The translations under genes and the position numbers were made by a program. DNA of 43,234 bases from Desulfobacteraceae bacterium (GTDB taxonomy: Bacteria > Desulfobacterota > Desulfobacteria > Desulfobacterales > Desulfosalsimonadaceae): contig JAABSL010000313.1 of assembly GCA_011390415.1 (NCBI GenBank), positions 1-43,234 on the forward strand, read 5' to 3'. Every line of letters starts with the position of its first letter. Positions within the stretch are counted from its first letter, which is position 1. Under the pieces are notes generated by a model, which searched no databases, was not told the origin of the DNA, and worked only from the letters and a program-made list of their open reading frames with translations. Positions 1 through 43,234 of this stretch are shown here, piece by piece.

Positions 1-945
1 GATGGCCATCTCCTCGAGCCGTGCGGCGATATTGACGCAATCCCCGATCACCGTATAATCCATCCGGTTGGCGGACCCGATATTGCCGATAATGGCATTG
101 CCGGTATTGATCCCGATACCGACCTCAAACAGCTCCTGGTTGGTGCGGAGTCTTTTTTTCATCATTTCCTCGGTGGCTTCCTGCATTTCAATGGCGGTTC
201 GAATGGCATTTTCAGACGCATTCCCGGATGCGTCAACGAGTCCGAATACCGCAATCAGCTGGTCCCCGACAAACTTATCCAACAGCCCGTTGTTTTTAAA
301 AATAATATCCACCATCACGCTGAAATACTGATTCAGCATCAGCACCACATCTTCTGCGGTCATGCCTTCCGCAATGGTGGTAAACGATCGGATATCCGCA
401 AAAAGAACCGTTACCCGGCGACGTTCGGTATCCACCAGACCGCCGCCTTTCAAATCAATCAATTTTTCCACCAGATTATTGCCCACATAGCGGCTCAAGC
501 GGTTTCTGAGGTCTTCTTCCTGCTTGGTTTTCTGATAGGACAATGCCAGGTCCCGGGAATACACCATCAATTGGGTGGCTTGTTCCTGGTTCTTGCGTTT
601 CATTTTATCCAGCCGGCCAATAAGGGAATTAAAGTGGGTCGCAATTTCATTTAATTCCCGGTCCGCCTCAATCTGTATCGGCTCGCTTCGCTCGCCGCTT
701 TCCGCCAGGCGGGTTTCTCTGCTCAAGGAAAATACCCTGTCCGCGGTTCTCCGGATCAGTGAATAACCGACAACGGTAGAAATCAATATGATAGGAATAT
801 ATAGAATAATGGATTCAGATATCGATATATTCCCGGTCATGTATAAATAAAAGAGCAGCAGATAAGGAATGACGGCCATCAGCGCCAGGGCAGCCAGCAT
901 TTTTCCCCCGATGGTATTGTAATCCCGACGATACGCCTGCTTCAT
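1..945 (-). CDS. Class III adenylate/guanylate cyclase with N-terminal TM region and HAMP-like linker (partial, continues past left edge)
   Basis: Reverse-strand translation from ATG at 945..943: MKQAYRRDYNTIGGKMLAALALMAVIPYLLLFYLY..., then RRRVTVLFADIRSFTTIAEGMTAEDVVLMLNQYFSVMVDIIFKNNGLLDKFVGDQLIAVFG...GIGINTGNAIIGNIGSANRMDYTVIGDCVNIAARLEEMAI, typical of class III cyclases. Not in the ORF track because it is open at the edge. Confidence 0.9.
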   Translation of the reverse strand, partial: MKQAYRRDYNTIGGKMLAALALMAVIPYLLLFYLYMTGNISISESIILYIPIILISTVVGYSLIRRTADRVFSLSRETRLAESGERSEPIQIEADRELNEIATHFNSLIGRLDKMKRKNQEQATQLMVYSRDLALSYQKTKQEEDLRNRLSRYVGNNLVEKLIDLKGGGLVDTERRRVTVLFADIRSFTTIAEGMTAEDVVLMLNQYFSVMVDIIFKNNGLLDKFVGDQLIAVFGLVDASGNASENAIRTAIEMQEATEEMMKKRLRTNQELFEVGIGINTGNAIIGNIGSANRMDYTVIGDCVNIAARLEEMAI

Positions 946-1421
946 GTCAAATTCCCGGGGAAAAAAGAACGATCCATTCTTTCAAATTCAAACGGTTGAT
1001 GAAATTTTACGGCAACCCCTGTTTTTACACCGGGCGCATCCGCATCCCGGGGCGCCATGGGATGAATACGAACAACCGAGGCTTCGGTTTTGATGCAGGC
1101 GCGAACATCCTGTGTGCCGGCTAAAAAAATATCCAGTTTCAAAAGCTGTCCCGGATAATATTTTTCAGGCATTTGTGAAATAAACAGGGCACCGCCGCCG
1201 GATACGTCATGAAGTTCGCTTCTTTCTTGATCCGTATGCCGATCGCTGTCTATTATCGAAACCATTACTTCAAATTCAAGAGGAAACCGATTAAAGGATC
1301 TTTTATAGGATGTTGGATCGTTTGCTTGCTGTTCCGGCGATCCCTGATCCGGCAACGGTTTTTGCCAGAACCCGAAAGACCGGTGAAAAAATTTTAAAAA
1401 GCGTTTAAAACTGAGTGTCAT
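942..1421 (-). CDS. PilZ domain protein
   Basis: ORF 159 aa; RFPLEFEVMVSIID...SELHDVSGGGALFISQMPEKYYPGQLLKLDIFL fits the PilZ pattern. Stop overlaps the cyclase start codon (ATGA). Confidence 0.75.
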   Translation of the reverse strand: MTLSFKRFLKFFHRSFGFWQKPLPDQGSPEQQANDPTSYKRSFNRFPLEFEVMVSIIDSDRHTDQERSELHDVSGGGALFISQMPEKYYPGQLLKLDIFLAGTQDVRACIKTEASVVRIHPMAPRDADAPGVKTGVAVKFHQPFEFERMDRSFFPGNLT

Positions 1422-1500
1422 GTGATATACATCACCGTTTCAGGGCAAATTCCGTGCAGGGTTTTTTATACGCTTTTAAAACCCAAATCGGATAAACCGG

Positions 1501-1658
1501 AAAATTTGAAAGTGATCAAAAGTTTGAAGTGATCTAAAGTTATGGTTAATGCCTTCGGCGTTTTCAATTTTTATGTTAAAAATGATCGCGCGTTTCGCGC
1601 AGTCATGAACTTTAGGCACTTTAGTTCACTTTAGTCACTTCACACTTTCTGAATTTTT
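1501..1658. repeat. Imperfect long inverted repeat with AAGTGATCTAAAGTT/AACTTTAGGCACTTT units
   Basis: Left arm GAAAGTGATCAAAAGTTTGAAGTGATCTAAAGTTATG vs right arm CATGAACTTTAGGCACTTTAGTTCACTTTAGTCACTTCACACTTTC; inner GCGCGTTTCGCGC and AATGCCTTCGGCGTT hairpins. Confidence 0.6.
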
Positions 1659-1719
1659 AAAATTATTTGCCAAAAAAACACAAAAATTAGAGATAAAAAA
1701 CTAAGTCGGGCATTTTGTT

Positions 1720-4122
1720 TTAACTGATGCACACCCGCCGGACTTCGGCTATATCAGAAAGCCCGTCAAACACTTTTAAGATGCCATCCTGCATCAGAGT
1801 GGTCATCTCTTCTTCTTTGGCCTGAACAAATAATTCTTCGGCACTGGCCTGTTTCTTGATCATCCGCTTGATTGTCGGCGATCCGTTCATCAGCTCATGA
1901 ATACCCACCCGGCCTTTATAGCCTGTTCCACTGCACTGATCACATCCCACCGGTGAAAAAAGTTTCAGGTCCGGCGAAAGTTGGATCCCGGTTTTTTTGA
2001 AATCCTCTTTTCCGTAGTCATTGACAATATCATCGAATTCTTCCTGGCTTGGCGTATATTCTTTCCGGCAATTCTTGCACAGGCGGCGCAGCAGGCGCTG
2101 AGCCAGTACAGCTAAAAACGCATCGGAAAAATTCAATGGGTTCAGTCCCATATCCAGAAGACGCGTCACTGTTTCCGGCGCACTGTTGGTATGCAGGGTA
2201 GAGAAAACCAGATGCCCGGTCAAAGAGGCTTCAACGCCGATAGAGGCCGTTTCAAAGTCCCGCATTTCACCCACCATAATCACATCCGGATCCGCCCGCA
2301 AAAACGCCCGCATGATTCTGGCGAAATCCAGGCCGATCTTGTTTTTCACTTCCACCTGACGCAATCCGAGCTGGGAGATTTCAACCGGATCTTCGGCGGT
2401 CCATATTTTTCGTTCCGGCGTGTTAATATGATGCAGGGCGGAATGAAGGGTGGTGGTTTTACCGGAACCCGTGGGGCCGACCACCAGAACCAGACCATAG
2501 GGTTTTGAGATGGCTTTTAATAACGCCTTCATATTCCGGTCGGTAAGGGCCAGGTCTTCAATCTTCATGGCGCCGCTGGTGGCAAGGATTCGCATTACCA
2601 CATCTTCCTGGTTGTCGGCTGTGGGCAGAGTAGCCACCCGCAGTTCAAAAGGCGGAATCCCTTTTCGCTTGAATTTAATTTTGCCGTCCTGGGGCAGCCG
2701 TTTTTCCGCGATATCCAGGTTGGCCATAATTTTGATTCGGGATAAAATAGCCATGGCAAAAGAATTGGGGACTTCAAGAAAATCCTGACAAACCCCGTCA
2801 ATCCGGAATCGGATTTTTGTGCGTTTGGCGATGGTCGACGGCTCGATGTGGATATCAGAGGCATCTTTACGATAAGCGGTGATTAATACCTGATCCACCA
2901 GCTGAACGACCTTTCCGGAGCCTTCATCAACCGTTTCAACATCTTCGTCTTCATCATCAACCTCTTCAAATGCGATTTCCGGCAGCTGGTCAAAACCATC
3001 ATTCGGATCTCCCTTCCGGGCTTCAACTTTGGGCGCATTTTGCTGGGCAAAAAAATGATTGATAATGGCGACAATATCTTCTTTAATCCCCACGGAAAAA
3101 ACAAACTTGTTGGTATTAAACAACGCTTTGGCATGATCGAGTTTGCTGAGATCTTTCGGGTCATCGATCAGTATCTCAATATGATCGATTTCCCAATGCA
3201 GGGGCACCCAGACATCCTGGATTAAAAAAGGTTTTTTTAAATTGCTGATCAGCTCATACGGAATCTCCATCTTCGGATCAAATTTTTTAAACGGACAATT
3301 ATAGTAAGCAGACAGAGACTTTCCGATTTCTTCCTTGGGCGTTTTGAACTGTTCCATCAAAACAGTTTCAACGCTTTTTTTTACTTTTTTGGACAGCGCC
3401 AGTGCTTTCTGCAGCTGATCCGTATTTACAATTTTATGACGCAGCAGATAATCATACCTGGAGTCATACCGTTTGTCCGGCTGAACAGACGCTATTTTCT
3501 CCTGGATTCGGGGATAAACCGGATCAATTTTCTGAACGGTTTCATAGCTCTTGATCGCCAGTTCTTTATTGTGGCGTTTATCCAGTTCTGTACCCAGCAT
3601 AAAATGAATGGAAGCCCGGGCCTTGTCATCCAGATTGTTTTCTTTTATTATCGCTTCCAGTTCCGAAACCACATCTGCCGGTTCGTTAACAACAAAGCTG
3701 CATTCCAGAAAATCTGCGAAAAAATCATCAATCAGATAATCCGTCTGAAATAATTTTTTATACTCTGCGGCCGCTTCCCGGTATAAACCCAGTTCCTTAA
3801 AGGCGGACGCACTGTCACAAATCTCAGGACCGCTCTCGCCGATTGAAAGCCCGGTTTTAATATGGGAGACTTCTTCGGACGAGAGATTGTAATGGGTATC
3901 ACTGTCATGGACTTCGATCTCTTTGCCCAGTTCATCCATTTTTAATTTAATTTGCTGAACCAGCGCTTCATCCAGATCCGTTTCTACAGATAAAATCTCC
4001 TGGTATAATTCCAGGGCTTCATCATAGAGTCCGTGTTTTTCATAGGCTTCCGCGGATTTGATTTTAGCCTGATAATCTTCAGTTGTTTCTTGAACACTTT
4101 CCATGGTCGCACTCCTGACCAA
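1720..4122 (-). CDS. GspE/PilB-family type II secretion/type IV pilus assembly ATPase with N-terminal TPR-like region
   Basis: 800 aa; GPTGSGKTTTLHSAL Walker A, DPDVIMVGEMRDFETA Walker B region, STLHTNSAPETVTRLLDMG, tetracysteine CKNC...CDQC; N-terminal TPR-like helices and a T2SSE N-domain-like region. Confidence 0.93.
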   Translation of the reverse strand: MVRSATMESVQETTEDYQAKIKSAEAYEKHGLYDEALELYQEILSVETDLDEALVQQIKLKMDELGKEIEVHDSDTHYNLSSEEVSHIKTGLSIGESGPEICDSASAFKELGLYREAAAEYKKLFQTDYLIDDFFADFLECSFVVNEPADVVSELEAIIKENNLDDKARASIHFMLGTELDKRHNKELAIKSYETVQKIDPVYPRIQEKIASVQPDKRYDSRYDYLLRHKIVNTDQLQKALALSKKVKKSVETVLMEQFKTPKEEIGKSLSAYYNCPFKKFDPKMEIPYELISNLKKPFLIQDVWVPLHWEIDHIEILIDDPKDLSKLDHAKALFNTNKFVFSVGIKEDIVAIINHFFAQQNAPKVEARKGDPNDGFDQLPEIAFEEVDDEDEDVETVDEGSGKVVQLVDQVLITAYRKDASDIHIEPSTIAKRTKIRFRIDGVCQDFLEVPNSFAMAILSRIKIMANLDIAEKRLPQDGKIKFKRKGIPPFELRVATLPTADNQEDVVMRILATSGAMKIEDLALTDRNMKALLKAISKPYGLVLVVGPTGSGKTTTLHSALHHINTPERKIWTAEDPVEISQLGLRQVEVKNKIGLDFARIMRAFLRADPDVIMVGEMRDFETASIGVEASLTGHLVFSTLHTNSAPETVTRLLDMGLNPLNFSDAFLAVLAQRLLRRLCKNCRKEYTPSQEEFDDIVNDYGKEDFKKTGIQLSPDLKLFSPVGCDQCSGTGYKGRVGIHELMNGSPTIKRMIKKQASAEELFVQAKEEEMTTLMQDGILKVFDGLSDIAEVRRVCIS

Positions 4123-4296
4123 TTATTTGATTTGTGCAGCCGACTTCAAAAACCGGCTGATTTGAATATGTGCTGATATTAAGAAAAACATATGAAACCG
4201 TTATGCATATTTCATGGCGCAAGCGTTATACATAAACAGATGGTGTGGGGAAAACCAAGGGTATATTTTCAAACTGCTGTTAAAGCAGAAAAATTA

Positions 4297-4665
4297 TTAA
4301 AAAATCTTTTTTCGTAAAAGCTTGCCGAACCGCTTGCTGGCAGGCTGAATCTTTGTCAGCTCGGGAAGCAGAATTTCACAATTCAGCCTTACCAGAGAAA
4401 TCGGCCCATTATCGCCGATAATAACAATCAGAAATCCGATCTCACTTTTTTTAATGTAAAACCGTGCGTTGTCATAAATCAATTCCGCGTCTTTAATATT
4501 GCCCATTTCAATTGAAAACGGCTTCCAGTCAATCTGAGAAAGCTTTTCCTCTTCGCCCCTGAAATCAGAAGCAAACTTACTCATCATGACACCCCCCTCG
4601 TTCGAGACGACCATCAATCCGTGAACGCCGTCGATCCCCATCACATCTTTAAATATATCTTTCAT
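4297..4665 (-). CDS. Roadblock/LC7-like (MglB-like) small protein
   Basis: 122 aa; DVMGIDGVHGLMVVSNEGGVMMS...AELIYDNARFYIKKSEIGFLIVIIGDNGPISLVRLNCEILLPEL resembles the Roadblock/LC7 fold pattern. Confidence 0.55.
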   Translation of the reverse strand: MKDIFKDVMGIDGVHGLMVVSNEGGVMMSKFASDFRGEEEKLSQIDWKPFSIEMGNIKDAELIYDNARFYIKKSEIGFLIVIIGDNGPISLVRLNCEILLPELTKIQPASKRFGKLLRKKIF

Positions 4666-4723
4666 AGCCTTATCCGCGCAGATCCTTCATAGTGATAATC
4701 ATATATTTCGATTGATTCCTTTT

Positions 4724-5836
4724 CTATCCCAGCACACCCAGGATACGGTCCCATGGCGCATCCGATGAAATCGATATCGCTGTGGTCTCTTCTCCCGGAA
4801 CAATCACAAACTGCTGCTCATTGTCCCGATTGACATATAAGGCATTTAATGCGCCGCAATTAAAGGCATTGCCTATATTTGAAGCCTGATCGATGAAGGC
4901 GTCCCAGCTCTGATCATGGTAGATATCGATGATTCCGTTCCGTTCACCGATCGAATTTTTAATTTTCGCGCGTATGGTATCAATCGGAGACAGGTTTTCC
5001 GGTTCCACCTCTTTTTTTGACGGGCGGACCTTTGCGGCAGTTTCTGGTTTTTTCGCCGGAATTTCCCGGCCCGGGGGCGTTGATTCGTCAAACGGCGAAT
5101 CCAGAAGTATTTCGTTGGCGCCGTCTTCTTCTTCGGCTCGTTCCGCTTCTTCTTCGGCCAGCTCATCTTTCGCACGCATGGCATCGAGCAGAATGGCCTG
5201 AAGATCTCCGTCAATCAGTTTTTCCTGGAATACACAGTCATGCTCAATTGACAAAGACACATTGGACCAGGACAGGATGGCATAAGCCGCGTCTTTTCCC
5301 TGCTGGTCGCCGATTCGGGCATTCATCAATTCACCGTTGCGGAAAAAGAGCACACCGCCCCGGCCGCCTTTCTTGTCCACTACCCGCAGCGTGCTTGTCT
5401 GCTGCTCCATTTCAATGAGCTGCAAAAATGTTTCCAGTGTGACGTTGTGGAGACTGCCGCCTTCCGCTTTTTTATTTAACGTTTTTGTTATTTCGCCAAA
5501 CAACTCAATGGCGGTAAACGGTTTCTTCAAATAACCGGCGGCCCCGCTCTGAATGACCACCTCTTTTGTTTTTGGCTTATCATAGGAAGTCATCATATAA
5601 ACCGGAATATCCGGATATTTCTTTAAAATACCGGAAAGCAGTTCAAAACCGTCCATTCCCGGCATTCGTAAATCAGAAATAACAAACGACACATATGTCT
5701 TTTTGAGCAGATCCAGCGCCGCATTTCCGGATTCAGCCGTTAATACGTTAAATGACTCTGAAAACCCTTCGAGATCTTTCTGAATCAAGCGCAAAAATGC
5801 CTGGTCATCGTCAACGATTAATACATTGGGTTTCAT
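4724..5836 (-). CDS. Response regulator: REC + DUF4388/PATAN-like domain + uncharacterised C-terminal region
   Basis: 370 aa; MKPNVLIVDDDQAFLRLIQ...VSFVISDLRMPGMDGFELL...YLKKPFTAIELFGEI (receiver), followed by TLETFLQLIEMEQQTSTLRVVDKKGGRGGVLFFRNGELMNARIGDQQGKDAAYAILSW (DUF4388/PATAN pattern). Confidence 0.85.
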   Translation of the reverse strand: MKPNVLIVDDDQAFLRLIQKDLEGFSESFNVLTAESGNAALDLLKKTYVSFVISDLRMPGMDGFELLSGILKKYPDIPVYMMTSYDKPKTKEVVIQSGAAGYLKKPFTAIELFGEITKTLNKKAEGGSLHNVTLETFLQLIEMEQQTSTLRVVDKKGGRGGVLFFRNGELMNARIGDQQGKDAAYAILSWSNVSLSIEHDCVFQEKLIDGDLQAILLDAMRAKDELAEEEAERAEEEDGANEILLDSPFDESTPPGREIPAKKPETAAKVRPSKKEVEPENLSPIDTIRAKIKNSIGERNGIIDIYHDQSWDAFIDQASNIGNAFNCGALNALYVNRDNEQQFVIVPGEETTAISISSDAPWDRILGVLG

Positions 5837-5889
5837 TTCTTATTCCTTTTTTCCGGCCATGATGAGAGATGGAATCATTTTTTACTATG

Positions 5890-6939
5890 CTATACTTCTA
5901 TATTAAAATCAATGATTTCATCGATATAGTTTTTCTGCCACGCTGCCAGGTGCTTTCTTAAAACCGCTGCCATGCCAAGGGACGAAGCCATATCTTTGAC
6001 ACATTCAACAATCGCGGCCACAAGCTCTTTGGCACTGGCATTCCCGTTAAAGGACACCTTGCCGTTTGAATACCGAAATTCGGCAGCAAAAGGATCCAGA
6101 AAATCATATTGATCCACTTTTTCCACAAATTGTTTGTTCAAAAGAGTTTCAAAGTCCGCCTTGATCCGCTTGTTGCCCCGAACCATATTTTCCGATAATA
6201 CCAGCAGGTCCTGGAGCATGCGCAGGACTTGCCGGGAATCCTGCCTGGGTCTCAGCTTCGGCTTTGGTTGTGTCGGGACTGGCCTGGGGGCTGCAACAAC
6301 CGGCTGCGCCGGTTTAACTTCCGGTTTGGCAGCCAATGTGGAAATCTTTGACAGTTGAATTTTTTTAACATTAAAAATTCCGCCGACGTCCCGGCATCTT
6401 TTTATCAAATCATCCCGATACCCCACCGATCGATCCAGGTCACCTTCCCCCTGCGCAGAAGCGCCGCCGATCACTTCACCATTGTAAATAAACAACAGCC
6501 CGCCGCCGGAATTCTGATTTAATTTCACATCAATATAACCGGTGAGCTTTTCATTTTCCATTTTTTTGATCAGGGACTCAAGATCCGTAAATTCCGAACT
6601 TAAATCACTGTATAATTGTTCTGCATTTGAAAGATTGGCCCAATAGTAAACCCTTTCAGGCAAAATATAATACACGGTAACAGAATAATTATTCTTAGAT
6701 GCGGTTTGGTTAATTTTAGTTAATGCGGCACCGCCCTTTAATTCTTCTTTTTTATCTTTATAATACCCATTGAGCAGGTTATCTTCATCAAAAAAAACAA
6801 CGCCTTCCCCTACCCGGGATTTAAAATAAACTCCGCCGGTCCCCAATGCGCCCTGATAGTGTTCCACTAATTTGTCAATTTTGAGATAATAACTGTTCAG
6901 ATCCTGAATAGCCGGTTTTTCTCGCGGTATGATAATCAT
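5890..6939 (-). CDS. Uncharacterised protein with DUF4388/PATAN-like or related N-terminal half
   Basis: 349 aa ORF; ...LIKKMENEKLTGYIDVKLNQNSGGGLLFIYNGEVIGGASAQGEGDLDRSVGY resembles DUF4388-like modules; Pro-rich linker and a helical C-terminal region. Confidence 0.6.
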   Translation of the reverse strand: MIIIPREKPAIQDLNSYYLKIDKLVEHYQGALGTGGVYFKSRVGEGVVFFDEDNLLNGYYKDKKEELKGGAALTKINQTASKNNYSVTVYYILPERVYYWANLSNAEQLYSDLSSEFTDLESLIKKMENEKLTGYIDVKLNQNSGGGLLFIYNGEVIGGASAQGEGDLDRSVGYRDDLIKRCRDVGGIFNVKKIQLSKISTLAAKPEVKPAQPVVAAPRPVPTQPKPKLRPRQDSRQVLRMLQDLLVLSENMVRGNKRIKADFETLLNKQFVEKVDQYDFLDPFAAEFRYSNGKVSFNGNASAKELVAAIVECVKDMASSLGMAAVLRKHLAAWQKNYIDEIIDFNIEV

Positions 6940-7069
6940 TACTTCTCCCGATAAAAAATTCTTTCAGAGAAATCTTTTGATTTACGATTCACATATAACA
7001 AAACAAGCAATGTGCCTTTACTTCACACATTGCTTGTTTGCTACGATATATAAAAACATTTAAAAAAAT

Positions 7070-8251
7070 TTACCGTCTTCGGCGTAACCGCTCGATCGAA
7101 AACCGGAGGCTGTCCTGCATTCGTGAAATTGCATCGGCGAGGTTGCCGATTTCGTCTTTTGAATGCACATCAATTTCTGCTTCAAGATCGCCGACGCTGA
7201 TCCGATCAGCGGCTTCCGTCAGATACTGAATATTTCGGGTTAAGCGGTACCCATAAACGATAATGATTAAACCGATCAAAACAATCGCACCGATCAGAAT
7301 CGCAAAGTTGATATTTCGGGTATCCGTGGCCAGTTTTTGCGCTCTTTCCTTAAGCGATTCTGTTTTGTTTGTAAATTCATCAATATAGGCAGTACTCATC
7401 AACAGAAACGGGGAACCTTCGATCCGAATCGGGGAAATCGCCATATATTTTTCCCTTATTTTTCCATCCGGATCTTTCCATCGATAAAACCCTTCAGACT
7501 CTTTCATTCCCTGAGAGCCGGTCAGAACCTCAAAAAAGTGATCAAAATAAGGCCCCAGCGCTTTTCTGATCATGTCGATATCATCAATACCGATAATATT
7601 CGGATTCGGATGCGCCCATATTGTCCAGTTCTGACCTCTGTCCGGTTCCGGCTGCTGAATAACACAGGTATAACCGGTCTCTCCGACACTTTGTACAGCA
7701 ATGCCGCTGAAATCCGGATCGTAGAAAAAATCCTCTCTTTCAAGTTCCGGATTGTTGCGCAAATAAATTTCCACCTGCAGTGCCACATCCCTTGCCTTTT
7801 GCATCAATTTTTCTTTACCTTCCTGCAAAACAAGGTTGGTACTGTCTTCTGTAATCTCGTTTGCCAGCTTGTTCAGCTGCTGTTGCGAAATATATCCGGA
7901 AATCGCCATGAGAAAAATGGGAAGAACAAGAAAAAGGACCATCATTTTTCCTCTTAACCCCAGCCAGCCACTTGTGCGGGTCTCTGTGGCGCCGGCACTC
8001 ATTCTTTCCGGACGTGAAATTGGCTCTTCCTCTTCTTCGATTTCTTCTGCCCGCGCAAATGACGGCATGCCGCTATCATCGGCGGCTGTAAAATCATCGG
8101 CAGGTTCGTCCGCTGCATCAATCAATTTTGAGATCTGAGTTACATGCCCGCATTCACCGCATCGGACCCTGACGGATTTTCCTTTATACTGATCTAATTT
8201 ATCAGGGTCGATATGATAAACCTTGCCGCACTCTTCACAAATAACCGTCAT
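7070..8251 (-). CDS. Membrane receptor: N-terminal MJ0042-type zinc ribbon, TM, Cache-like periplasmic domain, TM, HAMP; no output domain
   Basis: 393 aa; MTVICEECGKVYHIDPDKLDQYKGKSVRVRCGECGHV (two CxxC), TM LMVLFLVLPIFLMAI-like, extracytoplasmic region, TM NFAILIGAIVLIGLIIIVYGY, HAMP RNIQYLTEAADRISVGDLEAEIDVHSKDEIGNLADAISRMQDSL, then ends RRRR. Confidence 0.82.
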   Translation of the reverse strand: MTVICEECGKVYHIDPDKLDQYKGKSVRVRCGECGHVTQISKLIDAADEPADDFTAADDSGMPSFARAEEIEEEEEPISRPERMSAGATETRTSGWLGLRGKMMVLFLVLPIFLMAISGYISQQQLNKLANEITEDSTNLVLQEGKEKLMQKARDVALQVEIYLRNNPELEREDFFYDPDFSGIAVQSVGETGYTCVIQQPEPDRGQNWTIWAHPNPNIIGIDDIDMIRKALGPYFDHFFEVLTGSQGMKESEGFYRWKDPDGKIREKYMAISPIRIEGSPFLLMSTAYIDEFTNKTESLKERAQKLATDTRNINFAILIGAIVLIGLIIIVYGYRLTRNIQYLTEAADRISVGDLEAEIDVHSKDEIGNLADAISRMQDSLRFSIERLRRRR

Positions 8252-8325
8252 ATCTTCTCCTCCTTAATTTAATTGGCAGCATTGATAATCATGTGGTTCT
8301 TCAATAATATTGCTATTATATTAAT

Positions 8326-8796
8326 TTACGCTTTGATTTCCCGAAGTTTTCGCACCATGGCCTGCTGGAAGGCGACTTTTCTTTCTTCCCTGAGAATTTG
8401 ACGGGCCAGCAAATCCACCAGTTCGGCGGCACGGTGGGAAGGGAATTTTGACGGACGTTCTCCCATTTCACTCACCTCATCCTCAATGACCACATCCGCA
8501 ATCGGCCCCATGGCCCGGGACAATTCTGCGGACAAATAATGAAAAAACGACTTATCAAGTTTTGGGACTGCTTCTTTTGCAGTTTCACAAAGATGAAGTT
8601 TGTACAATCGATTTAAAACCGACTTTAACTGTTTTAAATTCATATTCAACGACTGGGCGACCTGACCAAGATTTTTCGTCCCGTCAAGTTCCATTAACAC
8701 CTGCAGCATTTCGCTATCCAGAGAAACCTCTCCCAAGTCGGCACGAACGGTCCGCTTAAGAACCAGTTTGGACATATCACCTGCGAAAACATTCAT
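8326..8796 (-). CDS. Uncharacterised protein (N-terminal helical/winged-helix-like; C-terminal DUF8082-like segment)
   Basis: 156 aa; VLMELDGTKNLGQVAQSLNMNLKQLKSVLNRLYKLHLCE resembles a PqqD/wHTH-like module; AELSRAMGPIADVVIEDEVSEMGERPSKFPSHRAAELVDLLARQI. Confidence 0.55.
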   Translation of the reverse strand: MNVFAGDMSKLVLKRTVRADLGEVSLDSEMLQVLMELDGTKNLGQVAQSLNMNLKQLKSVLNRLYKLHLCETAKEAVPKLDKSFFHYLSAELSRAMGPIADVVIEDEVSEMGERPSKFPSHRAAELVDLLARQILREERKVAFQQAMVRKLREIKA

Positions 8797-8885
8797 TATT
8801 CAGCCTCCGAAAAATCATTAGAAAACCTGCGAATTATTCACCTCACGAAACGCTAAAAAAATGCGCGTGTTCTTTGACTTAGCGA

Positions 8886-9614
8886 TCATGCACCAAGATT
8901 TTTGATTATCTGCCGCATGGTATGGAATTCGGCCTTGATCTCTTTCTTTATCTGTTCCACGATATAATCAATTGCTTCTTTGGATTCAAGGGACATCGAC
9001 GTCATGCCTGCCGTTGGCGTTACTTTGACATCTGCGCTTGCAATCGCTTCCGCCGGTTCACCGGTCCCTTCCCGGAGGAGCACCCGCTGCTTGAAATCCT
9101 TAAATTTTTTGACTTCAGCGGAAAGCAACTGCTTCTTCTGCCGTTGATTCATTTTCGGGGACATCAGAACTTTTTCAAAATTCTTGTATACGGAAGCGAC
9201 AAATTTAATGGAATCCGGATGGGCGCGGGCTTTCTTGGCTTTGATATACTTTCCGATGGATTCATGAAGTTTCAGAAAAAGCGACAAAATCTGATCATCT
9301 TTATATCTCTGTTTCAACCGTTGGGTTTCAGCCAGAAAATCCACCATTGTTTCATCGGTGATCTCCCAGTCAATGGAAAAAACCAGGGCCTTTAAATTCC
9401 GAATCGGAGAATCCGCGTCCAAATCTTCACCCAGACTGTCCGCACTGCGCCGGTCTGGTTTTCCTGCCTTACTTTTCGAATCGTCAGCAACACGAACTGC
9501 CTGAGAAGCATCTGTTGACGCCGGCATATCTTCGGATTCATCATCACCAAACAATTCATCTAATCGGCTTGAGACCTCAGCGCCGAGGCTTCCATCGTCA
9601 TCCTTCGTAGTCAA
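8886..9614 (-). CDS. Conserved hypothetical protein of the MglA cluster (acidic N-terminus, helical core)
   Basis: 242 aa ORF directly downstream of the MglA-like GTPase with short spacing; no recognised family. Confidence 0.6.
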   Translation of the reverse strand: MTTKDDDGSLGAEVSSRLDELFGDDESEDMPASTDASQAVRVADDSKSKAGKPDRRSADSLGEDLDADSPIRNLKALVFSIDWEITDETMVDFLAETQRLKQRYKDDQILSLFLKLHESIGKYIKAKKARAHPDSIKFVASVYKNFEKVLMSPKMNQRQKKQLLSAEVKKFKDFKQRVLLREGTGEPAEAIASADVKVTPTAGMTSMSLESKEAIDYIVEQIKKEIKAEFHTMRQIIKNLGA

Positions 9615-9626
9615 AGCGTTGCCCTC

Positions 9627-10250
9627 CTATTCGAGTTTCTTTCTCAATGATCCGACAGTTAAAGCAATAATCTTTTTCATCGTTGCCGCGACATTATCTC
9701 CCTTAACAGCACTGGCTGCAAAACTCGGGGCTTTTAACCGGCTGTTCAGGTCCCGCTGGAGCGTGTCGGTGGAAAGGATCGGGATGCCTTCTTCTTCCAG
9801 GTCCCGTTTATTATATTGCAGTACCAGCGGAATATTGAAGATACTTTTATTAAATGTTTCCAGGTTTTCTTTAAGGTTCTGGAGCGAGCGGATATTCATT
9901 TCGCGTCTTAAATCCATCGAATCGGCGACAAAGACCAGGCCGTCCACGCCCCTTAAAACCAGTCGTCTTGTGGCATTATATTTTACCTGACCGGGTACGG
10001 TATAAAGCTGGACCTTAATGCTGTGGCCTTTAATTTCGCCGATATCAAACGGCAGAAAATCAAAAAACAGTGTCCGGTCGCCATATGTTTTTACCGTCAC
10101 CATCTCGTTTTGAATGCGCTTTTTGAATTTTTTATTTATATATTCAAGATTTGTTGTTTTACCCCCTCGGCCTGGACCATAGTAGACTATTTTTACCTGG
10201 ACCTCCTTCTTTTTCGGATTGATTAATGCCAAATCACCAACCTCCAGCAC
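9627..10250 (-). CDS. mglA: MglA-family small Ras-like GTPase
   Basis: 207 aa; VQVKIVYYGPGRGGKTTNLEYI (P-loop), VPGQVKYNATRRLVLRGVDGLVFVADS, VLQYNKRDLEEEG (G4). Confidence 0.9.
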   Translation of the reverse strand: MLEVGDLALINPKKKEVQVKIVYYGPGRGGKTTNLEYINKKFKKRIQNEMVTVKTYGDRTLFFDFLPFDIGEIKGHSIKVQLYTVPGQVKYNATRRLVLRGVDGLVFVADSMDLRREMNIRSLQNLKENLETFNKSIFNIPLVLQYNKRDLEEEGIPILSTDTLQRDLNSRLKAPSFAASAVKGDNVAATMKKIIALTVGSLRKKLE

Positions 10251-10325
10251 TCATAGGTTAAAATTCTGCCGACTATATTAATAAATCCGGCAATAAACAA
10301 CAACTGATACAAATAAAAATAAAGA

Positions 10326-10718
10326 TTAGATCAGAACCTGAATTCTTTTAATCGCTTCGGCAACCTTTAAACGCAAGAAACCCAGAGAGACATTTTTATT
10401 AAAAATCGTCAGCAGCAGCAAATCTTCGACCACTTTACTGAAATGGATGCTTTCTTCTTCGCCTTTATGAAACAGAAGAGAAAATTCCTGCTCACCGATA
10501 ATGTTGGCCATCGCGCTCACCGCCCCGTAATTCCCGGCCGCAAGCGCAGCCAAAGAATAAACGTCATGACTGGAATCGCCGTTTTCAAGATTGACGATTA
10601 CATTACCGGCCAGATCCATCAGAATGACGCTTTGCACCCCTAAATCAATGAGCTCTTCCTGAAGAATATTCTCTATTGACTCAATCTGCTGCTTATCAAA
10701 TTCGATTGTAAAATCCAT
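10326..10718 (-). CDS. Roadblock/LC7 domain protein (MglB-like)
   Basis: 130 aa; IENILQEELIDLGVQSVILMDLAGNVIVNLENGDSSHDVYSLAALAAGNYGAVSAMANIIGEQEFSLLFHKGEEESIHFSKV fits Roadblock/LC7; immediately upstream of the GTPase. Confidence 0.8.
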   Translation of the reverse strand: MDFTIEFDKQQIESIENILQEELIDLGVQSVILMDLAGNVIVNLENGDSSHDVYSLAALAAGNYGAVSAMANIIGEQEFSLLFHKGEEESIHFSKVVEDLLLLTIFNKNVSLGFLRLKVAEAIKRIQVLI

Positions 10719-10860
10719 CTGTTATTTACTCCTTCAAAAATCTTATAATTACGCCCCATCGATATCGAATCAAAAAAGACCGGATTGAACCGAAAATCGC
10801 TATTGTATGAGATAAACATTTTAACCCATAGCGTAATACTTCAATATAATCAAATAAAAA

Positions 10861-12225
10861 CTATATATTTCTAAAATAATGATCGACCAGCGCTTCAGCC
10901 AGTCCCGTATAATCTTTCATGTTCAATTCTTTCATTCGGTTTTTCAATGTTTCCGGAACTTTTTCAAGGCCATCGACAAACTGACTGATATCCGCCAGGG
11001 TGATACGCCGTCCCCGGGTCAGGTTTTTTAACTTTTCATAAGGATTGTCTTCTTTATAAATGCGCATGGCCGTCTGAATGGCTTCCGCCAGCAATTCGGG
11101 ATTGGCTTCAAGATCTTTTTCAAGGACTTCGATATTGATTTCTATTTTATTTAACCCTTTTATCGTGCTCTGGAGGCCAATTACCATATATCCCCAGACC
11201 GCACCCAGATTTCGAAGCACCGTGCTGTCGGTAAGGTCCCGCTGAAACCTTGAATTCAGGAGTTTTACAGCCAGATGATCCATCATGGAAATGGCCATGC
11301 CCATATTTCCTTCACTGTTTTCAAAGTCAATGGGATTGACTTTATGGGGCATGGTAGAAGATCCCACCTCACCGGCAACGGTTTTCTGCTTCAAATATCC
11401 CAAAGAAATGTATCCCCACATATCCCGGTCCAGATCGATAATGGTGGATGCAATTCGAATCAGGTTATGCAGGATGTCTGCGATATAATTGTTCGGATTG
11501 ATCTGAGTGGTATATAAAATCGGGGTCAGGCCGAGATACTGGGAAATGAATTTTTCACTGGCCGCAATCCAGTCAATATCCGGAAAAACAAACTGATGCG
11601 CATTAAAATTACCGCTCGCCCCGTTCATTTTGGCATGAACATAGAGCAGCTTGAGATTGGTCAGCTCAACCCGCAACCGCCAGGCATAATTAACAAATTC
11701 CTTTCCCGCCGTGGTCGGCGTGGCCGGCTGGCCGTGGGTCCGGGACATCATGGGAATCGACTTATATTCTTTTGCATAGGATTCAATTTTTTCAATCACC
11801 CGGCCGATATCGTCCACTATCTTTGCCCGTCCTTCTTTCAGCATTAACGCATACGCCGTATTATTAATATCGTCGGAGGTGCAGGCAAAATGCACCCATT
11901 CCTTAAGATGCGACAGTCCCAGGTCCGACAGCTGCTGTTTGATATAGTATTCAACGGCCTTTACGTCATGGTTGGTCTCTTTTTCAATTGCCTTTACCGT
12001 ATGCGCAGCGGCCACATTAAAATCAGCAGCAATGGAATCCATTTTCCGGATATCCGCTTCGGCAACGGTTTCAAAAGCCAGTTCCTGAAATAAAAACTTC
12101 AACCATTGAATTTCAACAAATACGCGATGACGAATTAATCCGTATTCCGAAAATATGTCATTTAACTCTTTTGTATACCGTTGGTAGCGACCGTCAAAAA
12201 CTGAAATTGCCTGTATATTATCCAT
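10861..12225 (-). CDS. purB: Adenylosuccinate lyase
   Basis: 454 aa; signature GSSTMPHKVNPIDFENSEGN and SRTHGQPATPTTAGKEF; N-terminus ISVFDGRYQRYTKEL. Confidence 0.97.
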   Translation of the reverse strand: MDNIQAISVFDGRYQRYTKELNDIFSEYGLIRHRVFVEIQWLKFLFQELAFETVAEADIRKMDSIAADFNVAAAHTVKAIEKETNHDVKAVEYYIKQQLSDLGLSHLKEWVHFACTSDDINNTAYALMLKEGRAKIVDDIGRVIEKIESYAKEYKSIPMMSRTHGQPATPTTAGKEFVNYAWRLRVELTNLKLLYVHAKMNGASGNFNAHQFVFPDIDWIAASEKFISQYLGLTPILYTTQINPNNYIADILHNLIRIASTIIDLDRDMWGYISLGYLKQKTVAGEVGSSTMPHKVNPIDFENSEGNMGMAISMMDHLAVKLLNSRFQRDLTDSTVLRNLGAVWGYMVIGLQSTIKGLNKIEINIEVLEKDLEANPELLAEAIQTAMRIYKEDNPYEKLKNLTRGRRITLADISQFVDGLEKVPETLKNRMKELNMKDYTGLAEALVDHYFRNI

Positions 12226-12304
12226 TTTATATCCTTATCGGTTGTTAACTGAAAATCTCTTATTTTATAAAATTACTTCCACGCCAAAGATATTCGGCAA
12301 ACGA

Positions 12305-14278
12305 TCATCCCTGGGGGCCTTTTTTACCCGGATCCCCGAAATAGGCGGTGGGCTGGGTTTCTTTGATATAGTGGCGGATACCGCCGACGATACCCTCACA
12401 TAAGGCAGCCTGATATTTTTTGTCCTTTAAGCGCTCGCATTCTGTTTTATTGCTGATAAAAGAAGTTTCAATCAGAACCGCCGGCATCTGGGCGCCCATC
12501 AGTACATAAAAAGGCGCCCGTTTCACTCCTTTATTGTTAATGCGGTTATATTTTTTTTCCATATTGCTGCACAGCTCTTTTTGCACATACGTGGCCAGAC
12601 GGCTGGATTCGTTGATCTTGGCATTCTGGAGCAGATCATTGAGTATGGTCTGAAGCTCACTGATATTTTTTTTCGATGTGGCATTTTCCCGGGCCGCCAC
12701 GCTGATGGATTCATCGTCTGTGGTCAGATTCAAAAAATAAGTTTCGATGCCGAATGCCCGTTGATTTCTTGACGCATTGGCATGGATGGAAATAAACAAA
12801 TCCGCTTGTTTTGTGTTTGCAATCGCTGTCCGTTCCTCAAGGGTCAGGTATTGATCCCCTTCGCGGGTAAGAAAAACCTCACACCCCAGTTCCTGCCTGA
12901 TTATTTCCGCCAGGTATTTTGCGATCTCAAGATTTATATACTTTTCATGCACGCCTTTCAGATACCCGGGAGCGCCGTAATCCTTGCCGCCATGGCCAGG
13001 ATCAATGACGATCCGGTTGACGCCCAAAGCCAGCTGCCGGGCAATGGATGTGGCATGCGGGCTGTCCTGATCTGTCTGAGGCACTGTTTTTTTGGCTGTC
13101 GCTTCTCCCCGGACATCAATAACAATTCTGAAGGGATTGGGCAGTGAAAAGATATTATAATCTTCAAAAGAATTGATATCGATCACCACCCGAACCGTAT
13201 CCGAAGTATACTGGCCGGCCCGCACCGCCTTGAGCAGACTGTTGTTAATGGGAATTGTTTTTTTGGCACAATCCAGGCGGCTGTTTTTCAGATCAATATA
13301 AAGGCGCTGATGGGATTTATCAATGGCCGGGTCTTTGTTCAACAGATTATTTTGAAATGACGTGGCCTGGTCGGCATCAATAACCACTCGCGTATATTCA
13401 GGATTTGACCAGTAACGAATGTCGGTCACTTTGGAAAAATCCCCATTGGCCGCTTTTGGGAGGGGCTCTTTTTCACAATCCTGGGTTTTGCCAACCACAA
13501 CCGGTGCCGCTTTTTCGGGGCTGTTGTCTAAAATGAGGGACTTAATGTCTTTTTGCAGCCGGTTTTCCGCTTTTTCGCAATAGGCGCTGTTCGGGAAATG
13601 GTTGATAATTTTCTCGAAAATCTCTTCTGATTTCTGCTTATCTTCCGCCTTAAAGGAATGGGCGTACAATTTTTCATAAAGACTTGCGGCATTATACAAT
13701 GCTGCCGCGGCCCAGGCACCTGAGGGGTCCTTTGCATAGACGGCTTCAAATTTTTGAATCGGTTCCATCCAGTAGCTGCGGAATTTCTGACGGTCCGGAT
13801 GAGACAGCAGCTCCGTGTAGCTGGCTTCAGCCGCAAAAAAATCCTTTTTCACCGATTCAATGTCAGCGGCACCGTGATGGGTTTGCGGCATATTTTTTAC
13901 CGCTGCCTGGGCTCTTTGCCGGTAGGCACTGGCGGGAAAATCTGCGATGATCTGCCGGTATAGTTTTTCAGCTTCCTGCCGGTCTTCCGGTTTATATGAA
14001 TGACTGTAAAGTGCTTCGTAAAGACTGGCCATGTTAAACAAGGCCGCTGCTGCCCAGATTCCCGACGGATCCTGCTGATAGACCGCTTCAAATTTTCCAA
14101 TACATGAAAACCAGTAACTGCGGTATTTCTGATTATTGGCGCTGTTCTGAAGTTCACGATGGCAAGCTTCCGCCTGGAAAAAAAGAGTCTTTGCCGTGGA
14201 CCCGGATGACGCGCAGGACCAGAACACAGAAACCGAACAACAGATCAATATGGTAATCAATGTCTTGTTTTTTAACAT
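12305..14278 (-). CDS. N-acetylmuramoyl-L-alanine amidase lipoprotein (TPR-like repeats + AMIN + amidase_3)
   Basis: 657 aa; lipobox-like VFWSCASS; NRIVIDPGHGGKDYGAPGYLKGVHEKYINLEIAKYLAE; SIHANASRNQRAFGIETYFLN; AMIN-like RYWSNPEYTRVVIDAD. Confidence 0.92.
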   Translation of the reverse strand: MLKNKTLITILICCSVSVFWSCASSGSTAKTLFFQAEACHRELQNSANNQKYRSYWFSCIGKFEAVYQQDPSGIWAAAALFNMASLYEALYSHSYKPEDRQEAEKLYRQIIADFPASAYRQRAQAAVKNMPQTHHGAADIESVKKDFFAAEASYTELLSHPDRQKFRSYWMEPIQKFEAVYAKDPSGAWAAAALYNAASLYEKLYAHSFKAEDKQKSEEIFEKIINHFPNSAYCEKAENRLQKDIKSLILDNSPEKAAPVVVGKTQDCEKEPLPKAANGDFSKVTDIRYWSNPEYTRVVIDADQATSFQNNLLNKDPAIDKSHQRLYIDLKNSRLDCAKKTIPINNSLLKAVRAGQYTSDTVRVVIDINSFEDYNIFSLPNPFRIVIDVRGEATAKKTVPQTDQDSPHATSIARQLALGVNRIVIDPGHGGKDYGAPGYLKGVHEKYINLEIAKYLAEIIRQELGCEVFLTREGDQYLTLEERTAIANTKQADLFISIHANASRNQRAFGIETYFLNLTTDDESISVAARENATSKKNISELQTILNDLLQNAKINESSRLATYVQKELCSNMEKKYNRINNKGVKRAPFYVLMGAQMPAVLIETSFISNKTECERLKDKKYQAALCEGIVGGIRHYIKETQPTAYFGDPGKKGPQG

Positions 14279-14345
14279 AAATAATAACAGTTGCCGGATA
14301 TCTCGAACCGGGCATGGAACATATGATTAAAACTCTTTGTCATGA

Positions 14346-17012
14346 TCAGCCATCCGATATTTTTTGTATACCCGGCGCAACGGATTGGCCGCACGCTTTT
14401 TCTTTGAGCATGCTTAAATAATTGAGTGCATCAAGGGGCGTCATGGAAGCAATATCAATTTTTTGCAGCTTTTCCATAATCATGCTTTCCGGGGTCTGAA
14501 ACAGGTTCAGCTGGACCTGTCCGCTGGCCGGCACTCTCTTGTCCGTCCGCCCGCCGGCTTTGGCGCCCAGCACATGGCCGTTATTTTCAATATTGGAGAG
14601 CACCTTTTTTGCCCGTTTGACGATCTTTTCAGGAATTCCCGCCAGACGGGCCACCTGTATCCCATAACTGCGATTGGTGCCGCCTTCAAGAATTTTGTGC
14701 AGGAAAATAATTTCATCATTCCATTCCCTGACCGCAATGTTGAAATTTTTTACCCGTGCCTTGACCTTTACCAGATCGGTCAGTTCATGATAATGGGTGG
14801 CAAAAAGTGTTTTAACGCCGGCCCCGCGCAAGTCATGCAGAAACTCCGCCACGGCCCAGGCGATACTCAGCCCGTCGAACGTACTTGTCCCCCTGCCGAT
14901 TTCATCCATCACCACCAGGCTGTCCGGTGATGAATTGTTGATGATGTTGGCGGTTTCTTCCATTTCCACCATAAATGTGCTCTGCCCCTGGGACAGATTA
15001 TCCAGCGCGCCGACCCGGGTGAAAATTCTGTCGGTAATTGAAACCGTGGCATAGCTCGCCGGCACAAACGCACCGGCCTGCGCCATGAGCACAATCAGCG
15101 CAACCTGACGCAAAACCGTTGACTTGCCGGCCATATTGGGCCCGGTAATGATTAAAACCTGGTGATCCCGGTTATCCATATGTATGGTATTGGGCACATA
15201 GCGTTCGCCGGCGAGCAGTTTTTCAACCACCGGATGCCGGCCGTCTTCAATATGAATCACCCCGTCGACATTTATTTCCGGACGAACATAATCATTTAAA
15301 TCGGCAACTTCCGCATAGGTCAACAGGCAATCCAGATGGGCGATGAACTGGGCGGCATTCATGAGTGCCGGATTGTTCTCCACCACATGCGCCCTTATTT
15401 CGCAAAACAGTTCATATTCCAGGGCTGAGCGTTTTTCTTCCGCACCCAGCACCGTGGTTTCAAATTTTTTTAAATCATCGGTTATGAATCTTTCCGCATT
15501 CACCAGGGTCTGTTTCCGGACATAATGCGGGGGCACGGATTTATAGCCGGATTTTGAGACTTCGATATAATAGCCGAACACCTTGTTATACCGAACCTTT
15601 AATGATCCGATGCCGGTGGCTTCCCGCTCTTTTGCTTCCAGTTCCGCCAGCCAGCCTTTCCCGTCCCGGGAAATGTTGATCAGTTCATCCAGTTCCGGGT
15701 TATACCCTTTTTTGATCATTCCGCCTTCATTGACCGTTGGCGGCGGGGCATCGGCAATGGCTGATTCAATCAGCTCCGCGGTTTTTGCCAATGCAGCATA
15801 AACGGATTCATCCCATTGAAATAAATCCTCCTGCAGGTGCTTTAATTCAAGAATAATTTCCGGTAAAACAAGAATGGATTGTTTGAGCGCCAGAAGATCC
15901 CGGGCATTTGAATAACCCATGGAAATTCTGCCGGCCAGCCTTTCCATGTCAGCCACTGATTTTAAATGTTTCCGAATGGCTTTGCGAACGGCGATATTGT
16001 CCTTAATTTCTTCAACCGCCGCCAGGCGGGCATTGATTCGGGTGATGTCCACCAGCGGATACCGGAGCCATTTTTTGAGCAACCGCCCCCCCATGGCCGT
16101 TACGGTGGCATCCATCACACTGAGCAGCGTGCCGGCGCGGGCGCCGGATTTTAAACTTTTAAAAAGCTCCAGATTATTGAAACTGACCTCATCAATTAAC
16201 AAATACTGATCCAGCACATAGGTTTCCAGGCCGGTAAGATGCCGGATCTCCTGCTTTTGGGCGTCCTGGACATAAAAAATCAGGGCGCCGGCGGCGCAAA
16301 CCCCGGCCGCCAGTTTTTCGCATCCAAACCCCTCCAGGCTCCGGGTGTTGAACTGTTCGAGCAGGCGGTTTCGGGCGTCGCGATGCGCAAACACCCGATC
16401 CGGAAGAAAGGACACCGACGTCTGGGAAAAAGAGGTTAAAAAAGAAGCGAAAAAAGCGTCATTTTTTGCAGATTCCGCCAGAATAATTTCATTGGGTGAG
16501 ATTTTACGGGCTTCTTCGATAATTGATTCGGGATTGTTGGTTTCAGCCACCCGAAAAGTTCCGGTGGATAAATCCAGGCAGGACAGTCCGAAAAAATCTT
16601 TGTGCCGGGCCATGGCCAAAACAAAATTATTTGTTTTCTCGTCTAAAAGCGCGTCATTGATGACCATGCCGGGGGTCACCACCCGGACCACGTCCCGTTT
16701 GACCAGCCCCTTTGCCTTTGACGCATCTTCCGTCTGTTCGCAGATGGCGACTTTATACCCCTTGTCGATCAACCGGGAGATATAGCCTTCTGCCGCTTTT
16801 ACCGGGACACCGCACATGGGAACGGCGTCATCGTCTTTCTTGTTTCTGGCGGTTAAGGTAATTTCGAGTTCCCGGGCGGCTGTTTTGGCATCCTCAAGAA
16901 ACATTTCATAAAAATCCCCCATCCGGTAGAAGAGTATAAAATCCGTATACTGCTCCTTGATGGCCAGATACTGCTTCATCATAGGGGTGAGTTTGGGCTG
17001 CGTCATGGACAA
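14346..17012 (-). CDS. mutS: DNA mismatch repair protein MutS
   Basis: 888 aa; TPMMKQYLAIKEQYTDFILFYRMGDFYEMF; ITGPNMAGKSTVLRQVALIVLMAQAGAFVPA; DEIGRGTSTFDGLSIAWAVAEFL. Confidence 0.99.
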   Translation of the reverse strand: MSMTQPKLTPMMKQYLAIKEQYTDFILFYRMGDFYEMFLEDAKTAARELEITLTARNKKDDDAVPMCGVPVKAAEGYISRLIDKGYKVAICEQTEDASKAKGLVKRDVVRVVTPGMVINDALLDEKTNNFVLAMARHKDFFGLSCLDLSTGTFRVAETNNPESIIEEARKISPNEIILAESAKNDAFFASFLTSFSQTSVSFLPDRVFAHRDARNRLLEQFNTRSLEGFGCEKLAAGVCAAGALIFYVQDAQKQEIRHLTGLETYVLDQYLLIDEVSFNNLELFKSLKSGARAGTLLSVMDATVTAMGGRLLKKWLRYPLVDITRINARLAAVEEIKDNIAVRKAIRKHLKSVADMERLAGRISMGYSNARDLLALKQSILVLPEIILELKHLQEDLFQWDESVYAALAKTAELIESAIADAPPPTVNEGGMIKKGYNPELDELINISRDGKGWLAELEAKEREATGIGSLKVRYNKVFGYYIEVSKSGYKSVPPHYVRKQTLVNAERFITDDLKKFETTVLGAEEKRSALEYELFCEIRAHVVENNPALMNAAQFIAHLDCLLTYAEVADLNDYVRPEINVDGVIHIEDGRHPVVEKLLAGERYVPNTIHMDNRDHQVLIITGPNMAGKSTVLRQVALIVLMAQAGAFVPASYATVSITDRIFTRVGALDNLSQGQSTFMVEMEETANIINNSSPDSLVVMDEIGRGTSTFDGLSIAWAVAEFLHDLRGAGVKTLFATHYHELTDLVKVKARVKNFNIAVREWNDEIIFLHKILEGGTNRSYGIQVARLAGIPEKIVKRAKKVLSNIENNGHVLGAKAGGRTDKRVPASGQVQLNLFQTPESMIMEKLQKIDIASMTPLDALNYLSMLKEKACGQSVAPGIQKISDG

Positions 17013-17046
17013 ACTTTTTTGGGACCGGAAAAATTCTGTTGAAAAA

Positions 17047-17430
17047 TTAAGCGGTTGAGGATTCAGCCGATTTGGCCGGGTGCGCGTCAGCCACCGGTCC
17101 GGTCTCTGAATCAGCTGCCTGCGGCGAACTCATAGCGGCTTCCAGTTCCGAAATCTTAATTCCGGCATGGGCCAGCTCTTCATTTAATTTTTTTATGGTT
17201 TTGCGCGCGGCAAATCTTTCGGAAAGGCTGTGAAAATAGGAGATAAGAAGCCCCGCCAGAAAAAATATCAAAAAATAGAGTACAATTTGCAGTTCCGGGG
17301 ACTGATACGAACCGACAACATAATTAATTCCGACACTTTTTTTCTCCAGAAAAAAAGCCTGGTTCTGCCAGAAAACGATCCCCATCAGACCCACTAAAAT
17401 CAGCCAAAAAGCAAGTTTAACCTTTTTCAT
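17047..17430 (-). CDS. LapA/DUF1049-like small membrane protein
   Basis: MKKVKLAFWLILVGLMGIVFWQNQAFFL...LQIVLYFLIFFLAGLLISYFHSLSERFAARKTIKKLNEEL; start taken at the internal Met after the ORF-track start (17484). Confidence 0.75.
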   Translation of the reverse strand: MKKVKLAFWLILVGLMGIVFWQNQAFFLEKKSVGINYVVGSYQSPELQIVLYFLIFFLAGLLISYFHSLSERFAARKTIKKLNEELAHAGIKISELEAAMSSPQAADSETGPVADAHPAKSAESSTA

Positions 17431-17648
17431 TTCAATTTCTCCATCTTCTGGTTGACGGTACAAAATTATTTTCCCGCAGCGCAATCGGGACGGCTATTTT
17501 TTTTCAACATCGGGCAATGATTTGATGATGCGGCAAATTGCCCAAAGCGGCATTGTAATTTGGCATATTGACTTTTTTAACGCAAAAACTCAACCGTTTT
17601 CTATAATAAAAATACCTGCGGCTTTTCAAACATAAGCGGCATCGTGTA

Positions 17649-18371
17649 TTACAGCGGGACCATTTCTGCGTCTCCCCAGATGCCGACCTTCTCTCCGGCA
17701 ATGACCACAATTGCCGACACGCCCTTGATCCGTTTCCCGAAATCGATGGCCGGCTGGATTTTCTTTGCCGACGAGACCTGATTGCAGATGGCCGTGGCGG
17801 CGGCATCAGCCACCGCACAGGACTCGGACACCACACACACCGCGTCCGCTTTTCCGGTACTGAAAGAATGTCCGATGGTCGCCGATGAGGTACAGACCCC
17901 GAGGGAAGTTCCCGTGGAATCGAGGCGGATGCCAAAACGCAGGCTCAATGGCGATTTACCGGCAAAGATGGAATAAGTCACCGGCCGGTTGAGCTTTATA
18001 AAAATATCCCCGCCGTTTTCCACCATAATTTCATCGGAATATTTCAGAAGTTCAGTGCCCACCGATTCCGACACCGCACCGGCCACCGCGGCCATCGGCC
18101 CGACACCGGCGAGCTTGCCGGCTTGTATCATTTCCCTGACAATCAAGGGGGCCGGGCCGTCAACTGCCCATGGGGCAAGGGTTTTTAAAAAACCGGGATA
18201 CGCCCGGATATAGGATTCGATATATCCCCTGACTTTAAAGACATGCTCTCTGGCCTGGCTTTCCAGCACCCGGTTTGCGCAAATCCATAAATCCGTTTCC
18301 TGGACCGATACGCCAAAGGCCTTAAGGCCTTCGATTTTCATCACATCACGGTATGCTCTTTTCTCATACAT
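17649..18371 (-). CDS. UPF0280 family (ApbE-like) protein
   Basis: 240 aa; AGVGPMAAVAGAVSESVG, VENGGDIFIK, GVCTSSATIGHSFSTGKADAVCVVS. Confidence 0.85.
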   Translation of the reverse strand: MYEKRAYRDVMKIEGLKAFGVSVQETDLWICANRVLESQAREHVFKVRGYIESYIRAYPGFLKTLAPWAVDGPAPLIVREMIQAGKLAGVGPMAAVAGAVSESVGTELLKYSDEIMVENGGDIFIKLNRPVTYSIFAGKSPLSLRFGIRLDSTGTSLGVCTSSATIGHSFSTGKADAVCVVSESCAVADAAATAICNQVSSAKKIQPAIDFGKRIKGVSAIVVIAGEKVGIWGDAEMVPL

Positions 18372-18376
18372 AGGAT

Positions 18377-19546
18377 CTAAAGATTAATGGGTTTGGGCCG
18401 CATAGCTTCAGGGGCCTGTCTTAAAAAATACTGGTCCGTCATGCCGGCAATAAAATCCCTGACATGTTCCTCCGGGCTGTGGATTGCCATATATTTATCC
18501 GACATGCCTTCAAGGAAGTTTTTAAAAACCGGCGAATCGGATTTTTGCGTTCTGATATCTTCTAAAAACCGCTCAAACAGGAACGTGTAAAGGGTTTCGA
18601 TATTTTTCAATTCCCCTTTGATTCGCTGATTCATGTATATTCGTTCATAATTGAATTGTTTCAATTGTTTTAATGCCGCCGAGACTTCCGGGCTGAACGA
18701 AATATACGGTTTTTCATAACTGTTTAAAATGATATCCGTAACCAGAGAGTAAACAATTTTGCCGTTGGTATCCCCCAGGCAGCCGACACTTTCCCGGGGC
18801 AGGTCGCAACGCCGGATAAGGCCCAGCCGGATAGCGTCTTCAATATCCCTGCCGATATAGCTGACCGTATCTGAAAATCGCACCACACACCCTTCCATGG
18901 TCATGGGAATCAGACGCACGGGGTTACCGGATTTCTTTTGTTCGATTTCCGCTTCATGGTCTGAAAAATTTTTCCCGGCAGCCGGCGCCACCCGCTGGTT
19001 GTGGATTTCGCCGTCGTGGCACAAGATGCCGTCGATGGTCTGGAGGCACAAATTCCAGCCGCGGCCTTTGCGCTCCACTTTGTCCAGAAATTGCACGCTC
19101 TGCACGTTGTGGTGAAAGCGGCCGATATTCAATGAATTGCAGAGCGCTGACAACATTCTTTCCCCGTCATGACCAAACGGCGGATGTCCCACATCATGGC
19201 CGATGGCAATGGCTTCAATCAGGTCTTCATTTAATCCGAGAAACCGGCCGATGGTTCTGGCCACTTTGGAAACCAGCTGAACATGGAGCATCCGGTGAGT
19301 GATATGATCATTTTTGACCAGGTAAAAAACCTGGGTTTTATCGATATACCGGGTATAGGCCATGGAATTGATGATGCGGTCCACATCTACTGAAAAATTC
19401 TGCCGGTAATCAGTGGCCAGCCGTTTTTCCGGCAACCTTCGCATTCCGCCAATGCTCTTTGTGGCATAACCGGCGAGCAGATCCGTCTCCCGGTGATCCA
19501 GAACTCCCCTTAATTTTTCCAGGGAGTCTTTGCTATATTTCGCCAT
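18377..19546 (-). CDS. dGTPase-like HD domain phosphohydrolase
   Basis: 389 aa; NDHITHRMLHVQLVSKVARTIGRFLGLNEDLIEAIAIGHDVGHPPFGHDGERML. Confidence 0.9.
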   Translation of the reverse strand: MAKYSKDSLEKLRGVLDHRETDLLAGYATKSIGGMRRLPEKRLATDYRQNFSVDVDRIINSMAYTRYIDKTQVFYLVKNDHITHRMLHVQLVSKVARTIGRFLGLNEDLIEAIAIGHDVGHPPFGHDGERMLSALCNSLNIGRFHHNVQSVQFLDKVERKGRGWNLCLQTIDGILCHDGEIHNQRVAPAAGKNFSDHEAEIEQKKSGNPVRLIPMTMEGCVVRFSDTVSYIGRDIEDAIRLGLIRRCDLPRESVGCLGDTNGKIVYSLVTDIILNSYEKPYISFSPEVSAALKQLKQFNYERIYMNQRIKGELKNIETLYTFLFERFLEDIRTQKSDSPVFKNFLEGMSDKYMAIHSPEEHVRDFIAGMTDQYFLRQAPEAMRPKPINL

Positions 19547-20315
19547 TGCGGATCATTGCCTCCATCATTTGATAATAATCCAGACCGGCCTGCTTAAAAC
19601 CGGCCTTGCCGTATTTCATGTTGGCTTCCAGAACATAAAACTGATTCTGGTGTTCACAAATATCGATGCCCACATCATTCCACCCGCAGCCTTTTGCCGT
19701 ATCCAGGGCAAGGGCCAGCGCTTTTTCAGGAATATCATCAAACGTAATCTTAGCCCCGTGTTCCACATTGCTTCTGAATTCCCCCGGTGCATTTATCCGC
19801 CAATATGCATGGACAATGCGATGACCAATAATAACCACCCGGAGATCTCTGTCAATCGGCAGGTATTGCTGAATATAGGCAACTTTTGTCAGGTTGCAGT
19901 ATTGCTCAAGTGCTTCCTGATTGCAGATTAAAAACACCCCGCGGCCCAAAGCGGACCCCCGGGGGATTTTTGCGATAAACGGAAAACTGAAATAAGATAA
20001 GATCTTTTCCCGTTTAGTTCTGGCATAAAAGGTCCGGGTGGCCGGATGGGGAATTTTCCGCAGTTTAAATAATGCGGTCTGCTTGATTTTATCCTGGGCA
20101 AACCGGTAGGTATGCACACTGGGAAATATTTTTTTTCCCATGGCAGCAAACATGTCCGCGTAAAATGATGACGGATAATAAATCCTGTCGGAATTGCTGA
20201 TCAGGGATTTTTCTTCGGTGGTGTAATCTGAAAAATTCGGGTGAACCCCCAGCGTGATAACATTGCGGCAGGGCTTCAGCCGGGCTTCCAGTGCAATGAC
20301 CGTTGGAGGCTTCAT
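19533..20315 (-). CDS. ATP-grasp domain protein (RimK-like)
   Basis: 260 aa; FPFIAKIPRGSALGRGVFLI...YIQQYLPIDRDLRVVIIGHRIVHAYWRINAPGEFRSNVEHGA...DVGIDICEHQNQFYVLEANMKYG. Confidence 0.85.
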   Translation of the reverse strand: MKPPTVIALEARLKPCRNVITLGVHPNFSDYTTEEKSLISNSDRIYYPSSFYADMFAAMGKKIFPSVHTYRFAQDKIKQTALFKLRKIPHPATRTFYARTKREKILSYFSFPFIAKIPRGSALGRGVFLICNQEALEQYCNLTKVAYIQQYLPIDRDLRVVIIGHRIVHAYWRINAPGEFRSNVEHGAKITFDDIPEKALALALDTAKGCGWNDVGIDICEHQNQFYVLEANMKYGKAGFKQAGLDYYQMMEAMIRNGEI

Positions 20316-21104
20316 TTAATCCATCGGCGTGATTTCAAACATGTCCGGCCGCAGGTCAATATCCACCCATTGCCGGTCAACGGTAAAACAAAATCCCTGG
20401 TTTTCCGCATTCTCAATTTCGACGAAAAAAGGAACAGACTTTCCGTCAACCGTTCTGATATCATTTAACGTGGCCTGATATATTTTATCTCCCCACTTGA
20501 ATATTTCCACCTTTTCAATCACAGACCCCTTAAAAAATATTTTTTCCACCACCCCCAGCCAGGTTTTTTTGAAAATCAGCACACACCGGTCGTTTTTCCC
20601 GGCCTGCTCTCCGGCCGTTTCCCCGCATTGCTCGAAAGAGATCGCATCATGTTCATAAACCGGAATACCGCCGGCCAGCAAGTCGATCACCTCGCTGGCT
20701 CTGATCGAAACGCCGGTAACCGGCTCCAGGTTTGGATCCGTACTTTTTTTCCGGTATATCTGTTCATCCATATGGGAGAAAAAAAGGTAGTGGTTCCCGT
20801 CAAAAATAAATTTTGCCACCGGCTGGCCGGGAAGCCCTAAAAATTCGATACGAAGCCGGCCATCCGCCGTCCCCAGCCAGGCTGCCCGGGATGTCCGTGA
20901 CAGGCCGCGATCCCGGATCCGGATCCGGCCAATCCCTTTAAACGATTGCACGGCCGCGTTTTTCTGTTCAATGAGTGACAGCAGACGATCGACCCGGGGC
21001 GGGGCGCCTTGAAACGAAAAATCAGCGTCTTTTCCGACGATACTATAACAGGCCGGCAGCCAGGTAAGGGCCAAAAAAAAAGCAACCCAGGCGGTAACTC
21101 TCAT
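20316..21104 (-). CDS. LolB/DUF4292-like outer-membrane lipoprotein
   Basis: 262 aa; signal with ...TWLPACYS lipobox-like; VDRLLSLIEQKNAAVQSFKGIGRIRIRDRG. Confidence 0.65.
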   Translation of the reverse strand: MRVTAWVAFFLALTWLPACYSIVGKDADFSFQGAPPRVDRLLSLIEQKNAAVQSFKGIGRIRIRDRGLSRTSRAAWLGTADGRLRIEFLGLPGQPVAKFIFDGNHYLFFSHMDEQIYRKKSTDPNLEPVTGVSIRASEVIDLLAGGIPVYEHDAISFEQCGETAGEQAGKNDRCVLIFKKTWLGVVEKIFFKGSVIEKVEIFKWGDKIYQATLNDIRTVDGKSVPFFVEIENAENQGFCFTVDRQWVDIDLRPDMFEITPMD

Positions 21105-21109
21105 CCGGC

Positions 21110-22867
21110 TTAATATCCCTCGGGCTGAAGAAATTCAATTTTTTCCCGCAGTTTTTCCTGATCTTCTTCCCTGTCTTCTTTTTCAAGTGCCTGCTTATAA
21201 TATTCAAGGGCTTTTTCGGGATTATCCATCCGGTGATACACATCACCCAAATGCTCAAGAACCACAGGATCATCCGGAATCAATTCTACTGCCCGCTGAA
21301 GCTGCAGCAAGGCTTCCTCCAGAAGCCCCTTTTTAAAATAAACCCATCCCAGGCTGTCGATGATGTAGCCGTTATCCGGTTTCTGTTCCAATGCCTTTTT
21401 AATCATGGCTTCGGCTTCATCCAGTTTTATGCCTTTGTCCGCATAGGTATACCCCAGATAATTCAATGCATCCGCATGCTCCGGATTCAGCTCAAGCACT
21501 GCTTTCATCTGTTCGACCGCCAGATCGGTTTTATCCTGCCGGTCATAAATAACACCGAGCTCAAACAACAGGTCGGCATTTTCCGGATCAATCAAAAGCC
21601 CTTCTTTGATCAGTTCAACCGCTTCTTCGATCATTTCCTTTTCTTTATAAAAAGAACTCAAATAAGGGATCAATGAAAGCTTTTCCGAATCCGCAACTTG
21701 GGTCATGCCATCTTCCAGCACCGCGATACCCGAATCAAAGTCATTATTATTATAATAAATAATGGCCATGTGGATCAGCGCATTTTCATAAAACCGGGTA
21801 TCCGGCCGGATCTTTTTAAAATTTTCAAGGGCCAGTTCCGTATTTTCTTTTTCATAATGAACAATCGCTGTTGCATAAGCGATCTCGGAACTTTCCGGCG
21901 CACCCGCCGACATGCCCTTTAAAACAATAATCGCATCATCGACGCGTTTCTGAAGAATCAGATATTGCAATACCGTGCCGATAACATTGGGATCATTTAT
22001 ACTTCGCCTGCCCAGATCCTTTAAAATGGATTTTGATTTTTCTTTGTCTTTTTTATTGTACAACAATCCCAGTTCAATGGCGGAAATGATATTGTCCGGA
22101 TTCCGCTCAAGGATATCCTGGTACATTTCTATTATTTTTTTGTCCTGGCCGGTTAACCGATAGAGCTTAATAAGTTCCAGACGGGCCTCATCCAGAGACG
22201 GTGAAAGTTCCAGCGCCTTGTAAAACGATTCTTCGGCCTTGTCGTAATCTCCTCTCACCCCGTAAATCTCTCCGGTATAATAATGCCCCACATAATTATC
22301 CGGAAAGAGCCCGAGCATTTTTTCAAAAATACGAAACGCGTTGTCCATATCGCCTTCTGAAAAATACATTTTCCCCAGGATCTGATAAACACTTTTGCGT
22401 TCCGGATCTATTTCAAGAACCTTTTCATAAATCGGTTTAACGTCTGCCGCTTTATCTATAGTTCGCCGGATGGTGGCGGACATCAGCAGGGCGTCCACCG
22501 AATCCGGCTGCTGTTCAAGAATCATTTCCACAACGGCCAGGGCATTTTCATTTTCTTTCTTGTGAAGATACAAGACGGCCAGCTCTTTTTTTAGATATAC
22601 TGATTCCGGATCATTCTCGATGGCCATTTTTAAGAGATCAATCGCTGATTCCAGATCTCCGCGGCCTTTTGAAAGTTCTGATTCCATAAACAGATAATAG
22701 CTGTCGTCCGGCCCCGAGATCTCCTGATCCGCCGGCGATTTTATTCTCATTTCGGCCTCATAAAAATCAACTGAAGGACCTTTGGATTGAACTTTTTGAA
22801 GTCCGCACCCGCCCAGAAAAAACACACAAAAGATTAAAACAGCGAACGTACCTATCAATTTATTCAT
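21110..22867 (-). CDS. TPR-repeat lipoprotein
   Basis: MNKLIGTFAVLIFCVFFLGGCGLQ lipoprotein signal (internal Met of ORF 21110..22942), then many TPR motifs. Confidence 0.88.
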   Translation of the reverse strand: MNKLIGTFAVLIFCVFFLGGCGLQKVQSKGPSVDFYEAEMRIKSPADQEISGPDDSYYLFMESELSKGRGDLESAIDLLKMAIENDPESVYLKKELAVLYLHKKENENALAVVEMILEQQPDSVDALLMSATIRRTIDKAADVKPIYEKVLEIDPERKSVYQILGKMYFSEGDMDNAFRIFEKMLGLFPDNYVGHYYTGEIYGVRGDYDKAEESFYKALELSPSLDEARLELIKLYRLTGQDKKIIEMYQDILERNPDNIISAIELGLLYNKKDKEKSKSILKDLGRRSINDPNVIGTVLQYLILQKRVDDAIIVLKGMSAGAPESSEIAYATAIVHYEKENTELALENFKKIRPDTRFYENALIHMAIIYYNNNDFDSGIAVLEDGMTQVADSEKLSLIPYLSSFYKEKEMIEEAVELIKEGLLIDPENADLLFELGVIYDRQDKTDLAVEQMKAVLELNPEHADALNYLGYTYADKGIKLDEAEAMIKKALEQKPDNGYIIDSLGWVYFKKGLLEEALLQLQRAVELIPDDPVVLEHLGDVYHRMDNPEKALEYYKQALEKEDREEDQEKLREKIEFLQPEGY

Positions 22868-22925
22868 TTTTTTGTTCCGATTTGCGCGATGAAAATTTTT
22901 ATTTCTGCCTGAGTTAAGCCCGGGT

Positions 22926-23972
22926 CTATTCATATAAGTCAAAATCAGGGATCTCGTCTTTGAAGAATGTCTTCATTTTTTTTATTATATTTTTTTCCAG
23001 CTGGCGCACCCGCTCTCTTGATATATTGTATTTATCACCAATATCCTGAAGGGTTAACGGCGTGTCCGTAAATATCCGTTTATCAAATATTTCAAGCTCC
23101 CGCTCTGCCAGTTGTTTCCGAAAGGTCGCCACATTTTCCTGTAAAAGGGTTTCAATTTCTTTTTTGGCGACCTGGCTCTCAACAGAGACCGCTTCCGAAC
23201 TCAGAAACTCCCCTCTTTCCGTATCCGAATCTTCTTTCAGCGGGGCGTCCAGCGAAACATCCCAACCGTCAAGCCGCTGGTCCATCTCCATCACCTCTTT
23301 TTCAGAAACCCCCAACCGGTCGGACAACAGCTGGGTGTGGGGAACAAAACCCTCGTCAATGAGTTTTTGTTTTTCCTTTTTCAGCTTGAAAAAAAGCTTC
23401 CGCTGCCCCTGGGTGGTTCCGATTTTGACCAGCCGCCAGTTGTCCATTATAAATTTCAGGATATAGGCTTTTATCCAGAAGGAAGCATAATAAGAAAACT
23501 TCACATTTTTATACGGATCAAATTTCTGGACCGCCTGCATCAGCCCGATATTGCCTTCCTGAATAAGATCCAGAAGGTTCTGCATCCACACCCGCTGAAA
23601 CTCTAAGGCGATCTTCACCACCAGCCTTAAATTAGACGTCGCCATAATAAACGCTGCGTCCGAGTCACCTTCTTCAGTAATTCTTCTGCCCAGTTCTATT
23701 TCCTCTTCCCGGGTAAGAAGCCGGTATTGATTAATTTCAGCCAGATACCGCTGAAGCGGGTCATATTCAACAAGACTTTTATCCGCGCCGGTTCTTGCAC
23801 CCGATTTTTGCTGAGCCGCTAAATTATTAATTTCCGGATTTTTTTCCTTCTTTTCACCCGTGTCTTTTTTCTTGTTTTTCGGGTTTTTCTTTGGCGAATT
23901 TTCGACTTTCGGGTCTTTGGCAACCGTTTTCTTATTTTTTTTCTTTGTATCACTCATTATGATATCAACCAT
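22926..23972 (-). CDS. rpoH: RNA polymerase sigma-32 (RpoH-like) factor
   Basis: Sigma70 regions 2-4; RpoH-box-like QRKLFFKLKKEKQ; DPLQRYLAEINQYRLLTREEEIELGRRI; ISRERVRQLEKNIIKKMK. Start may instead be the internal MSDTKKK Met. Confidence 0.9.
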   Translation of the reverse strand: MVDIIMSDTKKKNKKTVAKDPKVENSPKKNPKNKKKDTGEKKEKNPEINNLAAQQKSGARTGADKSLVEYDPLQRYLAEINQYRLLTREEEIELGRRITEEGDSDAAFIMATSNLRLVVKIALEFQRVWMQNLLDLIQEGNIGLMQAVQKFDPYKNVKFSYYASFWIKAYILKFIMDNWRLVKIGTTQGQRKLFFKLKKEKQKLIDEGFVPHTQLLSDRLGVSEKEVMEMDQRLDGWDVSLDAPLKEDSDTERGEFLSSEAVSVESQVAKKEIETLLQENVATFRKQLAERELEIFDKRIFTDTPLTLQDIGDKYNISRERVRQLEKNIIKKMKTFFKDEIPDFDLYE

Positions 23973-24261
23973 TAAATTTTAATATTTCAAATTATTATGG
24001 GCAGACAAATGATTTTTAAAAATCCTGCATGTCACCGCAAATTGCAATTTTTAAATATATCCTTTTAAATTATTACTGAATTTATATTACAATGGGTATA
24101 AGGATAAATTACAAGAAGCAATTATTAAATTTACAATTCAAAACTCATATTTTTCAATCACATTTAAGTCATATTTCCATGGGCCGATAATGTAATTTTT
24201 ATATTATATTAGATATGGACAAAAAAAACAAACCATGTTAGTTACTTTTTTTTATAAAAAT

Positions 24262-24338
<77 letters not shown>

Positions 24339-24345
24339 TAATATC

Positions 24346-24380
24346 AAAGGCTTGTGAAAAACCATCACAAGCCTTTTTTA
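24346..24380 (+). terminator. Rho-independent terminator after tRNA-Arg
   Basis: Perfect 12-bp stem AAAGGCTTGTGA / TCACAAGCCTTT with 7-nt loop followed by T-rich tail. Confidence 0.9.
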
Positions 24381-24796
24381 TTTTTACGGGCGTTGGGCCA
24401 ACATTGTACCAATTTGAATTTTTCAATGCGGTGGCAGCGCGGCCGCCCATTCAGCAATATAACTGACGGGCATTAAGTTGAAGCGGTCCCGGTTCTGCCA
24501 GAATTTTCCCTGTTACAAAAAAAGCGATTTGTCGATTGATTTTTCATAGGCCGCTGCTTTGGTGATTTTACCCTCCAGATGCAAACCCGTTGCATATATT
24601 TTCAAACTTTGCGCAATCGCTGGTAGTATTTGACAAAATCGCCGGCTTCTTTTATTAAAATGACAATCCTGCAACACGAAAAATGCCACAAAACAAACGA
24701 TTTCTTTATTATAGGTTCATTCTTTTGGGTTGCATACTTCAAGACTGATACTTCAGCATTAACACTTTTGTTTTCATATTTTACGGAGGGAACCAC

Positions 24797-25588
24797 ATGG
24801 CTTACAATAACATAATTTTTGAAATCACCGATCAGATTGCCACCATCACCATTAACCGCCCCAAAGCATTAAATGCACTCAACACGGAAGTTTTAAATGA
24901 ATTGCTTCACGCGGTTGAGTCGGTGGCCGCTGATGAAGAGATCCGGGTTCTGATTCTCACGGGCAGCGGTGAGAAAGCGTTTGTTGCCGGAGCAGACATA
25001 GCGGAACTGGCCGAGCTGAACAGTCTTGGCGCCAAATTTTTTGCCGTTACCGGTCACAAGACCATGGATGCGATTGGGTCCCTCGCGATTCCCGTGATTG
25101 CGGCGGTTAACGGTTTTGCCCTGGGCGGCGGGCTGGAACTGGCGCTTTCGTGTGATTTTATGTATGCATCTGAAAATGCCAAATTCGGGCTTCCGGAAAT
25201 CACGCTGGGCATTATCCCCGGCTTCGGGGGCACCCAGCGCCTTTCGCGCATCATAGGGAAAAACCGGGCCAAAGAAATGATTTTTACCGGCAAAATGATT
25301 TCCGCACAAGAAGCCGCGCAAATGGGATTTGTTAATCAGGTGGTGCCGGCGGAAACACTCATGGAAACGGTCAGAAAAACCGCTTCGGCCATGGCATCCA
25401 AAGGAAAGTTTTCCTTAAATCAGGCCAAGCAGACAATCAATCAGGGGCTGGATGTGGATCTGCAGACCGGTTGCCGCATGGAAATTGATGCATTTGCTTT
25501 GTGCCTTTCCAGTGAAGACGCCGCCGAAGGCACCCGGGCGTTTCTGGAAAAACGCAAACCGGCTTTTAAAGGGAAATTAAAAGGCTAA
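24797..25588 (+). CDS. Enoyl-CoA hydratase/crotonase (3-hydroxybutyryl-CoA dehydratase-like)
   Basis: 263 aa; AGADIAELAEL, VNGFALGGGLELALSCDF, GLPEITLGIIPGFGGTQRL; SD-like GGAGGG upstream. Confidence 0.95.
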   Translation: MAYNNIIFEITDQIATITINRPKALNALNTEVLNELLHAVESVAADEEIRVLILTGSGEKAFVAGADIAELAELNSLGAKFFAVTGHKTMDAIGSLAIPVIAAVNGFALGGGLELALSCDFMYASENAKFGLPEITLGIIPGFGGTQRLSRIIGKNRAKEMIFTGKMISAQEAAQMGFVNQVVPAETLMETVRKTASAMASKGKFSLNQAKQTINQGLDVDLQTGCRMEIDAFALCLSSEDAAEGTRAFLEKRKPAFKGKLKG

Positions 25589-25597
25589 ACTTTTCAC

Positions 25598-25625
25598 TTG
25601 ACTTATTTCATTGTAACAATTTAAT
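25598..25625 (+). promoter_or_regulatory. Candidate sigma70-type promoter for the paaK operon leader
   Basis: TTGACT (25598-25603), 16-nt spacer, TTTAAT (25620-25625); an alternative TATAAT lies at 25638-25643. Confidence 0.35.
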
Positions 25626-25680
25626 TGTATTGTAAATTATAATATAATTAAAATTAATTCAAACCGGCTGAATCCGATTA

Positions 25681-25737
25681 ATGAAAAGTTTTGATCCCAA
25701 AAAACGCCTCATGGTAATTTTTTACTTTTTTAAATAG
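25681..25737 (+). CDS. Candidate leader peptide MKSFDPKKRLMVIFYFFK (18 aa)
   Basis: ATG AAA AGT TTT GAT CCC AAA AAA CGC CTC ATG GTA ATT TTT TAC TTT TTT AAA TAG; a Phe-Tyr-Phe-Phe run lies upstream of paired segments and an intrinsic terminator. No clear Shine-Dalgarno. Confidence 0.4.
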   Translation: MKSFDPKKRLMVIFYFFK

Positions 25738-25816
25738 TCTTCCCATGGGGCGTCAGTAAACCAGATACTGAACTTCACTTACCGCTATGGGGAGACGGAT
25801 AATGCACCCCTGTGGC
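25704..25816 (+). promoter_or_regulatory. Candidate attenuator/structured leader RNA (alternative hairpins)
   Basis: ACGCCTCATGG (25704-25714) pairs with CCATGGGGCGT (25743-25753); TCAGTA/TACTGA hairpin 25753-25771; GCTATGGGG (25784-25792) pairs with CCCCTGTGGC (25807-25816), which can alternatively pair with CCATGGGG (25743-25750). Confidence 0.45.
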
Positions 25817-25824
25817 AAATATTC

Positions 25825-25864
25825 AAAAAGGCTGTGGGGCTTATCACCTACAGCCTTTTTTTTT
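25825..25864 (+). terminator. Intrinsic terminator in the leader upstream of paaK
   Basis: AAAAAGGCTGTGGGGCTTATCACCTACAGCCTTTTTTTTT: GGCTGTGGG/CCTACAGCC stem with flanking A/T tracts, about 100 nt before the paaK ATG. Confidence 0.85.
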
Positions 25865-25961
25865 AAACCCGGGTTGAGCGTTTCAAATTTTGAAATAATT
25901 ATTTTTATATCTAATATTCAACATGTTGTTCAAAGGAAAAATGTGATGGAAGGAGGCAAGG

Positions 25962-27263
25962 ATGATTTTCAATATTGAATACGAGACAATGCCCAGAGAA
26001 GCGCTCGAATCCATTCAGCTCAAGCGGCTCCAGGCGGTTCTTTCCCATGTATACGCAACCGTCCCTTTTTATAAAAAAAAGCTCGATGACGCCGGCATTC
26101 TGCCCGGAGACATCAGAACACTGAAAGATCTGCAACGCATCCCCTTTACCACGAAACAGGATTTAAGGGACAATTATCCGTTTGGCATGTTTGCCGTGCC
26201 CATGGAAAACGTGGTTCGTATTCATGCTTCCTCCGGGACCACCGGCCAGCCAACGGTGGTCGGCTATACGGCACGGGATATTGATACCTGGGCCGAACTG
26301 ATGGCCCGGGCGCTTTCTTCCGCCGGCGCCACCCGCGGCGATATTATCCATAATGCATACGGATACGGCCTTTTTACCGGCGGCCTGGGTGTGCATTACG
26401 GCGCGGAAAAACTCGGGGCCTCCGTCATTCCGGTCTCCGGCGGCAATACCAAGCGCCAGGCCATTATCATGAGAGACTTCAAGCCCACCATTTTAACCGC
26501 CACCCCGTCTTACACCCTTCATCTGGCGGAAGCCGCGGAAGAAATGGGTATTTCATTCAAGGATCTGCATTTCAAGGCCGGTATTTTCGGCGCGGAACCC
26601 TGGTCCGAGGATATGCGGGAAGAAATCGAACAAAAACTGAATATGGATGCCTTAGACATCTACGGCCTCAGTGAAGTGATGGGCCCCGGCGTTTCCATTG
26701 AATGCCGGGAAGCCAAAAAAGGACTCCATATTTTCGAAGATCATTTCATTCCTGAAATCATTCATCCGGAAACCGGAGAAGTTCTGCCCTACGGGGAGGT
26801 CGGGGAACTGGTATTCACCACCATCACCAAGGAAGCCTTTCCCATCATTCGCTACCGGACAAGAGATATCACCAAATTAAATCCCGAGCCGTGTATTTGC
26901 GGCCGGACCCATGTCCGTATGGACAAGGTCAGCGGCCGTTCCGACGACATGCTGATCATCCGGGGGGTCAATGTCTTCCCGTCCCAGATTGAAAGTGTGC
27001 TCATGCAGATTGATGGGGTGGAACCCCATTACCAGCTTGTTGTCGACCGAATAGACAACCTTGACACATTAACCGTACGTGTGGAAGTCGGAGAACAGTT
27101 GTTTTCCGATGAAGTCAAAAAGTTGCAGGCCCTTGAGAGTAAAATATCAAAAGATATCAAGGAAACATTCGGGATTTCCGCAAAAGTTCAACTTGCCGAG
27201 CCGAAATCCATAGCTCGCAGTGAAGGCAAGGCCACCCGGGTAATTGATAATCGTAAGATTTAA
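25962..27263 (+). CDS. paaK: Phenylacetate-CoA ligase (PaaK-like)
   Basis: 433 aa; [19 protein letters not shown]-binding motif; [17 protein letters not shown]; strong AGGAGG SD at 25951-25956. Confidence 0.92.
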
Positions 27264-27290
27264 TAATTGTTTTGGTAAAGGAGGACGTCC

Positions 27291-27722
27291 ATGCAAGCCG
27301 AACAGATATCCATATTTATTGAAAACAAAGCAGGCCGCTTATCCGATGTCACCGGCATACTGGCCCAGGCGAAGATTAATATCCGGGCCCTGGCCGTGGC
27401 CGATACGTCCGATTTCGGTGTATTGCGGTTGATTGTCAACGACAATGCAAAAGCGGAAGAAGCCCTTAAAAATTCAGGATTTACCGTCCGGAAAACACGG
27501 GTGGTTGCCGTAAAAGTAGACGACAACCCCGGCGGGCTCCACAATATTCTCAATATCCTTAAAAACGCCGGAATCAATGTGGAGTATATGTATGCATTCA
27601 TCCAGCAGAGCGGGGATAAGGCCATCATGATTTTCAGGTTTGACCAGACGGAAGAGGCGATAAACGTATTAATGGATAAGGGGGTCACCGTCATTGACGG
27701 GAAAACACTCAGCACCCTTTAA
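27291..27722 (+). CDS. Tandem ACT-domain protein
   Basis: 143 aa; ISIFIENKAGRLSDVTGILAQAKINIRAL and VKVDDNPGGLHNILNILKNAGINVEYMYAF: two ACT domains. Confidence 0.9.
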   Translation: MQAEQISIFIENKAGRLSDVTGILAQAKINIRALAVADTSDFGVLRLIVNDNAKAEEALKNSGFTVRKTRVVAVKVDDNPGGLHNILNILKNAGINVEYMYAFIQQSGDKAIMIFRFDQTEEAINVLMDKGVTVIDGKTLSTL

Positions 27723-27805
27723 AAATAAGGGATGCGGACACCATTGTTTAAGTATTTAAGAACAGGGGCAGCGTAACTTCTGCATGGATTAATTTTTTTA
27801 ATCAA

Positions 27806-27963
27806 GGGATGCGGGAAAAACCAATATACTTGGACTGCGCAGGATTTTGATTCGTATTCAAGGCGCATCAAAGGGAGCATATCAGGATATATGACCTTTG
27901 ATGCAACAAAGAATACGGGTCAACGGACAAGCAAGGCGGGTATATTCGTTTTTTCCGCATCCC
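27806..27963. repeat. Long imperfect inverted repeat (about 158 bp, hairpin/MITE-like)
   Basis: Ends GGGATGCGGGAAAAA ... TTTTTTCCGCATCCC; internal matching arms AATATAC/GTATATT, CGTATTC/GAATACG, GCATCAAAGG/CCTTTGATGC. Confidence 0.7.
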
Positions 27964-27987
27964 GAAACACAAAATGGGAGGAAAATT

Positions 27988-29157
27988 ATGTTTTTCGTCA
28001 ACAAGTACCGTTCAATGATGATCACTTTATCCATCGTGGCAATCGTATGCCTGATGATAACGTCGCCGGGCATCGCCGCATCTGACAAAAAACCATATAA
28101 AATCGGCGGCATTTTTGCCGTCACCGGGCCGGCCTCCTTTTTGGGTGACCCTGAAAAAAAATCCATGGAAATGGTCATTGAGCAGATCAATGCCGACGGC
28201 GGCATTGACGGGCACATGCTGGAAGCCGTGATTTACGACACGGAAGGCGATCCATCCAAGGCGGTCATGAGCGTCAACAAACTCATCAACAAAGACAACG
28301 TCATCGCCATCGTCGGGCCCAGCACCACCCCCGCCACCCTGGCCGTGATGCCCATTGTTCAGAGATCACAAATTCCGTTTATCAGCTGTGCGGCGGGAAA
28401 TAAAATCGTGGAACCCATCACCCCCTGGGTTTTTAAAACCGCCCAGAGCGATATTCAGGCGGTTGCCACCATTTATAAAACCTTACAATCAAAAAACATT
28501 AAAAAAATCAGTATTATCTCCGTTAACAATGCCTTTGGTGAAAGCGGCAAGGAACAGCTGCTGGCCCAGGCGCCGGATTTCGGCTTAACCATCGCCAAAT
28601 CCGAAACTTTCGGCGCCAAAGATACGGACATGACCGCCCAGCTAACCAAAATCCGTCAGGATAATCCCGAGGCAATTGTCTGCTGGGGCACCAACCCCGG
28701 GCCTGCCGTTGTGGCCAAAAATTTACAGCAACTGGGCCTGGACATTCCCCTTTACCAGAGCCATGGCGTGGCATCTCCCAAGTTCATTGAACTGGCCGGA
28801 GCTGCTGCCGAAGGCATTATGCTGCCCACCGGAAAAATCCTGGTCGCCGATCTGCTGCCGGACAGCGACCCTCAAAAGGCGGTCCTGCTGGACTATATCA
28901 ATGATTATGAAAAAAAATACGACGCCTCGGTATCCGGTTTTGGCGGATATGCATTTGACGGGGTCAAAATTCTGGCAGGCGCACTGAAAAACAGTGACGG
29001 CGATAAGGAAAAGATTCGAAAAGCAATTGAAAATACAAAAAACTATGTAGGCATCAGCGGCATTTTCAACTTCAGCCCGACCGATCATAACGGCCTGAGT
29101 CCGGAAGCATTTGTCATGGTCAGAATAGCCGACGGGACGTGGGAATTGATGGAGTAA
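27988..29157 (+). CDS. livK: Branched-chain amino acid-type ABC transporter substrate-binding protein (LivK-like)
   Basis: Signal MFFVNKYRSMMITLSIVAIVCLMITSPGIAA then YKIGGIFAVTGPASFLGDPEKKSMEMVIEQINADGGIDG; start chosen after GGGAGG SD (ORF track start 27898). Confidence 0.92.
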   Translation: MFFVNKYRSMMITLSIVAIVCLMITSPGIAASDKKPYKIGGIFAVTGPASFLGDPEKKSMEMVIEQINADGGIDGHMLEAVIYDTEGDPSKAVMSVNKLINKDNVIAIVGPSTTPATLAVMPIVQRSQIPFISCAAGNKIVEPITPWVFKTAQSDIQAVATIYKTLQSKNIKKISIISVNNAFGESGKEQLLAQAPDFGLTIAKSETFGAKDTDMTAQLTKIRQDNPEAIVCWGTNPGPAVVAKNLQQLGLDIPLYQSHGVASPKFIELAGAAAEGIMLPTGKILVADLLPDSDPQKAVLLDYINDYEKKYDASVSGFGGYAFDGVKILAGALKNSDGDKEKIRKAIENTKNYVGISGIFNFSPTDHNGLSPEAFVMVRIADGTWELME

Positions 29158-29208
29158 ATCAGACAAAATATTTTTGACATATGGTTATCCACTTAAACAT
29201 AAAATTGG

Positions 29209-29298
29209 CTGTCATTGCGAGGAGTGAGGAACGAACGACGAAGCAATCTCTCGGTTTTCCAGGGGATTGCTTCAGTCGTTCCTCCTTCGCAATGACAG
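29209..29298. repeat. Palindromic REP/MITE-like element (CTGTCATTGCGAGGAG... type)
   Basis: CTGTCATTGCGAGGAGTGAGGAACGA...GAAGCAATC / GATTGCTTC...TCGTTCCTCCTTCGCAATGACAG inverted repeat. Confidence 0.8.
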
Positions 29299-29368
29299 TA
29301 AAATATGAGATCACTACCTTTGACTAGCTTAACTTGAGCAAGGCGGATAACCAATTTTTGACATTAAA

Positions 29369-29396
29369 CCGGCCATGGAATCCATTCCATGGCCGG
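29369..29396 (+). promoter_or_regulatory. Perfect 12-bp hairpin between livK and livH
   Basis: CCGGCCATGGAA TCCA TTCCATGGCCGG; no following T tract, 24 nt before the likely livH ATG. Confidence 0.7.
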
Positions 29397-29419
29397 GACT
29401 ACAGGCAACGGATTCTATC

Positions 29420-30295
29420 ATGCAAGAGATGCTCCAGTATTTGTTTTCCGGAATTACCAACGGCGCCATTTATGCCGTCATTGCCATCGGTTTTTCCATG
29501 CTCTACAACTCAACCGATCTCATCAATTTTGCACACGGTGAATTTGTTATGCTGGGCGCGCTCTGCATGGTTACTTTTTTCGGCACCCTGCATTTGCCTA
29601 TCGTTTTGGCAATCCTCTTAGCCATCGCCAGCGTCGCGGTGGCCGGTCTGGTTTTTGAACGCCTGGCCATCCGATCGGTCAAAAATCCCGAACCGATTGT
29701 ATTAATTATCATTACCGTCGGCGCCTCCATTTTTTTACGGGGCATCGGAATGATTCTCTGGGGCAAAGACGCCCACACCATCGCTTCTTTTTCATCCCAC
29801 CCGCCATTGGATATCGCCGGCGCCAAATTGCTGTCCCAGAGCATCTGGATCATTGTCATTTTGTTATTGACCGCTGTGGGCCTCCAACTGTTTTACAAAA
29901 AGACATTAACCGGAAAAGCCATGGAAGCCAACGCCATCAGCAAACGGGCCGCCTGGATTGTCGGGATTCCGTCCAAACTGATGATCATGCTGGCATTCGG
30001 CTTAAGTACCGCCATGGGGGGATTGGCCGGCGTCATTATCGCCCCGATTACCATGAGCAGTTATGATATGGGAACCATGCTCGGGTTGAAAGGATTCTGT
30101 GCCGCCATGCTCGGCGGTCTCGGCAGCCTCTGGGGGGCGCTGATCGGCGGATTTCTTCTCGGTATACTGGAAGCCATGGGGGTTGGTTTTGTGTCCTCCG
30201 GATTAAAAGACGCCACCGCGTTTCTGCTTCTTTTATTCATACTGTATGTCAAACCCGGGGGCATTATCAGTTCCGCGAGTGTAAAACGGTTCTAA
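29420..30295 (+). CDS. livH: Branched-chain amino acid-type ABC transporter permease (LivH-like)
   Basis: MQEMLQYLFSGITNGAIYAVIAIGFSMLYNSTDLINFAHGEFVMLGAL; start chosen at internal Met of ORF 29375..30295. Confidence 0.93.
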   Translation: MQEMLQYLFSGITNGAIYAVIAIGFSMLYNSTDLINFAHGEFVMLGALCMVTFFGTLHLPIVLAILLAIASVAVAGLVFERLAIRSVKNPEPIVLIIITVGASIFLRGIGMILWGKDAHTIASFSSHPPLDIAGAKLLSQSIWIIVILLLTAVGLQLFYKKTLTGKAMEANAISKRAAWIVGIPSKLMIMLAFGLSTAMGGLAGVIIAPITMSSYDMGTMLGLKGFCAAMLGGLGSLWGALIGGFLLGILEAMGVGFVSSGLKDATAFLLLLFILYVKPGGIISSASVKRF

Positions 30296-30313
30296 GGAAG
30301 AATTAAACCTACG

Positions 30314-31273
30314 ATGAACAACCACCAGACCCGAAACAGAATCTGCTATACGGTTTTTTTACTGATAATCCTATTGGTGGGTTATTTTTTAGAAAACCTT
30401 TATTATATTCAAGTGCTTACCTTTATCGGCATCAACACGCTGCTGGCGCTTGCACTGAACATGCTGATGGGGTATGCCGGCCAGATTTCTCTCGGGCATG
30501 CGGCTTTTTACGGCATTGGCGCTTACGGTACGGCCATATTAACCGTCCATTACGGTTTTTCTCCCTGGCTGGCACTGCCGGCCGCCATTTTATCGGCCAT
30601 GATCGTGGCGTATATCGTCGGCATCCCCACTCTGAAGCTGTCCGGCTATTACCTGGGTATGGGAACGCTCGGTTTCGGGATGATCGTCAATATTCTTTTC
30701 CGGGAATGGAGCAGTGTCACCGGCGGGGCTTCCGGTTTTATCGGCATCCCCGCCCTGGAACTGGGTCCGATATCATTTGCTTCCGGCCGGAATTATTTTT
30801 TTCTGGTCTGGGGATTTGTGCTCATCGGCTTTATCGCGTGCCAGCGGATTATCGACTCCCGGATCGGCCGGGCGCTAAGAGCCATTCATGATGGGGAAAA
30901 TGCGGCCGCCGCCGTCGGAGTGGACACCCGTCAATTGAAACTGCAGATTTTTGTGCTCAGTGCGGCCATCAGTGCGCTGGCGGGATTTTTATATGCCCAC
31001 CTGGTCTATTTTATCAGCCCGGGCTCATTTAGTTTTATCGCCTCTATCCGGATGGTCACCATGGTGGTCATCGGAGGCATGGCCAGCATTTGGGGGGCGT
31101 TGCTCGGGGCATCTCTGCTGACGCTGCTGCCGGAATGGCTGCATGCGTTTTCCGAATTTGAAATGGTCGTCTATGGGCTGATTCTCATGGTTGTGATGAT
31201 TTTTTTACCCCGGGGTTTAACCCGGGGGCTTTTGGATATTTATGAACGGACCCGCAAAAAAAATGAGCACTGA
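30314..31273 (+). CDS. livM: Branched-chain amino acid-type ABC transporter permease (LivM-like)
   Basis: 319 aa; NTLLALALNMLMGYAGQISLGHAAFYGIGAYGTAIL; VVIGGMASIWGALLGA. Confidence 0.93.
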   Translation: MNNHQTRNRICYTVFLLIILLVGYFLENLYYIQVLTFIGINTLLALALNMLMGYAGQISLGHAAFYGIGAYGTAILTVHYGFSPWLALPAAILSAMIVAYIVGIPTLKLSGYYLGMGTLGFGMIVNILFREWSSVTGGASGFIGIPALELGPISFASGRNYFFLVWGFVLIGFIACQRIIDSRIGRALRAIHDGENAAAAVGVDTRQLKLQIFVLSAAISALAGFLYAHLVYFISPGSFSFIASIRMVTMVVIGGMASIWGALLGASLLTLLPEWLHAFSEFEMVVYGLILMVVMIFLPRGLTRGLLDIYERTRKKNEH

Positions 31274-32045
31274 ACTTCCCCTGCTTAAAATCGAAACCGT
31301 TGACAAGGCCTTTGGCGGCATCCAGGCCCTGAGTGATATCACGTTTGCGCTCAATCCCGGCTCCATCACCGGCCTGATCGGCCCCAACGGCGCCGGCAAG
31401 ACCACCTTGTTCAACCTGATCTCCGGTGTTTTTCCGGCGGATAAAGGAGAAATCATATTCAACGGTGCCGGCATCGAAAACATAAAATCGCATCAGCTGG
31501 TGGAACTCGGTATTGCCCGAACTTTTCAAAATGTGGAATTGTTTGAAAGCATGACCGTGCTGGAAAATATTCTGGTGGGTCAGCATACCCGGACCCGATG
31601 CGGCATATGGGGCAGTATTCTGCGGTTTCCCGGGGTCATTGCCGAAGAAAAAAAGGCCCGTGAATTTGCCCTGGAACTGCTGGATTTTGTCGGTCTGAAA
31701 GGGCACGCGGACAAAACGAGCGGGGACCTGCCCTTCGGCTGGCAGCGCCTGCTGGAAATTGCCCGGGCCCTGGCATCGCGCCCCAAACTGCTGCTGCTGG
31801 ATGAGCCGGCCGCCGGTTTAAACATCGTCGAAACCATGCAGCTGGGAGATCTGATCCGTAAAATCCGCAACCAGGGAATCACCGTCCTTCTGGTGGAACA
31901 CGACATGAGTCTGACAATGGAAATCTCCGACTGGATTGTGGTCCTGGATCAGGGAAAAAAGATTGCCCAGGGCAGTCCGCGAACCGTTCAGGCAGATGAA
32001 GCGGTAATTGCCGCTTACCTGGGGACAGCAGGGAAGAAGGAATAG
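31263..32045 (+). CDS. livG: ABC transporter ATP-binding protein (LivG-like)
   Basis: GLIGPNGAGKTTLFNLISG, LPFGWQRLLEIARALASRPKLLLLDEPAAGLN; start MSTELPLL (ORF track start 31242 also possible). Confidence 0.93.
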   Translation: MSTELPLLKIETVDKAFGGIQALSDITFALNPGSITGLIGPNGAGKTTLFNLISGVFPADKGEIIFNGAGIENIKSHQLVELGIARTFQNVELFESMTVLENILVGQHTRTRCGIWGSILRFPGVIAEEKKAREFALELLDFVGLKGHADKTSGDLPFGWQRLLEIARALASRPKLLLLDEPAAGLNIVETMQLGDLIRKIRNQGITVLLVEHDMSLTMEISDWIVVLDQGKKIAQGSPRTVQADEAVIAAYLGTAGKKE

Positions 32046-32048
32046 AAA

Positions 32049-32792
32049 ATGCTGCGTATCAAAAACCTGAAATGTTTTTACGGACGGATAATGGCCGTCA
32101 AGGGGGTCAGTCTTTCAGTCAAAAAAAGCCAGATCATCACATTAATCGGCGCCAACGGTTCCGGTAAAAGCACGCTGCTCGAATCCATCTGCGGGCTGCT
32201 GCCGGACTGGAAAGGCGAAATCACGTTTGAAGGGGTTTCCCTCAAAGGCTTTGACCCGCCGGCGGTTGTCAAGCAGGGCATCAGCCTGGTGCCGGAAGGG
32301 CGTCTGGTCTTTCCGCCCATCAGCGTGCTGGACAATCTTAAACTCGGTGCCTACACCATGTATCGGAAACGTCAGCATGCCGCAGTGAATCAGACCCTGG
32401 AAAAAATTCTGGATCTGTTCCCGATTCTAAAACAACGGGCAAAGCAGCCGGCCGGCACCCTTTCCGGCGGAGAGCAGCAGATGCTTGCCATTGGCCGCGG
32501 GCTGATGTCTCACCCCAAACTACTCCTTCTGGATGAGCCTTCTATGGGACTGGCACCGCTGATTGTGGAAAAAATTTTTCAAATCCTGGAAACATTGAGA
32601 AACGACGGAATTACCATTCTTCTTGTGGAGCAAAATGCCCAGGCCGCTCTCCAGATAGCCGATTTCGGCTATGTTTTTGAAACCGGAAACGTGGTGCTCC
32701 AGGGACCGGCATCGGAGCTGCTGGAAGACCAGGAAGTCAAAAGAGCCTACTTAGGCAAAGATTATGGAGAATTCTATGACGACAAATACTGA
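32049..32792 (+). CDS. livF: ABC transporter ATP-binding protein (LivF-like)
   Basis: 247 aa; LIGANGSGKSTLLESICGL, LSGGEQQMLAIGRGLMSHPKLLLLDEPSMGLAP. Confidence 0.95.
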   Translation: MLRIKNLKCFYGRIMAVKGVSLSVKKSQIITLIGANGSGKSTLLESICGLLPDWKGEITFEGVSLKGFDPPAVVKQGISLVPEGRLVFPPISVLDNLKLGAYTMYRKRQHAAVNQTLEKILDLFPILKQRAKQPAGTLSGGEQQMLAIGRGLMSHPKLLLLDEPSMGLAPLIVEKIFQILETLRNDGITILLVEQNAQAALQIADFGYVFETGNVVLQGPASELLEDQEVKRAYLGKDYGEFYDDKY

Positions 32793-34029
32793 TTTCACCC
32801 GCACGAGCAGTGAAGAAAAAAATCAGCTTCAGCTGGAGCGTCTGCAAAGTACGTTAAACCGGGCGTATCGCAATGTCCCCTTTCATAAGAAACGCTTCAA
32901 GGAAATGGGCATCGACCTGTCCCGGATTGAATCACTTTCAGATATTGCCAAGCTCCCGTTTATGAAGCGTCAGGACATCAGTGAGAACTATCCGTATAAT
33001 CTCTTTGCCGTTCCGCTCCGCGATATTATCAGAATTCATACCGCTCCCGGCACCACCCGGAACCCGACGGTTTCCGGATACACACCCCAGGATCTGTCCA
33101 ACTGGCAGGCAATGCTGGCAAGAGCCCTTGAGGCGTGCAACGTCACTGCCCATGATATTCTTCAAATCACCTTAAATCCGGGACTGGCGAATTGGGGCAG
33201 AGATTATAAGCATGGCGCGGAATCATTAGAAGCCAGTGTAATTCCGCACACCCCCATGTCCATTGAAAAAAGACTGATGGTGCTCAGGGACTACAAAACG
33301 TCCGTGCTCGTCAGCACCCCGTCCGCAGCACTTCAACTGGCAGACTATGTTCGCAAAAATGAAATAAACACCAATACATTTGAATTAAAGACACTGATTC
33401 TTGCCGGGGAAGCCATTGATGAAAATGACAGACAGTTGCTGGAGAAAGAACTGCATGTCAGGGTGTGGACCCATTACGGGCTCAGTGAAGTGCCGGGTCC
33501 GGCCATTGCTTTTGAATGCGACGCCCATGAAGGCCTGCACATCAACGAAGATCATTTTCTGCCGGAAATCATAGACCCGGCAACCGGCAGAGTTCTGCCG
33601 AATGGACAAACCGGCGAACTTGTCTTAACGACCCTGACCACCCGGGCATTTCCGCTGATTCGGTTCAGAACCGGCGATCAGGCACGGATTATTGAAAACA
33701 GCTGTCCCTGCGGCCGGACATTTGGGCGCATTGACTGGCGGGGAGACAGAACAGATGACTTGATCAATATTGACGGGGTGAAGGTTCACAGAAAACAGAT
33801 TCAGTTTTCAATTCAAACGCTGCTGAATCTCCCATCCGATGCTTCAAAATTTTACATCAAAAAACGGGATGGGAAAAAATATATTGAAGTCTGGATACCG
33901 GTCAATGACGCCATCTTTTCCGATGAAATAAAAGATCTGGAAGCCTTAATTCTCCGGGCGGAAAATAATCTTTTGGAAAATATCGGTATCCCGGTGGCCA
34001 TCCGCCTGAAAGAAAAAAATACGATTTAA
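32764..34029 (+). CDS. Second PaaK-like adenylate-forming protein with divergent ATP-binding motif
   Basis: 421 aa, colinear with the first PaaK (NVPFHKKRFKEMGIDLSRIESLSDIAKLPF...; HYGLSEVPGPAIAFECDAHEGLHINEDHFLPEIIDPATGRVLPNGQTGELVLTTLTTRAFPLIRFRTGD) but with HTAPGTTRNPTVSGYT at the P-loop. Overlaps the livF end. Confidence 0.85.
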   Translation: MENSMTTNTDFTRTSSEEKNQLQLERLQSTLNRAYRNVPFHKKRFKEMGIDLSRIESLSDIAKLPFMKRQDISENYPYNLFAVPLRDIIRIHTAPGTTRNPTVSGYTPQDLSNWQAMLARALEACNVTAHDILQITLNPGLANWGRDYKHGAESLEASVIPHTPMSIEKRLMVLRDYKTSVLVSTPSAALQLADYVRKNEINTNTFELKTLILAGEAIDENDRQLLEKELHVRVWTHYGLSEVPGPAIAFECDAHEGLHINEDHFLPEIIDPATGRVLPNGQTGELVLTTLTTRAFPLIRFRTGDQARIIENSCPCGRTFGRIDWRGDRTDDLINIDGVKVHRKQIQFSIQTLLNLPSDASKFYIKKRDGKKYIEVWIPVNDAIFSDEIKDLEALILRAENNLLENIGIPVAIRLKEKNTI

Positions 34030-34039
34030 CCGCAGATGG

Positions 34040-34555
34040 CTATTTCCCGACCGTTTCAAATGACTCAATTATAATATCGAGTTCTTCTTCCGGGGGCATT
34101 TCCGGTTTCTGATTCGGCGACTGGGTGTAGAAATAGGCAAACTCTTTAAAACTGAATGGTTTTTCTTCACCTGCCGCGATATAGCCGATAATGTCTTTTT
34201 GATCAAAACTGGAATCTTCGGCCAACCCGGACCCAATGGTCTTGACAACATCTTTCTGCTCCGAGCTCACAATATCCTCATTCTGTGAATAAGAAAACCA
34301 CCTTTGAGGTGTCCATACCTCGATGCAGGATTTACACACCCCGGTGACGACGGCGCGCTTGACATCCACTTCACCAGTGTTTTTAATCATACCTGTTGCA
34401 TCAATAGACCACCCGTTATCGCTGAACTGGGTCAAGTGATATGTTTTTTGTGTCACCTCAAGCTTGCCCTCTTTTTTCTTTTCACAGGAAACACACCAGA
34501 TAAGACATATCAGAAGGCTGCAAGCCAGTATCGTGATTCGGACATTATTTTTCAT
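34040..34555 (-). CDS. Small lipoprotein, paralog 4 of tandem family
   Basis: 171 aa; LIWCVSCEKKKEGKLEV; MIKNTGEVDVKRAVVTGVCKSC; IIESFETVGK. Confidence 0.8.
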   Translation of the reverse strand: MKNNVRITILACSLLICLIWCVSCEKKKEGKLEVTQKTYHLTQFSDNGWSIDATGMIKNTGEVDVKRAVVTGVCKSCIEVWTPQRWFSYSQNEDIVSSEQKDVVKTIGSGLAEDSSFDQKDIIGYIAAGEEKPFSFKEFAYFYTQSPNQKPEMPPEEELDIIIESFETVGK

Positions 34556-34577
34556 CTATTTAATTCCCATCTTAATT

Positions 34578-35021
34578 TTATCCATCCACCGTCTCAAAAG
34601 ATTCCACTACGATTTCAAGTTCTTCCGGCAATTCGGGCGCTTCCTGTCCGGCCTGCAACAGCAGGTCTGCGATTTCTTCAAAGCTGAATGATTCTTCATT
34701 TCCAACAGATATGTAACTGATGACATCCTTTTGATGGGGCATTTTTTCAATTTCCGGTGTAATGACCCACTGGCCGACAATCCATAAATCACTGCATGAA
34801 CGGCAATAACCGGTGACCACTACCTTTTTGACATCCACTTCACCGACATTTCGGACCTTGCCCCTGCCGTCAATGGTATATGAATTTTCTTTATCCTTTC
34901 GTAAAACAAATTCCGGTTCAGTGATGACCACCTTGCCCTGTTTTTTCTTTTCACAGGAAACCATGCAAATGCTCAGAACCAATGCCAAAATGAATATCGT
35001 ATACCGCTGGAATGCCTGCAT
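34578..35021 (-). CDS. Small lipoprotein, paralog 3 of tandem family
   Basis: 147 aa; SICMVSCEKKKQGKVVI; GKVRNVGEVDVKKVVVTGYCRSC; VVESFETVDG. Confidence 0.82.
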   Translation of the reverse strand: MQAFQRYTIFILALVLSICMVSCEKKKQGKVVITEPEFVLRKDKENSYTIDGRGKVRNVGEVDVKKVVVTGYCRSCSDLWIVGQWVITPEIEKMPHQKDVISYISVGNEESFSFEEIADLLLQAGQEAPELPEELEIVVESFETVDG

Positions 35022-35092
35022 TGCCCGCCCCCTTTTTATTATCGTGTAAAAACATATTATTAAAAAAGCCGGGACAATAGCGTGAAAAAAAA

Positions 35093-35533
35093 CTATTCGT
35101 CCACGGTTTCAAAGGATTCAATAACCACTTCGAGTTTTTCCGGCAGGTCCTGAGGGCCCTGACCGCTTTGTGTAAAATAAAAAGCGACTTCCCTGAAACT
35201 GAATGCTTCTTCGTCTCCGGCCGGCAGATAACTGATCACATCTTTTTGTTCCGTCGTCTTTGGCACATTATTGATATACCATACTCCGGCGGTTAAAACT
35301 TCTCCGCAGGAGCGGCAGTAACCGGTAACAACCACCTTTTTGACGTCTACTTCACCGACGTTTCGGATCTTGCCCCGCGCATCAATCACCCAATTATATT
35401 CAGCGTCCTGGCGGATACTGAATTCCTGTTCGGAGACAATTACCTTTCCCTCTTTTTTTTCGGCACATGCGGTAAAACAAAGGCATGCAGCCAACAAAAA
35501 ACAAAATGCCGCGAAACGATTAAAAAAAAACAT
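35093..35533 (-). CDS. Small lipoprotein, paralog 2 of tandem family
   Basis: 146 aa; LCFTACAEKKEGKVIV; GKIRNVGEVDVKKVVVTGYCRSC; VIESFETVDE. Confidence 0.82.
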   Translation of the reverse strand: MFFFNRFAAFCFLLAACLCFTACAEKKEGKVIVSEQEFSIRQDAEYNWVIDARGKIRNVGEVDVKKVVVTGYCRSCGEVLTAGVWYINNVPKTTEQKDVISYLPAGDEEAFSFREVAFYFTQSGQGPQDLPEKLEVVIESFETVDE

Positions 35534-35700
35534 ACACCTGCTCCTCCTGAAAAAATCCCTGTTAATACGTCGTCTACAGATAAGGGCCTCAATATAACAG
35601 AAAAAAATTAAAAAGCCAATTTTGAATTTTATCCCATTGATCAGGAGTGATGTCTTTTTTTTGTTAAAATTATTTTAAGATAATAATATTTTATAAAAAA

Positions 35701-36159
35701 TTATTCGACCGTTTCAAATGATGCCACAACCACTTCCATTTTTTCCGGTATGGTTTCCGGTTTTTCCGGAACCGTATTGTAAATAAAAGCCACTCCCCTG
35801 AAACTGAAGTCCTCTTCCGCGTCAACTGAAAGGTAGCTGATGGTGTCTTTCTGGTCCGGTGTCTTTTCATACTCCGACACAAACCAGTTTCCGGGATTAA
35901 TCAATTCACCACAGGAACGGCAGTATCCGGTAACTACTAAATTCTTAACATCTACCTCCCCTACATTTTTTACCTTGCCCCTGGCGTCGATAACATATGC
36001 ATTTTCAGAATCCTGACGGACAATGAATTCACTTTCCGTAACAATGACCCGGCCTTCTTTTTTTTCACTACATGAAAGCACACAGAAACAGGCGACCATC
36101 AAAAAACATACTATGATTACAAACTGTTGACGAGATACCATCGCTTCCTCCCTATTCAT
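35701..36159 (-). CDS. Small lipoprotein, paralog 1 of tandem family
   Basis: 152 aa; FCVLSCSEKKEGRVIV; GKVKNVGEVDVKNLVVTGYCRSC; VVASFETVE. Confidence 0.82.
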   Translation of the reverse strand: MNREEAMVSRQQFVIIVCFLMVACFCVLSCSEKKEGRVIVTESEFIVRQDSENAYVIDARGKVKNVGEVDVKNLVVTGYCRSCGELINPGNWFVSEYEKTPDQKDTISYLSVDAEEDFSFRGVAFIYNTVPEKPETIPEKMEVVVASFETVE

Positions 36160-36501
36160 TTAGTAAACTAATAATATGCACCGGACCCGAAAAAACTGCA
36201 ACCGCTTATTTTCATGACAAATTAATATAATTCTATAAAATACGAATATTGAATAAGTGTCAATAGAAATCTATCCGCACCCTACCTACAGAATATCCGG
36301 AAACGGTAATTTATGCGAATGCCCATCACAAGGCACCTAAAAAACCATTGCAATTTTTAACAGCTGAAAACAAAGAATATTTTCACATAAAAATATATTT
36401 TCCCTTGCGTAACTTTTTTTACTATTATAAATTACGGTTGTATAAAAAAATATTCGTTATTTAAGCATTCCTTGCGATATTCTTCTAAAAAGGGGGAGGC
36501 A

Positions 36502-37065
36502 ATGAAAAAAATTGTCGCTGGTGTTATCTTTCTTGTTTGTTTCCTGATTGCTGTTTCACCCGGTTTTTGCCAGACAAAAAATCTCGTCACCAATGGCGGC
36601 TTTGAGACAAAAAAGGATGACAATCTGCCCGAAGGATGGAAGACAAAGACTTACCGGGGAACGTCTGCTGTTTTTGCATTTAATGATACGGAAAAACACG
36701 GCGGAGAATATTCATACATGATACAGATCGACCCGCCCGGGGGCAGTGTTCTTTTATATCCTGAAAATAATTTCACAAATATTGAACCCGGAAAGAAATA
36801 TCAGTTCAGCGCCTGGATAAAAGCAAAAGGCATGGGCTACAGCCCCAATTTTATTGCACCGGCCATACGGATTAACTATAAGCCCAAAAGGCTTTCACCG
36901 GTCCCCACGATCGATCTCATGCTGGAAATGAAAGGGGAAGGCGATTGGAAAAATCTGACCTTGACGACCATTGCCCCCCCCAATGCCGAAGAGATTACTG
37001 TTGATTTTCTGCTGACCAAGGGAACCGTCTGGATCGATGACATAGAAATCACCGAAGTTGAGTAA
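36502..37065 (+). CDS. Secreted carbohydrate-binding-module-like (CBM4/9-type) protein
   Basis: Signal MKKIVAGVIFLVCFLIAVSPGFCQ; NLVTNGGFETKKDDNLPEGWKTKTYRGTSAVF...HGGEYSYMIQID...NIEPGKKYQFSAWIKAKG; SD GGGGGAGG. Confidence 0.75.
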   Translation: MKKIVAGVIFLVCFLIAVSPGFCQTKNLVTNGGFETKKDDNLPEGWKTKTYRGTSAVFAFNDTEKHGGEYSYMIQIDPPGGSVLLYPENNFTNIEPGKKYQFSAWIKAKGMGYSPNFIAPAIRINYKPKRLSPVPTIDLMLEMKGEGDWKNLTLTTIAPPNAEEITVDFLLTKGTVWIDDIEITEVE

Positions 37066-37125
37066 TCCGGCCCGATACCTTCGCGGGCATTTCTTACATC
37101 TTGTATGAACAAAAATAGCGCTTTC

Positions 37126-37893
37126 TCAACGCAGGAGCTTTTCTTTTAAAAGCGCCTGCGTTTCTTTTTTCACGCCCGCTTTGATTGCCAGGTATTCGGC
37201 GGCGGATCCGTAATTGCGCCGCAGGTGATCGATGAGTGCATGAATACAATCCAGAGGAGCGGTAAGATACGGAACCAGTTTTTCGGGATCAACACCATAG
37301 GAGGCGATCACCTCCAAAAACTTCGGCAGCACTACGGCAATATATTTGTTGGATAACTGGTGATCCTGCACGACGGTTTCTTCATCAACGCCCAGCATCA
37401 GGAGAATCAAGGCTGCACAGGTTCCGGTCCTGTCTTTGCCGCCGGTACAGTGAAAAAGCAACGCCGTGTCTTTTGCATCAGCAATGGAATTAATCACCTC
37501 GCCCCACACGTCTCCGGCATTTTCAATATTTTGAATGTAGCCGTTCACCATAAAATCAGGGGTCATCCACTCATCATCCCCCTGCTTCAAGCGATTCATG
37601 GCTTCAACAAAATCGAACTTGCCGTGAGCCACGGGCAAATTGACATGGACAATGGAGTTGTCTTCGGGCAGGTTATCCGGGGCTTCGCTTACTTCGGCCG
37701 GTGTCCGGAAATCAAACACCCGGCCAATGCCGATATGGCGGATCACCTGATGGTCTTTTTCCGTCAGCCGGGACAAACCGTCAGACCTGAAGACTTTTCC
37801 CCACTTGACCTCGCGGCCGTCGATGGTTTTGTAGCCGCCGATGTCCCGAAAGTTTACAGCCCCCTCCAACTGAACCAGCCGTTCCCCACTCAT
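37126..37893 (-). CDS. Tyrosine-protein phosphatase (Y_phosphatase3-like)
   Basis: 255 aa; AVNFRDIGGYKTIDGREVKWGKVFRSDGLSRLTEKD; P-loop LLFHCTGGKDRTGTCAALIL. Confidence 0.92.
   Translation of the reverse strand: MSGERLVQLEGAVNFRDIGGYKTIDGREVKWGKVFRSDGLSRLTEKDHQVIRHIGIGRVFDFRTPAEVSEAPDNLPEDNSIVHVNLPVAHGKFDFVEAMNRLKQGDDEWMTPDFMVNGYIQNIENAGDVWGEVINSIADAKDTALLFHCTGGKDRTGTCAALILLMLGVDEETVVQDHQLSNKYIAVVLPKFLEVIASYGVDPEKLVPYLTAPLDCIHALIDHLRRNYGSAAEYLAIKAGVKKETQALLKEKLLR
37128..37170 (+). terminator. Intrinsic terminator for the upstream plus-strand gene, inside the convergent phosphatase CDS
   Basis: AACGCAGG-A-GCTTTT CTTTT AAAAGC-G-CCTGCGTT followed by TCTTTTTT. Confidence 0.8.
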
Positions 37894-38213
37894 TTTCTGT
37901 CTCCCATTAGAATTGATTCCCTTTTACTTTTAGCACCACAGGCAATTGGATTAAAAGCCTGTTTTATGATTGGAATCCGTTTATAAATAGTACGTGCTAA
38001 TATATCGGGAAGAAAATTTTCGGGCAAGCATAAAACAAAACCGTGTTGTCATGCGTATGCATCGAAAACCAGAAGACAACACCGTCTTTTTGATAAACTT
38101 ATTGGGGTGCCATCGTCATTGAAAAGTTAAAAATAATCAGTTAATATGTAGTTCTGGCGGAGCGATTTTCACGCTTTTCTGCTTTCAAAAATTAAACCAC
38201 CGGAGACACCATC

Positions 38214-39545
38214 ATGCCCCATACCGAAACCGCACCTGTTTTTCATTACCCTGAAAAAATACTGCAGCAGCTCATCCGTTTCGACACCACCAATCCGCCA
38301 GGCAAAGAGAAAGCCTGTATTCACTATATCGCCGACCTTTTGAAACAGCACGGCATTGAATCAACCTTAATCGCAAAAGATCCTGATCGCCCCAATTTGA
38401 TTGCCCGGTTCAAAGGGCGCAATAATGCACCGCCGCTGCTCGTGTACGGACACGCGGATGTAGTCAATACGGACAACCAGGCATGGCGGCATCCGCCGTT
38501 TGAAGGAAAAATAGCAGACGGATATGTCTGGGGACGCGGGGCCCTGGATATGAAGGGAATGCTTGCCATGGCCATTGCCGCGATTTTAAGGGCAAACGCC
38601 GAAAATTTAAAACCGGAAGGCGACATTGTTTTTGCCGTGCTCAGCGACGAAGAAGCCGGCGGGAATTTCGGGGCCCGGTTTCTGGTTGAAAATCACCCGG
38701 AACAGTTTTCCGGCATCCGGTATGCCATCGGCGAATTCGGTGCCTGCGCCATTTACGTGGGCCGGCAGAAATTCTATCCCATCCAGGTATCGGAAAAACA
38801 GGTCTGCTGGATAGAGGCAAAAATCAAAGGCCCGGGGGGTCATGGCTCATTTCCGTTGAAAAACAGCGCCATGGCCAAAACCGGCCGGTTTATCCACAGG
38901 ATCAGCACATCAAATCTGCCGCCGCACATCACCCCTGTTCCCCGCAGCATGATTCAAACCATTGCATCCGCCCTGCAGCTGCCGGCAGGGTTCATGCTGC
39001 GGCAGCTGCTCAATCCGCTGCTGACGAAAACCATGTTAAAGCTTCTCGGCGCCCGGGGAGACAAATTCAAACCCATGCTTTACAACACCATTAACCCCAC
39101 CGTCATCAACGGCGGCAGTAAAATCAATGTCATCCCCTCGGAAATAACGCTTCAGCTTGATTGCCGCCTTTTGCCGGGATTTACGCCAGACAACCTGATC
39201 GCGGAACTCCGGGCGGCCACCGGAATGGATGCCGACATCCGCATCATCAGTGACATCCCGGTTCCAGCCCAACCGGACCTGGGAATGTTCGGTCTTCTCG
39301 CCGACATTCTGCAAGAAGCGGATCCGGAGGGTATTCCCGTGCAAATGCTGCTCCCCGGTGCAACGGACGGACGATTTTTTTCACGCTTAAACATCCAGAC
39401 CTACGGGTTTACGCCCATGAATCTGCCGCCGGAATTTGATTTTTTCTCCACCATTCACGCCGCAGATGAACGGGTGCCTGTGGACGCTGTCCGTTTTGGC
39501 GCCGATACGATCTTCCGGCTGTTTCAGCAATACAGACAGATCTGA
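38214..39545 (+). CDS. M20 family metallopeptidase
   Basis: 443 aa; RFDTTNPPGKE, LLVYGHADVV, YVWGRGALDMKGMLAM, LSDEEAGGNFGARFLVEN. Confidence 0.93.
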   Translation: MPHTETAPVFHYPEKILQQLIRFDTTNPPGKEKACIHYIADLLKQHGIESTLIAKDPDRPNLIARFKGRNNAPPLLVYGHADVVNTDNQAWRHPPFEGKIADGYVWGRGALDMKGMLAMAIAAILRANAENLKPEGDIVFAVLSDEEAGGNFGARFLVENHPEQFSGIRYAIGEFGACAIYVGRQKFYPIQVSEKQVCWIEAKIKGPGGHGSFPLKNSAMAKTGRFIHRISTSNLPPHITPVPRSMIQTIASALQLPAGFMLRQLLNPLLTKTMLKLLGARGDKFKPMLYNTINPTVINGGSKINVIPSEITLQLDCRLLPGFTPDNLIAELRAATGMDADIRIISDIPVPAQPDLGMFGLLADILQEADPEGIPVQMLLPGATDGRFFSRLNIQTYGFTPMNLPPEFDFFSTIHAADERVPVDAVRFGADTIFRLFQQYRQI

Positions 39546-39592
39546 GGCGTTTTGAATTACATTTTTTTATATTAAGTTTCAGAGCCCGAACA

Positions 39593-41863
39593 ATGAATCC
39601 TTCGCATTCAAATATAGTGAACTGGCTCCCGCTGGCACCGGACAAAATAGCCAGCATCCGAACCATATTTTCAGACCTGTTTCCCGTGTCTGAAAATGGC
39701 GATCTGGCAGAACAGATTTCCGATTACTGGATCACGACGCTCAAAAATACCTGGGTGCAGAAACCGGACGCCATCCGGCAAAAAGACCTGGCATACCGAC
39801 CCGATGATCCCCTCTCCCGTATTCACCAGAAAACAGTGGTCATCGCCTATGCGGACAGTATTTTTGCAAAGGGTGAAAAAACACTAAAGACCCTGGATCA
39901 ATTTCTGAACCGCTATTTTCCCGCAATCGGCGGGTTGCACATTTTACCCGCCTGCCAGGTGGATCGGACCCGATTCAATGACGGCTATTTTTCTCAGATT
40001 CTCAGAAATAAAATTGATCCTGTATTCGGCACCAATCAGCTGTTTTCCGATATGGCGGAAAAATATTTTTCCATGACGGATTTTGTGTTAAATCATGTGG
40101 ATATCGCAAACCCCCGGTTCCAGTCCTATTTAAACGGTGATGACGTCAGCGGGGACTGTTTTTTCATTTTTTCAGAAACAGAATATCAAAAACGCAACGC
40201 AGACAAAGACTTTGACGCTATTTTCCGGCCCCGGCCGTTTCCGCTGTTCACAATTTTCCGGCGGGTGCCCGCAGACAGGCGGTTTGCGGAGATGGATGCT
40301 GCCGGCCGGGTGCTGGCAATGAATCAATGCCTGGCTCCGGGCCGGCTGCCGGAAGCGGTCCTTGCCCTGTTGTCGATTTTTAAAAAAATCCAGAACGACC
40401 AGATGCTGCTGGAAACCGATTATATTCATATTTCTGATTTTATAAAATATCTGAAGCTACACACGGCCGCATCTCCCGATGACGTGTTTACCCTTTCAGA
40501 AACCCAGGAGACCGGTCATCCGCCGTATATTTTCAAAAAATCCATCCGGACAAAAGCCGACCTGCTGGCAACCCTGGGGTATGATGCGGAAACCGCCCGA
40601 AAATATGCCGCTGTATTTGAAGAAAATGATGCCGTCATTTTTGGCGATGAAATCCGGGCATTGACCACTTTCAGCCACGTTCAGGTGGATTTGAACACCT
40701 CCACTTTTGAAGGCCTAAAAATGCTTTGCGATGATTTTACCTGGTACCTGTCACAGGACCTGAACATGCTTCGCCTGGATGCGGCCAACTATGCATTTAA
40801 GCGCTGGAAAACCACCTGCTTCGGGCTGCCCGAAGTCAAACGCCTGATGGAGATCCTGTATCTGTCCATGGATTGTGTGTCCCCGAGGATTGTGGCCAAC
40901 CTGGAAGTCAACGATCAACTGAGCGCAATTCTGAACCAGATGGCGGACCGGGAGACCCCGCCGCCGATGATGTATGATTTTCACCTACCGTGCCTGCTGC
41001 CGGTGATTTTCAACACAAAAGACACGAACATCGCCGCACGCATTTTTGACATGATCCGCCAATATGATATTTCAGAACAAAGTCTCCGTTTCAGTGTGGC
41101 AGATACCCATGACGGCAAGTCCGTGCGCGGCAGCCTGGATCTTTTAACCCCTTTTGAACGGCAGAACCTTGCGCAAATTGTTGAAACCAACGGCGGCAGA
41201 ATTAAAACCCGAACGGTGATTCACGGTACGGAACCCTATGAGCTGTGCACTTCCACAAGAGACGCGTTACTCAAAATTGATGATCCGACGCTGGAAGCAG
41301 ACCGGTTTCTGGCCTTTTACACCATGGCGTTTGCCCTGATGGGAAGGCATGTCAAATCCATCTATTTTAATGATCTGATGGGGCTTGTCAATGATTACGA
41401 CCGGATGGCCAAAACCGGTGAACTCAGGGATATCAAACGGACAAAATCAGATTATGGATGGCTCCGAAAACAGCTCGACGATCCGGACACCGTTTTTTCA
41501 AAAATCGCCAGCGGCATTAACCACCTGATTGCTGTTGTTGATGCCGATCCCGCCCTTTGCTTCCGCGGCAGTGAAGCGGAAATGATTTCAGCCGGCAATC
41601 CCGCGGTGGCGTGCATCTTCAACCATTATGAGCGGGATTTTACCCTGACGATCATCAACACCTCTGATAAGAAAACATCCGGGCAGATTGATTTATCCGG
41701 CCTAAAGGGCATTGTGCCGACGCAAGTAAACGACCAGTTCAGCGGGCAATCCATTGAGACAATAAAACAAAAATTGCAAATTACATTAAAGCCGTTTGGA
41801 CGTTTATGGCTCAAAGAAGGTCGGCTCACGCCACAAACAACGGCACATGCGCAAACCGATTGA
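39593..41863 (+). CDS. GH13 sucrose/glycosyl phosphorylase-like enzyme (GH13_18-like)
   Basis: 756 aa; MTDFVLNHVDIANPRFQSYL, LNMLRLDAANYAFKRW (nucleophile Asp), RIVANLEVN (acid/base Glu), SVADTHDGKSVRG. Confidence 0.82.
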   Translation: MNPSHSNIVNWLPLAPDKIASIRTIFSDLFPVSENGDLAEQISDYWITTLKNTWVQKPDAIRQKDLAYRPDDPLSRIHQKTVVIAYADSIFAKGEKTLKTLDQFLNRYFPAIGGLHILPACQVDRTRFNDGYFSQILRNKIDPVFGTNQLFSDMAEKYFSMTDFVLNHVDIANPRFQSYLNGDDVSGDCFFIFSETEYQKRNADKDFDAIFRPRPFPLFTIFRRVPADRRFAEMDAAGRVLAMNQCLAPGRLPEAVLALLSIFKKIQNDQMLLETDYIHISDFIKYLKLHTAASPDDVFTLSETQETGHPPYIFKKSIRTKADLLATLGYDAETARKYAAVFEENDAVIFGDEIRALTTFSHVQVDLNTSTFEGLKMLCDDFTWYLSQDLNMLRLDAANYAFKRWKTTCFGLPEVKRLMEILYLSMDCVSPRIVANLEVNDQLSAILNQMADRETPPPMMYDFHLPCLLPVIFNTKDTNIAARIFDMIRQYDISEQSLRFSVADTHDGKSVRGSLDLLTPFERQNLAQIVETNGGRIKTRTVIHGTEPYELCTSTRDALLKIDDPTLEADRFLAFYTMAFALMGRHVKSIYFNDLMGLVNDYDRMAKTGELRDIKRTKSDYGWLRKQLDDPDTVFSKIASGINHLIAVVDADPALCFRGSEAEMISAGNPAVACIFNHYERDFTLTIINTSDKKTSGQIDLSGLKGIVPTQVNDQFSGQSIETIKQKLQITLKPFGRLWLKEGRLTPQTTAHAQTD

Positions 41864-43234
41864 CGTCGAACAATCCCCTGTCCGTGATCTTTAATTCCGG
41901 GATAACCGGGAGTGCCAGAAAAGAAAGCATCATAAACGGGTCCGGGAGGACACTTCCGAAGGTGCGGGCCGCTTGGGTCAGGGCATCCATTTGACACCTT
42001 ATGGTTTCCATGGGTTGATCGGACATCAGGCCGGCAATGGGAAGCGGCAGTTCGGCGGATACCTTTCCGTCACATGCGGCCGTCAGACCGCCGCTGCGCT
42101 CTATGATGCGGACGACGGCTATTTTCATGTCATGATCGTTGGTGCCGACGACAATAATATTGTGGGAATCATGGGCCACACTGCCGGCTATGGCCCCTTT
42201 TTGAAGTCCGAAACCGGAAACAAATCCTTTGCCGATATTGCCGGTGCCCTTATGCCGTTCGATGACGGCAATTTTCAAAATATCCCGGGAAATATCGGCA
42301 ACCGCCAGATTGCCGGTCCTCTTGACCGGTTTCACCTGCTGACGGGTCATGATCTGTCCCGGTACCAATTCAATAACCCGGATATTCTCTCCTTCCGCTT
42401 TGATCGTAAAATCAATGGAACCGGCGTTGACATTCATGGTTGAGGGGCAGTTCAGTGTTTTGCCAAAATCCAGATCCGGGCTCAGCTGTCCGCCTTCAGC
42501 CACCCGGATGCCCGCGGTGTAGACTTCTTCTGCCACCGGCTTGTTGAGATCGGGAAACACCACCATATCGGCTTTCCGGCCCGGGGCGATGGCCCCTAAA
42601 TGAGACAGCCCGAAATAGCAGGCCGGGTTCACGGTTCCGATCTGAATAGCAGTCACCGGATCAAGTCCCGACTGAATCGCTTTTCGGATATTAAAGTCAA
42701 TATGGCCTTCTTTGCAGATATCATCCGGGTGCCGGTCATCGGTGCACCACATGATCCTGTGGGCCGTCTTTTCAGTGATGACGGGCAGCAGCGCATCCAG
42801 ATTTTTAGCGCCCGTACCTTCCCGGATCATGATATGCATGCCGGCCCGCAGTTTTTCCATGGCTTCTTCGGCGGAAACGCATTCGTGATCGCTTGAAATT
42901 CCGGCCGCAATATAAGCATTTAAGTCCTGGCCGGTCAGTCCCGGGCAATGGCCGTCCACCGGTTTATGGCGGGTTCGGGCATCTTTGATTTTTTGCATGA
43001 CGGATTCATCCCTGAAAATAACGCCGGGAAAATTCATCATTTCCGCCAGGGCAACAATCCGTTCGCGGGCCAGGTAAGGCCTGATGGTTTCCGGTCCCAG
43101 GACGGCACCCGCGGTTTCCATCAGAGTGGCCGGCACACAGGACGGGAGGGTAAAAAATATGTTGACCGGCAGATTCTCACCCGCCGCCAGCATATAATCG
43201 ATCCCGGCAGTCCCCATCACATTGGCAATCTCAT
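41826..43234 (-). CDS. ade: Adenine deaminase (partial, N-terminus beyond right edge)
   Basis: Frame stays open to the window edge (EIANVMGTAGIDYMLAAGENLPVNIFFTLPSCVPAT...); DGHCPGLTGQDLNAYIAAGISSDHECVSAEEAMEKLRAGMHIMIREG; TDDRHPDDICKEGHID. Confidence 0.93.
   Translation of the reverse strand, partial: EIANVMGTAGIDYMLAAGENLPVNIFFTLPSCVPATLMETAGAVLGPETIRPYLARERIVALAEMMNFPGVIFRDESVMQKIKDARTRHKPVDGHCPGLTGQDLNAYIAAGISSDHECVSAEEAMEKLRAGMHIMIREGTGAKNLDALLPVITEKTAHRIMWCTDDRHPDDICKEGHIDFNIRKAIQSGLDPVTAIQIGTVNPACYFGLSHLGAIAPGRKADMVVFPDLNKPVAEEVYTAGIRVAEGGQLSPDLDFGKTLNCPSTMNVNAGSIDFTIKAEGENIRVIELVPGQIMTRQQVKPVKRTGNLAVADISRDILKIAVIERHKGTGNIGKGFVSGFGLQKGAIAGSVAHDSHNIIVVGTNDHDMKIAVVRIIERSGGLTAACDGKVSAELPLPIAGLMSDQPMETIRCQMDALTQAARTFGSVLPDPFMMLSFLALPVIPELKITDRGLFDVNRFAHVPLFVA

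Follow-up and report, generated by a model that had tools for sequence, protein, structure and literature searches.

The window analysed here, a stretch of 43,234 nucleotides from a Desulfobacteraceae bacterium, contains a structured leader upstream of a paaK-ACT-liv operon, and the question it raises is which signal this leader reads and in which direction it switches the genes behind it. The genes proposed to be regulated, all on the forward strand, encode a phenylacetate-CoA ligase-like PaaK (25962-27263; TIGR02155, 632.5 bits, just under the cut-off of 646.3; AMP-binding_C_2), an ACT-domain pair protein (ACT_8, 27291-27722; PF19571, 3.6e-31) and, as genes 3 to 7, a liv-type ABC transporter (27898-32792; binding protein, LivH, LivM, LivG and LivF, with LivM and LivF named only from translation and position). 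A second PaaK-like ligase closes the cluster (32764-34029, forward strand; NF041878, 316.6 bits, below the cut-off) and is assumed to share the transcript. An enoyl-CoA hydratase-like (crt) gene (24797-25588) lies directly upstream of the leader, and just behind the operon four consecutive paralogous small lipoprotein-like genes (SCEKKKQGKVVITEPEF...VTGYCRSC) stand in tandem on the reverse strand (34040-36159). From the comparison of related leaders and from modelled folds we consider it probable (about 0.86) that positions 25598-25864 form a ribosome-mediated transcription attenuator of the paaK-ACT-liv operon, with charged tRNA-Phe as the sensed signal.

The leader has a putative promoter (25598-25625, forward strand) upstream of its ORF, read from the sequence and absent from the original prediction, with a -35 element TTGACT (25598-25603), a 16-nt spacer and a -10 element TTTAAT (25620-25625). 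Where the window has TTGACT, TTGACA is found in 53 of the 54 homologous paaK leaders whose sequence extends far enough upstream, with 2.4 expected by shuffling; this count alone was used, the combined -35/-10 pattern having matched only 15 of the 54. The predicted 18-codon mini-ORF with its Phe-Tyr-Phe-Phe run was found on the forward strand at 25681-25737 (ATG to TAG, MKSFDPKKRLMVIFYFFK), with the sensing codons TTT TAC TTT TTT at 25720-25731, the last Phe codon at 25729-25731 and a stop codon that abuts arm a directly. No Shine-Dalgarno sequence precedes this ORF in the window (CGGCTGAATCCGATTAATG), as the original prediction had cautioned; purine-rich sites are visible by eye at this place in many relatives (AAGGAG in L069, GGAGGAG in L073).

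The arms, competing segments and terminator could likewise all be located where they had been proposed, on the forward strand. Segment 1 (ACGCCTCATGG, 25704-25714) pairs with CCATGGGGCGT (25743-25753) in a putative protector hairpin, 1:2, that holds the Phe codons in its loop and comes from folding and sequence of the window. Arm a (GTCTTCCCATGG, 25737-25748) is the 5' arm of the antiterminator, and arm b (CTATGGGGAGAC, 25785-25796) may pair with a in the antiterminator or, from 25784, where the segment GCTATGGGG starts, with c. Arm c (CCCCTGTGGC, 25807-25816), whose U-tract is present in most relatives and lost in the window, is a partner of b or d, and arm d (AAAAAGGCTGTGGGG, 25825-25839, with the segment GCTGTGGGG starting at 25831) is a partner of c or e. 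Arm e and its T9 tract (25847-25864) complete the intrinsic terminator d:e, which ends at 25864 and is absent from the list of a simple terminator scan. The folding energy of RNA 25650-25870 is -62.4 kcal/mol, where dinucleotide shuffles give -45.4 +/- 4.1 (z -4.2, 0/200). The leader combines a short ORF rich in cognate codons, mutually exclusive covarying hairpins and an intrinsic terminator before the first structural gene.

A direct DNA search for the leader gave matches in only 4 of 40 genomes, and homologues were obtained through the PaaK protein instead, gathered from 36 genomes of the family and named genome contigs (51 loci, mostly Desulfobacteraceae and Desulfobacterales MAGs). From 66 distinct regions upstream of paaK homologues we aligned 31 leaders, and all 31 contain a Phe-rich short ORF, an a:b antiterminator stem, a competing b:c hairpin and a d:e terminator, with core arms a GTCTTCCCATGG, b CCATGGGAAGAC, c CCCATGG, d GGCTGTGGG and e CCCGCAGCC followed by a U-tract. 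Examples of the Phe-rich leader peptides are MRSRFFYFGFFSFLEGFFFRKSIHGLAR, MRQASEHAGFFGNFFFFKKSSHGSAQ and MVYRFFFIFFFKADFRFTRSAHGRII, together with MQSPSFRFGFTEFFRFRKSTRGVVR from a GC-rich genome and MGGARFYFYGFFGGFF from L065, where the ORF is read in a shifted frame. In 31/31 aligned leaders the last Phe codon lies 8 nt 5' of arm a, without deviation, and a Phe codon occupies this register in 56 of 57 non-redundant paaK/liv leaders. Among the 1406 residues of the paaK leader peptides we counted 375 Phe, compared with 134 expected by shuffling, and 72 Tyr, compared with 55 expected; for these counts the ORF was chosen by Shine-Dalgarno match or fixed frame, an earlier listing by the most aromatic frame being biased. 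Because both TTT and TTC serve the conserved Phe positions (19 TTT and 26 TTC at position -2), the enrichment is not mere T-richness. The check proposed with the original prediction, a comparison of homologous leaders for a Phe/Tyr ORF, covarying stems and Rfam matches, therefore favours an attenuator: the conserved ORF and stems uphold leader-peptide attenuation, and the Phe/Tyr signal is to be amended, being Phe more than Tyr. Two upstream regions deserve separate mention: the one of Desulfocicer vacuolatum (L075) differs, contains several near-identical short repeats with CTGCCCGTGGCAG and is not the attenuator described here, and in L220 a Phe-rich leader is separated from paaK by a gene for a predicted exported 326-aa protein.

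In the 31-leader alignment the a:b arms are 97.0% paired, with five pairs changed on both sides (UA, AU, GC and UG at one position) and a covariation of 0.243 against 0.128 when shuffled (0/500 shuffles). The b:c arms are 93.2% paired, with a covariation score above those of 500 shuffles, and d:e reaches 90.6%, with 10 of 12 pairs changed on both sides and a covariation of 0.380 against 0.217 (0/500); pairing in these three stems falls to about 25-58% when the arms are slid. Pairing of the c:d arms reaches 92.3%, with G-U pairs frequent and covariation weaker. Their duplexes were further compared by energy, with kinship left uncorrected: c and d of the same leader average -16.9 kcal/mol, compared with -7.3 when the partner is letter-shuffled (own partner better in 99/99) and -15.4 when it is swapped within a class (0/2000 shuffles). 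Arm d has changed along with c in the leaders of the DAHP synthase-prephenate dehydratase fusion (DAHPS-PDT), whose arm core is CCCCGGG and whose c pairs at -12.6 kcal/mol with d of other classes against -20.1 with its own; in one group of paaK leaders c has become CTC and d GAG. A likeness of d to b that merely reflects hairpin duplication would predict similar energies for b:e and c:d, and this explanation was set aside since the control duplex b:e yields only -10.2 kcal/mol. Comparison of the leaders shows a:b, b:c and d:e as mutually exclusive pairing steps along one RNA, with c complementary to d. The U-tract of d:e is present in 105/105 leaders, the window included, and that of b:c in 95/105. 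The first tract is lost in 10 of 55 paaK leaders, among them the window, with the d:e U-tract and c:d retained, and the c:d relay would then be the only route from peptide to terminator in those leaders.

A covariance model (R1) was built from the aligned leaders, the window among them, and searched in a wider set of genomes. Of 292 Desulfobacterales genomes, 244 gave matches, as did 89 of 297 genomes of the phylum at E <= 1e-7. Its E-values are unreliable alone, as some matches near 1e-5 fall on both strands; mainly matches above about 45 bits were used, and leader and gene were checked individually in about 125 matches, other orders included. Two matches, L202 and L222, did not fit on this check. 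The downstream genes, assigned with NCBIfam and Pfam for a single representative of each kind and with BLAST for the rest, encode PaaK, the DAHPS-PDT fusion, other DAHP synthases, ADH synthase (ADHS) and TrpE, and in L095, L119 and L178 the leader stands before a liv operon alone. The codons follow the gene: WWW codons before trpE (30 Trp against 3.3 expected), Phe before DAHPS-PDT (54 against 14.6), Phe, Tyr and Trp before ADHS (102 Tyr against 25 and 79 Phe against 45) and Phe before paaK-ACT-liv or liv alone. This correspondence is the strongest argument for the Phe codons of the window as the sensor. In the window genome itself, trpE is preceded by a Trp leader (L124). In other orders, an aminotransferase-like gene follows Phe-rich leaders (L227, L231), a LivK homologue follows a Tyr-rich one (L228) and a DAHP synthase a Trp leader (L232). 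By these comparisons the leader of the window represents one class of a larger, putative family of aromatic-amino-acid attenuators with tandem terminators, which the original prediction did not foresee.

The original prediction had found no unambiguous ON/OFF folding logic; one can be derived from the five arms, using c:d energies and folds computed with imposed, analyst-chosen fixed ribosome edges. When Phe-tRNA is short, the ribosome would stall on TTT TAC TTT TTT and leave arm a free to take b, so that c stays available for d once d is made; with c:d formed, the d:e terminator would come too late and the operon would be transcribed. When Phe-tRNA is ample, a ribosome at the stop codon would cover a, b:c would form, and d, left free for e, would end transcription at 25864. 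In most relatives b:c with its own U-tract would place two terminators in series under one sensor; in the window, where the first U-tract is lost, control would pass through the c:d relay. With the RNA exposed from arm a onward and e still to be transcribed, a:b and c:d form together in 46 of 57 paaK/liv leaders, the window included, and in 22 of 24 ADHS leaders, the stalled fold favouring b:c in 10-11 of the 57. With arm a covered, b:c forms in 57/57 paaK/liv leaders and b:c with d:e in 56/57. For the window, the stalled fold contains 13 a:b and 8 c:d pairs, the unstalled fold 9 b:c and 14 d:e pairs. Because c:d is weaker than d:e, the relay must act kinetically.

The copy in the window appears to be a genuine but weak member of the family, without a Shine-Dalgarno sequence, with TTGACT, a stop codon adjoining arm a and the first U-tract lost, and it may be partly eroded and respond less than typical members. 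These same features would be expected of a decaying member, poorly responsive to Phe and acting as a partial constitutive terminator, and the surroundings lend this some weight: a sister genome carries a degenerate copy (L012, with only one Phe codon; L021 is another in near relatives), and most of the genus of the window has no leader. We nevertheless regard outright decay as unlikely, given that the sensing codons and the a:b, b:c, c:d and d:e pairings are intact and predicted to switch, that the leader scores 97 bits against the covariance model (which it helped to build) and that the copy in the sister genome G005 is intact, with FFFF. The gap between crt and paaK measures 9-185 nt without a leader and 300-557 nt with one, a pattern that suggests repeated loss or gain.

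Under attenuation, genes are turned on as their amino acid runs short, and the operon is accordingly expected, from the modelled folds, to be ON under Phe scarcity, which argues for Phe acquisition over breakdown. PaaK and the neighbouring enoyl-CoA hydratase are usually annotated as catabolic, and a Phe/phenylacetate catabolic operon would call for a leader of opposite sense, induced by Phe. The order of the arms, however, leads to termination once translation gets to the stop codon, the same architecture precedes biosynthesis genes for Phe, Trp and the common aromatic pathway, and leader-bearing copies lie apart from crt by the longer gap given above; an induced catabolic operon thus seems distinctly improbable. 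A function in the metabolism of the sensed amino acid is clear downstream of the trpE, DAHPS-PDT and ADHS leaders and can only be inferred for paaK-ACT-liv. The liv operons under Phe/Tyr leaders without paaK support a role in uptake. A route from phenylacetate through phenylacetyl-CoA to Phe is possible, as in the assimilation of aryl acids by anaerobes. The window genome encodes the alpha subunit of indolepyruvate ferredoxin oxidoreductase, with iorAB unlinked to the operon and no leader seen before it, and it also encodes a prephenate dehydratase, which gives it the standard route to Phe. Synthesis of Phe from phenylacetate has been noted in a rumen study (PMC7356843). We infer that the operon takes up Phe or aryl acids and activates phenylacetate as a precursor of Phe, rather than serving Phe breakdown.

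A ligand-binding riboswitch or standalone sRNA with an incidental ORF, which the original prediction had kept as an alternative, would account for the strong conserved RNA structure and would equally yield a short terminated transcript, but it is very improbable, as the codons vary with the gene that follows, relatives keep the leader frame and the register of Phe, and Rfam returned at gathering score only a tRNA elsewhere in the window and, in a permissive search of the leader, a best match of E 0.048, which is not credible.

The charged tRNA-Phe attenuator proposed here shares its principle with trpL, and trpE in these bacteria has a Trp-rich leader of the window-type architecture. The trpL leader of E. 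coli follows a four-arm scheme, whereas five or six arms and two serial terminators are predicted here. The pheL and pheM leaders of gammaproteobacteria, attenuators of pheA (PMC5343134) and pheST, likewise join a Phe-rich peptide, competing hairpins and an intrinsic terminator; they differ from the leader of the window in phylum, sequence, arm topology and target, and Rfam gave no match to them in the window. A matching arrangement is found in the his operon leader of E. coli and Salmonella, a six-arm relay in which AB, CD and the terminator EF give way to BC and DE on stalling (PMC10989985). The arm order is the same, and an alternation of this type, b:c with d:e against a:b with c:d, was recovered here by prediction and complementarity only. 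The his leader differs in its His codons and in that only its last hairpin is described with uridines, where the present leaders have Phe, Trp or Phe-Tyr codons and usually a U-tract on the middle hairpin too. His_leader (RF00514) has no match in the window, and L121 reaches 36.2 bits against a gathering score of 49. Searches of open-access literature yielded no leader attenuators for Deltaproteobacteria or Desulfovibrio.

A broader proposal, to which we give roughly even odds, is that such attenuators form a family spread across Desulfobacterota and serving Phe, Trp, Tyr and the common aromatic pathway. A single stalled ribosome would govern two serial terminators through five alternating arms, and paaK-ACT-liv would belong to a Phe-starvation regulon, the operon importing Phe or aryl acids and activating phenylacetate as a precursor of Phe via indolepyruvate ferredoxin oxidoreductase. 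Two serial terminators under one ribosome would, if true, be a variant of the his relay. The family would offer a testable rule for the control of aromatic amino acids in this phylum, whose members include sulfate reducers and syntrophs, with the sensing codons as a functional label that could tell Phe, Trp and mixed regulation apart. The common branched-chain or catabolic annotation of liv-type transporters and PaaK-ACT proteins would then give way to a role in the supply of aromatic amino acids.
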